DNA from: a virus
Length of the DNA stretch: 56,040 nt
Direction: 5' to 3' (one strand)
Virus record (IMG/VR): IMGVR_UViG_3300045256_000426
Location: 1 to 56,040 of that record
Shown here: piece by piece, positions 1-56,040 of the stretch
How the letters are laid out: each line of letters begins with the position of its first letter
How positions within the stretch are numbered: the stretch's first letter is position 1
Translations under genes and position numbers: made by a program
The notes under the pieces: model-generated
Seen by the model: the letters and a program-made list of their open reading frames with translations, nothing else
Told to the model about the DNA's origin: nothing
Database searches by the model: none

Positions 1-369
1 GGCAGAAGGCCCGACCTCACGTACCCCCTCGGGGCCGTAGCGAAGACGAGGACGTTGTAGCGCGGCTGCCTTCTGCGTGTCTCCCGCGGTGATACCGAGA
101 GTATCCGGGATCGTAGGTTCGGCCGGAGGGGGATTCGGTGTCGAGGGAGAGGGTACCGAGGGAGGGGGTACCTCGCGTACCCCTTCCGGGCCGTAACGAA
201 GACGAAGACGCGACGCCGAGGCGGGCGTTGTCTCCGCCGCCTCCGTGGCCTTTGTCGCGGCGCCCTGCGCGGCCGGCGTCCCTAGCCGTTTGCCGAGCGC
301 ACCGAGCGTTTCCTCGGCTTTCTCTACGATGTCCGGGTGTACGCCGGCGCCGAAGCGCTGGGCGATCGA
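1..369. repeat. Terminal redundancy, left copy (about 97 % identical to 55672-56040)
   Basis: Bases 1-369 align without gaps to 55672-56040 at offset 55671, with roughly a dozen substitutions. The internal virion gene runs off both ends here and stays in frame across the join. I infer that the molecule is circular or terminally redundant with a unit length near 55671 bp. The mismatches suggest that two strain variants were merged by the assembler rather than a true exact terminal repeat. Confidence 0.85.
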
Positions 370-771
370 ACGAACGAGTGGACCAATCCGCGAGCCCATC
401 CGCGACAGCGTTTCTGGAAGCTTGGTGATACCAGGCCCAACGGCGGTAGCGATTAGGGCGACGTCGCGCAAGGCATCCCCAACGCGGCTGCCGGCCGTTT
501 CATGCTCCGGCCCAAACATCGTACCCGGTGGAAAGATGACGTCCCGTGTGAATCGGGCGACGTCACCGAGTGAAACCGGGTTAACGACGTCCTTGGTTGG
601 CTGCTGCTCGGGCGGAGAGACGAGAAGATCCGTGTACTTCTTGTACTCCGGATATTTCTTGCCGATTAGACTGGCTAGCTCGTGGTCGGCGAGGCTATTA
701 TAGTCGGGGTATTTCGCTCGGACCGCCGCGAGGAACTCCGCCGGAGAGGCTTCGACGGGTAGCGACGGCAC
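1..771 (-). CDS. Large internal virion (ejection-like) protein, N-terminal part; continues across the genome junction
   Basis: GTG start at 771 with an AGGAG element 9 bases upstream, inside the end of the preceding gene. The frame is open to base 1 and joins in frame to the right-end segment ending at 53650, giving about 930 residues. Residues 21-46 carry a KYPDY...KYPEY motif of the kind often seen near the start of phage internal virion proteins. Residues 65-143 are homologous to residues 25-107 of the sigma-like protein at 18122-19312: both contain RDVIFP, RVGD, LRD, VGPG and PLVRSI. After this the chain becomes Pro/Ala-rich with two copies of LRYGPEGVREV. I infer DNA-ejection or internal virion function from size, position and composition; there is no catalytic motif. 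Confidence 0.75.
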   Translation of the reverse strand, partial: MPSLPVEASPAEFLAAVRAKYPDYNSLADHELASLIGKKYPEYKKYTDLLVSPPEQQPTKDVVNPVSLGDVARFTRDVIFPPGTMFGPEHETAGSRVGDALRDVALIATAVGPGITKLPETLSRMGSRIGPLVRSIAQRFGAGVHPDIVEKAEETLGALGKRLGTPAAQGAATKATEAAETTPASASRLRLRYGPEGVREVPPPSVPSPSTPNPPPAEPTIPDTLGITAGDTQKAAALQRPRLRYGPEGVREVGPSA

Positions 772-774
772 GGG

Positions 775-1794
775 CTATTGCTCCTCGGCTTCTTCGTCTT
801 CGTCCCGTTCCTGTTCGCGGACGGGTCCGGGGAGAGGCTCGGCGGGGGCGAAGAGCCCCAGTGGATCCCGTACAGGCCGGGCCGGTTTCTGTTGCTGCTG
901 CGGCTGCTGCTGCTGCTGTCCTGGTGCCTGCGGGTTCCCGAAGAGCCAGGATTTCAGCCACGCGCCGATACCACCGCCCTGGTTCCCCGACATGATCTTC
1001 TGGAGAGCCGGCGGCATAGACTTCTGGGGAGGTAGGCTAGGATCCTGAATGCCAAGTTTCTGGAGCTCCAAACGATACAGATGATCGTGGAGCCACTGCA
1101 TGGATTCGAGCCGGTCGCTCATGTTCCCAAGAAGATCGAACTGTTTCCCGATGCCGGACTCGCTGACGAGACGGTCCAGCATCAGCCCGGCATTCGTAGA
1201 GGCACGCGCACGAAGATTCCCGAGCTGGGCGGACGTTGGCGCCGTCTGGCGCTGCCCTTCGGGCATGATGACTTTCCCAGTAGGTACATCGACAAGTCCG
1301 ACGCCGTAGACGTTCCGAACGACCGGCTTGAGGGGCTCGATGGCTTTACGGCCGTAGTACATACTACGGGCCAAGTCCATCTCGGCCACCGCTCGCCTCC
1401 GAGCGGTCTCAGCGTCGATCTCCGCGGCGGTGGCCTCGGGACCACGCAGCGCCCGGACGTAGTCCGTGTATTTCATCCCACCGAAGGGCTTCACCAACTG
1501 CGCCTGCGTCTTCGGGAAGATGTCCGGGTACTCGCCGGCAATCGACACGAAGGATTCCCCGTTCGCGAGCCGCTGTAGGGCTTCCTGCTGCCGGGCGTAC
1601 ATCCGCTGCGCCGTTGCCAGTTGGGCCTGTTGTAGCCCGATCTTCAGCGGTAGCTCGGCCGCGGTCCCGGTGTTTGCGAGGGAAGCGTGTGCGAGCCGCT
1701 CGCCGCGTTCCTGGCCGGATAGCATCCCGGAGAATATGTCACCGATGGCCTTCGAGAGGGCGCCGGCCGCGAGACTACTACCGTCGTACGGCAT
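775..1794 (-). CDS. Internal virion protein, putative, with Gln-rich tract
   Basis: A 339-residue protein in the late operon, 2 bases after the gene at 1797. The N-terminus is small-residue and helix-rich, the middle is charged and helical with many Ala, Gln and Arg. Residues around 295-305 form a Gln-rich run encoded by CAG repeats, followed by a Pro/Glu-rich acidic tail. No enzymatic motif is visible. Neighbouring genes of the same composition between the tail genes and the large virion protein suggest a set of ejected or internal core proteins as in P22- and T7-like phages. The role is inferred from context only. Confidence 0.7.
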   Translation of the reverse strand: MPYDGSSLAAGALSKAIGDIFSGMLSGQERGERLAHASLANTGTAAELPLKIGLQQAQLATAQRMYARQQEALQRLANGESFVSIAGEYPDIFPKTQAQLVKPFGGMKYTDYVRALRGPEATAAEIDAETARRRAVAEMDLARSMYYGRKAIEPLKPVVRNVYGVGLVDVPTGKVIMPEGQRQTAPTSAQLGNLRARASTNAGLMLDRLVSESGIGKQFDLLGNMSDRLESMQWLHDHLYRLELQKLGIQDPSLPPQKSMPPALQKIMSGNQGGGIGAWLKSWLFGNPQAPGQQQQQPQQQQKPARPVRDPLGLFAPAEPLPGPVREQERDEDEEAEEQ

Positions 1795-1796
1795 GG

Positions 1797-2609
1797 CTAG
1801 TACCCCTGGCTCCCATACGGATCTTCGTAACTACCGCTGTCGTAGCCCGTACCCCGTATGGTATTGGCGTAGGCCGGAAGATACTGCGACGGAGCTGGCG
1901 TCGCGGGTCCGCCGGTAGCCCACGGACTCTGGAAGACATCGCCGTAGGGGCTGGTGTTGTAGACCGAAGGCATAGCCCCGTACACGTACCCGCTGCGCCA
2001 CGGGCCGGGACTCGTAGGCATAATATTCCGCGTATCAGCTTGTCCAGGGTTCCCGTTCGGGTCCATCCCCAGCGCCTTGCGGAGGATCTGCATGTATTCC
2101 TGGTTGCGTCTCTGCGCGGCCTCGTACTCCAGCGCCTTGCCCATCGCCCCGAAGTCGCCGATTACCGGCGGGACGGGAAGTTGCTGCGGGAGTGGCCGTC
2201 CCATCAACGCCTGGAGCTGCTGCATCCTTGCGGAACGAGCGATATCCGCAGCCTGCTGGTAGCGTTCGGCTTCTGTCTTCGCCAGTCCCTCCGACACCAA
2301 CGCGTCGGCATACCCACCCTGCAATCGGGCATTAGGGTTGTTCGCCTGGAGAGCACGAACAGCCGCGGCGTGCGCGGCGTCCGACAACGGCGTGTAGTAT
2401 TGATTGATATCGAGTGGACGATTCGCCAGGGCGCTAAGCTCCGCCGCTCGCTGCGCTTCGATAGCGCGCTGACGCTTCGCTTCGGCCATCTGCCGTTGGT
2501 AGCCGTACAGCGAGGAGACGAGTGCCCCGCCGGTCCCGAGGGCGCCGAGGGCCTGCGGCCACGAGATGCCCTTGAGGTAATTCCCGAGATCGCTGAAGTT
2601 GAAATCCAT
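1797..2609 (-). CDS. Internal virion protein, putative, sharing a duplicated cassette with the gene at 3051
   Basis: A 270-residue protein. Residues about 10-45 include a short hydrophobic Gly-rich stretch followed by a Gln/Arg/Ala-rich helix (YQRQMAEAKRQRA). Residues about 229-250 contain WATGGPATPAPSQYLPAYAN, which also occurs in the 612-residue protein at 3051-4889 and is encoded by a 64-bp exact DNA repeat. The C-terminus is Tyr/Gly/Ser-rich. No known domain is recognised. Position between the tail and internal virion genes suggests a structural or ejected protein. Confidence 0.7.
   Translation of the reverse strand: MDFNFSDLGNYLKGISWPQALGALGTGGALVSSLYGYQRQMAEAKRQRAIEAQRAAELSALANRPLDINQYYTPLSDAAHAAAVRALQANNPNARLQGGYADALVSEGLAKTEAERYQQAADIARSARMQQLQALMGRPLPQQLPVPPVIGDFGAMGKALEYEAAQRRNQEYMQILRKALGMDPNGNPGQADTRNIMPTSPGPWRSGYVYGAMPSVYNTSPYGDVFQSPWATGGPATPAPSQYLPAYANTIRGTGYDSGSYEDPYGSQGY
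1860..1923 (-). repeat. 64-bp exact direct repeat, copy 1
   Basis: Identical to 4356-4419. Both copies are read in the same frame on the minus strand and encode the same Pro/Ala-rich segment in two different virion genes. Perfect nucleotide identity, including third codon positions, implies recent copying or ongoing gene conversion. Confidence 0.95.
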
Positions 2610-2618
2610 AGAGGGATC

Positions 2619-3047
2619 CTAGAAGATGAAGAGGCTGGCGTAGGGATCTTTGGGGTTCACACCACCAAACGCGGCCATCGCTTCCGGCGTAGCTACTCCG
2701 CCGCTGTAAATTCCGCGCTGTTGCATGTCCGGGCTCGGCGTCCGACGAACATTGCTACTGGACCCCCCGACCGTCGTCGGGTCCGGCAAAGGTTGGTAGG
2801 CACCGCCAGTACCGGGGTAGGACGTGCCTGTCGTGGGCATCCGTGGCGCGTCGGGCCGGAGTAGAAGGGGAAGCAGTGGCCCGAGCCCGCCCATCAACGA
2901 GCCCATAGTCGAGATATTGGGGAGGGCGTCGTAGGCTTTGCCAGCGATACTGCCGAGGCTGCCGCCCAGGTCGAAGCTACCGCCGCCTTCGCCACCACCG
3001 AACAGCGACCCCAACCCGCGAAAGAGAGAAGTGAACCAGTCAAGCAT
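2619..3047 (-). CDS. Small Gly-rich virion protein, putative
   Basis: A 142-residue protein. It begins with an amphipathic aromatic segment (MLDWFTSLFRGLGSLFGGG), then a Gly/Leu/Pro-rich hydrophobic stretch near residues 45-65, and ends in a Ser/Pro/Gly-rich region. It sits 3 bases from the upstream gene and is co-transcribed with the neighbouring virion genes. The membrane-active look of the N-terminus fits a small ejected or internal virion protein, but I recognise no family. Confidence 0.65.
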   Translation of the reverse strand: MLDWFTSLFRGLGSLFGGGEGGGSFDLGGSLGSIAGKAYDALPNISTMGSLMGGLGPLLPLLLRPDAPRMPTTGTSYPGTGGAYQPLPDPTTVGGSSSNVRRTPSPDMQQRGIYSGGVATPEAMAAFGGVNPKDPYASLFIF

Positions 3048-3050
3048 GGT

Positions 3051-4889
3051 TTATCCGTACTGTGGAGGTGTGCCGTAGATCCAGCCGCCCTGTCCGTCGG
3101 GGATGATGCTGCGGCCGAAGATCTCCGTCGCCGTTGGCCCCGCATCGCCGCCCGTCTGCACCTGTAGGAGCGAGGCGGGCACCGCCGATCCGGCCTGGCC
3201 GGCAGAATCGAAGGCCGCGAGAAGGTTCCGAGCCTGTTGGTAGACGTCACCACGGGCGGGGTTCTGCGCGAAGTATTTGCCGAAGTACGGCTCCCACACG
3301 CCGGATCCGAAGCCCTGATCGCCACCGAACCGCATCAGCTTAGCCAGGTCGGTCGCCTGGGCACGCTGCGAATCGGCGTCGGTACTAGCTCCAGCAGCAC
3401 CCGACCATGTCGGAAGCGCGTTGAGGTAGCTCCCGACGAGGCCTAGGCGGTTGTTCTCGACGAACTGCTGCGCGGTTGGATCCCCCTTCGCTGCAAGTTC
3501 GAGGATCGGCCGAACCTGATCGACGTAGGCATTAAGCTGTTGATTGATCGGGGCGAGTTGCCGGTCGAGTGGGCCCCACTCCCAGAACCCACCACGTGCC
3601 GGGTCGTAGCCGAAGATGCCAGAGCTACGGCTCTTCGCGGCGTTGATCGCGCTGTCGAGCTCGGACGGTGAACCTGCCCATCTCAGGGCATTCTCAAAAT
3701 CCCGGATGGCGCCGGGCGCCATTCCTGCCGCCGCCCTCTGGTCGTGGGCGTACGAGGAATACCCGACACCGGCATCGCCGAAGATCCCTTCGATCGCCGC
3801 TTGAAAGACGGGAGCGTAGAAGGCAAGGGCGCCAAGGGCCGGAGCAATCGCGCCCGTCGCGGCCTCGGCCATCGTACCGCCCATGGTCGCCGCTGTGGCG
3901 AGTTCGGGAGGCGCACCGAGCTGCCTGAGGAGCAGACCGAGGGCCGCGTTCGCGGCGCCCGCGCCCAGCGAACCTGCAAGGGAAGAGCCAGCACTGGCAG
4001 CCCCGCCTGCACCGGACGCGGCCCCTCCTGCGCTAGCACCCGCGCCCGCTGCGCCGGCCCCCGTCGCCGCCGTGTTCCCACCGAAGCCTAGGATCTCGTT
4101 TCCTAGATTCCCCTCTGTTATCGCCTTCGCCCAACCTAGGACCTGGTCTGCGGGAAGCACCCCCCCGTATTGGGAGAGCATCTGGTTCGCCAGATTGATC
4201 ATGGACTGCTGCCCGGCTCCGAGCGGTGCCTCCAGGGTACCCCCTACTCCCCCAACCGACAGTCCTTGGCTAGGACCCGCAGGCGCAGTACTACCGCCGT
4301 AATTACCGTTGGCTATTTTCTGGAATTCGTCGAAGCTGAGGTTGGCGCCTCGCACGGTATTGGCGTAGGCCGGAAGATACTGCGACGGAGCTGGCGTCGC
4401 GGGTCCGCCGGTAGCCCACAGGCTCTGGCCAGAAAGCGCGGATGCGATGCCGCCTGCCGCGCCTCCTCCAGTACTCCCAGCACTACGTAGCTGGTCCGAG
4501 AGGGACACCCCGCCCGTATCCCCACGCGTCGGTCCGCTCTTGAAGAGATCGATCAGGTTCTTGACGGCCTTCATCGCCGAATCGGGGCTGATGCCGCCGG
4601 GCTGTGCCCTGCCACCACCGCCTGCTGCGGGTGTAGGCTCGCCCACGGGAATGTTCGCTCCGCCATCCTGCGCGGCTTGGGCCGCTTTCAGGACCGCCTG
4701 GTTTGGATCGGCCGCCGCGCCCGGGGTGAATAACGCGCCCTTCGCCTTGCGGATGATCTCGTCGAGGTTCTGGCCTGGCCCAGCCGGTGGTTCCGACAGG
4801 GGATTCACGCCGGTCTGGAACGCCTGCGGCTGGAAAAGCGGCGACGAGAACGGAGAGACCGTGATACTCGAAGGGAACTCTAGAGCCAT
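3051..4889 (-). CDS. Internal virion or ejection protein, putative, Ala/Gly-rich
   Basis: A 612-residue protein. Residues 1-150 are Pro/Gly/Ala-rich with a helical segment near 105-118. Residues about 157-178 are the cassette shared with the gene at 1797. Residues about 260-350 form an Ala/Gly-rich hydrophobic region (LGALAFYAPVFQAAIEGIFG) that could associate with membranes. The C-terminal half is a mixed helical domain. Composition and genome position resemble DNA-injection proteins of podoviruses; no enzymatic residues are seen. Confidence 0.7.
   Translation of the reverse strand: MALEFPSSITVSPFSSPLFQPQAFQTGVNPLSEPPAGPGQNLDEIIRKAKGALFTPGAAADPNQAVLKAAQAAQDGGANIPVGEPTPAAGGGGRAQPGGISPDSAMKAVKNLIDLFKSGPTRGDTGGVSLSDQLRSAGSTGGGAAGGIASALSGQSLWATGGPATPAPSQYLPAYANTVRGANLSFDEFQKIANGNYGGSTAPAGPSQGLSVGGVGGTLEAPLGAGQQSMINLANQMLSQYGGVLPADQVLGWAKAITEGNLGNEILGFGGNTAATGAGAAGAGASAGGAASGAGGAASAGSSLAGSLGAGAANAALGLLLRQLGAPPELATAATMGGTMAEAATGAIAPALGALAFYAPVFQAAIEGIFGDAGVGYSSYAHDQRAAAGMAPGAIRDFENALRWAGSPSELDSAINAAKSRSSGIFGYDPARGGFWEWGPLDRQLAPINQQLNAYVDQVRPILELAAKGDPTAQQFVENNRLGLVGSYLNALPTWSGAAGASTDADSQRAQATDLAKLMRFGGDQGFGSGVWEPYFGKYFAQNPARGDVYQQARNLLAAFDSAGQAGSAVPASLLQVQTGGDAGPTATEIFGRSIIPDGQGGWIYGTPPQYG
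4356..4419 (-). repeat. 64-bp exact direct repeat, copy 2
   Basis: Identical to 1860-1923, about 2.5 kb away, in the same orientation and reading frame. Confidence 0.95.
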
Positions 4890-4897
4890 GAGGTTTC

Positions 4898-5458
4898 CTA
4901 GCCTTCCCGCCAGCCCCTAAAGTATTTCAGCTTGAGGGAACCGGCAGTGGCGTTGCCGAAGGTGATCCCGATGGACGTGGTATCCACGTTCGGAAGGTCC
5001 ACATTCGGCATGACGTTGAAGACCGACGTGCCATCGGCGATCTTGATGTGCAGGGGACGAGGAACGTCCGTCGTATCGTGCGGTCCCATCCAGGCGCGGA
5101 TGATGCCCCCGCCGGACGCGGCGTTCGTGAGAAGAGTGGCGGCGGTGACCCCGCTCCCATTCACACGGAAGGTGAGGGAGGGTTGGAGCGTAGCTCCCGA
5201 CGTCGACCAGGAGAAAGACACGATCCAAAGAACGGTCTTGGTCTTGACGACGGAGAAGCTGTAGTCCTTTGTGACCGTCCCACCAATCGTCAGCGTCGTA
5301 AGCGTGTCGTCCGCTAGGCCCTGCTGGAACACCCCGACCGTATCCGGGATGTTCTGGGCATTGAACGTGTTGTACAACGTTACGATGTCGGCGGACTTGG
5401 CAACCTGGCCCGGTGCCAGGGTTGACGGGACGGTTAGGTTCTGCGAGATAATCGGCAC
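4898..5458 (-). CDS. Tail or head fibre-like beta-structured protein
   Basis: A 186-residue protein rich in Thr, Ser, Val and Gly with alternating hydrophobic residues, typical of a beta-sandwich or fibre head (SFSWSTSGATLQPSLTFRVN). It starts with MPIISQNLTVPSTLAPGQ and has no charged helical region. It lies directly after the tail nozzle gene in transcription order (4 bases). I read it as a small structural fibre or tail tip protein; the exact role is not visible. Confidence 0.6.
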   Translation of the reverse strand: MPIISQNLTVPSTLAPGQVAKSADIVTLYNTFNAQNIPDTVGVFQQGLADDTLTTLTIGGTVTKDYSFSVVKTKTVLWIVSFSWSTSGATLQPSLTFRVNGSGVTAATLLTNAASGGGIIRAWMGPHDTTDVPRPLHIKIADGTSVFNVMPNVDLPNVDTTSIGITFGNATAGSLKLKYFRGWREG

Positions 5459-5462
5459 GGGG

Positions 5463-7043
5463 TTATTTCTCCGCGTTCGTGAGCGGTTTCGGCCGGGCCT
5501 GGATTTCTATGCTACGAAGACGTACAGGACCGGAGCCGGAAATATCGGCAGTGACGGCGGAAGCGGTTTGTAGGATATCCACCGACTGGCGCCCGTCGAC
5601 CGTGTTCAACGTATCCCATACCATGCTGTCCCAGGCCCCGATATTCCAAAGACTGGTTGTGGAGGTCCCACCGTATGTCACGGTCTTCGAGACCGGGTTC
5701 CCAATCCCGAGGAGCGTGTTGGAGACGGTTACGTCTTCGGTAGGCGTGTATAGGAAATCGAGTAGCATCCGTCGCCAGAAGGCGTAGCGGCTCGGGCTCC
5801 CAAGATTGAAGGGCCGGGTCCGCAGGGACCAAGTAATCGCCACGCCGTTATCGGATGTTGCCCCCGAGAACAACGAGACGATCTGGCCCGTACCGAAGGT
5901 CCCAGCGTGAATGACGGGTGTGGATCCGGGGACCGAGAACAACGACAGGCAGCTGAAATCTACGGGGAAGTCGCAAATCGACCACGCTCGTCGGACCAGG
6001 TCGTAGACGAACAGCCGCGTCAGGCCATTGCCCGTGAGGGGACACGCGGCGATGTAGAGCGGGGGGTTCTGGGATTGTACCGACCAGCTACGATCGATCG
6101 CGTTGAAGTTGAGTCCGGTGATATCGTCTCGACCGTAGATATACGGCCGGACTTCCTCCGAGATCAAACGATCGTCCACGCCGTTGAATAGCGCGAAGCC
6201 TTTGTGGGTGAGGCGGATGATACCGAAGCCCGACACGAACTGGATCGTCCGTGGGGCCGTACACCCCATATCGCTCTTGACCTTCTGGATCGAGAAGTTC
6301 GCGGCCCCGAAGACGCTGACGACCTGGTAGGTGCTGTAGTTCTTGAACAGCACTAGGGTTTGCGTGGGGCTAATGCCCGTCTCCGCGATGGTGTACGTCG
6401 CCATCCCCATCCCGACCTGGCCGTCGTCCTTCGCGACGAACGCCTGGTTGGCGTTGGGCCAGCTGTTCGGGTTGTTGACATCGGACATCCGAAGGGACGA
6501 GGGGCCATCGAGGGCGGTGGTGGATGTAGATGTGTTCCACAACCACAGACTGCCGAGATGGAACGCAATGTGGGCTGCGCCTGGGGGAGTCGTCTGTCCG
6601 GCCTGCGCGGTAATGGCAGGGGCGCTGGTCCCATCGAATTGTACGGGCGTCGCTCCGTTCCCACGAGCGATGATTTCCGTGTCGACCATCGTCACGGATT
6701 GCGGGAGGAGGATGGCGGGGTTCGTCAGGGTTCCGATGCCCGTCCACGGGTTCGTATCCGTTCGGAATAGCTGCGTGGTCCCGCTGACGTTCTGGATCGC
6801 AAAGGGAATCGACGTGCCGTTTGCCTTGTTCAGAACGCCACGATAGATGATCGGGGAGTTCGTGAGGTTCGGCGACGTCGTGACCACGCTGTAGCCATCC
6901 CGCGTACGGAGCGACCCGTGCTCGTCGAGGATCAGGTTCCGAATACGCTGAACCTGTTTGTCCCCCGTCAGGTACGGGTTAGAGACGGCGTTTACCCCGC
7001 CCGAGAAATCAATCTGGGCGATGGGGACCAGCGTAGAAGGCAT
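5463..7043 (-). CDS. Tail nozzle or stabilisation-like protein
   Basis: A 526-residue protein opening with IDFSGGVNAVSNPYLTGDKQV and RIRNLILDEHGSLRTRDGY, the pattern at the start of phage beta-propeller nozzle and stabilisation proteins (P22 gp10-like in placement). The rest is beta-rich with repeated hydrophobic blades (VYDLVRRAWSICDFP). It follows the head-tail adaptor and a small membrane protein. Expected at the distal end of the portal-adaptor stack, closing the tail. Family assignment is from pattern and synteny. Confidence 0.75.
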   Translation of the reverse strand: MPSTLVPIAQIDFSGGVNAVSNPYLTGDKQVQRIRNLILDEHGSLRTRDGYSVVTTSPNLTNSPIIYRGVLNKANGTSIPFAIQNVSGTTQLFRTDTNPWTGIGTLTNPAILLPQSVTMVDTEIIARGNGATPVQFDGTSAPAITAQAGQTTPPGAAHIAFHLGSLWLWNTSTSTTALDGPSSLRMSDVNNPNSWPNANQAFVAKDDGQVGMGMATYTIAETGISPTQTLVLFKNYSTYQVVSVFGAANFSIQKVKSDMGCTAPRTIQFVSGFGIIRLTHKGFALFNGVDDRLISEEVRPYIYGRDDITGLNFNAIDRSWSVQSQNPPLYIAACPLTGNGLTRLFVYDLVRRAWSICDFPVDFSCLSLFSVPGSTPVIHAGTFGTGQIVSLFSGATSDNGVAITWSLRTRPFNLGSPSRYAFWRRMLLDFLYTPTEDVTVSNTLLGIGNPVSKTVTYGGTSTTSLWNIGAWDSMVWDTLNTVDGRQSVDILQTASAVTADISGSGPVRLRSIEIQARPKPLTNAEK

Positions 7044-7046
7044 GTG

Positions 7047-7247
7047 TTAGCAGTCCGGGCCCGCTTCGTGACCGGAGGGATGCTCTAGATGATCCACACG
7101 TACTTCCAGGGAACGAATGCGCGTGGCGGTGTGGTTCATGATCTGCCGGTACAGATACCAGAAGGCACGGGCCCCCACCGCGATGACCATCGAGGTATAG
7201 ATGTAGCTGCCAAGTACTAGGTACTGCAACAAATCCATGGGGTGCAT
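7047..7247 (-). CDS. Small membrane protein with a coiled-coil tail
   Basis: A 66-residue protein. Residues 6-32 form one hydrophobic transmembrane segment, followed by a charged helical tail (IRSLEVRVDHLEHP). A second ATG four codons in is equally plausible as the start. It sits between the adaptor gene (1-base gap) and the nozzle gene. One membrane segment plus a coiled coil could suit a lysis accessory or virion membrane protein; I cannot choose between these. Confidence 0.6.
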   Translation of the reverse strand: MHPMDLLQYLVLGSYIYTSMVIAVGARAFWYLYRQIMNHTATRIRSLEVRVDHLEHPSGHEAGPDC

Positions 7248-7248
7248 G

Positions 7249-8139
7249 CTATGGGATGTATACGCGGCCGCCCCAGAGATGGGGACCAGGAGGACCGAGG
7301 CGAATCTGTAGTCCCTGTTTCAGACCGGCTTTGTTGTGGAGTTTGTTGGCGAGATCCCCGACCAGCTGTTTGAAATCCAGGAGACCTTGTCGGGCCGTCA
7401 TGTGATCCTGCTCCGTCTCCCGGACCTTCGAGAGGATATAGAGCTCCAGCAACGGCCACAGCCCTTGTGGAATCTCGACGGTGTCCGTGACGTTGACGAG
7501 CTTGGCAGGAGTACGGGTGCCCTTCCAGAAGATATTGCCCTCAAGCACGGTAGCCCCGTTGGGATGGGTAGAAGCTACCGTACCGCCCTGTCCCCGGAGG
7601 ACGTTCGTTACGACCCCCGTGGTCGTATCGATGTTGCGGTAGAGGATGATCTCGCTCTCGATTTGGAGATACCCGTATGGCCTGATACCCGTGGGGTTTG
7701 CAACCGTGAAGGTCTTGTCCGTCGCCCCGATCGCACCGGAGAGCGTGGTACTTGCCCCGGTACGGTTCGGTGCGGGCCAGACGTGCATACGCGGTGTGGC
7801 GTGAATCGAATGCGGGCCGAACCACCAAGACCGCCCCGTCACTTTCGTGGTGAACAGGTCGTCGAGGACCGCCGTCCGCGTTAGCGGAAGATTGTCAAAC
7901 CACACCTGGTCCACACCAATCCACATGGGGTCGATCTCGTACGTATCCATGCCCGACGTGCTCTGGATAGCACCCCAGTCTTGGATGACCGGAGCATCGG
8001 TGCACAGAATCCGGCCGGCATCGTTAAGCCAACGGAGCAGAGTCGCGCGGGAGAACGTCCCATCATCGGTCTGGACGTTGGCCACCCGATCGGGGATCTG
8101 GTCGCGGACGGATGCGATGATATCGGTAGCGTCAGCCAC
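7249..8139 (-). CDS. Head-tail adaptor protein with an inserted beta domain
   Basis: A 296-residue protein. Residues 1-125 (SVRDQIPDRV...ATLLRWLNDAGR) and the C-terminal helix (LLELYILSKVRETEQDHMTARQGLLDFKQL) match the helical scaffold of podovirus head-tail adaptors. Residues about 128-205 are an inserted beta domain with QIESEIILYRNI and RGQGGT, a module often found in phage tail and adaptor proteins. It follows the capsid genes after a terminator-like hairpin. It should bind beneath the portal ring. Confidence 0.75.
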   Translation of the reverse strand: MADATDIIASVRDQIPDRVANVQTDDGTFSRATLLRWLNDAGRILCTDAPVIQDWGAIQSTSGMDTYEIDPMWIGVDQVWFDNLPLTRTAVLDDLFTTKVTGRSWWFGPHSIHATPRMHVWPAPNRTGASTTLSGAIGATDKTFTVANPTGIRPYGYLQIESEIILYRNIDTTTGVVTNVLRGQGGTVASTHPNGATVLEGNIFWKGTRTPAKLVNVTDTVEIPQGLWPLLELYILSKVRETEQDHMTARQGLLDFKQLVGDLANKLHNKAGLKQGLQIRLGPPGPHLWGGRVYIP

Positions 8140-8167
8140 AGGGTTGTCCTAGCCTCGGGAAGAAAGG

Positions 8168-8196
8168 GGGAGGGGGCACGCTGGGTACCCCCTCCC
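8168..8196 (-). terminator. GC-rich terminator-like hairpin after the capsid genes
   Basis: A perfect 9-bp stem (GGGAGGGGG pairing with CCCCCTCCC) with an 11-base loop. On the minus strand it is followed by CCTTTCTTCC, only a weak U-tract. It lies between the cement-like protein and the adaptor gene and could attenuate late transcription so that capsid transcripts exceed tail transcripts. Confidence 0.55.
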
Positions 8197-8208
8197 GGAG
8201 GGAACGAA

Positions 8209-8631
8209 CTACGCGGCGCCGAAGTCGACGTCGTAGGTACCAGTGTCGGTACCGCTAAACGTCACTTTCACGCGCCAGTACTGACGACGGACGCCATCCG
8301 GGATCATCCCGGTGACATAACCCGACGCCTTCCCGAACGCGCCAGCCGTCAGGTTGGTACGATCCGGCTGCCACATACCGATATCAACGACATCGGAGGC
8401 GAACGTCGCGCTCGAAGAACACTGGAGCGAGAAGATCGGGCCAACCGTACCCGTGCCGCCCGTGAATGCCTTCAGGGCGACGCACATGTAGCCGCCCTCG
8501 AATGCGGCCGAGCCGGCATCCTGAACGGCGGTGGTAGCGGTCTGATCCGCAAGCGTGAAGCGGGCCTTGGGGATCGGTACCACGATCTCCTTGTAGGGGG
8601 CGTTAGAGAAGCCTGTAATGGTCTGTGCCAT
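8209..8631 (-). CDS. Capsid cement/decoration-like protein
   Basis: A 140-residue beta-rich protein immediately downstream of the major capsid gene. The pattern GPIFSLQCSSSATF, then DVVDIGMW, then IPDGVRRQYWRVKVTFSGT resembles the Bbp16-like cement family, in which a jelly-roll trimer clamps capsomers from outside. Length and position fit. The family call is from remembered pattern, not from an alignment. Confidence 0.6.
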   Translation of the reverse strand: MAQTITGFSNAPYKEIVVPIPKARFTLADQTATTAVQDAGSAAFEGGYMCVALKAFTGGTGTVGPIFSLQCSSSATFASDVVDIGMWQPDRTNLTAGAFGKASGYVTGMIPDGVRRQYWRVKVTFSGTDTGTYDVDFGAA

Positions 8632-8646
8632 AGTGTTATCTCCCCC

Positions 8647-9630
8647 CTATCCGTTCGAGATGTTCACGAGCGCCTGCTGCATCCGCGGATTCTTGACGAC
8701 CAGCTGCAAGGTCACGAAGATGTTGCTGATGAGCACACGCTGGTTACTCGGCTTGAGGAAGGAGTCGATGACGAAGTAGTCATCCTCGTGGAAGTACACG
8801 CAAATGTACTTCGTGTTGAGGAAGTACATCTCCTTCGCCGGGATGAACTGATCGTGCAGTACGACGGCGTTGTTGAAGACGAGGTGCCGCTTGAAGCCAG
8901 CGCGGGTCGTCTCCTCATCCGTGACGTACCGGATGTTGCCGACGAGCAGACCCCAGAAGGCGTTGAACGCCGCCTGGGTCGTCAGGATGGTATCCGGCTC
9001 TTCGTTCCCGAACGTGATCCGACCGTACTCGACCTGCATCGAGGTCAGGTCAAGGTTCGCGCCCAGGTTCTTGGGACCGTTGCCAGCGCCGGGGACCCAG
9101 AAGGAGTTCGCGGCCACCGACCGGTCCACACCACCGTAGACGGAGGTGCTGTCGTTGACGGCGAGCTCCAGAGAGTCGAGATCCATGGTGGTATTCTGCG
9201 GGGCGGTTCTGTACAGCGCTCGCGAGATCTTCTGGAGGAGAGACGCCATCGCGATCTCTTCCTTGGCCTTCACGAGGTCAATGACTCCCGTCGGACCCGA
9301 GTTGAACAGCAGGTCCGTGTAGGGAATCACAATGGGCTGATGATAGTGCCGCCACTGCCACTCAGCGGGCTGGATGCTATCGGAGAGCGACGTGTCGAGC
9401 ACGTTCGCGCCCCAGTACGCACCTCCCGGTGCTTCTTCGGCATACACGACCGGAACAACGATCGCGCTGCCTCCCTGGATCTTTCGACCCAACCGCGTAA
9501 GACGCCACCAGCTGGGAGACGGCTTGAAGATGGCGTCCACGAGCACTGGACGGAAATGCTTCTGACTGACAGCATTGGCCGTGTTGACCAGGCTCACAGG
9601 CGGCTGGGACACACTCACACCAACTGCCAT
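8647..9630 (-). CDS. Major capsid protein
   Basis: A 327-residue protein encoded directly after a coiled-coil scaffold and before a cement-like protein, the usual head-gene order. It carries the mix of features of a coat protein: an N-terminal arm, FKPSPSWWRLTRLGRKIQGG, an elongated loop region with YAEEAPGGAYWGANV, a helix with VKAKEEIAMASLLQKISRAL, and a late beta segment YFHEDDYFVIDSF. Length suits an HK97-fold coat protein. ATG at 9630 is preceded by CGGAG. Confidence 0.85.
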   Translation of the reverse strand: MAVGVSVSQPPVSLVNTANAVSQKHFRPVLVDAIFKPSPSWWRLTRLGRKIQGGSAIVVPVVYAEEAPGGAYWGANVLDTSLSDSIQPAEWQWRHYHQPIVIPYTDLLFNSGPTGVIDLVKAKEEIAMASLLQKISRALYRTAPQNTTMDLDSLELAVNDSTSVYGGVDRSVAANSFWVPGAGNGPKNLGANLDLTSMQVEYGRITFGNEEPDTILTTQAAFNAFWGLLVGNIRYVTDEETTRAGFKRHLVFNNAVVLHDQFIPAKEMYFLNTKYICVYFHEDDYFVIDSFLKPSNQRVLISNIFVTLQLVVKNPRMQQALVNISNG

Positions 9631-9700
9631 ATGAATGCTCCGAGAGCGGAGAGAGCGCTAGGTGGCCCCCTCCGGCTGGAGCTATCGTCCGACGAGCGAA

Positions 9701-10465
9701 CTACCCTCCGGGCTGGAGGATCTGGAGGATCTCGGGATCCTGGAGAGCACGATCCGCAGCTTCATCGAAGGTTGCGGGAGTATCCTTGGAAGGAGCGGCA
9801 ACGACGCGGCGGGCGGTAATAGCCGGCTGGAGGAGTTCCTCCTTGGCCTTCTTGTACGCGGCCTCGTGGGCCTCTTTCTTCGCGGCCTCGATCGCCGTCT
9901 TGGTCCGCCGCTCTTCGGTCATGAGCTTGTGTGCCCAGTCCAAACGTGGGATGTAGTTTGCCCGGGCGAACTGTACGAGCTCTTCCTCGTTCAGGTCCGG
10001 GTCCTGCTGCTTGAGGAACGACAGCACTCGCCGATGTTGATCGGCGATATACGCGGTTTCATACATCTGTTGTTTGGCCTCGGCAGCCCTAACCCGCTGA
10101 TCGGCTTCGGTCAGCTTCGCTTCCAAGGACTGGAGACGTTCGGAGAGCTTTCGCGCGATCGGGTCGCGCTCCAGCATCTCGTCAATCTCGTCTCGGGATG
10201 CCATCGGGTTCTGCGCGAAAAGCTGCTTGGCCAATTCGGTCAGCTTGGCTTCTGCGTCGAGCCGTGCGGCTTCCCACTCTGCTTGCTTCTGTTCGAAGTT
10301 ACGTCGCTGGGCCGCGAGTGCCGCCGTCTTCTGGCGGTAGTCCCGTTCCAGCATCGTGTTCTTCCGAAGATCACCGAGGGTGGTCTCCACCCCATCCGCG
10401 AGGGTAATCTTCGTTGTGTCGGGATAGCTGTCTTTGTTGTTAAGGATATCTTCGAGTGTGGCCAT
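9701..10465 (-). CDS. Capsid scaffold protein
   Basis: A 254-residue, highly charged, almost wholly helical protein. Residues about 40-150 and 185-215 are long coiled coils (AALAAQRRNFEQKQAEWEAA). It lies immediately upstream of the major capsid gene. It is expected to guide procapsid assembly and then leave. The final segment, FDEAADRALQDPEILQILQPGG, may bind the coat protein. No protease motif is present. Confidence 0.8.
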   Translation of the reverse strand: MATLEDILNNKDSYPDTTKITLADGVETTLGDLRKNTMLERDYRQKTAALAAQRRNFEQKQAEWEAARLDAEAKLTELAKQLFAQNPMASRDEIDEMLERDPIARKLSERLQSLEAKLTEADQRVRAAEAKQQMYETAYIADQHRRVLSFLKQQDPDLNEEELVQFARANYIPRLDWAHKLMTEERRTKTAIEAAKKEAHEAAYKKAKEELLQPAITARRVVAAPSKDTPATFDEAADRALQDPEILQILQPGG

Positions 10466-10573
10466 GTACTATGCCGTTCTCCTGCTGCGAGGTCGAGTGT
10501 GGCAGAGGGGTTTCTGCTCTCGAATCGCTTGGCAAAAGGGGGAACGAAACGCGGACGAGAATGGTACGCCGGG

Positions 10574-11014
10574 TTATCCGGCGCCGAACCCGCCCGAAGG
10601 AACACCAGGAGGAAGACCCTCCGCGCCCATAGTCATACCCATCATCGGGGGAGGCGCGAACTGGTCCTGGCTCTTCTGGAGTTCTACCTTTGCGGACAAC
10701 AGCTGGCGAGCAACCTGGTGCAGGGTGCCTGCCAGTTTGGGGTTCCACGTCGTCACTTGCGGAAGGGACCGCAGCACCAGCTGGTGGGCGAGATCAAGTG
10801 CCTCATCCACCTTGGCCATGGACTCCGTGGGGTTTGCGTTGGACTTCGGCAGCAGCCCGTCGAGGGCATTCATCGCCGTGTCGACCATGGGGTTGCCGCC
10901 CTGGGGTAAATTGCCGGGGGCAGACGGAACAGGAGGAAGACCCCCGGGAAGCCCTTGCTGGATACCGGGTGACATCGCCGGCAGCGTTGGATCGTACATA
11001 GACCCCGAGGGCAT
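10574..11014 (-). CDS. Hypothetical head-region protein, Met/Pro/Gly-rich ends
   Basis: A 146-residue protein with a strong ribosome binding site (AGGAGG, 6 bases before ATG). Pro/Gly/Met-rich ends flank a central helical segment (residues about 60-115) containing VDEALDLAHQLVLRSLPQV. It lies between the small basic protein at 11025 and the scaffold gene. A minor head protein or assembly factor is possible; no family is recognised. Confidence 0.65.
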   Translation of the reverse strand: MPSGSMYDPTLPAMSPGIQQGLPGGLPPVPSAPGNLPQGGNPMVDTAMNALDGLLPKSNANPTESMAKVDEALDLAHQLVLRSLPQVTTWNPKLAGTLHQVARQLLSAKVELQKSQDQFAPPPMMGMTMGAEGLPPGVPSGGFGAG

Positions 11015-11024
11015 GGGTTACCTC

Positions 11025-11231
11025 CTAGTAGCCTTTCTTGCCGCCCTTCCGGGCGCCCTTGGTCTTGTTCAACCCGAGCACATCCGGGACCGAAACCTTC
11101 TCGATCGCGTTACGCACTGGTTCGGGACCAAGATTCTTGCCCGGCTTCGTGTACAGTGGACCAAGGAAACCGTGCGAATCGGTACCGTCCGCCGTCTTCG
11201 CGGGGCGGACGTCTCTGGCCTCTGACGCCAT
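11025..11231 (-). CDS. Small basic hypothetical protein
   Basis: A 68-residue protein starting at MASEARDVRP, chosen because AAAGGA lies about 7 bases upstream. The C-terminus is strongly basic (KTKGARKGGKKGY). It sits in the head operon between a DUF3008-like gene and the 146-residue gene. It may bind DNA or the capsid interior, inferred from charge only. Confidence 0.6.
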   Translation of the reverse strand: MASEARDVRPAKTADGTDSHGFLGPLYTKPGKNLGPEPVRNAIEKVSVPDVLGLNKTKGARKGGKKGY

Positions 11232-11257
11232 GGGAATTCCTTTCTGGCGAGGGAGTT

Positions 11258-11452
11258 TTAGCCTCGCCGGGTATGGGCACGACGTCCGGCGGGACGGCGT
11301 GCCTTCTTGCGGCCGGGCGCGGAGCGTTCCACTCCCCCCGCAAATTCGGATAACTGGGACTCGGACATTCCGGTCTTGGTGGGCTTGCCAGCACGGAGTC
11401 GACCGAGCTCTGCACCCATAAAACGACGTTGTCTCTCGCTGACCGCTGGCAC
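11258..11452 (-). CDS. DUF3008-like small basic phage protein
   Basis: A 64-residue protein opening with MPAVSERQRRFMGAELGRLRAG, then MSESQLSEFA and an Arg/Lys-rich end. The pattern PAVS-x-x-Q-x-R-x-MG followed by MS-x-x-x-L-x-EFA is characteristic of a widespread small phage family (DUF3008-like), usually encoded next to portal and terminase genes. Function in that family is unknown to me. Confidence 0.7.
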   Translation of the reverse strand: MPAVSERQRRFMGAELGRLRAGKPTKTGMSESQLSEFAGGVERSAPGRKKARRPAGRRAHTRRG

Positions 11453-11463
11453 GATGGTCCTCC

Positions 11464-11655
11464 CTAGATGTAGATCCCCTGTTCGGCGACAGTCCGCAGT
11501 CCGTGCTGGAAAAGACGGAATGCCTCCGCGCGGGATTTTCCCTCGATCTGGTTTGCGGGGATATCGACCGACGTCTCACGACCGCCGACAACACCACGGA
11601 CGGTATACCATTCCCCCCGCTTATCTACGGAACGAATCCCGACGATGCTATCCAT
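11464..11655 (-). CDS. Small hypothetical protein
   Basis: A 63-residue protein (MDSIVGIRSVDKRGEWYTV...) overlapping the end of the upstream zinc-ribbon gene by 8 bases. It has a short beta-rich N-terminus and a helical C-terminus (AEAFRLFQHGLRTVAEQ). No family is recognised. Overlap and spacing support it as a genuine operon member. Confidence 0.6.
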   Translation of the reverse strand: MDSIVGIRSVDKRGEWYTVRGVVGGRETSVDIPANQIEGKSRAEAFRLFQHGLRTVAEQGIYI

Positions 11656-12097
11656 GGATGTTCACCCGGACAATTCTCCGATCCGTAATGACAAGTAGCC
11701 CACCCGGGACGTCACGGATATCCTTCACCGTCTCGCCGTTAGATACGGCAAACAAGGTTTCGATGGTTCCGGCCCGGGTCTCGACGATTCTTGCCTCCAC
11801 CGACGGAGAGGGGGCCGCGCCCGACGCCACCGTTCGCCGCGAGGTAAGCGTTTGGTTCCACTTCTCTTCGCTCGTAAAGTTCAGCATGCTGCCACAGACG
11901 TGACACAACGGGGGAGCAGCACCGTCCGCTGGCGGAGCGTCGCCGACGGGGGCGAAGTTCTCAGGTTTGCACTGGGATGGGTCCGAGATCGCAATCTTAC
12001 TGCGGTAGCGAGTTTCCCCGCACGTAGTACAAATCGCGAGAATGGTCACCGGCGAAAGGGTACTCGTCTCTCTCGTCTTCGTCGCGGTGTCGGCCAC
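11648..12097 (-). CDS. Zinc-ribbon protein of the head operon
   Basis: A 149-residue protein with a GTG start just after the portal stop and GAGAAAGG upstream. Two CxxC pairs, CTTC near residue 24 and CHVC near residue 66, should bind one zinc ion. The C-terminal part (VITDRRIVRVNIHG) is beta-rich. The order portal - zinc ribbon - small proteins suggests a minor head or packaging accessory role. The function is not known. Confidence 0.65.
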   Translation of the reverse strand: MADTATKTRETSTLSPVTILAICTTCGETRYRSKIAISDPSQCKPENFAPVGDAPPADGAAPPLCHVCGSMLNFTSEEKWNQTLTSRRTVASGAAPSPSVEARIVETRAGTIETLFAVSNGETVKDIRDVPGGLLVITDRRIVRVNIHG

Positions 12098-12098
12098 G

Positions 12099-13889
12099 TT
12101 ATGCCTTTCTCTTGGAGTGCATCTTGGCCATCATCTGGGCCTGTGCTGCCTGGGCTTCGGTCTGGTCCATACGAGCGGAAACCTCTTCCCAGTTCGGCCA
12201 GCCCAGTGCTTCAAGCACGCTCTTCCGGTCGATCGCACGAAGGCGGAACAATGCCAATCCCAGTCTCTTCAGCATCGTCCGGCTCATCACCTGGAACGAC
12301 GCGGGATCCACGTAGACGTGGTAGTTCTCGGGATTTTCGATGGGCTGCCACATGACGGGTGCGAAGTGCTCACCCTCGACGGAGGGGATCGCCCGTGGCG
12401 TGGTATAGTTCTTCGCCATCATCGCGAACAGATATTCCGCAATGCGCTGAACCGTGTAGTACAGCAATCGGGAGCGCAACCTCGTCGGGGCTTGCGACTG
12501 GCTGACTTCCGTCTCCGTGAGCTCCGGAGACACGTTTCCCCTCGCCGAAACACCCATGCGGGCATCCGGGAAGCCGAGGAGCCGGCGCTGCATATCCAGC
12601 ATGCGCCAGGGGCTTTGGACCATGTCCGGAGGCATCGGAGGGGGATACTTGATGTCGAACGAGCTCCCCTGGTTGATCGTGACGATCTGTCCGGGGATAC
12701 CGGTGAAGCTCTCCCAGTCGACGCCGGTGTTTGTCGAGGCGACATAGATGCCGTTGTTGAGACGGATCGCGTTCTCGACGATCGCGCTCATCAACTTGTC
12801 GGCAGCTAGCTGGAGCTCCGACGTCTGCTGGACGAAGCCCGTACCCCAGAACCGACCGAGCGGCGGTTCGAGCACCACACGGAAGATTCCGAAATGGCCT
12901 CGGGGATTCGGGTTCGGGCCATCGAAGAGGATGACGCCGTTGGCGCCGATGATACGACGGCCGTTCGGGTACTTCGCCTGGATCTTCGAGCGGTAGGTCG
13001 GTTGTCCAGTCGAGTCTACGCCATCCGGTTCCAGCACGGTCTCGACGCTATCGTCGTTGACGATGCAGTCGAGGACACGGGCACGGCCCTTCTTGTAGCC
13101 GGGGAGGGAGCGGCCCACGAGGGAGGTATCCGACAACGGGCCTTCGTACTGTGCCCAAGCTACGCCACCGTCGATCGCAGAGATTCGCTTCGTACTCTTG
13201 TCCTTGATCGACCAACGGTCCTCCGGACGAACCCGCATCCCCTCGGTGGGGAACAGGCGTCGGATCTCCTGAATGTCCATGACCGTCTCGACGATGACGT
13301 ACTGCCATCGCTTATCGTCGATGGCGTCCGGATCCGGGAGGATGTAGCGGGGATCGACATCATCTACGATCAGGTCGCCCATCCCGTGGAAGCCGTCCGG
13401 ATCCCACTGGCCACGAATGAAGCCGGTCCCGCAGATCAGCGCCCAGCAGACGGCATAGGCGAGTTTCAGGTTGATCTGCTCCCGCGCCCAACACGCGCGC
13501 AGCGCCCGCTCGACCTGCTCGTCGCGCTGGCCCGTACGCGGATCCCGCATGACGTAGATACGAAGATCCGAGTCGGACAGATCCGAGGCCTCCGAGAGAA
13601 TCAACGTACGGAGCTCGTTGATAACTACCGGAGGCTTGTAGGTGGGCATGTCGTGGGACCAATGCTTCCCGTAGAACATGTCCATCCACCGGTTGAAGTG
13701 GTGGAAGGCGGCCTCTTGCTGGCGGACGCGCTCCGACTCGTCGGCCATGTCTTCCAGCCACGCCCAGAGCTCTTGCTCGCCGGGGCGCGGCGGAGGACCA
13801 GCGCTCTCGCCCGTACGAGTGTCCGGCGGGCTAGACGGATCGGAAGGGAGCAGCAGCGGAAACGAGGGGGAAGAGGGAGAAGGGGGCAC
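12099..13889 (-). CDS. Portal protein
   Basis: A 596-residue protein next to the terminase genes. The N-terminal helical region has HFNRWMDMFYGKHWSHD and PPVVINELRTLI, the centre has VDDVDPRYILPDPDA and a beta-rich stem region, and residues about 365-395 (QQTSELQLAADKLMSAIVENAIRLNNG) match the long helix of P22-like portal proteins. A Gln/Ala/Met-rich C-terminal helix follows. It should form the dodecameric ring through which DNA is packaged. The GTG start at 13889 is uncertain; the first 45 residues are Pro/Ser-rich and an internal ATG exists at residue 48. Confidence 0.85.
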   Translation of the reverse strand: MPPSPSSPSFPLLLPSDPSSPPDTRTGESAGPPPRPGEQELWAWLEDMADESERVRQQEAAFHHFNRWMDMFYGKHWSHDMPTYKPPVVINELRTLILSEASDLSDSDLRIYVMRDPRTGQRDEQVERALRACWAREQINLKLAYAVCWALICGTGFIRGQWDPDGFHGMGDLIVDDVDPRYILPDPDAIDDKRWQYVIVETVMDIQEIRRLFPTEGMRVRPEDRWSIKDKSTKRISAIDGGVAWAQYEGPLSDTSLVGRSLPGYKKGRARVLDCIVNDDSVETVLEPDGVDSTGQPTYRSKIQAKYPNGRRIIGANGVILFDGPNPNPRGHFGIFRVVLEPPLGRFWGTGFVQQTSELQLAADKLMSAIVENAIRLNNGIYVASTNTGVDWESFTGIPGQIVTINQGSSFDIKYPPPMPPDMVQSPWRMLDMQRRLLGFPDARMGVSARGNVSPELTETEVSQSQAPTRLRSRLLYYTVQRIAEYLFAMMAKNYTTPRAIPSVEGEHFAPVMWQPIENPENYHVYVDPASFQVMSRTMLKRLGLALFRLRAIDRKSVLEALGWPNWEEVSARMDQTEAQAAQAQMMAKMHSKRKA

Positions 13890-13896
13890 GGTACGC

Positions 13897-14406
13897 CTAT
13901 GCCATCACGTAGTTATCGAGGTACCACTTCACGAGCTCGCCAACAGGCATCTCCATCCGAGCATCCTGCTCAAGCACGAAGTAGCTGACGATCGCTTCGA
14001 CGGTTCTCTCGACGGGTTCGCTGCGGCCGTGGGCAAGGTTGGTGAGTTTGGTGCTATGCGGTTCGCCAAGCGCCTTCACGGCTAAGGTCGGATCGATGCT
14101 CGTCGGCCATCCTCTTTCGGACAACCCAATCGGGCTCATCTGCCAGACCATGGATACGCTGGAATCGGGGGGCGTGGTTTCCGCATAGAAAATAGACTCG
14201 GGGCTCGGCCAAGGGGTTTTTGTTTCGACCGTGGCCGTAGCAGACATGTCGGAGGTAGACGGCGCCAGCTCGCTGTCGGAGAGAGCCTCCGGCGCTGCAT
14301 CGCTCCCCGGTTTCCGGGTCTTCCCATCCGCACGACCACGTCTCGTGAACAGGGGGCTTCGGTACTCTCGTAGAGCGTTGGATAGCTTCCATCCTTTACG
14401 CGGCAT
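13897..14406 (-). CDS. Hypothetical protein between terminase and portal genes
   Basis: A 169-residue protein, with AAGGAAGG directly before ATG. Basic N-terminus (MPRKGWKLSNALREYRSP), a low-complexity Ser/Thr/Pro middle and a helical C-terminus (VERTVEAIVSYFVLEQDAR, VGELVKWYLDNYVMA). It ends 7 bases before the portal start. It could be a small terminase-like or portal-associated protein, but no helix-turn-helix is obvious. Confidence 0.65.
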   Translation of the reverse strand: MPRKGWKLSNALREYRSPLFTRRGRADGKTRKPGSDAAPEALSDSELAPSTSDMSATATVETKTPWPSPESIFYAETTPPDSSVSMVWQMSPIGLSERGWPTSIDPTLAVKALGEPHSTKLTNLAHGRSEPVERTVEAIVSYFVLEQDARMEMPVGELVKWYLDNYVMA

Positions 14407-14563
14407 CCTTCCTTGTCTCTTTCGTGGAAGATGGGGTTGTGGGGGAGAGGTGCCACACCACGTCGAGCTCGTTCTTCTCGTTCAGGGTGTGGTGTGGGAG
14501 AAAACAGGACTCGCCATTGCAGCAGGGGCAGCCACAGTAGGGGGGCCGAGGTAGGGGGAGCAT
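14396..14563 (-). CDS. Possible small Cys-rich protein
   Basis: A 55-residue frame (MLPLPRPPYCGCPCCNGESC...) with four clustered Cys, a fifth Cys and two His, filling the gap between the genes at 14594 and 13897 and overlapping the next gene by 11 bases. It could be a small zinc protein. Against it: no clear ribosome binding site, and the 5' end lies in a C-rich low-complexity tract. Confidence 0.35.
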   Translation of the reverse strand: MLPLPRPPYCGCPCCNGESCFLPHHTLNEKNELDVVWHLSPTTPSSTKETRKDAA

Positions 14564-14593
14564 GGGGAGGGGGGAGAGGGGTGGGTGGGTGGA
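14537..14593. other. G-tract block on the plus strand
   Basis: At least seven runs of three to six G, separated by 1-6 bases, lie on the plus strand (C-rich in the late transcript). The spacing allows G-quadruplex formation in DNA. It is just downstream of the terminase-side genes. Confidence 0.5.
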
Positions 14594-14800
14594 TTACGCG
14601 GGTTGGAAGTAGCGACCCAGCAGCGTCTTATCGACCGCGCGCATCCCACCGCAGTATCCACAGCGGAACACCCAGACACCCGGCTTGTAATTCGGACCGA
14701 ACGATGGGTCGGCTTCCCGCAAGGGGCGCATCTCACGGCGGCACTCGTTGCCACTCGGAAGGATCGTCATGCAGCGTGGAAGAAGGTAGCGACGGGACAT
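14594..14800 (-). CDS. Small zinc-ribbon-like protein downstream of terminase
   Basis: A 68-residue basic protein beginning 3 bases after the terminase stop. Cys at residues 10, 20, 47 and 50 include a CGYC knuckle, giving a probable single zinc site. Basic residues at both ends suit nucleic-acid or capsid binding. Translational coupling to terminase is likely from the spacing. Confidence 0.6.
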   Translation of the reverse strand: MSRRYLLPRCMTILPSGNECRREMRPLREADPSFGPNYKPGVWVFRCGYCGGMRAVDKTLLGRYFQPA

Positions 14801-14803
14801 CTT

Positions 14804-16468
14804 CTAGCTCTGCATCCAGTTCGCGATGGCCTTCTTGGCCTTCTCGCGAAGAATCGTTTGGATTCGTTTCTTGCCGGTCTGGTCGAAGCCGGAAACGATG
14901 GAGAGCCCGTGGTCGGGAGCCTCGGTCCCATCCTCCCGGGTGTATACCCGCGCTGCCGCCGCTCCGATATGGTTCTCTTCGCGCGTACGCAGCGCCAACA
15001 GCAACGCGAGGACCCGGTCGTCGTGCCCTACCTCGGCCTCGTACTTGCCGTTATCCTGGCGGGAGAAATGCTTGATCTCGTCGAGCGTGCTGCTGTCGTG
15101 GAGCGTGATGAGGCGCGTATTGATCGCGCGACGACCCGCTTCGATGAGGAGCGGACGGCTGTAGACGTTGGTGACCCAGCCCCACAACTTGGCGTTCGCT
15201 TTCTGGAAATGGTCAGGCTTACCACGCCAGGGATGGAACCGGGGGTAGTTGTGGACCCGGAGCAGATAGTCCTGGATCGCGAGGCCCGTGCTCTGCACCT
15301 CGACGTTGACGATTGCGGTGTTGTACCAGCGCCCTAGCTTGTTGATGATACGGGACATGTCCCAAGGGGCAATGGCACCGTGGACGATCGCGACCTGTTC
15401 GATCGTATCCATGTCGAGGACCTGGGCGCAGGCGTAGTCGCCGGTTTCTTTGCCCTCGCGATATACGAAGCCGGTATCGACGCCGATCGCGTACTGGTGG
15501 CCGGCCTGCGGCCTCTTCCAGATCTGGATCTCACCGGACGCGTCTTCGAGTAGCTGATCTCCATGACAGGTCAGCCGCTCGGCCGGTGGCTTGATGTTGG
15601 GCTGCTGGGCGAGGATCGCGAGATGATCGAATGCCGGGAGCCCTCGGCTGATGAAGGCTTCCTCGGCCGTCGAGGGATATTCCTGGTGGAACATCTCGAT
15701 CATGCCTTCGCAGGTTGTCGCGATCTGGTTGCGCCGCCAACGGAGACTGCGGCCGTCGAGCCCAAGATCGCCGAAGACCTTCACCAGGAGTTTCTCTTCC
15801 TCGTCCCACTCGGACTCCGGGACCGGCGGGTCCTCCCGGTACTTCGGCATGATGAACCACGGGATGAAGATGGGACGGAAACGAGAGCGCCCATCTACCG
15901 CCATCTTCCATTGCTTGTAGAAGAGCTCGCCTTGCCCGGCGACCCCGTTCGCCGTACTCTCCAGGATGAAGATCGTATCGGGTAGATACGGTACCGCCTG
16001 CGACAACCCGACGAACACTTCCGGGTGAGGCCAGAACGCAAGCTCGGAGGCATGGACGCAGGTTTGCGTGGTACCTCGGCCCTTGCTCGCGATACCGGCG
16101 GAGATAACCTTGAACCGCGAAACACCGCCCGGCAGCGGAAGCACGAGCTCTTTCATCTTCGAGGGTGTAAGCTTCGGCAGCGGCAGGTAGTCGTAGAACC
16201 GCTTGGCCGTCTCGAAGATCGCCGTTGTGCTATCGAGGTCCTGGGCGATGACGAGGCTGTGTGTATTGGCGTGTTCGAGGGTACGTGTGAAGACGAGGGC
16301 CTCGAAGAACGTACTCGCGTAGACCTGACGCCCCTTGAGCACTATGAACCAGAGCGGATCGTGGTTATCGAGACGAGGAGCGATCGGCCTCCACAGGATC
16401 TTCTGGCTATCCGAGAAACGAAGAGGGACGATACGACTCCGTTCGTCTCGGATGAAGAGACCCTGCAT
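14804..16468 (-). CDS. terL: Terminase large subunit
   Basis: A 554-residue packaging ATPase-nuclease. Residues 45-53 (KGRQVYAST) are the Walker A-like motif of large terminases, 168-175 (ILESTANG) the Walker B and coupling motif. The C-terminal RNase H-like nuclease has GVDTG near residue 330, EVQSTG near 385 and GHDDRVLAL near 485. It acts at the portal vertex to translocate and cut DNA. ATG at 16468 has no ribosome binding site; the frame is open upstream to a CTG at 16498, so the true start may be earlier. Confidence 0.9.
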   Translation of the reverse strand: MQGLFIRDERSRIVPLRFSDSQKILWRPIAPRLDNHDPLWFIVLKGRQVYASTFFEALVFTRTLEHANTHSLVIAQDLDSTTAIFETAKRFYDYLPLPKLTPSKMKELVLPLPGGVSRFKVISAGIASKGRGTTQTCVHASELAFWPHPEVFVGLSQAVPYLPDTIFILESTANGVAGQGELFYKQWKMAVDGRSRFRPIFIPWFIMPKYREDPPVPESEWDEEEKLLVKVFGDLGLDGRSLRWRRNQIATTCEGMIEMFHQEYPSTAEEAFISRGLPAFDHLAILAQQPNIKPPAERLTCHGDQLLEDASGEIQIWKRPQAGHQYAIGVDTGFVYREGKETGDYACAQVLDMDTIEQVAIVHGAIAPWDMSRIINKLGRWYNTAIVNVEVQSTGLAIQDYLLRVHNYPRFHPWRGKPDHFQKANAKLWGWVTNVYSRPLLIEAGRRAINTRLITLHDSSTLDEIKHFSRQDNGKYEAEVGHDDRVLALLLALRTREENHIGAAAARVYTREDGTEAPDHGLSIVSGFDQTGKKRIQTILREKAKKAIANWMQS

Positions 16469-16518
16469 CGCCCGCAGGTACGCTGCGGAGCGAGACAGGC
16501 GGGGGGTAGAGACGGCGG

Positions 16519-17178
16519 TTATGGGAGGGGGATCCTTCCTAGTTGGCCGGCGGCCTGCTCGGCCGCGCTACGATCGAGGATGTTCTGTGCCATGTGGTGT
16601 AGGGCTTGGTGCCAGGGCAGCCACGTAGAATCCGGGTAGGCCGGCGTGACACCCTTCTCCATCATGCGCGTGAAGATCGGGTAGCCATACTTTTCGGGCA
16701 TCCCGAACTGGCCACGGTTCACGCTGTAAAGTCCATGTAGGGCTTCGTGGACCATAGCAAGGGGACGATCTGCCGGGTTGAGCTTCGGGAGCGCCTGGAG
16801 AAGAACATCGGTACCTTCGGGGATAATCCCGAGTCTCGCGGCTTCCGGCGTCAGATTTCGATTCAGCATCCACGCAAGAGGTAGCCGATCCCCGGCTTGA
16901 TTGAGAAACTGCTGGACAACCGGGGGAACATCGTGTATCGTCGAGAAGGTAAACTTCGCGGGATTACGCGCGAGGGCGGAGTACACACGTGGTGCTACCT
17001 GCCGTAGCTCGCTGGCGAGCGGATGCATCGGGTTCGTCACGATCGCCGGAGAGGGCGCCAGTCCCGCGTTTGGATCGCGGGCTCCCGCGCGGATGATGGC
17101 ATCTACCCACGGAATCCCCGTGGGCTTGAACGAATCATCGAGACGCAACGGCGCGTCGGGGGTACCAGCGTATGGCAT
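16519..17178 (-). CDS. HExxH zincin-like protein
   Basis: A 219-residue protein with MVHEALHGLY (HExxH) near residues 144-153, the zinc-binding and catalytic motif of metallopeptidases. A second HQALHHM lies near residue 193. No signal peptide. Located directly upstream of the terminase gene in the late operon. It may process a virion protein or act on the cell wall during entry; the substrate is unknown. The start lacks a clear ribosome binding site. Confidence 0.6.
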   Translation of the reverse strand: MPYAGTPDAPLRLDDSFKPTGIPWVDAIIRAGARDPNAGLAPSPAIVTNPMHPLASELRQVAPRVYSALARNPAKFTFSTIHDVPPVVQQFLNQAGDRLPLAWMLNRNLTPEAARLGIIPEGTDVLLQALPKLNPADRPLAMVHEALHGLYSVNRGQFGMPEKYGYPIFTRMMEKGVTPAYPDSTWLPWHQALHHMAQNILDRSAAEQAAGQLGRIPLP

Positions 17179-17196
17179 GGGCGAAGGAGGGGTGGG

Positions 17197-17376
17197 CTAG
17201 TTGTCGTTCTCGGCGCCGCTCGGCCAACCCACGCCGGGCTGCGTGTCCTTGCTCTCGTTCCGGTCTCTCTGAGCTTCGTTGCTCATCTGCCGCTCGTTGC
17301 CCATGGCGCTAAGCAGATGCTCCATGTCTGCGGACTTCCGTCCCGTCTTGATGAAGGCACTACCTCGTTTCGACAT
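17197..17376 (-). CDS. Small hypothetical protein
   Basis: A 59-residue hydrophilic protein (MSKRGSAFIKTGRKSADMEHLL...) with AGGGGA a few bases before ATG. It overlaps the end of the upstream acidic protein by 17 bases and leads into the HExxH gene. Charged throughout with a disordered Asn/Asp/Gln-rich tail. Function unknown. Confidence 0.6.
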   Translation of the reverse strand: MSKRGSAFIKTGRKSADMEHLLSAMGNERQMSNEAQRDRNESKDTQPGVGWPSGAENDN

Positions 17377-17788
17377 ATGCTTCCCCTTCTTCCTCTTCGG
17401 CCTCGGCCTCTTCTTCGTCCATGAATTCGCTCGCGTCGAACGGCACCGCACCGTCGTAGACGGAGCCGGACGCGGAATCTTCTTTCGCGCGGTAGTCACC
17501 CTGATCGGGCAGCACGTCCACGTTACCGTGCAGGTAATCCTGGTACCGCTCCCAGATCTCCCGGTCGAAAGCACCGCGCGCCTTCTCTTCGGCGACGGCC
17601 GCGAACATCGCGTGGCGGTCGCTCTCGATCGCCAGCTTGAGCAGGGAATAGGCATTACAGAAACCCGATAGGGTCTCCCAATCCGTGAGCACCTTGTCGC
17701 GCAGGGCCTCGAAGCCCTTCACGCGACCCTTCTCGGCGATGGTCTTCGGGATATCCCGGAAGAAACCGGCAGGACTAGTGCGGGCCAT
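17360..17788 (-). CDS. Hypothetical acidic protein
   Basis: A 142-residue protein with GAGGGG before ATG. The first 90 residues are helical (VKGFEALRDKVLTDWETLSG), and the last 35 are very acidic (FMDEEEAEAEEEEGEAYVET). Such acidic tails occur in DNA mimics and assembly chaperones, but no family is recognised. It begins 2 bases after the membrane protein gene at 17791. Confidence 0.65.
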   Translation of the reverse strand: MARTSPAGFFRDIPKTIAEKGRVKGFEALRDKVLTDWETLSGFCNAYSLLKLAIESDRHAMFAAVAEEKARGAFDREIWERYQDYLHGNVDVLPDQGDYRAKEDSASGSVYDGAVPFDASEFMDEEEAEAEEEEGEAYVETR

Positions 17789-17790
17789 TT

Positions 17791-18051
17791 CTACCCCTCC
17801 TCGGCGAGCAGCGAGGATGCGAGTCTACGCGCTGCCATTCGACGTTCCGACAGGGCGAGATCCTCATCGCTCTTGTAGAACGCCTTCCGGAACTTGAGCT
17901 CCTGCCAGATCTCCTGTTGATCCTGGGCCAGCTTCGTAATATCCGCCCGTACGACCGTCCACGGCTTGTACACGTAGCGATAGACCACGTAGGCAACGCC
18001 TACCGTCGTGAAGAGCCATGCGGCGGACATGAAGCCAAGAAGGATTTCCAT
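17791..18051 (-). CDS. Single-pass membrane protein with a coiled coil
   Basis: An 86-residue protein. Residues 4-27 form a transmembrane helix (FMSAAWLFTTVGVAYVVYRYV), followed by a charged helical region (ITKLAQDQQEIWQELKF). Start ATG at 18051 was chosen because ACGAGG lies 6 bases upstream; a GTG at 18072 would add 7 residues. Topology resembles an inner-membrane spanin (Rz-like), but it is far from the holin, so a virion membrane role is also possible. Confidence 0.6.
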   Translation of the reverse strand: MEILLGFMSAAWLFTTVGVAYVVYRYVYKPWTVVRADITKLAQDQQEIWQELKFRKAFYKSDEDLALSERRMAARRLASSLLAEEG

Positions 18052-18053
18052 GT

Positions 18054-18088
18054 GGTACCTCGTAGTATCCACTCCCGGGGCGGGATGG
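18054..18088 (-). promoter_or_regulatory. Composite conserved element, late copy
   Basis: Read on the minus strand: CCATCCCGCCCCGGGA (18088-18073), 4 bases, then ATACTACGAGGTACC (18068-18054). The same two blocks occur on the plus strand at 21688-21723 with a 5-base gap. The first block contains the dyad ATCCCG-CCC-CGGGA(T). It lies between the sigma-like gene and the gene at 17791, so it may be a phage-specific promoter or operator. Confidence 0.55.
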
Positions 18089-18093
18089 TACTA

Positions 18094-18123
18094 CTCGTCT
18101 ATCGTCCTCTCGTCTATCGTCCT
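18094..18123. repeat. Two tandem copies of a 15-bp repeat
   Basis: CTCGTCTATCGTCCT occurs twice in direct succession (18094-18108 and 18109-18123), just upstream (minus strand) of the composite element and overlapping the sigma-like gene stop. It could be a protein-binding site pair. Confidence 0.6.
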
Positions 18124-19312
18124 AACGAGGCGTTGGTTCTTGTGGGGTTGGAGGGAGGGAATCTAGGAACGAGGCGGCGGCGGGGTCCGCCGGCGCGATC
18201 TTGTCCGGGGACAGGGAGCCACGAGGAGCACGCGCGGGCTTTTTCGGCGGAGCAGCGATGGGCTCGCCGGCGAGTTCGTTGATGATGCTGCGAATCTTAT
18301 CGAGTGCCTGGTTGTACTGCTGGGCGAGTCGCTGCTGGCGGACTCCCATCTGTCGGGCGATGGCCGAGACGCTCTGTCCGCCTTGGACGGCGAGGAGGAG
18401 CTCCCGGTCCTTCGGGTCGAGTTGTCCTAGGGCCTTGTCGAATAGCTGGTACTTTTCTTGGTCTCCCGCCGCTTGGAATACCTTCTCGACGTCGGGAGCT
18501 ACAGACAGTTCCGGGCGCGGCTCGGCCCTGGGAGATTGTTCGCCGCCGGGGATAGGACGAAGGCGGATCCAGCTTTTCTTCGACTCGGTAGTGGGAGCGA
18601 ACTCTGGTGTCTGGAAGGGAGATACCGGGTTCGGGCGGTCTATTCCCGCGAGAACATCCTCGACTTCCTGCTGGGAAATCGGGGTACCCGTTCGGTTGAG
18701 ATACTTTGTGATGCCGGCGGAAGACGGCTCAAACCCGCCGTACTTCGCGGAAGCGGCGCGCAGCTTGTCTTGCGCTGCTCGCACCATCTGGGCCTTATCC
18801 AAGAACTCTTCCGAAGGGGGGACAATCCGATTTATCGACTGCGCCCATCGCTTGACATCCCGTTGCATCTTGGGATAGATCCAATTGGCAAACTCTTCCA
18901 GGTTCTCTTCGATGGGCTTCCCGAAGTTGGCGGCATTCTCCGTATAGCTACGAAGGGCTTCCTGTATCGCGTCCGAGCGCATCGAAGGATTGCCGACGCT
19001 GTAGCGCCGGGAGATGGAACGAACGAGCGGAACGATCCGCTGGGGGAGGGAAGACAACGCTTGGGAGGTCCTGGAGAGCGCTTGTGGGGCCCTGGCGGCG
19101 CCGGGCCCGACGAGGGTCGCGAGACCGACGATATCCCGTAGTGTATCGCCCACGCGAGTACCTACCGTCTCCTGCGATGGTGTCTCCGCGGGGAATATAA
19201 CATCCCGCATGAAGTGGGAAAAGTCCTCGAGGGAGATCGGGCTCTGGGACGAGTAGACGTCGAGCGCCTGACTCTCGGGATCGACTCGCGGGGTGGTGGC
19301 CGCTACGGGCAT
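18122..19312 (-). CDS. Sigma-70-like protein with a virion-type N-terminal module
   Basis: A 396-residue protein in two parts. Residues 25-107 are homologous to residues 65-143 of the large internal virion protein of this phage (RDVIFP, RVGD, VGPG, PLVRSI shared). Residues 93-168 follow the sigma region 2 pattern (LVRSISRRY, DAIQEAL, EFANWIYPKMQRDVKRW, NRIVPP); 172-231 look like region 3; 290-347 like region 4 with a helix-turn-helix (LGQLDPKDRELL, SAIARQMGVRQQRLAQQYNQ). I infer a phage sigma factor that may be packaged in or ejected from the virion, because it is in the late operon and shares the virion module. It could instead be a virion protein that only borrowed the fold. Confidence 0.6.
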   Translation of the reverse strand: MPVAATTPRVDPESQALDVYSSQSPISLEDFSHFMRDVIFPAETPSQETVGTRVGDTLRDIVGLATLVGPGAARAPQALSRTSQALSSLPQRIVPLVRSISRRYSVGNPSMRSDAIQEALRSYTENAANFGKPIEENLEEFANWIYPKMQRDVKRWAQSINRIVPPSEEFLDKAQMVRAAQDKLRAASAKYGGFEPSSAGITKYLNRTGTPISQQEVEDVLAGIDRPNPVSPFQTPEFAPTTESKKSWIRLRPIPGGEQSPRAEPRPELSVAPDVEKVFQAAGDQEKYQLFDKALGQLDPKDRELLLAVQGGQSVSAIARQMGVRQQRLAQQYNQALDKIRSIINELAGEPIAAPPKKPARAPRGSLSPDKIAPADPAAASFLDSLPPTPQEPTPR

Positions 19313-19318
19313 GGGATC

Positions 19319-19885
19319 CTAGTGGGTCGATAGGGCAAGGATGGGGTATTGCCGGTTGGGAAGGCAGCTGTGGGTACGGAGGGATACCTGGTTGATCCGG
19401 TCGCGAATGCTGCCATGGGTGATCTCGGGCTCGTCGATATCCCGATTGGCGATCTGGGCGAGGTGCCGAAACGTCTGCTCCGCCACCGCCGTGCCGTCGT
19501 ACCCCAGGTTGCACATCCAGGTCGCGGCTAGTACATCGGCCTCCTGTTCCAGGTCCGCGCTGGCCATCTGGTACAGCCGGCCGTCCTGCCACTGGATGCA
19601 GTGCCCGAGCTCGTGGAGGAGAACGAAGAACTGCTCGTCGGGTGGCATCTGTTCCTGTAAACCTGTGGAGAACGCGATCAGGACGTGGACGTTCCCGTTG
19701 TCGTCGCCTTCTAACGCCATGAACGCATTGGGGAAATCGTCGTCATAGGAACCGAAGGTAACGTTCCGGCAGCCTACCCACCGGGCGAGAGTCTGCGGGT
19801 CCCAGCCGGGTTCGAGCGAGACGGCCGTCGGCGTGGTGACTACGCAGAGAGCCACCAGCAAAAAAGCGAGCAAAATACGCCGCAT
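19319..19885 (-). CDS. Secreted HExxH metallopeptidase-like protein
   Basis: A 188-residue protein. Residues 1-23 are a signal peptide or N-terminal membrane helix (MRRILLAFLLVALCVV). LLHELGHCIQW near residue 90 is a HExxH zinc motif, and a later Glu (LEQEADVLAATW) fits the third zinc ligand of the HExxH...E clan. Start ATG at 19885 is chosen because the signal peptide begins there. It may act on the cell envelope or virion during release or entry. Confidence 0.65.
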   Translation of the reverse strand: MRRILLAFLLVALCVVTTPTAVSLEPGWDPQTLARWVGCRNVTFGSYDDDFPNAFMALEGDDNGNVHVLIAFSTGLQEQMPPDEQFFVLLHELGHCIQWQDGRLYQMASADLEQEADVLAATWMCNLGYDGTAVAEQTFRHLAQIANRDIDEPEITHGSIRDRINQVSLRTHSCLPNRQYPILALSTH

Positions 19886-19923
19886 ATAGCATCGCTGGTG
19901 GTCTCTGGTGCAGGACGGTTTTC

Positions 19924-20628
19924 CTACTCGACTGAGAGACCCGCCTGAGTAGGGCCGGTGGGCGCAGTGCCCGAGGAGGGCGGGTGGTCGTGCTCGTCTC
20001 CCCATTTCCACTCGTGGCCTTCCCATCGGAGGACGGCAAAGCCACCGGGGGCAATGGGATCTTCGTCCCGAAGAAGAACCTTCCCGGGGGGTTCGTGGAG
20101 GACACCGTTGACCCCATGTTCGAACAGGGCACGAACCACACGAACGTTCCGGGAATGGGTGATCAGGGCGATCGGAAAGGGAGCTGCCTGTGCGAACAGG
20201 AACAGCTGCGACAAGGCAGAAAGGAAGCGTTCGGCGAAGGTGAGGTAGCTTTCGCCTCCCGGTGCCGGCGTGGCCTTGTCGACCAGCAGCGCTTGGAGTT
20301 TGTCCTTGATGGCGTCGACTGGTTGGCCGGTGTAGCGGCCGACGTCCCACGGCCGGAACGCCGGACTGGGGAGGATGGGGGCCGGGGTCGGGAGGGCCTG
20401 TCGGATAATCTGGGCGGTTTCGATCGCCCGGAGCAGATCCGACGAGAAGAGAACCCGGGGGTTGTAGGTCGCGATCGCCGGCGCGAGCTTACGAACGGTA
20501 GCCTGGCCTTTCGGGTCCAGGGGAACGTTCTGCCAGCCCCGAATGCGCTCCCGGCCGAGATTCAGCGCCGTTTCCCCGTGTCGGACGAGAAGAACGAGGG
20601 GAGACGGGGAGGGTGGTACGTCCGGCAT
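19924..20628 (-). CDS. Histidine phosphatase (phosphoglycerate mutase-like) family protein
   Basis: A 234-residue protein. LLVRHGETALN (residues about 12-22) is the RHGE catalytic motif, LFSSDLLRAIETAQ is the second conserved Arg region, and ITHSRNVRVV near residue 155 provides the second catalytic His (THSRNVR instead of the usual GHGGVIR). About 40 C-terminal residues are Pro/Thr/Gly-rich. It is first or second in the late operon. Substrate unknown; phosphate removal from a nucleotide or sugar is plausible. Confidence 0.7.
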   Translation of the reverse strand: MPDVPPSPSPLVLLVRHGETALNLGRERIRGWQNVPLDPKGQATVRKLAPAIATYNPRVLFSSDLLRAIETAQIIRQALPTPAPILPSPAFRPWDVGRYTGQPVDAIKDKLQALLVDKATPAPGGESYLTFAERFLSALSQLFLFAQAAPFPIALITHSRNVRVVRALFEHGVNGVLHEPPGKVLLRDEDPIAPGGFAVLRWEGHEWKWGDEHDHPPSSGTAPTGPTQAGLSVE

Positions 20629-20959
20629 GTTCGAGTATTTTCTTGCGGCCGAGGAGGCGAAGAAGACGGGGATGAACCGCCTCCACGACCTGGGTGTCTT
20701 TGCGTTTACGGCGAGCAGCCCAGGCGGGCGCCATTCGAGCCCGCTTCATGTCGGGGGTGTAGGTAGCCCAGGTACGCTTGGAGAGGGCGGACTGCTTGAG
20801 GAGCCAAAGATGCCGTCGCCGAACGAGGGGGTCGCGGTGGTCCGCACCCGGGGGACACAGGCAGCGTGCTGTACCCCGGTTCCCAGCAGCCTCTGTACGG
20901 GCCGCTAGGGGGTCTAGAATCGACGATCGGCGAGGGGGCCGTACTTGGATATCCCCCAA
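20489..20959 (-). CDS. Doubtful reading frame upstream of the phosphatase
   Basis: A 156-codon frame from a TTG start, Arg-rich (KRTWATYTPDMKRARMAPAW). The frame stays open upstream to about 21236 and reads protein-like there (VVEGLRKDLASGIPRSVAW, RRFQKDLAAYERLLAG), but offers no ATG or GTG. It overlaps the phosphatase by 140 bases, which is against it. It may be the remains of, or a non-standard-start version of, a basic DNA-binding protein such as a small terminase. Confidence 0.3.
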   Translation of the reverse strand: MGDIQVRPPRRSSILDPLAARTEAAGNRGTARCLCPPGADHRDPLVRRRHLWLLKQSALSKRTWATYTPDMKRARMAPAWAARRKRKDTQVVEAVHPRLLRLLGRKKILEHAGRTTLPVSPRSSRPTRGNGAESRPGAHSGLAERSPGPERPGYRS

Positions 20960-21297
20960 ACGCTCCTGGGGGCGTTTCCGGCCCGCTAGCAGCCGTTCGT
21001 AGGCGGCGAGGTCTTTCTGGAACCGTCGGAGCAGCCTTCGGAGGGGAGGGGAGGAGGAGACGAGGGGTTCTACCTTGCGCCAGGCAACGCTGCGGGGGAT
21101 GCCGCTGGCGAGGTCTTTCCGAAGGCCCTCGACGACGCGGGGGAGAGCGGAGCTACCGGGATCGAGGTCGGGGTTTGCGGGAGGTACGGATCTTCGAGGG
21201 GAGTCGATAAGCCACGAATGCTCCGATGGGGGGGACTACGTGGTACCACGATGGGGGGCGGGCACTACACGAGGAACGGGATACTACACCTGCGCAT

Positions 21298-21306
21298 AGT
21301 ATACCA
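21298..21306 (-). promoter_or_regulatory. Possible late promoter (extended -10)
   Basis: On the minus strand the sequence is TGGTATACTATG, an extended -10 (TG-N-TATACT). The same TGGTATACTA occurs in the minus promoter at 36693, which also has a TTGACA -35. Here no -35 is recognisable. It lies upstream of the whole late operon. Confidence 0.35.
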
Positions 21307-21668
21307 TACCGTACCAGATGGGAAAGGACCCGAAATGCCGTGGAAGGTGCCGTCACCACAACGATTCCCCTCGGACACGAGGACCCCTTGACAAGGTACT
21401 GGAACGACTCCTCGGGGCATCGTTGTGGGGGGGACTACGGGGGGACCCCGGTGCTGGAACTACGGGAAAAGACAGGGAAAGGACGGGGGGAGGAGTATCC
21501 CGAAAAAGGGGGTGGGATATCCCAAAAAAGGGGGAGGGGTACTCCGAAAATTTTCTAGGCCCAAAATTCTCGTGATGATCCCGGCCCCGGGGTCCCGTGG
21601 AGCGGTTCCTTGGGGAGTGGGCTCGGCGCTGCATGGCCGCATACCCCACGGGACCAGGGTGGGCAGGG

Positions 21669-21704
21669 TGGGGAAGCGAGGGTAGTGCCATCCCGCCCCG
21701 GGAT
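21669..21704 (+). repeat. 36-bp exact direct repeat, copy 1
   Basis: Identical to 22513-22548. It ends in the dyad ATCCCG-CCC-CGGGAT. Degenerate versions of the same dyad lie at about 22604-22620 and 22700-22716. Confidence 0.9.
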
Positions 21705-21723
21705 CTCAATACTACGAGGTACC
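21688..21723 (+). promoter_or_regulatory. Composite conserved element, early copy
   Basis: CCATCCCGCCCCGGGA at 21688-21703, 5 bases, then ATACTACGAGGTACC at 21709-21723; both blocks are identical to the minus-strand copy at 18088-18054. It precedes the first early gene by 46 bases. Candidate phage promoter or operator. Confidence 0.55.
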
Positions 21724-21769
21724 TATCCCGGCTCCCGAGGCTCCCGAGGGAGGAAGGAGGAAGAGGAAG

Positions 21770-22180
21770 ATGATGGAGCAAGACCCGTGGGAAGAGCTGG
21801 ACCGATGCGAGACCGCCGATGAGATCGCGGAGCTGCTGCGGAGGCTCGGTATACGAGGCATCCCCGCGGACCCGCGAGCCTGTCCCCTGGCCGTAGCTAC
21901 CGGATGGAGGGTCGTGGCTGACGCCGCGTGGACGGTTGAGGATGCGGAGACGCTGCGCGGCTACATCAGCAGCGGGTGCTGTAACTACGACGAGCTGACT
22001 CCTGGAGAACGCGAGATAGTACGCTCGCGTTATGGTCGGTCCGACTACCGGCCGGACCACCGTTTCGTCTACTGGGAGCGCGACCTAACGCAAGCGCAGA
22101 CCGACTTCGTTCGTGGGCTCGACTCGGGCGACTACCGCGACCTCCTCCACCGAAAGGCTACCAGGTACGCATACGCCTAG
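21770..22180 (+). CDS. Early hypothetical protein, founder of a dispersed paralogous family
   Basis: A 136-residue acidic protein with a purine-rich ribosome binding site (GGAGGAAGGAGGAAG); ATG at 21770 or 21773. The N-terminal part (WEELDRCETADEIAELL, PLAVATGW) recurs in the 96-residue protein at 27749. The C-terminal part (DYRPDHRFVYWERDLTQAQ, FVRGLDSGDYRDL) recurs in the 56-residue protein at 25625. It is the first gene after the left control region, so probably immediate early. No known domain. Confidence 0.75.
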   Translation: MMEQDPWEELDRCETADEIAELLRRLGIRGIPADPRACPLAVATGWRVVADAAWTVEDAETLRGYISSGCCNYDELTPGEREIVRSRYGRSDYRPDHRFVYWERDLTQAQTDFVRGLDSGDYRDLLHRKATRYAYA

Positions 22181-22200
22181 GTCCTGGGTACCGGGGGGAA

Positions 22201-22219
22201 GGGGGCCCGAAGGGCCCCC
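22201..22219 (+). terminator. GC hairpin after the first early gene
   Basis: GGGGGCCC-GAA-GGGCCCCC, a perfect 8-bp stem with a 3-base loop, 20 bases after the stop codon. No U-tract follows, so termination is uncertain. Confidence 0.4.
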
Positions 22220-22331
22220 CTACCGTGGTACCACGACGTAGTGCCAGTACGTTTAGTGCTACGAGGGTGCTACGTGGGGTACAGGGTACGTGGTACTACG
22301 AGTACTACGTAGTACAGGGTACGATAGGCTA

Positions 22332-22350
22332 GGGGCCCCTTCGGGGCCCC
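22332..22350 (+). terminator. Second GC hairpin
   Basis: GGGGCCCC-TTC-GGGGCCCC, perfect 8-bp stem, followed by TTCGG without a U-tract. It may be a terminator-like or structural element paired with the hairpin at 22201. Confidence 0.35.
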
Positions 22351-22512
22351 TTCGGTACCAGGGTACGTGGTACTACGAGGTACCTACGGGTAGTACGTAA
22401 GTACCACGGGGGATACGTAGTTACTACGCAGGGATACCCGTAGTGCTACGGAGTGCTACGGAAGTACGTGAAACTACGAGGGATTTCGTTGTTCCCCCAA
22501 CCTATACGACAA

Positions 22513-22548
22513 TGGGGAAGCGAGGGTAGTGCCATCCCGCCCCGGGAT
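22513..22548 (+). repeat. 36-bp exact direct repeat, copy 2
   Basis: Identical to 21669-21704, 844 bp away, including the ATCCCG-CCC-CGGGAT dyad. Unlike copy 1, it is not followed by the ATACTACGAGGTACC block. Confidence 0.9.
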
Positions 22549-22648
22549 TACCCCCGTAGCACCCCGTGGTGCCCCGGTAGTACCCCCGGTACCCCCCGGT
22601 AGTGCCATTCCGTCCCGGGATTACAAGCTACGCGGGGGTACCGGACGA

Positions 22649-22663
22649 GGAAACCGTGTTTCC
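22649..22663. promoter_or_regulatory. GGAAAC-N3-GTTTCC dyad, site 1
   Basis: GGAAAC-CGT-GTTTCC, perfect 6-bp arms. One of five related dyads between 22.6 and 26.6 kb, all in or next to spacers between early genes. Candidate operator or RNA hairpin. Confidence 0.5.
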
Positions 22664-22938
22664 ACGTAATAACCCGTACTACGGGGGATACGTAGTGCCA
22701 CGTTATCCCGGGATCTCGTTGTATGCGGGGGAAGGCCGCTTCTCTCGGCCCCAAGGTCCCACGGGCAGTACAAGGGACCGTCGGTATCCGAACCCTGCCG
22801 CGAGTATGAGGCAGGCGTGTCACAGGAGAGCAATCGTACTGTACACGGGCTAGACCAGGCGACCGGCGCCGTAGGGCGGCGTGGAACGTGACCATCTAGC
22901 CTACCGGGGAATCGACAGTGTGCGACATACGAAACCTG

Positions 22939-22949
22939 CCTCGCAATCC
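22939..22949 (-). repeat. GGATTGCGAGG repeat, inverted copy
   Basis: Reverse complement of an 11-mer that also occurs at 24019-24029, 24719-24729 and 25162-25172 in early-region spacers. Confidence 0.5.
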
Positions 22950-22996
22950 CTAGCGGATCGGCGAGAGGCTAGAAGTCTGCCTACGTTCGGACGCTC

Positions 22997-23009
22997 GAAA
23001 CCGAGTTTC
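22997..23009. promoter_or_regulatory. GAAAC-N3-GTTTC dyad, site 2
   Basis: GAAAC-CGA-GTTTC lies 6 bases before the ribosome binding site of the gene at 23029. It could be a repressor site or a hairpin in the leader that affects translation. Confidence 0.5.
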
Positions 23010-23028
23010 CAGAACGGAGGAAGGCAAT

Positions 23029-23970
23029 ATGGCCCCGAGCACCAAGAGCATCGAAGTTGTGGCCCCGCCGACGGTGGTCGAGACTCCCAAGGTCGAGACC
23101 ACTACCTCGGCCGACAACGTTTCGCTGGTCGGTTTCACCCTTGGTACCTTGATCCCGAGCATGGAAAAGGCGGGACTCGAGCCGAAGCTTGAGGCGCGCA
23201 TCGTGGACATCGGTTGCCGCGTGCAGTCGAGACTCCGCGAGTTTGCCCGGTTGCGGTCCGACATCGCCAAGACTCTGCACGCCGATCAGGTTCAGGATGT
23301 GGCCGATCTGCTGAATCTGCTGGTCACGGCGGGCATCCAGGCCGGTTCGGTCGTCTCCAAAGTCAACGAGATTTGGCGGGCGTACCTGACCGGCAGTAAC
23401 GAGGCGCAGTCGATCGTTCCCGCCGTGATCCTGAACGGCGAGGAAGTCGCGGCGCAGCGGACGGTTCCCAATCGCTTCTACCATCAGTTTTTCCGGCGGT
23501 GGAACGATCTGTCGCGGTGGCAGGCGGGAAGCAATTTCTACCGTCAGCCCACCGACACGAATGCCGGAGAGGTGTATCCGAAGGACGGCGTGAAGATCGG
23601 GGATACGGTGTACCATTTCCCGGTCGACGCGCTGCGCGACGGGCACACCCTCTCGTCGGTTCACACAGCGTTCATCAACGTCATTCGGCCACCGAAGCCG
23701 ATCGATCTGGATCGCTACATGGCCGGGCTGGAGTCGGCCGCACGGCGAGCCATGATCAACCTGAAGGTGGTGGTCAAGCCGGAATTGGGCAAGGGCGCAG
23801 GACGCACGGCGCCCCGCCGCCAGATGAGACCGATCGCCGGCAGTCTCCAGGGTATTCGCGGTGCCATGGCCGGGCTGTTGGACATGGCAAAGAAGGACGC
23901 GAAGCTGTACACGAGCATCCGCGAGTATCTCCAGAAGCAACTGGCCGACAGCACGCAGCACACCGAGTAG
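23029..23970 (+). CDS. Early hypothetical protein
   Basis: A 313-residue protein with GGAGGAAGG just before ATG. The first 30 residues are Val/Thr/Pro-rich. Residues about 55-130 are helical (ARIVDIGCRVQSRLREFARL, VQDVADLLNLLVTAGIQAG). A middle segment carries QRTVPNRFYHQFFRRWNDLS, and the C-terminus is basic and helical (GRTAPRRQMRPIAGS). It is the largest early gene before the amidoligase cluster. No family is recognised; a DNA- or RNA-associated role is only a guess from the basic C-terminus. Confidence 0.75.
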   Translation: MAPSTKSIEVVAPPTVVETPKVETTTSADNVSLVGFTLGTLIPSMEKAGLEPKLEARIVDIGCRVQSRLREFARLRSDIAKTLHADQVQDVADLLNLLVTAGIQAGSVVSKVNEIWRAYLTGSNEAQSIVPAVILNGEEVAAQRTVPNRFYHQFFRRWNDLSRWQAGSNFYRQPTDTNAGEVYPKDGVKIGDTVYHFPVDALRDGHTLSSVHTAFINVIRPPKPIDLDRYMAGLESAARRAMINLKVVVKPELGKGAGRTAPRRQMRPIAGSLQGIRGAMAGLLDMAKKDAKLYTSIREYLQKQLADSTQHTE

Positions 23971-24018
23971 GAAGGCACCGAGCACGGCAGACGGCACGGC
24001 CTTTCGCCGGTCTACTAG

Positions 24019-24029
24019 GGATTGCGAGG
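24019..24029 (+). repeat. GGATTGCGAGG repeat
   Basis: One of three same-strand copies in early spacers, here preceding the gene at 24074. Confidence 0.5.
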
Positions 24030-24073
24030 AACGACGCGAGGGTACGGTGGGAAAGAAAGGCGGATAACTCCAC

Positions 24074-24280
24074 ATGACCACCAAGACGCCCAACATTCTT
24101 GGGAACGATCTCTACGCTCTCATCGTCCGGGTCTACAATCCGAAGGGTGAGAAGATCGAAGAGACTCGCTCGTTCGTCCTCGACCACGACTACGCGCTTC
24201 TTGGGCTGCTCAATCGAGTCCGGCAGCGGCACCCGACGGCGACCCGAGTCACGGCGGACATAGCGCTACCGATGGCGTAG
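24074..24280 (+). CDS. Small early hypothetical protein
   Basis: A 68-residue protein (MTTKTPNILGNDLYALIVRV...) with AAAGGCGG about 10 bases upstream. It reads as an alpha-beta domain with YNPKGEKIEETRSFVLDHDY in the middle. No family is recognised. Flanked by spacers of about 90-100 bp. Confidence 0.6.
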   Translation: MTTKTPNILGNDLYALIVRVYNPKGEKIEETRSFVLDHDYALLGLLNRVRQRHPTATRVTADIALPMA

Positions 24281-24366
24281 CGCGGCGCTTCGACAACCCA
24301 ACCGGATTTCCACCGTACCCCACGCTTCGTTTCCGATGCGGGGCACGGGGGAAGGGATGGTACCGT

Positions 24367-24675
24367 ATGCGTGACTACATCGAGATCGGCCCCGTTCCGA
24401 CCGATGAATCGTGTGAGCAGCTAGGATCAAACTACGACCCCGTGCGGGCAAGGCGCGAGTGCCGAGTGTTCCTCAGACAACTGCGGCGGCAGTTTGGTCC
24501 GGAACCGGAGGGTGCTCAGCTTGCCGTTAAATCGAACGCCCATGACTTCGGTACGTACTACGAAGTCGTGTGCTGGTACGATGAGAACGACGAAACGGCA
24601 ATGGGCTACGCCATTCGGCTCGAAGAGGAAACGCCGTGCAAGTGGGACACCAAAGCACGAGAAGAGCTATCGTAA
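24367..24675 (+). CDS. Early hypothetical protein
   Basis: A 102-residue acidic protein, mixed alpha-beta (ARRECRVFLRQLRRQFG, GTYYEVVCWYDENDETAMGY). The ATG has a GGGAAGGGATGG purine stretch upstream. No known domain. The second half looks like a small beta-sheet domain. Function unknown. Confidence 0.65.
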   Translation: MRDYIEIGPVPTDESCEQLGSNYDPVRARRECRVFLRQLRRQFGPEPEGAQLAVKSNAHDFGTYYEVVCWYDENDETAMGYAIRLEEETPCKWDTKAREELS

Positions 24676-24718
24676 ACCGACCCGACCTATTTCGCCGTGC
24701 CCCGCTCGTTTTTCCTGT

Positions 24719-24729
24719 GGATTGCGAGG
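24719..24729 (+). repeat. GGATTGCGAGG repeat
   Basis: Same-strand copy about 30 bases before the start of the gene at 24760. Confidence 0.5.
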
Positions 24730-24759
24730 CCTCGACGAGAGAAAAGCGTAGGCGAAGCC

Positions 24760-24975
24760 ATGGAACGAACACGTATCCGAGTAGGCGCGGATGGGACGGT
24801 CGTTACGGAATCGCTGCCGCGGACGGTCGAGCATGTATGCCCATCCTGTTTTGGCTTGGGCGTCGTCGTGCGGTCGGTACGCTCCCTCGACGACGGCAAG
24901 ATATGGACGAAAGATGAGCCATGCCCAGCGTGCAAGGGTGGCGGTGCATCCGTGTATACGGGCCTGTACCTGTAG
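24760..24975 (+). CDS. Small zinc-ribbon early protein
   Basis: A 71-residue protein starting at MERTRIRVGADG. Two CxxCxG-type knuckles, CPSCFG near residue 25 and CPACKG near residue 53, match the DnaJ-type zinc-binding pattern reduced to one pair. Probably one zinc ion. A longer in-frame start 63 bases upstream exists but has no ribosome binding site. Function unknown. Confidence 0.65.
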   Translation: MERTRIRVGADGTVVTESLPRTVEHVCPSCFGLGVVVRSVRSLDDGKIWTKDEPCPACKGGGASVYTGLYL

Positions 24976-24977
24976 CT

Positions 24978-24992
24978 GGAAACGCAGTTTCC
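24978..24992. promoter_or_regulatory. GGAAAC-N3-GTTTCC dyad, site 3
   Basis: GGAAAC-GCA-GTTTCC, perfect arms extended by an outer T/A pair, 3 bases after the stop of the gene at 24760. Confidence 0.5.
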
Positions 24993-25161
24993 AAAACGAT
25001 GGTGGGCTCTATCCTCCACAACCTTCCTTCGCTCGTCGAGGTTTTCCCTTTGGGCGTCGGGTTGCATCGGAATCGTCGGTGCGTAAAACACGCTCCGGGA
25101 ACGAATCGTTTCCGTCGTGTTCGCCGGTCCGCCACGGCATCCCGCCGCCCAAACCCTTCCC

Positions 25162-25172
25162 GGATTGCGAGG
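25162..25172 (+). repeat. GGATTGCGAGG repeat
   Basis: Same-strand copy, here 8 bases upstream of the dyad at 25181. Confidence 0.5.
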
Positions 25173-25180
25173 CACATGCT

Positions 25181-25195
25181 GGAAACCGGGTTTAC
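25181..25195. promoter_or_regulatory. GGAAAC-N3-GTTTAC dyad, site 4
   Basis: GGAAAC-CGG-GTTTAC, one mismatch between the arms, 7 bases before the GGGAGG ribosome binding site of the gene at 25212, a spacing close to that of site 2. Confidence 0.5.
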
Positions 25196-25211
25196 AAGAG
25201 GGAGGCACAGG

Positions 25212-25391
25212 ATGATGAAGAAACTCGATGGAATGAAAGGAGTCGTGGTAGCCGGGGCACTCGTGGTACTCGGGATGAACGGAGGGTACGCGTACGGGTT
25301 CCCCGGGGTACGTGAGACGCTCCACGAGCTACTCGTAGTACTCGGGGTGTTCGTAGTATACGGGGCGGTACTCGAAATGTTCGGCTGGTAG
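25212..25391 (+). CDS. Small two-pass membrane protein
   Basis: A 59-residue protein with GGGAGGCACAGG before ATG; a second ATG follows at 25215. Two hydrophobic segments, residues about 8-26 and 38-57 (HELLVVLGVFVVYGAVLEM), give a hairpin membrane topology with a basic N-terminus. An early membrane protein could act in superinfection exclusion or host takeover, but nothing in the sequence shows which. Confidence 0.65.
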   Translation: MMKKLDGMKGVVVAGALVVLGMNGGYAYGFPGVRETLHELLVVLGVFVVYGAVLEMFGW

Positions 25392-25624
25392 GCGGACAAC
25401 ATGTACACCGTTCGGCCCAAGGCATCCTCGGCCCGGCGCCCGACCTACGCGCCGGGCTCGCGCCTTCCCCGCCCGGATTCACCCACGAATACCTCACGGG
25501 TAGGACGCGCGATGTGGTGCAGCATCTGCTGCACTACCAGGTGTAAACGGGAGCACTCGACGAAAGAGCGGATCGCACGAGTAGTACAAGATACGAAGTG
25601 GGAACGCGTCGTGTACGGGAGGTG

Positions 25625-25795
25625 ATGACGGACATGGCGGAGAAGGCCCACATCGCCAAGGCTCTCCGAGCCTGCGACTACCAGCCGAACCACCGTTTCA
25701 TCTACCGGCAGCTCGACCTAACGCAAGCGCAGATCGACTTCGTTCATAGGTTCGACTCGGGCGACTACTGCGACATCCGAGCCCCAAGCGCGTGA
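25625..25795 (+). CDS. Short paralogue of the first early protein
   Basis: A 56-residue protein. Residues 18-50 (DYQPNHRFIYRQLDLTQAQ, FVHRFDSGDYCDI) match the C-terminal part of the protein at 21770; the WEEL/CETADE half is missing. GGGAGG is 2 bases before ATG at 25625, and a second ATG three codons on has better spacing. Likely a truncated duplicate that may still be expressed. Confidence 0.6.
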   Translation: MTDMAEKAHIAKALRACDYQPNHRFIYRQLDLTQAQIDFVHRFDSGDYCDIRAPSA

Positions 25796-26201
25796 AACCA
25801 CGCTGTGGCGGCATGTGAGGTGAGAGAGTCGTGACCGCTAGCGGTCGGCTGTACTCGTCTCATAAGAGTGTGCGGGTGGGCAGGCTATGATATCTACTCC
25901 CTTCCCCTCGCCCCTCTTGCCTACGAGAGGCCGCTAGCTTGTGTGTCGTGAAATCCTGTGCTCACGTGGCCGCCACGCTTTCCTTCGCGCCTAACGGGCG
26001 GCGCGGACCTTGTCCCGGCTCCCGGCGGCATCAAATCGGCGATGGTCGATTGTTGCCGGGCTACCTACCCCACCACATACGGGAGGACGTGAAGGTAAAA
26101 ACTTCACCCCTAGGCACCTCAACACGGGGGAAACCCTGCGGGGTCGGGTGGCCACCGGGGGCCGGGATAGCAACCCAACCCGGGGGAAAGGAGAAGAGCG
26201 T
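25796..26201 (+). other. 406-bp intergenic leader with possible RNA structure
   Basis: No convincing gene. The last 110 bases before the gene at 26202 look structured: a hairpin at 26089-26107, followed by G/C-rich segments that can pair (CCGGG...CCCGG around 26162-26183, GGTGGCCACC at 26148-26157). It could be a structured 5' leader. I cannot match it to a known riboswitch or ribozyme class. Confidence 0.4.
26089..26107 (+). promoter_or_regulatory. Leader hairpin
   Basis: GTGAAG-GTAAAAA-CTTCAC, a perfect 6-bp stem with a 7-base A-rich loop, about 95 bases upstream of the gene at 26202. Confidence 0.45.
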
Positions 26202-26540
26202 ATGAGTACGCCTCTGAAGGACCTTCGTAAACGGCTGTACCAGGGCCGTGTGTTGCCGGCGCGAGAAGCGGACGTACCCGTCCCACTCGACAACGAGCCA
26301 CGGCGGCGTCTTCGGCGTGTCGTCGGAATGCGCGGAGACAATCCCTTTGCCTCGCGGTTCCGCGACTACGTGCTCAGCCACGGCTGGCGTCAGCGCGAAC
26401 TCGGCGACGTCACCCAGTACAGCCCCAAGTGGGGAGGATTCCACGGACCGTGGTTCGATCTTTCCTCCGCCGTCATCGCCATCCTCCGAGGGGATGACGG
26501 CCGTAGCATGCTGCGACACCAAGGATATCTCCACGGGTAG
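26202..26540 (+). CDS. Early hypothetical protein
   Basis: A 112-residue basic protein with AAGGAG before ATG. N-terminal Arg/Lys-rich helix (MSTPLKDLRKRLYQGRVLPA), central RRRLRRVVGMRGDNPFASRF and C-terminal GPWFDLSSAVIAILRGDDG. No family is recognised. The basic N-terminal half suggests nucleic-acid contact. Preceded by the structured leader. Confidence 0.65.
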   Translation: MSTPLKDLRKRLYQGRVLPAREADVPVPLDNEPRRRLRRVVGMRGDNPFASRFRDYVLSHGWRQRELGDVTQYSPKWGGFHGPWFDLSSAVIAILRGDDGRSMLRHQGYLHG

Positions 26541-26916
26541 CATCGCAGTTCCACGTCGTGGAAACGCGGTTTCCACGTGGCCTAGCAGGCTCGGGCATCT
26601 GGCCACGTTCCACGATCGCCACGCTGTCTACGAAGTCTTCGCGGACGAGCCGGACGTGTGGAAGGTCGAGAAGTACCGCGACGACATTCTGGAGGTCGCG
26701 CTCGTCGTGCGGTGGGATGGCAAGGCGCTACTGTGCGACCCACGGTGTACCGCAGGCCGCTTCGGCAAGCGATGCCATCACCTAGACAAAGTACGAGAAG
26801 CCGTACTCCACACGGAGGAAGGGAGGTGGAACCTCGGTGATTCGCTGGCTCGTCTCGGCAAATCTGCTCGTGTTGTTAGCGCTGCTGTCCATGGCGTCGG
26901 TACGCTACGGGAGTGA
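26494..26916 (+). CDS. SWIM-like zinc protein, putative
   Basis: A 140-residue frame. From residue about 38 it reads protein-like (FHDRHAVYEVFADEPDVWKV), and CDPRCTAGRFGKRCHHL near residue 90 resembles a SWIM zinc finger (C-x(n)-C-x(n)-C-H), a DNA- or protein-binding fold. The start is uncertain: ATG at 26494 overlaps the upstream gene by 47 bases and puts the dyad at 26557 inside the gene, so translation may begin later at a non-ATG codon near 26600. Confidence 0.5.
   Translation: MTAVACCDTKDISTGSIAVPRRGNAVSTWPSRLGHLATFHDRHAVYEVFADEPDVWKVEKYRDDILEVALVVRWDGKALLCDPRCTAGRFGKRCHHLDKVREAVLHTEEGRWNLGDSLARLGKSARVVSAAVHGVGTLRE
26557..26577. promoter_or_regulatory. GGAAAC-N3-GTTTCC dyad, site 5 (longest)
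   Basis: CGTGGAAAC-GCG-GTTTCCACG, perfect 9-bp arms around a 3-base centre. The strongest of the five sites. Confidence 0.55.
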
Positions 26917-27094
26917 GCTCGGTATGGCCGACGCTTGGTATCGCACGGCCATGGTCGAGAAACACGAACGCCGGGTCTGTGAGCAGCGGCACTCCATGTT
27001 GCTAACCGCCATTCGACGGGAAGGGTTATGGCAACGTCTCGGGATGGACAGTCAGCCGTGGCTCGCCGGGAAAGGAAGGGGAAAGGGGGAGTAG
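26837..27094 (+). CDS. Small membrane-anchored or exported protein
   Basis: An 85-residue protein with a GTG start and GGGAGG upstream. Residues 3-22 are a hydrophobic segment (WLVSANLLVLLALLSMASV), followed by a charged helical region (TAMVEKHERRVCEQRHSML). A single N-terminal membrane anchor with a cytoplasmic or periplasmic helix. It overlaps the end of the SWIM-like frame by 80 bases. Confidence 0.55.
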   Translation: MIRWLVSANLLVLLALLSMASVRYGSELGMADAWYRTAMVEKHERRVCEQRHSMLLTAIRREGLWQRLGMDSQPWLAGKGRGKGE

Positions 27095-27097
27095 GCT

Positions 27098-27367
27098 ATG
27101 TTCGAGTGCGAATACTGCGGTAGTCGGCAGCACCATACGATCGAATGCCCCGAGTGCGAATACTGCGGTAGTGTAGAGCTGGGCAATCCATTCGATCCGT
27201 TCGGCCTCGAAACGTGGTACGATGAAGTCATCCGGTCTGCACAACGGAAGTTGGCGGCCGCGGTCGAAACTGTTCCCGGCTACAGTACCTTTGCCAAGTC
27301 CCAGTGGACATCCGAGCTGGAGCGCATGTGGGCGCTGCCCACGAGGGAGGGGGATGAAGATGAGTGA
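27098..27367 (+). CDS. Zinc-knuckle protein with a duplicated CEYCGS motif
   Basis: An 89-residue protein. Residues 3-25 carry CEYCGS, CPEC and CEYCGS again; the two CEYCGS motifs are encoded by an exact 22-bp direct repeat (27103-27124 and 27151-27172). These Cys residues probably make one zinc ribbon. The remainder is helical and acidic at the end. It overlaps the next gene by 8 bases. Confidence 0.65.
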   Translation: MFECEYCGSRQHHTIECPECEYCGSVELGNPFDPFGLETWYDEVIRSAQRKLAAAVETVPGYSTFAKSQWTSELERMWALPTREGDEDE

Positions 27368-27752
27368 CGACGAACGTTGCGACATGCTGTTCACGTACGG
27401 TACGCTCATGCAAGGCGAGCGGTTACACCACCACCTGCACGGACGAGCGACGCGGGTGGCGACGGCGATGGTCACCGGACACCTGCTGAACCTCGGCCGC
27501 TATCCCGGCCTTATCGCCGGCGACGGCCGTGTCAGCGGCGAGCTCTATCGCGTGGACGATCCGGAACTTCTCGCCACGCTCGATCGTGTGGAAGGGCGCT
27601 ATTACGAGCGCCGACGAACCGACGTCGAGCTCTGCGACGGCCGACGGGCGTGCGCATGGATCTACTGGTACCGTGGACCGCGAGACTACACGACACCGAT
27701 CCCCAGTGGTAACTGGCGAAACCGCGAACCTATCTCGAGGGAAGAAGGATGA
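27360..27752 (+). CDS. Gamma-glutamylcyclotransferase-like (AIG2/GGCT) protein
   Basis: A 130-residue protein. LFTYGTLMQGE (residues about 10-20) is the phosphate-binding-like YGTL loop of the family, NLGRYPGLI and VSGELYRVDD follow in the expected places, and LDRVEGRYYERR carries the catalytic Glu region. The reaction would cyclise a gamma-glutamyl amine, releasing 5-oxoproline and a free amine. In phages such genes occur with amidoligases, and ligase genes lie 4 kb downstream here. ATG at 27360 was chosen for spacing from GAGGGGG; 27354 is possible. Confidence 0.75.
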   Translation: MSDDERCDMLFTYGTLMQGERLHHHLHGRATRVATAMVTGHLLNLGRYPGLIAGDGRVSGELYRVDDPELLATLDRVEGRYYERRRTDVELCDGRRACAWIYWYRGPRDYTTPIPSGNWRNREPISREEG

Positions 27753-28039
27753 TGGAGACTAAGCACAACAAGACCCTAACGTGGGAAGAACTCGACAAGT
27801 GCGAGACAGCCGATGCGATCGCGGATCTGCTGCGGCGTCACGGAGTACGTGGCGTCCCCGGCCAGCCGGAAGCGTGCCCACTCGCGGTGGCAACGGGATG
27901 GTCGGTTTCCGGTAGGGTAGCGTGGCTGGGCGAGCACCGTCTAACCCCTGCGGAGAGCGCGTTCGTCGCTCGGGTCGACGCCGGAGAGTATCCGGATTTG
28001 GCGGAGGTGGATCCCCGGGAGTACGGCGAGGGGGCATGA
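27749..28039 (+). CDS. Paralogue of the first early protein
   Basis: A 96-residue protein, ATGA overlap with the cyclotransferase gene. LTWEELDKCETADAIADLL and PLAVATGW match the protein at 21770 almost residue for residue, and a shortened C-terminal part (LTPAESAFVARVDAGEYPDL) also corresponds. The middle section is deleted. A third short relative follows at 28737. Function unknown. Confidence 0.7.
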   Translation: MMETKHNKTLTWEELDKCETADAIADLLRRHGVRGVPGQPEACPLAVATGWSVSGRVAWLGEHRLTPAESAFVARVDAGEYPDLAEVDPREYGEGA

Positions 28040-28740
28040 TCATGTACGAAACGGTAATCTACAAGATCACACGATCAGACCTAACGACCCATAACGGCTA
28101 CCAATGGGTCATTGGGGAAACACGTGAATTTCCCGGTACTGGGGATCTCTGTGGGCCTGGGTATGCCTACGCCTACGAGAGCGCACAGCTGGCACTGCTC
28201 TTGAAATTCATTCACGTCGACTATGACCCCTACTGCCTACTCCGAGGTCGCGGGGTCATCGTCAAGCGGGATGGGCAACTCAAGGCGGGATGCTCGCGTC
28301 TTACGCTGCTAGAGAGGATTACCGTACCCGACATCACGCTGGAGCAGCGCGTAACCTTCGCGGTGTTGAGCGCCCGCGCTGTCCACACGGGGAATCGCTG
28401 GGCGTCCTGGGCGGAGAGGTGGCTCGATGGTACCGACCGCTCGGCGGAGTCGGCGGAAAAGATGGAGCGCGCGGTGGCGGCGTTGGTAAGGACTCGATGG
28501 ATGAAGGCGGCAACGCGGGCATGGGAGGCGGAGGCGGCACGGCGGGCAGCGGATTCGGCGAGGTGGGCAGCGGATTCGGCGCGGGCGGCGGAGCGGGGAG
28601 TCCAGGTGGCGGCGCGGGCAGCGCGGGCAGCGCAGGCGGCGGTGCATGCAGCGCAGGCGGCGGGGCGCTCGCTCAACCTCGCGGTGATCGCGCGGGAAGC
28701 GCTACTTCCGTGGGAGCCGGAAGGGGGAGGGAACTTCTGA
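28036..28740 (+). CDS. DUF7666-like phage protein with Ala-rich repeats
   Basis: A 234-residue protein. Residues 1-115 (YKITRSDLTTHNGYQW, GTGDLCGPGYAYAYES, GVIVKRDGQLKAGCSRLTLL, TLEQRVTFAV) match a family common in phages (DUF7666-like, by memory). Residues about 155-220 are Ala-rich seven- to eleven-residue repeats (AARRAADSARWAADSARAAE) predicting a long amphipathic helix. The family function is unknown to me. ATG at 28036 overlaps the upstream stop; ATG at 28042 is an alternative. Confidence 0.65.
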   Translation: MIMYETVIYKITRSDLTTHNGYQWVIGETREFPGTGDLCGPGYAYAYESAQLALLLKFIHVDYDPYCLLRGRGVIVKRDGQLKAGCSRLTLLERITVPDITLEQRVTFAVLSARAVHTGNRWASWAERWLDGTDRSAESAEKMERAVAALVRTRWMKAATRAWEAEAARRAADSARWAADSARAAERGVQVAARAARAAQAAVHAAQAAGRSLNLAVIAREALLPWEPEGGGNF

Positions 28741-28814
28741 CATGGGAAGAACTAGAGTATTCGGATTTGGTGGAAGCGCGGGCAAGCGCTTGGGAGGAGG
28801 ATAACGGAGCATGA
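28737..28814 (+). CDS. Tiny remnant of the WEEL-motif family, possibly translated
   Basis: A 25-residue frame from a CTG start (LTWEELEYSDLVEARASAWE) with GGGAGGGAA upstream. LTWEEL recalls the start of the 27749 protein. It overlaps both neighbours by a few bases, and its TGA overlaps the next ATG, which suggests translational coupling. It may be only a gene remnant. Confidence 0.35.
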   Translation: MTWEELEYSDLVEARASAWEEDNGA

Positions 28815-29053
28815 AGAAAAAGAAGAATACCACGCGTTCGTCTCCGAAGCTGGGCGCCGCGGTGAGAATCCTCGTAACCGCCGGAGGCTACGACCTTGCC
28901 GATGGGGAACGGTTTTCCCCTCCGATACCAGCCGGCACCATTGGTCGTTACGACGGACCGTACCCTGACCCCAAACTCGCTGCCGAAGATTGGCACGTCG
29001 TGAGGATCGGCAGTGTGGTGGTGCCGCTCCATCGGAATCACTTCGCCGTGTGA
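28811..29053 (+). CDS. Small hypothetical protein
   Basis: An 80-residue protein with GGAGGAGGATAACGG before ATG. A Lys-rich start (MKKKKNTTRSSPKLG) precedes a compact beta-rich domain (AVRILVTAGGYDL, PAGTIGRYDGPYP, VVRIGSVVVPLHRNHF) reminiscent of SH3-like barrels. No family assigned. Confidence 0.6.
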   Translation: MKKKKNTTRSSPKLGAAVRILVTAGGYDLADGERFSPPIPAGTIGRYDGPYPDPKLAAEDWHVVRIGSVVVPLHRNHFAV

Positions 29054-29131
29054 GCGCGGTGTACGCCTAGCGGGAGGCGGTGACCGTAAGTACCTATAAA
29101 TCCTAGCGAAAAGGGAGGACGAGCAGAGCAG

Positions 29132-29275
29132 ATGAACCTATCCCCATGCGCGTTGTGTGCGAACCGTATCGCCCATCTACACATCCCTACCAACACACCG
29201 ATCTCCGTGGAGGACGAGTACGAGGACTATTGGTTCGACCGACCGGAGTGGGATGAGGATGGAGGCAGCGAATAG
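29132..29275 (+). CDS. Very small acidic protein
   Basis: A 47-residue protein (MNLSPCALCANRIAHLHIPT...) with a GGGAGG site about 15 bases upstream. One CxxC pair near the N-terminus and a very acidic C-terminal half (EDEYEDYWFDRPEWDEDGG). It begins the group leading to the gene at 29280. Confidence 0.5.
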   Translation: MNLSPCALCANRIAHLHIPTNTPISVEDEYEDYWFDRPEWDEDGGSE

Positions 29276-29279
29276 GGGG

Positions 29280-29936
29280 ATGCGAACGATCACGTTTGCC
29301 CCCCAGAAGAGGTTCTTCGAGGGTATCAACTACGGCTTCCAGTATAGCCTACTGGACCCGAAGTACGTGGCCTACCACGCGCCGGTCCAATGTAAGGACT
29401 TCCTGTCCGATGCGTTCTGGTCCGAGTACACCCGGACCGAGATAGTAGATGTCTACGGCTTCTCCTGGAAGCCAGGGACGTTGTCTCCTTTTCCTGCTCC
29501 CGTTTACCGACTGGGGATCATCTACAAGGAGCAGGACATGCAAGCGTGGGTCGGGCCCCTCGCCGCGTTCCTCAACGAATGGGAGAGGCGCTTGGGCTTC
29601 GCCGCGTCCGAGGTCGACCCCGCGAACGGCGGCAAGGCGACCGCTATTACGTTCTCTTGTGAGTGGACTCGAATGCCAATCTTGTTGTCGGCGTTCTTGT
29701 GCTTTGTCCGGTTGGGTGTGACATACGACCCGCGCATGTCGCTGGGGGACTACCTAGAGAACGCGAAGACTTCCCTCACAGGTGTTGATCTCGATTACCT
29801 CCGCGCCCCACAAGCGGTCCCCCGCGTCCAACGCCTTCTACGTGGTGATTCGAACTTTCGCCAGACGTGGACACAGTACACCGACGTCTACACTGTCCAC
29901 GGCTACTCCGGAATCCGCAATGCGGTGAACGTATGA
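29280..29936 (+). CDS. Hypothetical protein
   Basis: A 218-residue protein starting at MRTITFAPQKRFF with AGGGGG before ATG. Mixed alpha-beta with many aromatics (GINYGFQYSLLDPKYVAYHA, QAWVGPLAAFLNEWERRLGF). No catalytic signature recognised. ATGA overlap with the next gene suggests co-expression. Confidence 0.65.
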   Translation: MRTITFAPQKRFFEGINYGFQYSLLDPKYVAYHAPVQCKDFLSDAFWSEYTRTEIVDVYGFSWKPGTLSPFPAPVYRLGIIYKEQDMQAWVGPLAAFLNEWERRLGFAASEVDPANGGKATAITFSCEWTRMPILLSAFLCFVRLGVTYDPRMSLGDYLENAKTSLTGVDLDYLRAPQAVPRVQRLLRGDSNFRQTWTQYTDVYTVHGYSGIRNAVNV

Positions 29937-30385
29937 TCAAGACGACAAGAAAGAAGAAACCGTTCGTCCCACCTTCGTGGTGGACGAACCTGCCGGATTG
30001 GGCACGGTGTTTGATCGTCTGGCGCAAGAGCTGCCAGCGCCATGCGCTAACCGCGCACGCCCTCGCCAGCCTATGCCAACGTCCAGTAAAGACGGTTCTC
30101 CAGGAGCTCATAGAGGCGCCAAACACACAAGTCTATTTCTGTTATACGATCCATGCTCCTGTCTGGCACGTCTACCGGAGTATGACCTTTCCCTACAAGA
30201 GTATGTTTGTAGACGAAGCGAAGTACCTCGCCCAGAAATACCCCAAGGCGGAGAGCATCGAAAACGGCGCACCATCTGCCCTAACCGCTCGTCTAACGTC
30301 CAGACAGATTGAGCTCCTACAACGGGTCGCAAAGGGGTACATGCCAACCAAGTTACGATGGATGAGGGATACACCGCAATGGTGA
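29933..30385 (+). CDS. Hypothetical basic protein
   Basis: A 150-residue protein overlapping its neighbours at both ends (ATGA upstream). Lys/Arg-rich N-terminus (MIKTTRKKKPFVPPSWWTNL), a helical centre (HALTAHALASLCQRPVKTVL) and a C-terminal helix LTSRQIELLQRVAKGYMP that could be part of a helix-turn-helix. A DNA-binding role is possible but weakly supported. Confidence 0.6.
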   Translation: MIKTTRKKKPFVPPSWWTNLPDWARCLIVWRKSCQRHALTAHALASLCQRPVKTVLQELIEAPNTQVYFCYTIHAPVWHVYRSMTFPYKSMFVDEAKYLAQKYPKAESIENGAPSALTARLTSRQIELLQRVAKGYMPTKLRWMRDTPQW

Positions 30386-30675
30386 AACCGTACAAGCCGC
30401 CGCCACCACCGGCGGACGAGACTCCGTTCTGTCCAAAATGTCAGTCGGATCTCTGTGTAATCGAGGAGCCGGGCAAGGGCGTCTACATCTGTTACGATTG
30501 CAACGCCTTCCTCGACGCGAACGGGATGATGCTACCCGCTGCTTTGTTCTGGGGGATCGTGCGCGGGAAGTACAAGGCCCCGAAACGGGGAGGGATGATA
30601 CCTTCGCCTTCCCTCCCAGCCCACCCAACCCCAGGAGAATTGCGAGAAGTACAGACGATTGACTCGGGGTGGTAG
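30379..30675 (+). CDS. Zinc-ribbon protein
   Basis: A 98-residue protein. CPKC near residue 18 and CYDC near residue 38, about 20 residues apart, form a classic zinc ribbon after a Pro-rich lead. The C-terminal part is Pro/Gly-rich. ATG at 30379 overlaps the upstream stop; an ATG at 30358 would add 7 residues. Function unknown. Confidence 0.65.
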   Translation: MVKPYKPPPPPADETPFCPKCQSDLCVIEEPGKGVYICYDCNAFLDANGMMLPAALFWGIVRGKYKAPKRGGMIPSPSLPAHPTPGELREVQTIDSGW

Positions 30676-30765
30676 GCGGTGGACACCTACGTCATTGTCG
30701 GAGTACTCGGTTTCCTTGGTGGTTTACTAGCTAGACTAGGGAAAGGAGGCGAAAGGAGAAAGAGA

Positions 30766-31389
30766 ATGGCAACTCAATCCCACCCGAACACACAGGGGCT
30801 ATCGTTCTCGGGGTATGGTAAGTGTGCTCGGCAAAGCTGTCCCTACACGCACTACCTTTGCTCCCTGAACTACTGCGGACGGTGCTGTCGGGAGTTCCAT
30901 AAGGAAATCCCCGAGCACCAAAAAGGGAACTCCTTCCCTCCAACACCAGACCCGGCCCCTCTCGAACAGGACCCCGTCCGCTGCCCGGAAAGCATTTACG
31001 ATTCCGCATGGCGGCACCTCGAACATAGCTACCGTCACCACTGTAGGCTGGCACCGGGGCATTACGGTTGGCACAACTGCGACTGTACGTATAGCTGGCG
31101 TAGCGGACGGCCTGGCCGGGGGACGACACCGCCACCCGGACCCCCGCTATCTCACGAGGTTGTCGGCGATCCGACGTGCGGTGTGTGCCGCACCGCGCCC
31201 TACGATATTCCGTGCGCGAGGCACGCGAAGCCCAAGACCATGGACTCGCCGGCGCCGCCGACCCCGACTACGCTCAAACCGGCCACGACCATCGATTGGC
31301 CGTGGGAGTTCCAGACATCGTCCTATACCAACACAAGGGAGGAGGTGCTGAAAAGCCCGATCTTCGCTGACGCGGAAGCGAAGCTATAG
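30766..31389 (+). CDS. Cys/His-rich multi-zinc protein
   Basis: A 207-residue protein with a very strong ribosome binding site (AAAGGAG, 8 bases before ATG at 30766). At least a dozen Cys and many His occur in clusters (CARQSCPYTHYLC, CGRCCREFH, HHCRLAPGHYGWHNCDC, CGVC...CARH), predicting two or more zinc sites. An in-frame GTG at 30679 would add 29 residues with a transmembrane segment, so a membrane-anchored longer form is possible. It directly precedes the first amidoligase gene. Confidence 0.65.
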   Translation: MATQSHPNTQGLSFSGYGKCARQSCPYTHYLCSLNYCGRCCREFHKEIPEHQKGNSFPPTPDPAPLEQDPVRCPESIYDSAWRHLEHSYRHHCRLAPGHYGWHNCDCTYSWRSGRPGRGTTPPPGPPLSHEVVGDPTCGVCRTAPYDIPCARHAKPKTMDSPAPPTPTTLKPATTIDWPWEFQTSSYTNTREEVLKSPIFADAEAKL

Positions 31390-31418
31390 AACGAACGAAC
31401 GAAAGGAGGAAAAGAAGC

Positions 31419-32414
31419 TTGTTGTTAGGAGCTGACCCTGAGTTGTTCTTTGTGGACAAAGACGGGCGGGCTGTCTCCGCCCATCGCCTGCTGCCGGACA
31501 AGACGAAGAAGCGGAAGGTCGGGGACTGCTCGGTCTTCCGCGACGGATACGCGGCTGAGATCAACGTACCCGCCGTTGGCTGCCGAGAGAGCCTAGCCTA
31601 CTTCGTCTTTGGTACCCACAAGTACCTACGGGATCTGGCGAGCAAACACGGCTACCGTCTCGCCACGACGCCGATGGTGCCCATCTCCCTCGCGGATCTT
31701 GCCGACGCCCCCGAGGACGTGCTCACGTTCGGCTGTGAGCCGTCATGGGATGCGTACACGGGCGACGTCAAGATCCCACCGCTCGACGGCCGCACCCATC
31801 CGTATCGCTACGCTGGGGGACACATGCACCTCGGCGAGCGCGAGCTCTACGCGCCCCTCTGGCTCCGAAAGGCCGAAGCGGTGCAGACGTACGTCCGCTG
31901 GTTGGATCTGTTCGTCGGTCTACCCCTCACCCTGTGGTTCGATCGCCCCGAGCTCTACGCCCGTCGGCAGTATTACGGGCAGGCCGGGGAATTCCGCTAC
32001 CAGACCTATCCGAACAATTACGTCGGCGTGGAATATCGCACGCCGGGCCCGGAGCTCTGGAACCATCCCGCTGTCGCATCGTTCGCGTTCGGCGTGATGC
32101 GCTATCTCTACCAGAACTTCGCGACGATGCCTGCCTGGGATCATGCGCTCGACGATGATCTACGGGATGCCATCAACAACGGGGGCTCGTGTGGTCCGCG
32201 TCTCCTACGGGAGTGCCCCTACTGGTATTCCCCGGACCAGATTCTTCACCTCGCCAAGACACGAACGTTCCCGTTCGAGTTCGTCGACTGGTCACCGTAT
32301 CTCCCGGGCCCGGGGGGTAAGGGCCTACCTGGTCGTACCTACCACGCCCACAAATACGGTTGGCGGAACTTGCTGGCCGACGTCGAAGCCAACAACGTCC
32401 TAGCCGCAGTGTAG
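31419..32414 (+). CDS. COOH-NH2 ligase (phiEco32-type amidoligase), first copy
   Basis: A 331-residue protein with a TTG start, AAAGGAGG 9 bases upstream. GADPELFF (4-11), AAEINVP (about 45-51) and GGHMHLG (about 132-138) are the metal- and ATP-binding signature of the glutamine-synthetase-fold COOH-NH2 ligases first described in phiEco32-like phages. The enzyme should join a carboxyl group to an amine using ATP. It heads a run of amide-forming enzymes at 31.4-36.4 kb. The substrate is not known. Confidence 0.8.
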   Translation: MLLGADPELFFVDKDGRAVSAHRLLPDKTKKRKVGDCSVFRDGYAAEINVPAVGCRESLAYFVFGTHKYLRDLASKHGYRLATTPMVPISLADLADAPEDVLTFGCEPSWDAYTGDVKIPPLDGRTHPYRYAGGHMHLGERELYAPLWLRKAEAVQTYVRWLDLFVGLPLTLWFDRPELYARRQYYGQAGEFRYQTYPNNYVGVEYRTPGPELWNHPAVASFAFGVMRYLYQNFATMPAWDHALDDDLRDAINNGGSCGPRLLRECPYWYSPDQILHLAKTRTFPFEFVDWSPYLPGPGGKGLPGRTYHAHKYGWRNLLADVEANNVLAAV

Positions 32415-32433
32415 GGGAAAGGAGGCTACTACT

Positions 32434-33825
32434 ATCTGTGGCATAGCCGGATTCTTCGCCTGGGGCGATAGACGCCCCTCTGTACCGATCGTTCGTGCGC
32501 TCCTGCTCGCGCAACAGACTCGGGGTAAGGACGCCGCCGGGGTAGCATACCAGCCGACACCCGAGACCATCCGAGTTGTGAAGAACCGGGGGCCGGCCGA
32601 GGACCTTATCCGGTCGATCCCGGACGCCGAGTGGGAAGTCATCGCTAACAGCCCACGCGTACTCTTCCACGCGAGGGCCACCACGAAAGGAACGGAGGCC
32701 AAACCCGAAAACAACCATCCCGTCGTCGGCTACGACTGGGTCGTGACACACAACGGACACGTCAACAACGACGATGAGCTGTGGGATTACTACGGAGAGG
32801 AGCGGTTCGCGGAAGTAGATACGAGTGCGATCCCTCTCGTTCTCCACAAGGGCGGCGAGGGGGAAGGCAAAGACCTACTGTCGTCGCTGTCGTACCTGTC
32901 GATCTTATCCGGTTCTATCACCGTCGCGGTATGGAGCCAAAAGTACCTCGACCACATCGCCTTGGCGAGGCTCGGAAGTAACGATCTGTACCTGTTCCTC
33001 GACGAAGACATTCTGTACTGGTCGAGTGCGCCAGTCGCCGCTAGGATCATGCCCGGTACCACGTTGGGGAACCTGCGCTTCATCACCTGGGCCAAGCTTC
33101 CCGACAATCGCATCCTCCTCCTACGCCCGGACGAGCCGTTCGGGACCATGTACGAGGTAGACCGTCGCCCTTTCGTTCGCCGAAGTTGGTCTGTGAAATC
33201 GACTACGAATACGGGTGGGGTAGCTACTAGCTCCCCCTCTTCCCAACTGGCGCTTCCTCCAGCCCGTTCCAAGGGCGGAGCGTTAACGCTGGAGAAGCTG
33301 GCACCGAAGGAATATCCTGACCGGCCGCCGATGTCATTGCCGGCGGTCGACAAATTCAGCTGGAAAACTACCGACCTACTCGAAATCGGTAGGGGTTTGC
33401 GAAGCAGCAGTATCTCGAAGGCCACCGTGTTCTCGACGATGGGGCGGTGGATCTTCAACAAGACCAAAAGCAGCACAGAACCCGAGATTGTTCGGACCTT
33501 CAAGCCGTACAAGTCCGTCAAGAAGTTCCTGCGTCGGAACATCGGCCACGTTCCGGTCTTCCCGGTGATCCGATCACGGCCGGGTGATCCGGTAGAACCG
33601 GGTACGTCTGCGTTCTACGACAATCGAATGACGCTTATCGCGTTGCGATTCTCCGAGCCGCTCGACAGCGGCGGCGTATTCCAGACGATGGGCTATATCT
33701 GCCCGTGGTGTGGCGTATGGGGCCGTTATAACGTCTGGTCGGCAACGCAGTACCGCTGCGAGTTCTGCGGGATTCAGTCGAAGCACGAACCACCGAAGCC
33801 CAGTGGGGAAGGAGGGAAAGAATGA
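32434..33825 (+). CDS. Class II glutamine amidotransferase with a C-terminal zinc ribbon; apparent ATC start
   Basis: A 463-residue protein. The first in-frame residues are CGIAGFF, and in this family the catalytic Cys must follow the initiator Met. No ATG, GTG or TTG precedes it; the codon before Cys is ATC, with AAAGGAGG exactly 8 bases upstream, so ATC is the likely start. Further Ntn-hydrolase motifs: GKDAAGVAY, FHARATTKG, THNGHVNN. Residues about 395-440 hold CPWC and CEFC, a zinc ribbon. It should hydrolyse glutamine and hand ammonia to a partner, perhaps the adjacent ligases. Confidence 0.8.
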   Translation: MCGIAGFFAWGDRRPSVPIVRALLLAQQTRGKDAAGVAYQPTPETIRVVKNRGPAEDLIRSIPDAEWEVIANSPRVLFHARATTKGTEAKPENNHPVVGYDWVVTHNGHVNNDDELWDYYGEERFAEVDTSAIPLVLHKGGEGEGKDLLSSLSYLSILSGSITVAVWSQKYLDHIALARLGSNDLYLFLDEDILYWSSAPVAARIMPGTTLGNLRFITWAKLPDNRILLLRPDEPFGTMYEVDRRPFVRRSWSVKSTTNTGGVATSSPSSQLALPPARSKGGALTLEKLAPKEYPDRPPMSLPAVDKFSWKTTDLLEIGRGLRSSSISKATVFSTMGRWIFNKTKSSTEPEIVRTFKPYKSVKKFLRRNIGHVPVFPVIRSRPGDPVEPGTSAFYDNRMTLIALRFSEPLDSGGVFQTMGYICPWCGVWGRYNVWSATQYRCEFCGIQSKHEPPKPSGEGGKE

Positions 33826-34595
33826 CGTCGACGTCATCACTCCTGCCGCGACGTCCAATCACGGAGAAAGATCTCGACCCGATCATTCGGGCAATGGACG
33901 ACGGGAGGCTCACCCTCAGTAACATCGCAGAGCATCTGTACCAGTACGAAAAAGGCTGGAGCATCTACGCCGCGAAACTCGCCGAGGAGACCCGCGAACG
34001 GGTCTTCGGGTGGGCCGACTATCTAGCGGCATACGGGGGCCGCTCGTCCTCGGGCCAAGACTCGCGTTACTTCATAGCGTTTTGGACCACTACCTTTTCT
34101 CTCATTCCACGCGAGGAGTTCCCGAGATTTTTCCGGGATTACTGGAAGAAGCTTACTGTCGTCGCGTCGGTCCGGGAGATGAGCAGCAGAAACGTACGAG
34201 TATGTGCGGGGGTGTGCGCTTGCGGCAAGTATTGGGAGAACATACCGCAGCTAGCTGCTAAGAAGCAGCTGGACAAGAGTCATACGTGGAATCTATGGAC
34301 TAACCTCGACGAGCCCCCAGTAGAGCTATGCACACGGTTAGCGGCCAGTACGGGGTCGTCACTCGCTACCGCGAGCTTGTTTGCGCATATCCATGGCGTC
34401 TGTTCCATCTGCAAGTGGGCCTGTGCGTCGTGTGGTGCTTCGTTGCCTACCAGCGGTCCCGGGCTGGTTAGCGCCATTGTCGAGGATTTCTCGTGTCCTA
34501 TCTGCGCTAGCAACCGGCTAACGAAAGTACAGCCACCAAAGCCGAATCGGGCCGAGCTAAAAGTCTACCGCTCGAAGTTCACCGTCGTCCGCTAG
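33822..34595 (+). CDS. Zinc-ribbon protein within the amidoligase cluster
   Basis: A 257-residue protein, ATGA overlap with the amidotransferase. Residues 1-125 are helical (LDPIIRAMDDGRLTLSNIAE, WSIYAAKLAEETRERVFGW). Residues about 128-240 contain Cys groups CAGVCACG, CSIC, CASCG and CPIC, giving two likely zinc sites. Tight coupling to the ligase genes suggests a partner or substrate-binding subunit. No enzyme motif is recognised. Confidence 0.7.
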   Translation: MTSTSSLLPRRPITEKDLDPIIRAMDDGRLTLSNIAEHLYQYEKGWSIYAAKLAEETRERVFGWADYLAAYGGRSSSGQDSRYFIAFWTTTFSLIPREEFPRFFRDYWKKLTVVASVREMSSRNVRVCAGVCACGKYWENIPQLAAKKQLDKSHTWNLWTNLDEPPVELCTRLAASTGSSLATASLFAHIHGVCSICKWACASCGASLPTSGPGLVSAIVEDFSCPICASNRLTKVQPPKPNRAELKVYRSKFTVVR

Positions 34596-34622
34596 ACCGT
34601 ACCACGAAAGGAGGGGAACACT

Positions 34623-35675
34623 CTGTCCGATCCTAACGCTCCGTATCCCGTAAAGCTACACCGTCTTGGCAGTGACCCGGAGTGGGTGTTCGCGAGGATC
34701 AAGGAGTGGCAATACGCGGTCGTCCCGGCCAACCAGGTCATCACGCCGAACAAGGCGTTGGGATTGTCCACGTTCCTTGGGGTCGATGGACACGCAGCTA
34801 CCGCCGAGATCCGTCCGACGCCGTCGTATAACATTCGCCGGCATCTGTACGACATCGCCTACGGCCTCGTCACCACCGATGCCTATCTCCGCCGTTATCC
34901 CAAGTGGAAAGACGTACGGATGGTCGCGCTGCCGTACGTCGGACAGGAAGCACTCGGGGGCCATATCCATGCCACGCTCTTCGTCATGGACCCCACGATG
35001 TGGAAGCTCCAGCTAACCAACCGCGTCTACCTGCGGGACTTCGACATCTACAACCCCCAGGCGCCCACCACCCCGGCTAACCAATCCATCACCAACATGT
35101 GTGTCAAGCACCTCGAAGACATCAACGCGGAGAGGACCGTCACCCCAGATCTATTCGGGAGGGTCCTGAACTACCTCCTCGCCCCGTTCGAGCGGTGGAT
35201 TCAGCCGTGGCATTCACGAATCCGGCGCAATCACAACTACGGAACGGAAACCGGCGGGGATCTCATTCGGTACAGCTACCTCCCGCGCCCGGAGAGGATG
35301 CCGAAGTTCAACGATTGGGCGTACCTCCATTTCGAGTACCGCCTACCTTCGACTTGGCTCGCGAATCCTTGGCTCGCCTACGCCTACCTCGGCTTGGCAA
35401 AGTTCTCGCTCCTCAACTGGGACACCATCGTACCCCTCATCCGCGGAAGAGATACCAGCACCGACGTGCGAGCGGCTAGTTCGGAGCCAGACAATGGGCG
35501 TTTCTGGCAAATCTTCATCGACCGCTGGCGGGAAATTCGCGGAAAGCGGATGCTCGAAAGTGCCGATCTCCACGAGCTCGACACCGTCTTCGACTTCCTC
35601 CGTGACAGCCGCGAGCAGATCTTCGCGCCCTATGCCGGCATCCAAATCGATGCCTGGAGGAAACTGCTGGAATGA
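34623..35675 (+). CDS. COOH-NH2 ligase (phiEco32-type amidoligase), second copy; CTG start
   Basis: A 350-residue protein. GSDPEWVF (16-23), TAEIRP (about 58-63) and GGHIHA (about 111-116) repeat the signature of the ligase at 31419, but the two sequences are otherwise divergent. Homology extends upstream of the first ATG to a CTG at 34623 that lies exactly 8 bases after AAAGGAGG. Two different ligases imply two different acceptor or donor groups. ATGA overlap with the ATP-grasp gene. Confidence 0.75.
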   Translation: MSDPNAPYPVKLHRLGSDPEWVFARIKEWQYAVVPANQVITPNKALGLSTFLGVDGHAATAEIRPTPSYNIRRHLYDIAYGLVTTDAYLRRYPKWKDVRMVALPYVGQEALGGHIHATLFVMDPTMWKLQLTNRVYLRDFDIYNPQAPTTPANQSITNMCVKHLEDINAERTVTPDLFGRVLNYLLAPFERWIQPWHSRIRRNHNYGTETGGDLIRYSYLPRPERMPKFNDWAYLHFEYRLPSTWLANPWLAYAYLGLAKFSLLNWDTIVPLIRGRDTSTDVRAASSEPDNGRFWQIFIDRWREIRGKRMLESADLHELDTVFDFLRDSREQIFAPYAGIQIDAWRKLLE

Positions 35676-36391
35676 TCTACGTGTTATGCCCCCGGCCTAG
35701 CTCGGGGGCGCGAGAACTCGTTGCTTGGCTGCGGGCGAACGGCAGCGAGGCCCGGAAGGTCCGCAGGATTCCGGCACTTCACGTCGGGGACCTGCTCGTC
35801 AACTGGGGCGTGTCGGGGATAGACGCTACTACCCTCGATCGGGCTGATGTGCTTAACCCCAACGTCTGCACGAACAAGTACCACCAGCTAGAAGCTCTCG
35901 CCGACGCCGGGGTGCCCGTACCCGAACATCGTCGTACCCGCCCCGAGTCTATGCAGGGATGGCTAGCTCGGAGGTTTTACCACCGCGAGGCCAGCGACCT
36001 TCTCGCCGAGCTTGACCACGGGGACTACTACGTCTGGTTCATCCCCGTCGAACGGGAGTTCCGTATCCATATCTTCAAGGGCAAAAGCATCCGGGCGGGT
36101 ATGAAGGTACCCCGTACCACTACTCCCCATCCCAACTTTCGATCGTGGGCTGCCGGTTGGAAGCTGTCCTATGGCTCCGACTGCCAAAGTTACATGCGCC
36201 AGTCCTTCCGGAATACCGCCAGGAGAGCCGTAGAGGCCCTAGGGCTGGACTTTGGCGCCGTGGACCTAGCGGTACGCGCCAACGGGGACATCGTCGTCTG
36301 GGAGGTCAACACGGCCCCTGGCCTCGAAGGGGGCACCATCGCCGCCTATGGGCGGCACATCCAGGAGGTAGATCGTAATGCGACGACCTAG
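35672..36391 (+). CDS. ATP-grasp ligase (RimK-like)
   Basis: A 239-residue protein. EFRIHIFKGK (about 126-135) is the central ATP-grasp strand, DFGAVDLAV (about 198-206) and WEVNTAPGLEG (about 213-223) carry the metal-binding Asp/Glu-x-Asn of the family. The N-terminus (MIYVLCPRPSSGARELVAWL) is a pre-ATP-grasp domain. It should form an acyl-phosphate and ligate a carboxylate to an amine or a Glu/peptide chain. Last enzyme of the amidoligase cluster. Confidence 0.8.
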   Translation: MIYVLCPRPSSGARELVAWLRANGSEARKVRRIPALHVGDLLVNWGVSGIDATTLDRADVLNPNVCTNKYHQLEALADAGVPVPEHRRTRPESMQGWLARRFYHREASDLLAELDHGDYYVWFIPVEREFRIHIFKGKSIRAGMKVPRTTTPHPNFRSWAAGWKLSYGSDCQSYMRQSFRNTARRAVEALGLDFGAVDLAVRANGDIVVWEVNTAPGLEGGTIAAYGRHIQEVDRNATT

Positions 36392-36506
36392 CAAAGACCT
36401 ACTGTACGCATTGATTCTGCTCGTCCTTGCTATCGTGGGCCCCCCTCTGCTCTCCCTGTACACGAAGTACGTCGACTGGTGGTTGGGGCGAGGGCACGGG
36501 TACTGA
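36378..36506 (+). CDS. Tiny membrane protein
   Basis: A 42-residue protein (ATG with AGGAGG 8 bases upstream). A basic start (MRRPSKD) is followed by one transmembrane helix (LLYALILLVLAIVGPPLL) and an aromatic basic tail. It overlaps the ATP-grasp gene and the next gene by a few bases, so it is part of the same transcript. Confidence 0.6.
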   Translation: MRRPSKDLLYALILLVLAIVGPPLLSLYTKYVDWWLGRGHGY

Positions 36507-36694
36507 TGCTGCCGCTGCTGTGCGCCACGATCGTATGGGTGTTCTTCAGTTACGCCAACGGGCACATCTACGGCCCGTACCCTACGTTCAACGATTGTGC
36601 CCAGGCACGGGAGCTCCTCGGGGCCATTGCCATCGGAGGGGTACCCGTAAAGCTAGGGCAGTGTCAGGCCCTGGACGTCGAGACTAGCCGGTAG
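36506..36694 (+). CDS. Small secreted or anchored protein
   Basis: A 62-residue protein beginning at the ATG that overlaps the upstream TGA. Residues 1-14 (MLPLLCATIVWVFF) are a short signal peptide or anchor; the remaining 48 residues form a small domain with two Cys (DCAQARELLG, VKLGQCQALD) that could form a disulphide. Last gene before the 36.7-kb control region. It is a conceivable target or partner of the amidoligases, but only by position. Confidence 0.55.
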   Translation: MLPLLCATIVWVFFSYANGHIYGPYPTFNDCAQARELLGAIAIGGVPVKLGQCQALDVETSR

Positions 36695-36722
36695 TATACC
36701 ACAGGCGGGGGTTCCTTGTCAA
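36693..36722 (-). promoter_or_regulatory. Sigma-70-type promoter on the minus strand
   Basis: Read on the minus strand: TTGACA (36722-36717), 18 bases, TATACT (36698-36693) preceded by TGG, an extended -10. The -35 lies within the palindrome CCTTGTCAAGG. Transcription would run leftwards, antisense to the amidoligase cluster, with no minus-strand gene evident. Confidence 0.6.
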
Positions 36723-36788
36723 GGGGAAAGAGGACCGTTCGGCCCCAGGCCTCGGGGGAAGACCCCTGGCCCGGATCGCCCTCTCTGC

Positions 36789-36819
36789 GGGCCAAGAAGG
36801 GCCCTAGAACGCGTTTTTT
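36789..36819 (+). terminator. Terminator-like hairpin after the amidoligase cluster
   Basis: GGGCC-AAGAAG-GGCCC, then 9 bases and a run of six T (36814-36819). The T-run is somewhat far from the stem, so efficiency is uncertain. Confidence 0.45.
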
Positions 36820-36956
36820 CGGGGAGGCCGCTACCCCCATAGCGGGATCTCTCCCTTTTGCGATCCTAGGGGCTCCTAGGCGGGTCCGCCGACTCCCGGC
36901 GTTCTGCGGCTTCTGGCCCCGAACTTTGCGCAAGTGGGCTGGACTTCCTTTTTCCC

Positions 36957-36986
36957 TTGACATCCCCCCTGTGCCTGTGTTATAAT
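36957..36986 (+). promoter_or_regulatory. Perfect sigma-70 promoter for the replication module
   Basis: TTGACA (36957-36962), 18-base spacer, TATAAT (36981-36986). Both hexamers match consensus exactly. It lies 370 bp upstream of the first gene of the replication module, with the repeat array inside the transcribed leader. A host-type promoter implies expression by unmodified host RNA polymerase. Confidence 0.85.
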
Positions 36987-37018
36987 AAGGGCACCTTCCG
37001 GGTGATATGATAGGGGAG

Positions 37019-37320
37019 AGGATACGTAGTACTACGTAGTACTCGTAGTACCACGTAGTATCCCGTAGTACCTTGTAGTACTACGTACCCTGTACCACGT
37101 GGTACTCGTAGTACCACGTAACTACGGAATACCACGTAACTACAGGAAACTACGGGCTCGTTTCTGTAGTAATGAACATCATGATATAGTGAACATAGTA
37201 TCTCCTACGTAGTACTACGTAGTACTCGTAGTACCACGTAACTACGGAATACCACGTAACTACAGGAAACTACGTAATACCACGGGTACCTAGAACGTAG
37301 CACCTCGTAGTAACTACGTA
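37019..37320. repeat. TACGTAGTAC repeat array with an AT-rich core (candidate replication origin)
   Basis: About 300 bp built from TACGTAGTAC, TCGTAGTACCACG and related words. A 53-bp exact direct repeat (37102-37154 and 37222-37274, period 120) and a 35-bp exact repeat (37023-37057 and 37206-37240) overlap it. Between the two halves, 37155-37200 is AT-rich (GAACATCATGATATAGTG). Iterons next to an AT-rich stretch, just upstream of replication genes, are compatible with an origin; a long structured leader RNA is the alternative. Confidence 0.6.
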
Positions 37321-37353
37321 CCCTGTGCTACGAGAGGAAGGAGCGAGAACCCT

Positions 37354-37533
37354 GTGCGTTTAGAGAAGGAAGAACTACGGGAACGGATTCGAGAAGCGGT
37401 GGAGGAAGTTGACCCCGCGCTTGCCGAGAATACCGTACTCGTCGGAATTCTTGCGGACGAGATGTACGCCTATTTCGTCGACTCCTCGCTAGAGGAGGAC
37501 GAGGACGGGAGGTGGGAAGATGTCGACACATAG
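37354..37533 (+). CDS. Small acidic protein, first gene of the replication transcript
   Basis: A 59-residue protein, GTG start with AAGGAG 9 bases upstream. Strongly acidic and helical (RLEKEELRERIREAVEEVD), ending in EEDEDGRWEDVDT. First gene after the strong promoter and repeat array. A small regulatory or inhibitor protein is plausible; no family is known. Confidence 0.6.
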   Translation: MRLEKEELRERIREAVEEVDPALAENTVLVGILADEMYAYFVDSSLEEDEDGRWEDVDT

Positions 37534-37562
37534 CAGAAAATGCCGGCTCCTAGCCACGGAAA

Positions 37563-37721
37563 ATGTCTTCGACGACTAGCCGCCCCGCGAAGCTGTGCCC
37601 ACAGTGTAACGAAGCGGAGCTGAGGATGGAAGTACGAGGCCACGATAACCGCTCCGTAGAGTCCAACGTGTACATCGTCTGCGCGAACTGCGGGTATCTT
37701 TCGGGGCCGTTCAGGCTGTAG
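37563..37721 (+). CDS. Small zinc-ribbon protein
   Basis: A 52-residue protein with CPQC (residues 12-15) and CANC (40-43), a complete four-Cys zinc ribbon and little else. The next gene follows after 234 bp. Such mini zinc ribbons in phages often bind nucleic acid or RNA polymerase; here that is a guess. Confidence 0.6.
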   Translation: MSSTTSRPAKLCPQCNEAELRMEVRGHDNRSVESNVYIVCANCGYLSGPFRL

Positions 37722-37955
37722 GGGGTACTACGAGGAGACTACGATGCCGCCACCCGAGGTAGGGAGGTGGGGCCAAGGCGAAAGAGGCGCCGGAGGCGCC
37801 GTGGTGTCGGGGGCCTTGGCAGACGGTGGCGAGCCGGGGGCACAGCCCCCAACGGGGGTACAGAGATACCCCCCAACGTAGCACACCGGAGCGGGGAGGT
37901 GGGGCCGGTAGTTCTTCTCTCCTCCTCGCTCCCAACAACCCTACGGGAGGAAACT
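37722..37955. other. 234-bp spacer with GC hairpins
   Basis: No supported gene. Contains GGCGCC-GGA-GGCGCC, GGGGGC-ACA-GCCCCC and GGGGGTA...TACCCCC hairpins in succession without U-tracts. They could be attenuator or RNA-stability structures ahead of the gene at 37956. Confidence 0.45.
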
Positions 37956-38315
37956 ATGCCCTACGCGCGTATTCGGGACCTCATCCTCGATGAGGAAGGG
38001 TCGCTCCGCATCGACCCCGCCTCCCTGGAGGCCCTAAAGATCATCCGGAAGTTGAGATACGGGCTGTCGGACTCCGAGCCTACGAGGTCTTTCTGTGGGG
38101 AGCCCCACGAGGAGTTCATCGTCAAGCTCGACGATAGCCGAAGGCAATGTGTCGCTTGCATGAAGACCGATCGACCGAAGCCCTATCCCGCCCCGGCTAG
38201 GCAGGCCCAAACGGATCGGACCTCGGCCCCATTTTGGTGGGTCCTACCGACGGACCCGCCTGCGTTCAACGACAACGAGGATACGTTCGACGACGTGGAC
38301 GCGCCCGAGGACTAG
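37956..38315 (+). CDS. Hypothetical protein with a CxxC pair
   Basis: A 119-residue protein with GGGAGGAAACT before ATG. Residues 1-40 (YARIRDLILDEEGSLRIDPA) are helical. HEEFIVKLDDSRRQCVACMK near residue 65 includes CVAC, and an earlier FCGEPHEEF could complete a zinc site. Pro-rich, acidic tail. It precedes the primase-like gene. Confidence 0.6.
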   Translation: MPYARIRDLILDEEGSLRIDPASLEALKIIRKLRYGLSDSEPTRSFCGEPHEEFIVKLDDSRRQCVACMKTDRPKPYPAPARQAQTDRTSAPFWWVLPTDPPAFNDNEDTFDDVDAPED

Positions 38316-38320
38316 AGAAC

Positions 38321-38977
38321 ATGGCGTACTACGAGCACGAACGAGAAGAACGCCGGCCGAGCCTCTCCCGTCCGTTCTGCTCCTGTCTGCCGGCGCCTAG
38401 CACCGAGCTTTGGGGAGTGGTCTATCGCTATCTCGAAAAGCGGGGCCTCTCTTCCTCGCTCGCCAAGTGGAATGGGTGGTACCCGAGCAAGAACACCACC
38501 GACACAGAACCGCGTATCGTCATCCCCGCGACCAGCGCGGACCCCACGAACTTCTTCTGGCAGGCACGATATCTTGGTGAGGACGCCCCCGCGTCCATCA
38601 AGCGGTACACCAGCCCGTACGCACCACGAGGCGACGCGATCGTGGTCGTCTGGCCACACGATACCACCCCACCTTCGCGGTCCGTTATCGTCGAGGGCCC
38701 AATGGACGCCCTGGCCGCAGCGGGGGAGGGCTTCCTCGGGATCGCCCTTCTCGGGAATACCCCGCCCGAGGCAGTGTTGGATCTCGTGCCGAAGTTCGCG
38801 GGGTTGTTCACGAGGACGACGCCGCTTCTAGTCTTTGACGAGGATGCGCCCAAGGAAGCGGTGTCAATTGTCCGACGGCTGTCGGAACGGGGCGTGGTCT
38901 GTACGCTTCGCTCTCCCTATCCGTACAAAGACGTTGCGTCCATCCCGAAGGAGGAAAGGAGTCGCTTTTTGGTATGA
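38321..38977 (+). CDS. Toprim-domain primase-like protein
   Basis: A 218-residue protein. YRYLEKRGLSSSLAKWNGW near residues 35-55 is the RNA-polymerase-domain lead-in of DnaG/T7-type primases. SVIVEGPMDALAAAGEG (about 125-141) gives the Toprim Glu, and LLVFDEDAP (about 170) the DxD metal site. The usual N-terminal zinc finger is absent or reduced to CSC, and the helicase is separate. Likely primes DNA synthesis, or is a single-gene relative of the T7 gp4 primase half. Confidence 0.7.
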   Translation: MAYYEHEREERRPSLSRPFCSCLPAPSTELWGVVYRYLEKRGLSSSLAKWNGWYPSKNTTDTEPRIVIPATSADPTNFFWQARYLGEDAPASIKRYTSPYAPRGDAIVVVWPHDTTPPSRSVIVEGPMDALAAAGEGFLGIALLGNTPPEAVLDLVPKFAGLFTRTTPLLVFDEDAPKEAVSIVRRLSERGVVCTLRSPYPYKDVASIPKEERSRFLV

Positions 38978-39144
38978 ACAAACAGACACGCGCGGTACTC
39001 CGTGAGTTCGTCGACGCCGTGGACGAGGATCACCTGGAATTGGCGGTACGGATCTACGTGAATAACTACGAGCTCTTTCCTCACGACAAGAAGTTCCTGA
39101 AAGGGCTAGCTGCATGGACCAAGATCCGACTTGCAAAGGAGTAG
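38974..39144 (+). CDS. Small hypothetical protein
   Basis: A 56-residue helical protein (MNKQTRAVLREFVDAVDEDH...) overlapping the primase stop by 4 bases and the glycosylase start by 31. No family recognised. The overlaps argue that it is a real member of the replication operon. Confidence 0.6.
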   Translation: MNKQTRAVLREFVDAVDEDHLELAVRIYVNNYELFPHDKKFLKGLAAWTKIRLAKE

Positions 39145-39905
39145 AGCAGCGATCCCCCAAGAAGACGAAGCGGCCGAAGCTCGATCCCCTCGTGCCCGAG
39201 AAGCTGTCCGCGGCTAGCTTCGAGAGGAGATGGTGTGCGGAACAATGCAAATTGTGTTTCGGATGCAAAACCCCCTTCCTTCGTCCGTTCGTCCCGAGAG
39301 GATGGACGCGGAAGCTGCTACTCGTCGGGGAGGCCCCCGGCGGCGATGAAGACACTCGTACCGGCCGTCCCTTCACGGGTCGCGCGGGGCGGCTCCTGCG
39401 ACGTCTGTACCGTACTGCCGGCTATCGCGACATTGACGTTGCGCTGGTCAACGCCGTCCGATGCCGCCCCGCCGGAAACGCGACACCGTCTATGTCCCAG
39501 GTGCGAGCCTGTCGTGGTTTCCTTCTGCGGACGATTATCGTACTCAATCCTGCGCGTATCTTGGGACTCGGTGTCGTCGCCGCCCGGGCCCTCACCAACA
39601 CCGGAGACGTCTCCGTCACGGGGCTCCGAGGTCGTCAACTCGAAGTGCCAGGAGTAGAACCGGCGGGCCTCGTCGTCTACTGTACGTACCACCCTGCCGC
39701 CGTCCTCCACGGGGCTACGCACCTAGCGAAACGTATCGTCGAGGATCTTCGACGTTTTGACGCCGCCCCGCGTGCCCTTCCCGCCGGCGAGCTCCCCCAG
39801 GATCTCCACACCCTAGGTGTAGACCTAGAGTGGAGCGCGGACGGCGAGCTTCTCACCATCGGACTGGCGGACGAGAAACATGCCTACGCTTTCGACGCAG
39901 GATAA
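39114..39905 (+). CDS. Uracil-DNA glycosylase (family 4/5-like) fused to the start of a 3'-5' exonuclease domain
   Basis: A 263-residue protein. LLLVGEAPGGDEDT with GRPFTGRAGRLL (about 68-95), NAVRCRP and CTYHPAAVLHG (about 187-197) are glycosylase motifs; the Cys cluster CAEQCKLCFGC near residue 41 and later Cys could bind Fe-S. Residues about 230-263 (LGVDLEWSADGELLTIGLAD) are the ExoI motif (D-x-E) of DNA polymerase proofreading domains. The frame stops at 39905, while the polymerase frame, starting 26 bases earlier, carries on the same domain. Confidence 0.75.
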   Translation: MDQDPTCKGVEQRSPKKTKRPKLDPLVPEKLSAASFERRWCAEQCKLCFGCKTPFLRPFVPRGWTRKLLLVGEAPGGDEDTRTGRPFTGRAGRLLRRLYRTAGYRDIDVALVNAVRCRPAGNATPSMSQVRACRGFLLRTIIVLNPARILGLGVVAARALTNTGDVSVTGLRGRQLEVPGVEPAGLVVYCTYHPAAVLHGATHLAKRIVEDLRRFDAAPRALPAGELPQDLHTLGVDLEWSADGELLTIGLADEKHAYAFDAG

Positions 39906-41733
39906 GAAGCGTATCCAGGAGTACCTCCGCTCGGCGAAGTGGATTGCCGGGGCTAACACCGCTGGAGACGTCGAGAAGCTCGTCGAGTATGGCTTCGACG
40001 TCCCCGACGAATGGGTCGACGGCAGCAGGGTGCTGGACGCCATCCTCCTGTCCCGGATGGTTGACGAGAACGAGGAGAGTTACGAGCTCGAAAGCCAGCT
40101 GCTAGCCCACCACAACGTTCCCCCGTGGAAGCACGAGACGGAGCCCTACAACTGGGTCATCGAGGAAACGGACGGGAAGAAGCGGAAGGTCCGGCGGGTA
40201 GACGCTGCTCGTTGGCCCTCGGAGCTTCGGCGGAAACGCTGTCGGCTGGACGCCTGGGCAGGTCGTATTAACTGCCAGCACTTCGCCTACCAGTACTTCG
40301 CCAAGCAGCCATCCCCCCGTAAACGGCTGCTTGTCGAGTTCACCCATCGGGTAGCTTCGGCGGTATCGCGGTTGACCCTGTCGGGCATGGTCGTCGACAT
40401 GGCGGTGTTCGAAAAGCTCGGCAGCGAACTAGAACGGGATATGCTCGCGGCGAGGGATCAGCTCCAGAAGGCGGCGATTGCCGCCGGCATGCAGGAATTC
40501 TCCCCCTCGAACGACGGGCATATCCGGGAGCTCCTCTACAAACGCCTGGGGCTCCCTATCTTGGAGACTACGAAGAAAGAAGGACTCCCCTGCGTTGATA
40601 AGGACACGCTTAAGCAACTGGATAACCCGGTTGTCGAAATGCTCCTCCGGTATAACGCGGCAGAAAAGCTCTTCTCAACCAACGTGGAGGGGCTACGAGA
40701 TTTTCTCCTACCGATCGGCTACCTCCAAGGAAGCCCGAGTGTTCCTGTCTCTCTGCTGCCCGTCCACCTTAACCCTCTCGGTGCTCGGACCGGACGGCGA
40801 AGTAGTAGCAATCCTAACGTTCAAAATTGGGCCAAGCGGATCCGGGGAATCATTCGGAGTCGACACCCAGACGGCGGCGTAGTCGGCGCGTTCGATTACG
40901 AGAAGCTAGAGCCCCGGATCTTGGGGTGGCTCGCCAAGGAGCCGTTCCTCCTGTCCGTCTTCGGCCCCGGCGGGGGTGGGTATATCGTCATCGCCAAGCA
41001 TATGTGGGGCTTCGAGCCGATCAGCGGTAGCCCCGAGTACCGCGCCACGAAGAGCATCGTGCTTGGCGTCCACTACTGCATGGAGACCGAGAAGATGGCC
41101 CACCAGCTGTGGGTGTTGGGAGTCCGGTTCTCTGCCGACTACGAGGCCCACTGGCGAGAGACCGACCGACTTCGCCGGAAGTACCTCGCCCTTATCCCCA
41201 ATGTCGTCCGGTACATGGAGCGGCAAGAGGACGAGCTCCTCCGGACCCAGCAGATCGTAGCCCCTAGCGGCCAAGTTCGGCACCTTCCGTGTCCCGACGG
41301 GCAGAGAACCCGCGGCTACACCCACATGCGGAACCAGGCGGTGAACTACCCTGTCCAGGAAACCGCCTCGAAGATTACCGGTGCCGCCCTCGTGGGTATC
41401 GAACGGGAGCTCCTGCGGGAATACGGTCTCTCCTACCGGGAGTACCTATCTCTGCTCCTAGAGGGCCGAAAAAAGCTCTTGACAAATGGAGCAGGATGCG
41501 GTATAATTACCCCCAAGATCGCATCCGAGTTGTATCCGTTCTCCCTCCCCATCAACGAAGTCCATGACGAGATCACCGTCGATATCCCTCCTCATACTCG
41601 TGCGAGGGATTACGAGATCATCGTCGAGACCATGCGGAGCGTCCCCGATTTTCATGCCCTCGTCCCCGGGTTCGACGCTCCGCTTTCCGTAGACCCTCTT
41701 CTTTCTCGCCATTGGCACGTAAAGGAGGAGTAG
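39880..41733 (+). CDS. polA: DNA polymerase family A
   Basis: A 617-residue protein. The N-terminal 60 residues (WIAGANTAGDVEKLVEYGF, VLDAILLSRMVDE) are the rest of the exonuclease domain, continuing the C-terminus of the glycosylase ORF in the +1 frame. Palm and fingers: motif A AFDYEKLEPRILGWLA (about 336), motif B RATKSIVLGVHYCM (about 387; Cys where Gly is usual), motif C EVHDEITVDI (about 559). ATG at 39880 has no good ribosome binding site, so coupling or frameshifting from the upstream gene is likely. A perfect promoter lies within the gene at 41479. Confidence 0.85.
   Translation: MPTLSTQDKKRIQEYLRSAKWIAGANTAGDVEKLVEYGFDVPDEWVDGSRVLDAILLSRMVDENEESYELESQLLAHHNVPPWKHETEPYNWVIEETDGKKRKVRRVDAARWPSELRRKRCRLDAWAGRINCQHFAYQYFAKQPSPRKRLLVEFTHRVASAVSRLTLSGMVVDMAVFEKLGSELERDMLAARDQLQKAAIAAGMQEFSPSNDGHIRELLYKRLGLPILETTKKEGLPCVDKDTLKQLDNPVVEMLLRYNAAEKLFSTNVEGLRDFLLPIGYLQGSPSVPVSLLPVHLNPLGARTGRRSSSNPNVQNWAKRIRGIIRSRHPDGGVVGAFDYEKLEPRILGWLAKEPFLLSVFGPGGGGYIVIAKHMWGFEPISGSPEYRATKSIVLGVHYCMETEKMAHQLWVLGVRFSADYEAHWRETDRLRRKYLALIPNVVRYMERQEDELLRTQQIVAPSGQVRHLPCPDGQRTRGYTHMRNQAVNYPVQETASKITGAALVGIERELLREYGLSYREYLSLLLEGRKKLLTNGAGCGIITPKIASELYPFSLPINEVHDEITVDIPPHTRARDYEIIVETMRSVPDFHALVPGFDAPLSVDPLLSRHWHVKEE
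41479..41507 (+). promoter_or_regulatory. Perfect sigma-70 promoter inside the polymerase gene
   Basis: TTGACA (41479-41484), 17-base spacer, TATAAT (41502-41507): exact consensus for both hexamers and spacing. It lies 230 bp upstream of the SSB gene and would separately boost SSB, nuclease, helicase and downstream genes. Confidence 0.8.
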
Positions 41734-41736
41734 TCC

Positions 41737-42105
41737 TTGGCACCATTTTCACGTCGTGGCAACAAGGGGAATTCGATTCGCCTTACTGGGCTCTTCCCGA
41801 TGAAGAGCGGGAAGGGTTTCTGGGGCAGCCTTCGCCCACAAGATATCGAGGACCTCGTCCAGACCATCAAGCAAGCCAAGGCCGACGACAAGGGCCTTGT
41901 GTTCTTCGTTTGGAAGAACGATCGCGATCGCCGAGGGAGCGGGCCGGCCCTGTCTCTCTCCGCCGCTGTGTCCCAGGACCGGCAGGAGGACCGGCAGGAT
42001 CGTGTGCGCCGCCGTCCGATCGGTGCCCCGCAACGTCCTACGCCGGCCGACGACGACGACGACCCGTTCCCGGAGGGAGACGACCCTTTCGGGGACGAGG
42101 GATAG
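41737..42105 (+). CDS. ssb: Single-stranded DNA-binding protein
   Basis: A 122-residue protein, TTG start exactly 8 bases after AAAGGAGG. Residues 1-75 (NSIRLTGLFPMKSGKGFWGS, KGLVFFVWKNDRDRRGSGPA) read as an OB fold; the last 18 residues are DDDDDPFPEGDDPFGDEG, the acidic Pro-Phe tail by which SSBs recruit replication proteins. Position between polymerase and helicase supports the call. Shorter than bacterial SSB. Confidence 0.7.
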   Translation: MAPFSRRGNKGNSIRLTGLFPMKSGKGFWGSLRPQDIEDLVQTIKQAKADDKGLVFFVWKNDRDRRGSGPALSLSAAVSQDRQEDRQDRVRRRPIGAPQRPTPADDDDDPFPEGDDPFGDEG

Positions 42106-42143
42106 AACCTCGGCGTGTTCGAGCTACGGCCCGGAGGTAGGTT

Positions 42144-43130
42144 TTGATTCCTCTCCCGGATAGTCTCACCATCGGCCGCGACGTCGAAGACGAGAAGAAG
42201 CTCCTTTCTGCCGCAAGGTCGTGGCTTGAGCGGGAGGAACGGCCGAAGGGGATCCACGCCAGTGATCTACTCGATCCTCGTAAGGCATACTACCGTCTCG
42301 TCGATCCCAAGGGCACCAGCGATCGAGATGTACCGATCTTCCTAGTGGGGAAGGTGCTTCATGCCTTTGTCCTCGGTTCCCTCGAAGGGAAGGTCGATCT
42401 TTCCGTTACGGACGAGGGCGCACAGTATGACGAGGAACTAGGGCTCTGGTACAGCCCCGACTGGGACAAGGGCGAGATCGCCGAGTTCAAGACTAGCCGT
42501 CGCTTCTATGAACCCCAGACGGCCGGTGACATCGATACCTACCTCGAACAGGTCCTCGTCTACATGGCGGCAAAGAAACGCCGCCGGGCGAAGCTATGGG
42601 TCTTGTTTCTCAACCGGAAGGACCCCGACAGCCGCCGTACCTCCCCCGAGTTTCGCGCCTATACCATCGACATTTCCGAGGAAGATCTTGATAACCTTCG
42701 AGAGCACATTCAGGCCACCAGAGCGGCGCTGGAGAAGGCCATTGCCCAAGGGAGCCCTGCCGACCTTCCGCTTTGTCGAGAATGGCTCTGTGGACCCAGT
42801 ATGTGTCCCTGGTGGGAACAGTGCAAGCCCGCCGGGCGATATGAGGTAGACCCCTCTGCTACCGACCAAACCCCGCCCCATCGTACCGATCTCTCAACGA
42901 CGTATAGTTCCTCTGTCGGCGGAGTTGGAGAAAGCGATCCTGTCGGCGATCCTTCGAGGCCACGTCGAACTCGACGTCGTCGAGGAACAGGAGCTGTCCA
43001 AGATGGGCCGGCTGCTGCTTCGGGCGATCTTGAATCTCGCGGAGACGGGGAGCAAGCCACCGTACCGCCTCGGCGTCGTCGCGCTCGTGGCGACGGACGT
43101 TCTCGGGGGGAACCGGGAGGAAGTTCGTAG
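42144..43130 (+). CDS. PD-(D/E)XK nuclease (RecB/Cas4-like)
   Basis: A 328-residue frame with a TTG start. KGIHASDLLDPRKAYYRL, then EIAEFKTSRRF (E-x-K active site, about 113-123) and DTYLEQVLVYMAA give the nuclease core; Cys at CREWLC, CGPSMCPWWEQC (about 212-230) suit a Cas4-type Fe-S cluster. After residue about 245 the sequence turns into Arg/Gly/Pro-rich low-complexity and overlaps the helicase gene by 275 bases. The natural protein may end earlier, or a frame error may have removed the stop. Confidence 0.75.
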   Translation: MIPLPDSLTIGRDVEDEKKLLSAARSWLEREERPKGIHASDLLDPRKAYYRLVDPKGTSDRDVPIFLVGKVLHAFVLGSLEGKVDLSVTDEGAQYDEELGLWYSPDWDKGEIAEFKTSRRFYEPQTAGDIDTYLEQVLVYMAAKKRRRAKLWVLFLNRKDPDSRRTSPEFRAYTIDISEEDLDNLREHIQATRAALEKAIAQGSPADLPLCREWLCGPSMCPWWEQCKPAGRYEVDPSATDQTPPHRTDLSTTYSSSVGGVGESDPVGDPSRPRRTRRRRGTGAVQDGPAAASGDLESRGDGEQATVPPRRRRARGDGRSRGEPGGSS

Positions 43131-44037
43131 GTACCTCGCCGACGTCGCCCGTTTCCAGGCCGAGAGCGACGTAGCGGACATTCTCCAGAAGGTCCGCGAC
43201 AAGCAGCTGCTCGTCAGCCTGGTCAACGAAGCCGCCGCTCAGCTAGGAAAGGGCGTCCTCGACGTCGGCCACCTTTCCGCCCTCCTCGCGGGTCGGGAGA
43301 AGGGAACGGTCGACGTCGGATCGATCGCGGACCGGATCCGAGACGGGCTACCAGATGCCCCCGAAGGACTCCGACTCTCCAGCCTCCCGAAGCTGTCCGA
43401 AGCGACGGGTGGTGTCTACGGCGTCTGGGTCATAGGCGGGGGCCCCGGCATCGGGAAGAGTACCCTTGCATGGCAGATAGCCCTCGACCTCGGGCGCCGT
43501 CTTCCGATCGTCTACAACGATAGCGAGAATGGCTTCCCGGTCATCATGGACCGCACCCGTAGTATCTTCCAGGGCAACCTGGGGAAGATTCGAGAAGCAA
43601 CGAAACGCATCTTCTACTGTGAGAACGCCCGGGATCTGGACCGCCATCTCGCCGTCGTCGAGCCGCCGGCCCTCATTATCATCGACAGTCTCCAGAAACT
43701 TCCTTCGTCCGTGGAGTACCGACGGGAAAGCTTGGACCGCTGGATCCACCGGCTAGAGATGCTCAAGAAGCGGGGTTATCACGTCCTGCTCGTGTCGGAG
43801 ATCCCGCGCTCCATGTACGACAACGAACCGTCCATCGGTGCCTACAAAGAGACCGGCGAGATCGAGTACGCCGCCGATCTTGGACTCCAGCTGCTTTCGG
43901 ATACCGACGACGGCCCCGTACGTGCGTTCATCGTCAAGAACCGCCATCACCCCAAGAAAGGCTATGTATGTTCTCTCCAGCGAGTACGTAGCTGGTGGTG
44001 GGAGGAAACGGATACAACGTGGACTCCAACGATCTAG
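42856..44037 (+). CDS. DnaB-like replicative helicase
   Basis: A 393-residue protein from a CTG start chosen because GAGG lies about 9 bases upstream and the DnaB-type N-terminal motif (PLSAELEKAILSAILRG) begins before the first TTG at 42925. Walker A is GGGPGIGKST (about 194-203), Walker B LIIIDS (about 272). A RecA-type ATPase core with an N-terminal helical domain. It works with the primase-like protein at 38321 at the fork. Confidence 0.8.
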   Translation: MLPTKPRPIVPISQRRIVPLSAELEKAILSAILRGHVELDVVEEQELSKMGRLLLRAILNLAETGSKPPYRLGVVALVATDVLGGNREEVRRYLADVARFQAESDVADILQKVRDKQLLVSLVNEAAAQLGKGVLDVGHLSALLAGREKGTVDVGSIADRIRDGLPDAPEGLRLSSLPKLSEATGGVYGVWVIGGGPGIGKSTLAWQIALDLGRRLPIVYNDSENGFPVIMDRTRSIFQGNLGKIREATKRIFYCENARDLDRHLAVVEPPALIIIDSLQKLPSSVEYRRESLDRWIHRLEMLKKRGYHVLLVSEIPRSMYDNEPSIGAYKETGEIEYAADLGLQLLSDTDDGPVRAFIVKNRHHPKKGYVCSLQRVRSWWWEETDTTWTPTI

Positions 44038-44111
44038 TCGTTCTGCTCCTCGTGACTATCATGCTATTCGCTAGAAGAATCCCCCGAGGAAGAAGAAAAG
44101 GAGCCAGATAA
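44019..44111 (+). CDS. Possible 30-residue membrane peptide
   Basis: A GTG start with GGAGG 13 bases upstream, overlapping the helicase end by 19 bases. Residues 5-17 are hydrophobic (LVVLLLVTIMLF), followed by a very basic tail (RRIPRGRRKGAR). Short, so confidence is low. Confidence 0.35.
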   Translation: MDSNDLVVLLLVTIMLFARRIPRGRRKGAR

Positions 44112-44120
44112 ACCGCCACT

Positions 44121-44987
44121 ATGGCTTACATCCACTTTTCCTTCGACACCAAGAAGCAGAAGGGGGCCGGTGCGACGAAGCCGGCGTTGCGGCTGTACCC
44201 GCTGGTGTGTATGCACGTCGGCTCTCCACAGTGCGATATGCGCTTCCTCAAGGCGCAAATCGCCCGTATCGAGAACGATCCAAGCGGGCGGTGGGTATAC
44301 ATGGGGGACGGCGGGGAGTGCGTGACAAAGCTTTCGAGGGGGGATGTTTATGGGCAGCTCCTCTCCCCCCAACAGCAGATGGAGTGCCTCCTTGACCTTC
44401 TGCGGCCGATTGCGTCGAAGGGCCTGTTCGGGATTCGAGGCAATCACGGCAACCGGATCTACAAAGAATCCGGCCTCAGCTTCGACCATAATCTATGTAG
44501 TCAGCTGGGTCTGCCATACCTCGGTGTAGCGGCGATGGCGAACATCGTCGTCAACCGTAGCTCCTACGATCTGTATTTCCATCACGGTATTGACAGCGGT
44601 ACGCCGGTTACGTCGAAGGTGAAGCGGGCAGAGGATTTCATGCGCTTCATAAACGCAGACGCCGTGTTTACCGCGCATAGCCACGTCGCGATGGAGCTAC
44701 CACCCGCCGTGCTCTTGCAGGCGGACAACAACGCCCGCCGCGTTTTCACCCGCCTGCGGCACCAGTACATTTGTGGTTCGGCCTACGACAGTAGGACGGG
44801 CTACGCCGAAGACCGCGGCTACCCGCCGTTGCTGCCTTCGTACATCTCGGTGGAGTTCGACGGACGGATCATCGAAGGCCGAGCCGTGAAGGGCCAGAAG
44901 TTCGAGCGGTACCAGAGCGACGGTCAGCACGAACTCCGGCACGATTATATCCTACCCTATCTGGAGAACCAACCCGACAATGGATGA
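44121..44987 (+). CDS. Calcineurin-like metallophosphoesterase
   Basis: A 288-residue protein. CMHVGSPQCD (D/H-x-H lead), MGDGGECV (GD), IRGNHGNR (GNH), FHHGID and FTAHSHV (GH-x-H-like) are the five metal-binding motifs of the family in order. Two metals; hydrolyses phosphodiesters or monoesters. A DNA-processing nuclease or phosphatase role is likely given the replication context. Full length for the domain. Confidence 0.75.
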   Translation: MAYIHFSFDTKKQKGAGATKPALRLYPLVCMHVGSPQCDMRFLKAQIARIENDPSGRWVYMGDGGECVTKLSRGDVYGQLLSPQQQMECLLDLLRPIASKGLFGIRGNHGNRIYKESGLSFDHNLCSQLGLPYLGVAAMANIVVNRSSYDLYFHHGIDSGTPVTSKVKRAEDFMRFINADAVFTAHSHVAMELPPAVLLQADNNARRVFTRLRHQYICGSAYDSRTGYAEDRGYPPLLPSYISVEFDGRIIEGRAVKGQKFERYQSDGQHELRHDYILPYLENQPDNG

Positions 44988-45070
44988 CAAGAACGAACGG
45001 ATGTTCGCTGGTTTTCGTTTCGGTCTGTTCCTGCCATAGGCGCGGCGCGGCGCGGCGAGGGCTCGACCCT

Positions 45071-45256
45071 ATGCCCGAGAACGTGGCAGCAACGACGGAG
45101 CCATGTAACCATCTCGGCACCGCTCTCTGGATCAACAACTTTAGCTGGTGGTGTGGTAGCTGTGGACGGGCCGTTGCCTTCTACAACCTGATCCCGCATC
45201 GTCAGGCGCACGTACCGGGAGAGATCGTCAGTCCCACGGATTTGGAGGATGTGTAG
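45071..45256 (+). CDS. Small zinc-finger-like protein
   Basis: A 61-residue protein from ATG at 45071 (GAGGG upstream). CNH near residue 13 and CGSCG near residue 29 could form one zinc site. A longer frame from 44984 overlaps the phosphoesterase stop, but its extra residues are implausible. Function unknown. Confidence 0.5.
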   Translation: MPENVAATTEPCNHLGTALWINNFSWWCGSCGRAVAFYNLIPHRQAHVPGEIVSPTDLEDV

Positions 45257-45259
45257 ACC

Positions 45260-45352
45260 ATGGACTACTTCTGGTGGGCGCGATGGTTCGTCGCCCAAAT
45301 TGCGATAGGAGTGATGGCGTTTTGGACTCTGCGCGTATTTCGCCTGCTGTAA
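45260..45352 (+). CDS. Tiny membrane peptide
   Basis: A 30-residue frame (MDYFWWARWFVAQIAIGVMA...), one aromatic transmembrane helix with Arg near the end. ATG follows the upstream stop by 3 bases; the end overlaps the next gene. Probably co-translated. Confidence 0.45.
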   Translation: MDYFWWARWFVAQIAIGVMAFWTLRVFRLL

Positions 45353-45795
45353 TCTCCGTCTACCTAGCGCATCCATACTCCAAGAAAGCCGAAGGGAAGC
45401 GCGTCCAGGCCGAGATCGAAAAACTTGGCATCCTCGTAGTCAATCCCTTCGACCGCGGGGAACAGGCGATCTATGACAAGAAGCTTGCCCCGGGCGGCGG
45501 TGGGCTCGATTACAACGACTGCGCCGCGATCGTCAATATGGACCTCTGGAAGATCGACGAGACACGGGGCGTGGTTGCGCTCCTCTTGGATCCCTCGTCG
45601 ATCGGCACGATTATGGAGATCTTCTACGCCTCCCACGTAAAACATCGGTCGGTCTTCTCCTATGCCCCGACCGAACGGTTCGCAGCGCACCCCTGGATTC
45701 GGTACTACAGCAGGGGGGTGTATCAAACCGAACCATCGCTGTATTTGGCGTTGAAGGAATGGGCTGCGGAGTGGAGAGAGCGGAGGGATGCCTGA
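45322..45795 (+). CDS. Nucleoside 2-deoxyribosyltransferase-like protein, copy 1
   Basis: A 157-residue protein, TTG start with AGGAG 9 bases upstream. VYLAHPYSKKAEGKRVQAEI (nucleotide-binding first strand), NPFDRGEQ, DYNDCAAIVNMDLWKIDE and SSIGTIMEIFYASHVKH with the catalytic Glu follow the family order. The enzyme exchanges or hydrolyses the base of a deoxynucleoside or nucleotide. It is followed by a dNTP pyrophosphohydrolase-like gene, so a role in pool editing or modified-base supply is likely. Confidence 0.7.
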   Translation: MDSARISPAVISVYLAHPYSKKAEGKRVQAEIEKLGILVVNPFDRGEQAIYDKKLAPGGGGLDYNDCAAIVNMDLWKIDETRGVVALLLDPSSIGTIMEIFYASHVKHRSVFSYAPTERFAAHPWIRYYSRGVYQTEPSLYLALKEWAAEWRERRDA

Positions 45796-46199
45796 TGTCC
45801 GACCAGACCAACCCAAAGGATCTCCTTGGCATCAAGAAGCCCCCGCTGCATCTCGTCCCGGCCGCGTTGCTGTTGTGGGTGTCGCGGGTGTTCGGCAAGA
45901 GCGCCAGGAAGTATGGCCCCTACAACTGGCGCGAGAAGAAAGTCCGCAAGAGCATCTATCTAGACGCCATTCTTCGCCACGCCCTGGCGCTGCAGGATGG
46001 CCAATGGCAGGACGGAGAAACCGGACTCCCGCACGCTGCTCACCTCGCGGCGAACTGTGCCATCCTCCTCGACGCCGAAGCGTTGGGGTGTCTCCTTGAT
46101 GACATGCCGTGGAAGAACGGTCCCGCCCCTCAGCTTATCGAGCAGCTGGCGGAGACCGACGCCGCCGCGAAGCTCCCTTCCCCTACCATCCCCGCCTAG
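45795..46199 (+). CDS. dATP/dGTP diphosphohydrolase-like protein (DUF5664-type)
   Basis: A 134-residue protein, overlapping the upstream stop. NPKDLLGIKKPPLHLVPAAL, KYGPYNWREKKV, SIYLDAILRHALALQDG and ETGLPHAAHLAANCAILLD match the all-alpha dATP/dGTP pyrophosphohydrolase N-terminal domain common in phages. It would convert dNTPs to dNMPs, possibly shaping the pool for replication or preparing substrate for base exchange by the neighbouring transferase. Confidence 0.75.
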   Translation: MSDQTNPKDLLGIKKPPLHLVPAALLLWVSRVFGKSARKYGPYNWREKKVRKSIYLDAILRHALALQDGQWQDGETGLPHAAHLAANCAILLDAEALGCLLDDMPWKNGPAPQLIEQLAETDAAAKLPSPTIPA

Positions 46200-46216
46200 A
46201 AAGGAACCCTGCCTAC

Positions 46217-46615
46217 ATGAGTACTGAGCCCTCGAAGAACGTCTTCGCGATTAATCCGCCCCAGGATCTCTCTGAGACCAAGTACATCTTGTCCATCTAC
46301 CGTAGTGGTGGGGGTATGTTCGGTGGTAGCCGCCCGACGGTGGTTGCCGTCGACCGCCTGGAGCCCGTGTCTGGAAACGCAGGACAGCCTCACCTCGGCT
46401 ACCGGGGCTACAAGGGCGACAAGCTGGTCGTGGAGTTCCCCGCTTCGTATACATACCTCTTGGTTGCCTCGGAACTCGTAGAGGCCATTTCCTCTATCGA
46501 GCACGCGAAGCGCACCAAGGCCGAACACGAGGAGCTCGACAAGATTTTCGGTCCCTCGAAGGAGGAGGAGGGTCTCGGAGATCTCGAACTGACGCACCCC
46601 GGGAGGTACGTCTAG
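46217..46615 (+). CDS. Hypothetical protein
   Basis: A 132-residue protein with AAAGGAA about 13 bases before ATG. Compact alpha-beta first half (YILSIYRSGGGMFGGSRPTV, GYKGDKLVVEFPASYTY) and an acidic helical tail (ELDKIFGPSKEEEGLGDLEL). Not recognised. It sits between the pyrophosphohydrolase and a common phage DUF. Confidence 0.65.
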   Translation: MSTEPSKNVFAINPPQDLSETKYILSIYRSGGGMFGGSRPTVVAVDRLEPVSGNAGQPHLGYRGYKGDKLVVEFPASYTYLLVASELVEAISSIEHAKRTKAEHEELDKIFGPSKEEEGLGDLELTHPGRYV

Positions 46616-46624
46616 GCTACCGCC

Positions 46625-46942
46625 ATGCCCTACATCCGGAAGGAAGAACGAGAAGATCTCGCCCACGTCGTTGAGCACCTGCGACAGATCGCGGAGACCG
46701 TAACCGTCGGGCAGCTGAACTACCTCATTACCTGTCTGATCGACGCGTACTGGAGTGGTGCCAAGCGCTACTACAACATCGCCATGATTACCGGCGTCCT
46801 GGAGAACGTGAAGCAGGAGTTCTATCGCCGAGTCGCCGCCGAGTATGAGGATGCGAGGAGGCGGGAGACTGGCGATGTCTACGGACAGCTCCTCGCCCAG
46901 GAAGAGGAAGAGGAGGGAGGGGATGAAGCTCCTGGGGGTTGA
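46625..46942 (+). CDS. DUF6899-like small phage protein
   Basis: A 105-residue protein. MPYIRKEEREDLAHVV, GQLNYLITCLIDAYW, AMITGVLENVKQEFYRRVAA and YEDARRRETGDVY follow the pattern of a very common phage protein (DUF6899-like), usually found near replication and nucleotide genes. All-alpha. Molecular role unknown. The C-terminal acidic tail overlaps the resolvase start. Confidence 0.7.
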   Translation: MPYIRKEEREDLAHVVEHLRQIAETVTVGQLNYLITCLIDAYWSGAKRYYNIAMITGVLENVKQEFYRRVAAEYEDARRRETGDVYGQLLAQEEEEEGGDEAPGG

Positions 46943-47468
46943 TCCAGGGCTTCGCCACACCGGCCTCGCAATTCTCGACCGGGACAGCGGGAAGGTGCTG
47001 GATACCGAGCTCCTGCTGTTCCCGGGACGGGGCTACAAGTTCATTGGGACCTACCTCGAATGGATACTCCCTCGCGTCGCCGAGTACGTAGACGAGCACA
47101 AGCCACGCCTCGCTGCCGTCGAACAGGTAGGGTGGTACGGACGCCGACAGCGGATCACGATGCCCCTGTCGCACGTCGCCGGGGCCCTCGTCGGGCTACT
47201 GTGGGGCCGAGCGATTCCGGTGTATCTGCTCCCCGCCAACATGAAGCAAGGCCCCGACGTCGACAAGCGTCGCCCCCGCGGCGTCTCGGACCACGAGCAC
47301 GACGCCGTGCTCTTGGCGAGAAAAGTCCGAGCATGGTTACGTGCCGAATCTGCGGGGGACGCTTCTGGCCTACGCCGTCTCTCTGCGGTCGGATCACGGA
47401 GAATTTCGATAGTGCCGAGTGTGCCTTCCGCTCCTATGTCCAGCGATCCGATCGCGCGAAAGCGATAG
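46923..47468 (+). CDS. RuvC-like Holliday junction resolvase
   Basis: A 181-residue protein. LLGVDPGLRHTGLAIL (residues 2-17) is the RuvC first-strand Asp, LAAVEQVGWYG the conserved Glu, and DHEHDAVLLA (about 127) the C-terminal Asp/His pair. RNase H fold; should cut branched DNA before packaging. The last 40 residues overlap the next gene and are low-complexity, so they may be dispensable. Confidence 0.75.
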   Translation: MKLLGVDPGLRHTGLAILDRDSGKVLDTELLLFPGRGYKFIGTYLEWILPRVAEYVDEHKPRLAAVEQVGWYGRRQRITMPLSHVAGALVGLLWGRAIPVYLLPANMKQGPDVDKRRPRGVSDHEHDAVLLARKVRAWLRAESAGDASGLRRLSAVGSRRISIVPSVPSAPMSSDPIARKR

Positions 47469-47626
47469 ACGAGGCGCCCAATGCCGAAGAAGACGTCGCC
47501 GCCGCCAGTACGTATTCGCCAAGTTACGCTCAATATCCCGTCCGGCCCGGGGTCGCTCTACGCGAAGCTTGCGAGCCTCCGACAGGAGTACCACAAGTCC
47601 CTCCGGCTCTGGGCCTCGGAGCATGA
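47333..47626 (+). CDS. Small zinc-binding protein
   Basis: A 97-residue frame. CRICGG (residues 4-9), LCG and SAEC (about 18 and 32) provide four Cys for one zinc. It overlaps the resolvase tail (136 bases) and the next gene (146 bases); its C-terminal half is Pro/Ala-rich and less convincing. The ATG lacks a strong ribosome binding site. Confidence 0.5.
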   Translation: MVTCRICGGRFWPTPSLCGRITENFDSAECAFRSYVQRSDRAKAIDEAPNAEEDVAAASTYSPSYAQYPVRPGVALREACEPPTGVPQVPPALGLGA

Positions 47627-47756
47627 TTTTCTGCTGTACGTCCTAGAGGTCGGTGCTCCACAGGTTGAGCGCCAGATGCGCCGCATCATTGCACCGTCGA
47701 TTATCGATCCCTCCGATGCCTCCGCCCCGAGATCCATCCTGGCTCCTAGCACGTAA
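47481..47756 (+). CDS. Hypothetical protein
   Basis: A 91-residue protein (MPKKTSPPPVRIRQVTLNIP...). The central helical part (LYAKLASLRQEYHKSLRLWA, HDFLLYVLEVGAPQVERQMR) looks like a genuine small domain. No family recognised. Overlaps both neighbours. Confidence 0.55.
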   Translation: MPKKTSPPPVRIRQVTLNIPSGPGSLYAKLASLRQEYHKSLRLWASEHDFLLYVLEVGAPQVERQMRRIIAPSIIDPSDASAPRSILAPST

Positions 47757-48021
47757 CCCTCCCCACGCCCCCGAAGACCCCAAGGGAGAACCCGCTCTGT
47801 GGTGGGCGGTGTTACGGCAGTCTGCCCATGATCTGCGGTTCGGCCACGAAAGCCACGCGATAGACGCGCTGGAGTTTCTTAGAGATACGGGGCAGTGGTT
47901 GGCCTCGGAGTTTTTCGGGGTGGAGCGCGACGCCTACCAGCGGGAAGTAGCGGCGCTGGTGTTCCGTCGGAATCGGGAAACTGGAAAGCCCCTCCCCATT
48001 CCCCAACGAGGTACCCCATGA
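47716..48021 (+). CDS. Hypothetical protein
   Basis: A 101-residue protein from MPPPRDPSWLLARNPP. The middle (PALWWAVLRQSAHDLRFGHE, AIDALEFLRDTGQWLASEFF) is helical and resembles a small DNA- or RNA-associated domain seen in phage replication regions, but I cannot name it. ATGA overlap with the peptidase gene. No clear ribosome binding site. Confidence 0.55.
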   Translation: MPPPRDPSWLLARNPPHAPEDPKGEPALWWAVLRQSAHDLRFGHESHAIDALEFLRDTGQWLASEFFGVERDAYQREVAALVFRRNRETGKPLPIPQRGTP

Positions 48022-48395
48022 AGTCTCCCGTCTGGAGTGGAGACTGGCCCATCCCCAAGACGATTCGGTTGCCCGGGCTGCGGCTCCGCATAAAGGTGTT
48101 GTCCCCCGAGGAAGCGGAGGAACGGGGATGTACGTACGGGATCTGGTCGTACGGTACCCCGAACTCCGAACATCCGTACGCGACGATCTTCCTGAACGGA
48201 GCACTCCCTCTCGCGGTCCAACGGTATACCATTTGGCACGAGCTCATACACGCGGTCAACGACGGGCTCGACCAGATGATCGAGAAGTTCCCGGAGCATG
48301 TCCAAACCCACAGCATGGCAACCCTCGCGGCACTCCGACTAGAAGAAGTGAAGGAGGCCGCGAAGGAGGAGAAGGAGGAGAATGGCCTAGGATGA
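48018..48395 (+). CDS. HExxH metalloprotease-like protein (SprT/YgjP style)
   Basis: A 125-residue protein, ACGAGG 6 bases before ATG. IWHELIHAVNDGLDQM near residue 75 is HExxH; PYATIFLNGALPLAVQRYTI before it resembles the strand-loop ahead of the active helix in small zincins. Acidic Lys/Glu-rich tail. No signal peptide, so probably cytoplasmic. Its stop overlaps the next ATG. Confidence 0.6.
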   Translation: MKSPVWSGDWPIPKTIRLPGLRLRIKVLSPEEAEERGCTYGIWSYGTPNSEHPYATIFLNGALPLAVQRYTIWHELIHAVNDGLDQMIEKFPEHVQTHSMATLAALRLEEVKEAAKEEKEENGLG

Positions 48396-48419
48396 AAGTA
48401 CCGTTTTTCCGGCCTCTGC
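48374..48419 (+). repeat. 46-bp direct repeat flanking the deoxyribosyltransferase gene, copy 1
   Basis: 44 of 46 bases match 48975-49020. It spans the ribosome binding site, ATG and first nine codons (MKVPFFRPL) of the gene at 48392, and the same parts of the gene at 48993. Confidence 0.9.
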
Positions 48420-48922
48420 GAAGGTTCAAATTCTTTAACAGAGCGATGCGGCTGCCATTCGATATGGCTGTCGCGCCAACGGTCGCTACGGGAGATGCTC
48501 GGGGTGCGGTGGCGAGTATGCCTAGGGTCCAGGGACCGAAGACGGTCTATCTCGCCGGAGGACACCGAAACCCGTGGCGGCAGCGCGTAGTCGCTGAGGT
48601 AACGGCGTTTCGATATCGTGATCCCAGCGCTCATGGAATCAAGGAAGCCAGAGCCTATACAGCTTGGGATCTTGAAGCAGTGAAGAGCAGCGACATTCTG
48701 TTTGCGTATTTCGAAGCCGGCAATCCGAGCGGTTACGGTTTAGCGCTCGAGGTCGGGTACGCAGCCGCTCTGGGGAAGCATATCATCTTTGTCGACGAGA
48801 AGTCAGAGGCCGAACCCAGCGTTGGACGCTACCTGAACATCGTCAAAGAGACTTCGGACGTCCACTTCAAAACGTTGGAAGAGGGGATTGACTACCTGCG
48901 CCGCCTCGCGTCTCTGGTGTAA
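48392..48922 (+). CDS. Nucleoside 2-deoxyribosyltransferase-like protein, copy 2
   Basis: A 176-residue protein. After an odd basic N-terminus (MKVPFFRPLRRFKFFNRAM) the enzyme core begins at KTVYLAGGHRNPWRQRVVAE, continues with WDLEAVKSSDILFAYF and NPSGYGLALEVGYAAALGKH with the catalytic Glu. The first nine residues equal those of the next gene's signal peptide, and base composition is more AT-rich than the neighbours. I infer a recent insertion (moron) that borrowed its translation start from the downstream gene. Confidence 0.7.
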   Translation: MKVPFFRPLRRFKFFNRAMRLPFDMAVAPTVATGDARGAVASMPRVQGPKTVYLAGGHRNPWRQRVVAEVTAFRYRDPSAHGIKEARAYTAWDLEAVKSSDILFAYFEAGNPSGYGLALEVGYAAALGKHIIFVDEKSEAEPSVGRYLNIVKETSDVHFKTLEEGIDYLRRLASLV

Positions 48923-48974
48923 TGGCGCGGTGGCCCTCTATGCAACGCGGAGTTGGCCCGTCTGCTCGGTTTGC

Positions 48975-49020
48975 GGAGGAGAATAGCCTAGGATGAAAGT
49001 ACCGTTTTTCCGACCTCTGC
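48975..49020 (+). repeat. 46-bp direct repeat, copy 2
   Basis: Matches 48374-48419 with two substitutions, 601 bp away. It covers the start region of the gene at 48993. Confidence 0.9.
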
Positions 49021-49268
49021 TCTGTACGTTGCTCGCGTTTACCGCGTACGTCACCGTCGCCACGGAGAAGGAAGGCAATGGCTACGCCGGGGCGTACGTC
49101 ACACCCGATCCGAATGATTGCGCCGCGGTGTCCCGGGTTGCGGCCCAGCAGAATCCCGACCTCGTGATCTACGAGTGCCAGAAGGTCGAGTTCAAGAAGG
49201 CCGTCAATCCCCATCCCAATCCCTTCCTCCCTTCCTCGGGAGAAGGAGCGGGGACAGAAAGCAGATAG
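48993..49268 (+). CDS. Small secreted protein
   Basis: A 91-residue protein. MKVPFFRPLLCTLLAFTAYV is a signal peptide, followed by a small domain with two Cys (DPNDCAAVSRVAAQQNPD, VIYECQKVEFKKAV) that may form a disulphide, and a low-complexity tail. Last gene of the early half, immediately before the bidirectional terminator. Exported accessory protein; function unknown. Confidence 0.6.
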   Translation: MKVPFFRPLLCTLLAFTAYVTVATEKEGNGYAGAYVTPDPNDCAAVSRVAAQQNPDLVIYECQKVEFKKAVNPHPNPFLPSSGEGAGTESR

Positions 49269-49293
49269 GGGAGGCGAAGCCAAAAACACGAAG

Positions 49294-49327
49294 GCCCCGG
49301 CAGCGAAAGCTGCACGGGGCCTTTTTG
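49294..49327. terminator. Bidirectional terminator between the converging halves
   Basis: GGCCCCG and GCAGC pair with GCTGC and CGGGGCC around a GAAA tetraloop (one bulged A), followed by TTTTT (49323-49327). On the other strand the stem is followed by TTCGTGTTTTTGG. It separates the last early gene (ends 49268) from the last late gene (ends 49364). Confidence 0.9.
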
Positions 49328-49363
49328 TGTTTCGGGACGGAGGGAGTGGGCGGGGCGGGCGGG

Positions 49364-49786
49364 CTAGTTGCCGGCCTTTGCCTCTTCGGTCTTCTGCCAA
49401 CCGCGAGTGAACGCGGCGGCGCCCAGGATCACCAGCAGTGCTTCCCAGACGCGATCCGGGATCGGGAGGGCAACCACCCCGAACTTCGCGAAATACGGCA
49501 GCGCAATGTAGTTATTGATGATCACCGCCGCGAAGGTGAACCCGATGGTTGGACGCCAAGACCACTGAGGCCAATGTTCGCTCTTGGCCTCTTCCCGCAT
49601 CGTGGCGTTGACGCTCTCGATAAGCTTCGCCGCCGCGTCATCCTTCTCGGCGTCCGCCTGGAGCAACGCCAGTCGGAACTGGAGTTCGATCTTGGCCTTC
49701 TCTTCCTCGCTCATCTTCTCCGGCAACACCCGCTTGAGGATGTTGCTCGCGAGGTCCGCGAGAGGACCGACCAGAAGGTTCCACAT
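49364..49786 (-). CDS. Holin of the 3TM (gene-transfer-agent) type
   Basis: A 140-residue protein, last gene of the late operon. Residues 1-72 are amphipathic and charged helices (EKMSEEEKAKIELQFRLALL); HWPQWSWRPTIGFTFAAVII starts the first of two or three hydrophobic segments, with IPDRVWEALLVILGAAAFTRG at the end. The pattern matches the 3TM holin family. It should form membrane lesions that time lysis. Confidence 0.7.
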   Translation of the reverse strand: MWNLLVGPLADLASNILKRVLPEKMSEEEKAKIELQFRLALLQADAEKDDAAAKLIESVNATMREEAKSEHWPQWSWRPTIGFTFAAVIINNYIALPYFAKFGVVALPIPDRVWEALLVILGAAAFTRGWQKTEEAKAGN

Positions 49787-49792
49787 CGGGGG

Positions 49793-49927
49793 CTACGCCT
49801 TTTTCACGGCGTCTACGGCAGCCTTGGCTTTGCCTTCGACCTTCCGGCCGTACTTGTATCCGAGGTAGCCGCCCAGACCGAGACAGAGGATGGCTTCAAG
49901 GAGGACGTAGGTAAAATGGGGGGTCAT
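49793..49927 (-). CDS. Small membrane protein of the lysis region
   Basis: A 44-residue protein starting with MTPHFTYVLLEAILCLGLGG; one transmembrane helix then a basic Ala/Lys tail (GYKYGRKVEGKAKAAVDAVK). AAGGA lies about 12 bases before ATG. ATGA overlap with the upstream gene; the holin follows after 6 bases. Possibly an antiholin or second holin component. Confidence 0.55.
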   Translation of the reverse strand: MTPHFTYVLLEAILCLGLGGYLGYKYGRKVEGKAKAAVDAVKKA

Positions 49928-50340
49928 GGTTCTGGTTTCCTTTCGATCGTGAGGGGGATGGGATACGTTAACCGCGCCATCAACGTGGTGAGGGCGCTGC
50001 GAGACCGGAGGATGCTTCCGTCCTGCATCCGCTCCTCGCCTACGGCGATACAGCCTTCGAGTTGCGTAGCGAAGTTCGCCGCGTGTATGCGGATGCCCGT
50101 GCGCCCCGGTACGATAATAAGGGGGAGGCGGTGCTCCTTGTCGGGGGACCAAAGGGTCCCAGCGACAACACGTGGCGAGACCGTGAGCTCGACGGTGTAC
50201 GTGCCCACGGGGATGGCGGGATGTTCTGGATCGTGTTCTGCGCGTTCCAGCGTGTAGCAGAACCGTTCCTCGTTGATATACAGGACGCCCTGCGTCCATT
50301 CCGGGGTGAGCCTGTCGCGGACGACGAGGAGGTGGTGCAT
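49924..50340 (-). CDS. DUF5675-like protein (possible lysis enzyme)
   Basis: A 138-residue protein from MHHLLVVRDRLTP. GVLYINEERFCYTLERAEHD, IPVGTYTVELTVSPRV, PLIIVPGRTGIRIHAANFAT and EGCIAVGEER match DUF5675, a small domain repeatedly found beside phage holins. The conserved His (RIHAAN) and Cys (GCIAVG) recall the L,D-transpeptidase active-site arrangement. No other endolysin is visible, so this is the best endolysin candidate. Confidence 0.6.
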   Translation of the reverse strand: MHHLLVVRDRLTPEWTQGVLYINEERFCYTLERAEHDPEHPAIPVGTYTVELTVSPRVVAGTLWSPDKEHRLPLIIVPGRTGIRIHAANFATQLEGCIAVGEERMQDGSILRSRSALTTLMARLTYPIPLTIERKPEP

Positions 50341-50344
50341 CGTG

Positions 50345-50971
50345 CTAGTGCGCCGGCGTCGGCGTCGGTACCGGAATCGCGCGGAGGCGCCCGGCAGAGG
50401 GTACCCACAGATCGCCCGCCGCGAAGGAGGAGAGCTGGATATTGCCTTGTACTCCACCTGTATCCATGTAGGCTGCTACACCCACGCGGCCAGACGTATA
50501 GGTCGTGTCCGTAACCTGAAGGATCTGGGTTTTCGTACCACTTCGGATCTGGTAGACGGTGAGGACAGAGCCTACCATCGTTGCGTACAGGATGTCGCCC
50601 GCCTGCCAGGTCGTTGTCGCCGTTGCAATGGTGGTATTCGCTCCAGCGGCAAACCGATCAACGTTCGTCGCCGCGGGGTTGATCTGGCCGGTAATTCGAT
50701 AGCCGTTGTCCGTCGCTCCGGAGGCGTACCGTAGAAGGACCCCACCGTACGCAAGGGCTGTTCCGGAAATCGTCGATAGTGTAATCTGTGCCCATTGGTC
50801 GGCGGGGATGGTTGCGACGTGGGTCTCCCGCTTGCTTGATGCGATCGAGGTCACTTGCAGAGTGTGACTAACGACCTGGAGCGGGCGTCCGATACTGTTA
50901 TCCCAGTTCCCACCGCTGCTGAGGGGATTTTCGTCGGCCTGGGGGAAGGTGTCGAGGATCGTTACCGGCAT
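50345..50971 (-). CDS. Tail fibre or adhesin-like beta-sandwich protein
   Basis: A 208-residue protein. DTFPQADENPLSSGGNWDNS is the usual opening of concanavalin/LamG-like phage adhesin domains, followed by YGGVLLRYASGATDNGYRIT, DILYATMVGSVLTVYQIRSG and VGVAAYMDTGG. Predicted carbohydrate or surface binding. It lies between fibre and lysis genes. Pro-rich tail. Confidence 0.65.
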   Translation of the reverse strand: MPVTILDTFPQADENPLSSGGNWDNSIGRPLQVVSHTLQVTSIASSKRETHVATIPADQWAQITLSTISGTALAYGGVLLRYASGATDNGYRITGQINPAATNVDRFAAGANTTIATATTTWQAGDILYATMVGSVLTVYQIRSGTKTQILQVTDTTYTSGRVGVAAYMDTGGVQGNIQLSSFAAGDLWVPSAGRLRAIPVPTPTPAH

Positions 50972-50984
50972 ACGGCGTGCGCTT

Positions 50985-51395
50985 TTATCGGATGCGCGTG
51001 GCGATCAGCTGGGCGATGTAGACGGTAGAGGCGGAGGCGTTGCCGATCGCCTGAACGTCGATCGCCTGGGCACCGTTGACGGTGAGAATGAACGTGCCGC
51101 AGTTAACAACGACGTTCGCGGCGGCAACGGTCGGGAGGGTCGCGATGTTGGTCCCATCGACCCGCAGCCGCATATTCGCGTTGTCGGCCGCGGCTGGCGT
51201 ACCGCCAAGGCCTAATCCCGCGCTAACCTGCACACTGTACGTGCCGGCGGCGGGGGTGAGGGTCGCGACAACGGTACCCGCTGTTGGAGCGGCGGCTGTG
51301 GACGTGACGCCGGTACTATCGGCGAGGAACTGGGTGACGGGATGGATATTGGCGGATCCCGTTGGTACGATCGCGATCGGTGCCGTGTAAGCCAT
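50985..51395 (-). CDS. Small beta-structured virion protein
   Basis: A 136-residue Ala/Thr/Val-rich protein with regular beta pattern (VVATLTPAAGTYSVQVSAGL, GTFILTVNGAQAIDVQAIG). Likely a fibre tip, baseplate or decoration domain. In the fibre cluster. Confidence 0.55.
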   Translation of the reverse strand: MAYTAPIAIVPTGSANIHPVTQFLADSTGVTSTAAAPTAGTVVATLTPAAGTYSVQVSAGLGLGGTPAAADNANMRLRVDGTNIATLPTVAAANVVVNCGTFILTVNGAQAIDVQAIGNASASTVYIAQLIATRIR

Positions 51396-51429
51396 GGAAG
51401 AACGTCCTTAGGGGAAGGGGGGAGGTAGG

Positions 51430-51690
51430 TTAGTGTCCTCGAAGGGGATAGAGCATAGCCATCGCCCAGCCCGCCGCGAACGAGGCCAGGGCTGCTACGA
51501 ACCGCCAGAACCGTAGGGCACCGCGGGCTCGCGTCTGGGACTCTGCCCACGCCTCTAGCTTGCGGTCTAGGCCGGAGATCTCCATGAAGATTCTCCGCTG
51601 ACCCTCTTCGACGTCCTGGGCACGATCCGAGATCGGACTCGGGCTCGGGCTCTTTGTGGAACTCGACGGTCGCTGTGCGCGTGCGTTCAC
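51430..51690 (-). CDS. Small single-pass membrane protein
   Basis: An 86-residue protein. Ser/Pro-rich start, a charged helix (QRRIFMEISGLDRKLEAWAE) and one transmembrane segment (FWRFVAALASFAAGWAMAML) near the C-terminus. The start at 51690 is uncertain; MEISGL at residue 36 is an alternative. Could be a lysis accessory (spanin-like) or virion membrane protein. Confidence 0.5.
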   Translation of the reverse strand: MNARAQRPSSSTKSPSPSPISDRAQDVEEGQRRIFMEISGLDRKLEAWAESQTRARGALRFWRFVAALASFAAGWAMAMLYPLRGH

Positions 51691-51711
51691 GATGCTGCTC
51701 CTAGCGCGTCA

Positions 51712-53628
51712 TTACCAGGTCCAGGTCGGAGTAAACACGGTCGCGGTCCCCGTGCTGGTGAAGACGTAGAGCCCGCCATACTCCGAGACGATGCGTCCCG
51801 CATACGCACTGGTGTTCGCGGCTGCCACGAAGGCTGTCGTGCCGCCATCAAAGTTGCTGGCGCTCTTCATGTAACCCTCGGGAACGCCAGCTACCGTGAC
51901 GCTCGCGGCTACGCTGCAAAACCCGGCGACGTCGATGAGGACCCGCAGGCCGTGCGGGAACAGAATGGTCGAGTCGCGAATGACCGGAGTCGTGACCGTG
52001 AAGCCCTCAAATCCCGTGCCGCCACCTCCGGTCGAACGAACGAGCCAGGACGCAGTCCGGTCGGTGTAGGCCATGCCATCGAACCTGAACGGCGAAGAGG
52101 GGTTTGTGTAGAAGAACCCGAGAAGACAAAACTGGTCGTACCCGGACGGCATCGTCACGGCGGTATCGTTCTGCGTAGTGTAGATCTTGAACGCCATGTC
52201 GTTCGTGGTATTGGTCCACGTCGTGCCATCGAAAGAAGCTGGTGACCCATTGGGGTAGGAATTGGCGGTGTCTCGGTACCACAGGATGTTATTCGCGCCT
52301 ATCGCGTAGTCGCCCTGGAGCACGAGCCAATAGGTCACGCCGGCGGTCACGGTCGTCGGTGTACGAAAGACTGCGCGGAAATTAAAGTCGGGCGGGGCGG
52401 CGGTCTGGAGCGCGTCGATTGTTGCCTTGTCGGACGTCGCCAGGGGAATGCCGCTCGGGGCGCCCGAGTTATCAGCCTCGATCGTGAACCAAATTCTCCC
52501 CGATGGCGTACCGATACGTTGGAGCGGCACGTCCACGACTTCGACCTTACCGGTCGTCACGACTTTGAAGCTCTGAGCGAGTTTCGTACGGGCCGTAGCG
52601 TCGCGAAGCGCAGTCGTAGCGGTTCCACTCATCTGTGCCTGATCGAGAACGTAGTTCTTGCGTCGATGCAGGAGCAGAGCCTTGGTTCCGTCGCTCTTCT
52701 TACGAATTGCATAGGTCTCGTACCAGGTATTGCCGACCACGCTGCCGGTATCGAGTCCGCCCGCGCCGGTTACGCTGGAGTCTGCGACGAGCTGGTCCCA
52801 TCCTGTCGTAACCTCGCCGTCGTTCATGACGATTTGGTCGGCGTGGACGAGCATGATCTTGGTCGTCGTGCCGGCGCCGTTGCCCGTTTCGTCGGGGTGC
52901 GTACGGAGCTGGAGACCCTGGAAGGTCTGTGGTGCTCCAACCTGCACATAGGCGAGACCAGGCGTCGCGGTCGAACGTGCGACGAGCGCTTGCCCGTCTG
53001 CACCGGCCGGAAGCCGAACAACCGAGCTGGCACCTCCACCAGGGAACAGATCTCCCTTGGCCGTGGGATCGATCCCGATTGCGCTCCGGATTCCAGATAC
53101 CGTCGTCGCTCCGGTGCCACCATCTGCGATTGCGATCGGGACGGGCGCCCATACCGGAGCCGCGCTATTGACCCCATTGCCGGTCTGCTGAAGGAACGCC
53201 TTGGTAGTGCTCGTATTCCCAGGAAGCCTCGTTGGCGTCCCGTTGGCCCCTCCGTAGATGAGGTCGCCGAGGGTCGTCATGGGATTGGGGAAAAACGCAG
53301 CCCACGACGTCCCATTATCGATGCGGAAGGTGCTGTCGTCGGTCGTGAAGCAGATGCGGCCCTTTGTCCCTGCCGGTGGTAGCTGGGCTACGGTGAAGCG
53401 GGGAATGACGAAGGTAACGGTTTCGTTGTCCGTTCCCTGGACCGTTAGCTTGGCAGTAGCGGGATCCCAAACCAGGATATCCTTCGTGAGGCTCGGATTG
53501 TTCGGGTTCGATACCCAAACGACCCGCCCGTCGTTTAGACGCGTGATGGCGTGGTCCAGGGTATTCGCGAAGGTAATCGCGGACAGAACGTCGAAGCCGT
53601 TCGGGAAGTAGTTCGAGCTAATCGCCAT
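51712..53628 (-). CDS. Tail fibre protein
   Basis: A 638-residue protein. The N-terminus (FPNGFDVLSAITFANTLDHA, GRVVWVSNPNNPSLTKDI) looks like a virion-attachment domain. PMTTLGDLIYGGANGTPTRL and IADGGTGATTVSGIRSAIG are typical tail-fibre shaft motifs. The remainder is beta-rich with receptor-binding character. Longest fibre gene; likely the host-recognition protein. Confidence 0.75.
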   Translation of the reverse strand: MAISSNYFPNGFDVLSAITFANTLDHAITRLNDGRVVWVSNPNNPSLTKDILVWDPATAKLTVQGTDNETVTFVIPRFTVAQLPPAGTKGRICFTTDDSTFRIDNGTSWAAFFPNPMTTLGDLIYGGANGTPTRLPGNTSTTKAFLQQTGNGVNSAAPVWAPVPIAIADGGTGATTVSGIRSAIGIDPTAKGDLFPGGGASSVVRLPAGADGQALVARSTATPGLAYVQVGAPQTFQGLQLRTHPDETGNGAGTTTKIMLVHADQIVMNDGEVTTGWDQLVADSSVTGAGGLDTGSVVGNTWYETYAIRKKSDGTKALLLHRRKNYVLDQAQMSGTATTALRDATARTKLAQSFKVVTTGKVEVVDVPLQRIGTPSGRIWFTIEADNSGAPSGIPLATSDKATIDALQTAAPPDFNFRAVFRTPTTVTAGVTYWLVLQGDYAIGANNILWYRDTANSYPNGSPASFDGTTWTNTTNDMAFKIYTTQNDTAVTMPSGYDQFCLLGFFYTNPSSPFRFDGMAYTDRTASWLVRSTGGGGTGFEGFTVTTPVIRDSTILFPHGLRVLIDVAGFCSVAASVTVAGVPEGYMKSASNFDGGTTAFVAAANTSAYAGRIVSEYGGLYVFTSTGTATVFTPTWTW

Positions 53629-53649
53629 GAGGCTTGGGTTCCGTTCGTT

Positions 53650-56040
53650 CTAGTGGAGAACGCGTTCTTGACGGGTACGGGAGGGACGAAGCTCCCGACG
53701 CTGTTGGAGCATCCGGTCGCGGTTGTAGAGCCTCTCTCCGCGCTGGACTTCCGGAGACTTGGGTAGGATCGACTCGGGAATGAGGGCGCCGAATCGCTTG
53801 GGAGGATTCCCCACGGCGTTGTGCGCGGCGAGCGTGGCCATCGCGAAGATCCGCAGAAGATGGCCGGGGTCGTTATCTTGCAGGTACTTCTCGAACTCGT
53901 AGGTCGCGCCGTAGGGATCCGCGATCTGCGCGAGCCCCCAGAACGTCCGCCGCACGAACTTCATGTCGAGCTTACCGGTCGCGATGGCGTCGGTGAGGTT
54001 GCGCCAGAAGTACCCCGACGATTGCCCGCCTGGGCCGAAGAGGCCCGTCGTCGCAAGGAACGCCAGGAGGGCTTTTCGCCCCTCTGGGAGGCCTCTGCGG
54101 CCGGCGTCGAGCAGGCCGTACAGTGGCCCCTCGATGTAGTCGATCGGTGCATGCAGCCAGAAGCCGGTCTTGCGGTAGAGCTCCTCACGGAGCAGGTCGA
54201 TCGCCCCGACCCACAAAACCGCCCGGACCGGATTTTCGCGCATCGACTTTACCAGCGAGACAACCGTGCCTACCCGCCACGGTACGAAGAAGTTGAACGG
54301 CATTGATTTCCAGACATCCATCGCCTTCGACCGCATCGCGTACCGGACAAGATCGAGGTTGACACGATTGGCCGCGTCTTGGGGTTCGACGCCCGCCTCG
54401 ATGTACTGTTTGAACCGGGCGGCCTTCGCCGCCGGATCCGCAATCGAGAACGTACGCCTTGAGCTCCAACGTTGTACCGAGGTGAGGGGTGTGGCGACGC
54501 GAGAGAGAAGCCCGCGCCCCCGAATGTCTTGGAGGGTCTGGTGGAAGACGTCGCTAGCCATCTGACCCTCTGGGTCGAACGGCATGTACCTCTCGAACAG
54601 CGCGCGCATTTCGGGGTTACTACCCTGTAGGTACTCGCGCCTGTCCTGGAGGAGACGTGTCATCTTGCCGCCGCTGAGACCGAACTTGTACCAGATGTTC
54701 TTGAACTCGTGGGGGTACGGGATAATGAGGTTCGGCGAACGGAGGAAGCGATTGCCGAAGTCCACCACGCGGGCCAACGCGCCGAGTATGTGTGGATTCG
54801 AGAGGTGGTCGCGGATGAACTGGCCGTATTCTGGGAGGGTCGTCCACCATTCCCCACCTCCGGGAATGCCCGTTACCCGGTAGGGGCGACCTCCGCCCAT
54901 CGCCTCACTCGCGGCTTTCTCTGCGCGGAAGAGGATTCCGTTGTCTTCCAGGCTCTTGATGAACTGGTAGGTCTTAACCATCTTCTGCCCAGCCCAGATA
55001 CGGAGCCAGAGAGCGAGACGAGGATCTGCGTATTTCTCCCCGGCCTCCATCCCTATCGACATCGTTGGGAATATCCGAGGCTTCTCGAACGCACCGAGTG
55101 TCGTCCGGATATCACTTCGTAGGCCGGTAGACGCCCTTGAGAGGGAGATGACGCGGCTCAAGTCTTTCTCGGCTACGTGCGGGACAACGTAGAAAGGCTC
55201 GTCGAATAACGGTCTCTCGCGGAAGAATAGGGCGGCTTCTTGTTCCTGCGGTCGAAGCACCTTGCGGAGATAGTCCGTGCCCGAACGAATCTCCGGCGGC
55301 AGCGTACCGTACGCCGCCTCCGCATCCCCCGTCTTTTTCCAGATGCGGTACGCACGCGCTTCGGCAGCAACCCACGCACCAGGATCGGTCACACGAAGCG
55401 CCGGGAGCTTCGAGGCGTCCCGCATCGCAGCCGTTAGATCCGTCGCCGCCTGGTCATGCAGCGTCACCAGCGGATGGTTGGGGTTCACCCGCCACAGCCT
55501 ATAGTCTACGGGCAGCTTGTCCCTGACCCATGCCTTTGCGCGGGCCCAGTAGGATTCCTGGGGAGTCGGGATATGCGGTGGGGCAACCGGCGTCGGCGAT
55601 GTGGCCGTAGCGGCCTCTTGTAGTGCCGCTGCTTTCCGCGCGTCTCCCAAGGCGATGCCAAGAGGGTCGAGGGACGAAGGCTCGACCTCACGTACCCCCT
55701 CGGGGCCGTAACGAAGACGAGGACGTTGTAGCGCGGCTGCCTTCTGCGTGTCTCCCGCGGTGATACCGAGAGTATCCGGGATCGTAGGTTCAGCCGGAGG
55801 GTGATTCGATGCCGAGGGAGAGGGTACCGAGGGAGGGGGTACCTCACGTACCCCTTCCGGACCGTAACGAAGACGAAGACGCGACGCCGAGGCGGGCGTT
55901 GTCTCCGCCGCCTCCGTGGCCTTTGTCGCGGCGCCCTGCGCGGCCGGCGTCCCTAGTCGTTTGCCGAGCGCACCGAGCGTTTCCTCGGCTTTCTCTGCGA
56001 TGTCCGGGTGTACGCCGGCGCCGAAGCGCTGGGCGATCGA
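53650..56040 (-). CDS. Large internal virion protein, C-terminal part; continues across the junction to base 771
   Basis: The frame is open from the right end to the stop at 53650 and continues the N-terminal part at 1-771. It repeats LRYGPEGVREV and GDxxKAAALQ units near 55.6-55.8 kb, then carries a long helical region with SRRTFSIADPAAKAARFKQY and WKSMPFNFFVPWRVG, resembling large polyvalent (LPD38-like) or internal virion proteins. Residues near 54100-54250 are hydrophobic (ALLAFLATTGLFGPGG). Probably ejected into the cell with the DNA. No peptidase or transglycosylase motif found. Confidence 0.7.
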   Translation of the reverse strand, partial: SIAQRFGAGVHPDIAEKAEETLGALGKRLGTPAAQGAATKATEAAETTPASASRLRLRYGPEGVREVPPPSVPSPSASNHPPAEPTIPDTLGITAGDTQKAAALQRPRLRYGPEGVREVEPSSLDPLGIALGDARKAAALQEAATATSPTPVAPPHIPTPQESYWARAKAWVRDKLPVDYRLWRVNPNHPLVTLHDQAATDLTAAMRDASKLPALRVTDPGAWVAAEARAYRIWKKTGDAEAAYGTLPPEIRSGTDYLRKVLRPQEQEAALFFRERPLFDEPFYVVPHVAEKDLSRVISLSRASTGLRSDIRTTLGAFEKPRIFPTMSIGMEAGEKYADPRLALWLRIWAGQKMVKTYQFIKSLEDNGILFRAEKAASEAMGGGRPYRVTGIPGGGEWWTTLPEYGQFIRDHLSNPHILGALARVVDFGNRFLRSPNLIIPYPHEFKNIWYKFGLSGGKMTRLLQDRREYLQGSNPEMRALFERYMPFDPEGQMASDVFHQTLQDIRGRGLLSRVATPLTSVQRWSSRRTFSIADPAAKAARFKQYIEAGVEPQDAANRVNLDLVRYAMRSKAMDVWKSMPFNFFVPWRVGTVVSLVKSMRENPVRAVLWVGAIDLLREELYRKTGFWLHAPIDYIEGPLYGLLDAGRRGLPEGRKALLAFLATTGLFGPGGQSSGYFWRNLTDAIATGKLDMKFVRRTFWGLAQIADPYGATYEFEKYLQDNDPGHLLRIFAMATLAAHNAVGNPPKRFGALIPESILPKSPEVQRGERLYNRDRMLQQRRELRPSRTRQERVLH
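55672..56040. repeat. Terminal redundancy, right copy
   Basis: Gap-free match to bases 1-369 with about a dozen substitutions (for example near 55804, 55809 and 55811). Marks the circular or overlapping closure of the assembly. Confidence 0.85.

Follow-up and report, generated by a model that had tools for sequence, protein, structure and literature searches.

Phage sigma factors are well known. To our knowledge, most of them act inside the cell, on middle or late genes, and the only established virion-borne transcription proteins are whole RNA polymerases (N4, phiKZ) or modifiers (T4 Alt). In N4, the virion RNA polymerase is ejected (PMC12633501), while T4 has N-terminal capsid-targeting sequences and an ejected protein, Alt, that modifies RNA polymerase (PMC9026906). 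Two phage sigma factors have been detected in phage preparations by particle proteomics: SU10 CDS32, through one peptide (PMC4281155), and fRuSau02 Sig, for which the authors call a structural role unlikely (PMC5618024). In neither paper, in the parts drawn on here, is a module common to the sigma factor and a virion protein mentioned. A search of open-access literature turned up no claim that phage particles package a sigma factor.

The window analysed here, the whole 56,040-nucleotide stretch of IMG/VR virus record IMGVR_UViG_3300045256_000426, belongs to an uncultured phage and encodes a sigma-70-like protein, P0001. A preliminary description placed its gene at 18122–19312; these coordinates held, and the coding strand is the minus strand, the plus-strand reading being ruled out by stop codons throughout. 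The gene and its parts are as follows.

18122..19312, minus strand: whole gene of P0001, a 396-aa sigma-70-family protein (translation; TIGR02937, E = 2.7e-13)
18992..19243, minus strand: residues 24–107, the N-terminal module also present in the large late protein (blastp and Smith–Waterman comparison)
18824..19060, minus strand: sigma region 2, residues ~85–163, including DAIQEA (Pfam Sigma70_r2, PF04542, hhalign, reading of the alignment)
18620..18823, minus strand: sigma region 3-like helical domain, residues ~164–231 (AlphaFold2 pLDDT, collinearity in hhalign, conservation with G001)
18272..18475, minus strand: sigma region 4 helix-turn-helix, residues ~280–347 (Sigma70_r4_2, PHROG 1740, AlphaFold2 pLDDT)
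18125..18271, minus strand: Pro/Ala-rich C-terminal tail, residues 348–396 (sequence; low pLDDT)

By homology, P0001 is established as a divergent member of the sigma-70 family in which regions 2, 3 and 4 follow one another, in agreement with the preliminary description. The NCBIfam sigma-70 family profile TIGR02937 covers residues 85–342 at 49.9 bits, exceeding its curated cut-off of 42.9 bits, and PHROG 1740 (sigma factor) matches at 9.5e-9. The Pfam profiles Sigma70_r4_2 (8.5e-5) and Sigma70_r2 (residues 92–145, E = 0.0067) were both under Pfam's own cut-offs; a separate profile search retrieved PF04542 at 8.9e-5. In hhalign, residues 84–347 aligned collinearly with Escherichia coli RpoD, RpoS, RpoH and FliA (E = 3.8e-4), improving to 2.3e-6 once the protein of a related phage contig, G001, was added, with controls (shuffled or reversed sequences and further proteins of the window) at 0.046 or worse. 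By alignment only, DAIQEA corresponds to the core-binding motif of region 2.2, DLIQEG, and the region 4 helix-turn-helix to that of sigma factors. No close relative of the whole protein was found in IMG/VR or among GenBank phages.

Structure prediction, which the preliminary description had proposed as a check on the sigma fold, pointed the same way. Two AlphaFold2 models had a low overall pLDDT (52–54), with regions 3 and 4 mostly at 65–90 (84–90 for residues 171–220, mostly 68–84 in region 4) and region 2, the weakest part of P0001 across all tests, at ~35–50. When both models were compared with the PDB using Foldseek, nearly all of the matches listed were sigma factors, the best being Bacillus subtilis SigD (2.6e-4 and 1.9e-5), and FliA was also among the structural neighbours. 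In BFVD, two very large viral proteins, A0A2I7RYV6 (604 aa) and A0A2I7SAM6 (861 aa), gave a sigma-like structural match. The weakness of region 2, both in Pfam and in AlphaFold2, would suit a protein that has lost RNA polymerase binding, either a sigma-like relic or a structural protein that binds DNA. Such a loss of function is very unlikely in view of the TIGR02937 match, which spans regions 2–4 above the curated cut-off, the retained region 2.2 motif and region 4 helix-turn-helix, and the orthologue retained in G001.

The fold of P0001 is an ordinary sigma fold; what is unusual is its architecture and its genomic location. It resembles the group 3-like sigma factors (SigD/FliA/SigB/WhiG) and phage sigma factors such as phiEco32 gp36 in the order of regions 2-3-4, in the region 2.2 and region 4 motifs and in the TIGR02937 match. 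Unlike them, it has a Pro/Ala-rich tail and an N-terminal extension of 85 residues that recurs in another late protein of the phage, and it is encoded in a late operon, near the terminase. By homology, then, P0001 is a true phage sigma factor, and its architecture is new.

The other copy of the N-terminal module lies in a large late protein whose gene is divided between the two contig ends.

1..771, minus strand: large late protein, N-terminal part, putative internal virion or ejection protein, with a GTG start at 771 (open at the contig end)
343..582, minus strand: second copy of the module, residues 65–144 of the large protein (blastp and alignment with P0001)
53650..56040, minus strand: large late protein, C-terminal part (no PDB match; weak match to PHROG 22233 only)

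The reading frame that leaves the left end (ORF 774->1) reads on at 56040->53650, and the contig ends (5–369 and 55676–56040) share an in-frame overlap of 365 bp with 97.3% identity. The record is therefore probably that of a closed genome, with variant strains combined in the assembly, and we infer a joined protein of 931 aa, whose module copy lies wholly within the left piece. Residues 24–107 of P0001 match residues 65–144 of this protein (blastp, 49% identity over 87 aa, E = 4e-20), almost exactly the span given earlier (25–107 against 65–143), and the Smith–Waterman score of the pair is 196, while the best of 1000 shuffles scored 86. All four shared motifs listed in the preliminary description (RDVIFP, RVGD, VGPG and PLVRSI) are present in P0001 and in ORF 774->1 on the minus strand, and within the window RDVIFP and PLVRSI are confined to these two. 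Pairwise comparison thus shows the ~85-residue N-terminal extension of P0001 to be homologous, at the level of sequence, to the N-terminal part of the large late protein. The module had no significant match in any other protein of the window, of all fetched loci, of the phage records or of IMG/VR.

The earlier picture of a virion module fused to a sigma factor is one of several possible. The shared block continues as far as residue 107, and sigma region 2 already begins at ~residue 85–92, so that there is no clean domain boundary between the two. It ends within region 2.1, at RIVPLVRSISRRY in P0001 and RIGPLVRSIAQRF in the large protein (LRLVISIAKKY in RpoD), and the highest DNA identity of the block (82% over 49 nt) falls exactly on the stretch coding for the sigma 2.1 helix. 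Because the block runs into region 2.1, the sigma gene could have been the source of the segment and the virion gene its recipient, and copying in this direction is as possible as the reverse. Either one of the two genes was the donor of the N-terminus to the other, or both drew on a common donor. The fragment of the large protein, taken alone, had no significant match to sigma profiles.

Since the best-conserved DNA encodes the 2.1 helix, the sharing may be a trace of recombination with no targeting function. P0001 could then quite possibly be an ordinary late-gene phage sigma factor, made during infection and left unpackaged, which diverts the host RNA polymerase to late promoters, possibly those of its own operon among them, and whose N-terminal likeness to the large protein came from recombination between a pair of genes in one operon. 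A block that includes the 2.1 helix and has its top DNA identity there is what gene conversion from a sigma gene would be expected to leave. Characterised phage sigma factors work in this intracellular manner (phiEco32/SU10 promoters, PMC4281155), and the large sigma factor of phiA8-29 is located with recombination genes. Against this, the entire 84-residue block is kept at 49% identity, well beyond the helix alone, which suggests selection in both proteins, and the gene lies within the late rather than the early transcription unit.

The placement of the gene in the late, structural operon is borne out by its neighbourhood.

19924..20628, minus strand: histidine phosphatase superfamily gene that opens the leftward operon (Pfam PF00300, 1.1e-28)
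19319..19885, minus strand: upstream gene, M48-type metallopeptidase with a hydrophobic N-terminus, in the accessory slot (PF01435, 1.1e-5, over the cut-off; hydropathy)
17791..18051, minus strand: downstream gene g23, conserved with G001 (tblastn, 51%)
14804..16468, minus strand: large terminase, anchor of the late operon (PHROG 2, 4.8e-15)

The leftward transcription unit begins near 20.6 kb, and the order sigma-g23-g22-terminase-portal-MCP (major capsid protein)-tail-large protein-fibre runs on one strand, opposite to the replication genes (DNA polymerase and helicase) on the plus strand. Small genes and a 219-aa protein separate the sigma-like gene from the terminase, with g23 and g22 tying the two together. 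This arrangement puts the gene of P0001 close to the beginning of the late operon for head and tail proteins, in a phage of the short-tailed type. The same leftward unit encodes a HEALH-motif protein, a possible metallopeptidase (16519–17178, minus strand), which is weakly similar to a HEGLH-motif protein encoded beside the sigma gene of G001. A search of bacterial genomes for relatives of the MCP, which might have revealed a prophage or a host, retrieved none.

An GTAGTGCCATCCCGCCCCGGGAT repeat with the inner dyad ATCCCG-CCC-CGGGAT occurs at window positions 21682, 22526, 22599 and 22692 on the plus strand and 18094 on the minus strand; four copies lie in the area of the divergent operon starts and one follows directly on the sigma stop codon. 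On its sequence, the element looks like an operator or a hairpin. Its dyad was rejected as a promoter for the phage sigma factor, having no -35/-10 spacing. No phage-specific promoter motif was identified, and a search for sigma-70-type promoters between the divergent operons found 0, compared with 0.7 expected by chance. Dense short palindromic repeats of the TACGTAGTACTACGTA type fill positions 37024–37277, in a 659-bp gap between early genes, and motifs resembling them also occur near 22.2–22.5 kb.

The Mx8-like podoviruses (Myxoctovirus) have an MCP related to that of the window phage (29%) and a similar order of terminase, portal, MCP, tail and structural proteins; unlike the window phage, they have no annotated sigma factor within the stretch compared. 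Mx8 encodes virion structural proteins downstream of its tube genes, where in these podoviruses genes for internal virion proteins and then for tail fibres are found (PMC10386132). The large late protein of the window, encoded just before the tail fibre gene, occupies a matching position, which fits an internal virion protein. It had no significant family match (none in the PDB; PHROG 22233 weakly). The G001 protein at the corresponding position was matched at 2.6e-4 by a PHROG annotated as 'virion structural protein', and no homology between it and the large late protein was detected. From gene order only, we infer an internal or ejection protein. Thus, where the preliminary description spoke of a large internal virion protein encoded by this phage, a homologous late protein is certainly present, while its joining across the contig ends and its role in the virion are more conjectural.

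A module common to both proteins also suggests a common binding partner. The sigma module may bind the partner of the virion protein (portal, core or the site of the large protein), the sigma factor being held or freed as heads assemble and late transcription being tuned to assembly. FliA, which is tied to flagellar assembly via FlgM, offers a model, and FliA and SigD are structural neighbours of P0001. Coupling of this kind requires a partner, which is putative only, and we consider it unlikely.

A diverged orthologue of P0001 comes from G001, whose MCP is 77% identical to that of the window phage. The G001 sigma gene occupies the matching place, directly upstream of the small conserved gene that precedes the terminase, and encodes a 535-aa protein retrieved by TIGR02937 at E = 4e-8, under the curated cut-off. 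The two proteins are homologous over regions 2–4 (0 of 500 shuffles as good) and show no similarity in the N-terminal extension, where 202 of 500 shuffles scored as well. Comparison of the G001 sigma N-terminus with every other G001 protein revealed no shared module. The module is therefore absent from the one other phage with this sigma gene, which counts in favour of an intracellular sigma factor. Only these two of the 34 related contigs surveyed encode a full-length sigma factor. Because other relatives hold different proteins at this position, it is a variable accessory slot. This slot, upstream of g23/terminase, spans 18.1–20.6 kb of the window, L008:9662-12467, L098:1-1182, L017:741-1508 and L018:431-1930. 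It contains a sigma factor, an M48 peptidase and a phosphatase in the window, a sigma factor and the HEGLH-motif protein in G001, a thermolysin-like protein with a HELTH motif in L098, and other proteins, by eye possibly nuclease- and methylase-like, in L017 and L018.

Whether P0001 travels in the particle depends on how this evidence is weighed. Packaging is made plausible by the shared N-terminus, by the late-operon position and by the position of the partner gene, which fits an internal virion protein; it is weakened by the G001 sigma factor without a module, by a partner that is only a putative virion protein and by a block that reaches into sigma 2.1. On balance, we regard the presence of P0001 in the virion as quite possible, short of probable. 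The best explanation overall, itself a tentative one, would be that the shared module targets both proteins to the particle and that the ejected sigma factor starts phage transcription. The module would be a head- or core-targeting segment that recruits the sigma factor and the large protein into the particle, much as the T4 capsid-targeting sequences do for internal proteins. At infection, the sigma factor would enter along with the DNA and bind the core RNA polymerase of the host, which it would guide to the phage promoters used first. The full course of events, with packaging in the head via the module shared with the large ejection protein and then ejection, redirecting the host RNA polymerase from the first minute, is possible but decidedly tentative.

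Such a system would share with the N4 virion RNA polymerase the idea of transcription machinery carried by the particle; N4 carries a whole RNA polymerase, whereas P0001, putatively packaged, is only a specificity factor, which would use the host core enzyme. Its likeness to T4 Alt and the T4 internal proteins would lie in an N-terminal head-targeting segment and, for Alt, in the action on host RNA polymerase; the T4 sequences are ~10 residues long and cleaved, whereas the module of P0001 has ~84 residues. If P0001 is indeed packaged and ejected, it would reveal a module for head targeting and point to a way in which a phage can begin transcription at promoters that the host's own sigma factors do not read. 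An ejected specificity factor that uses the host core enzyme would then be a third strategy for virion-borne transcription, and a lightweight alternative to the virion RNA polymerase of N4.
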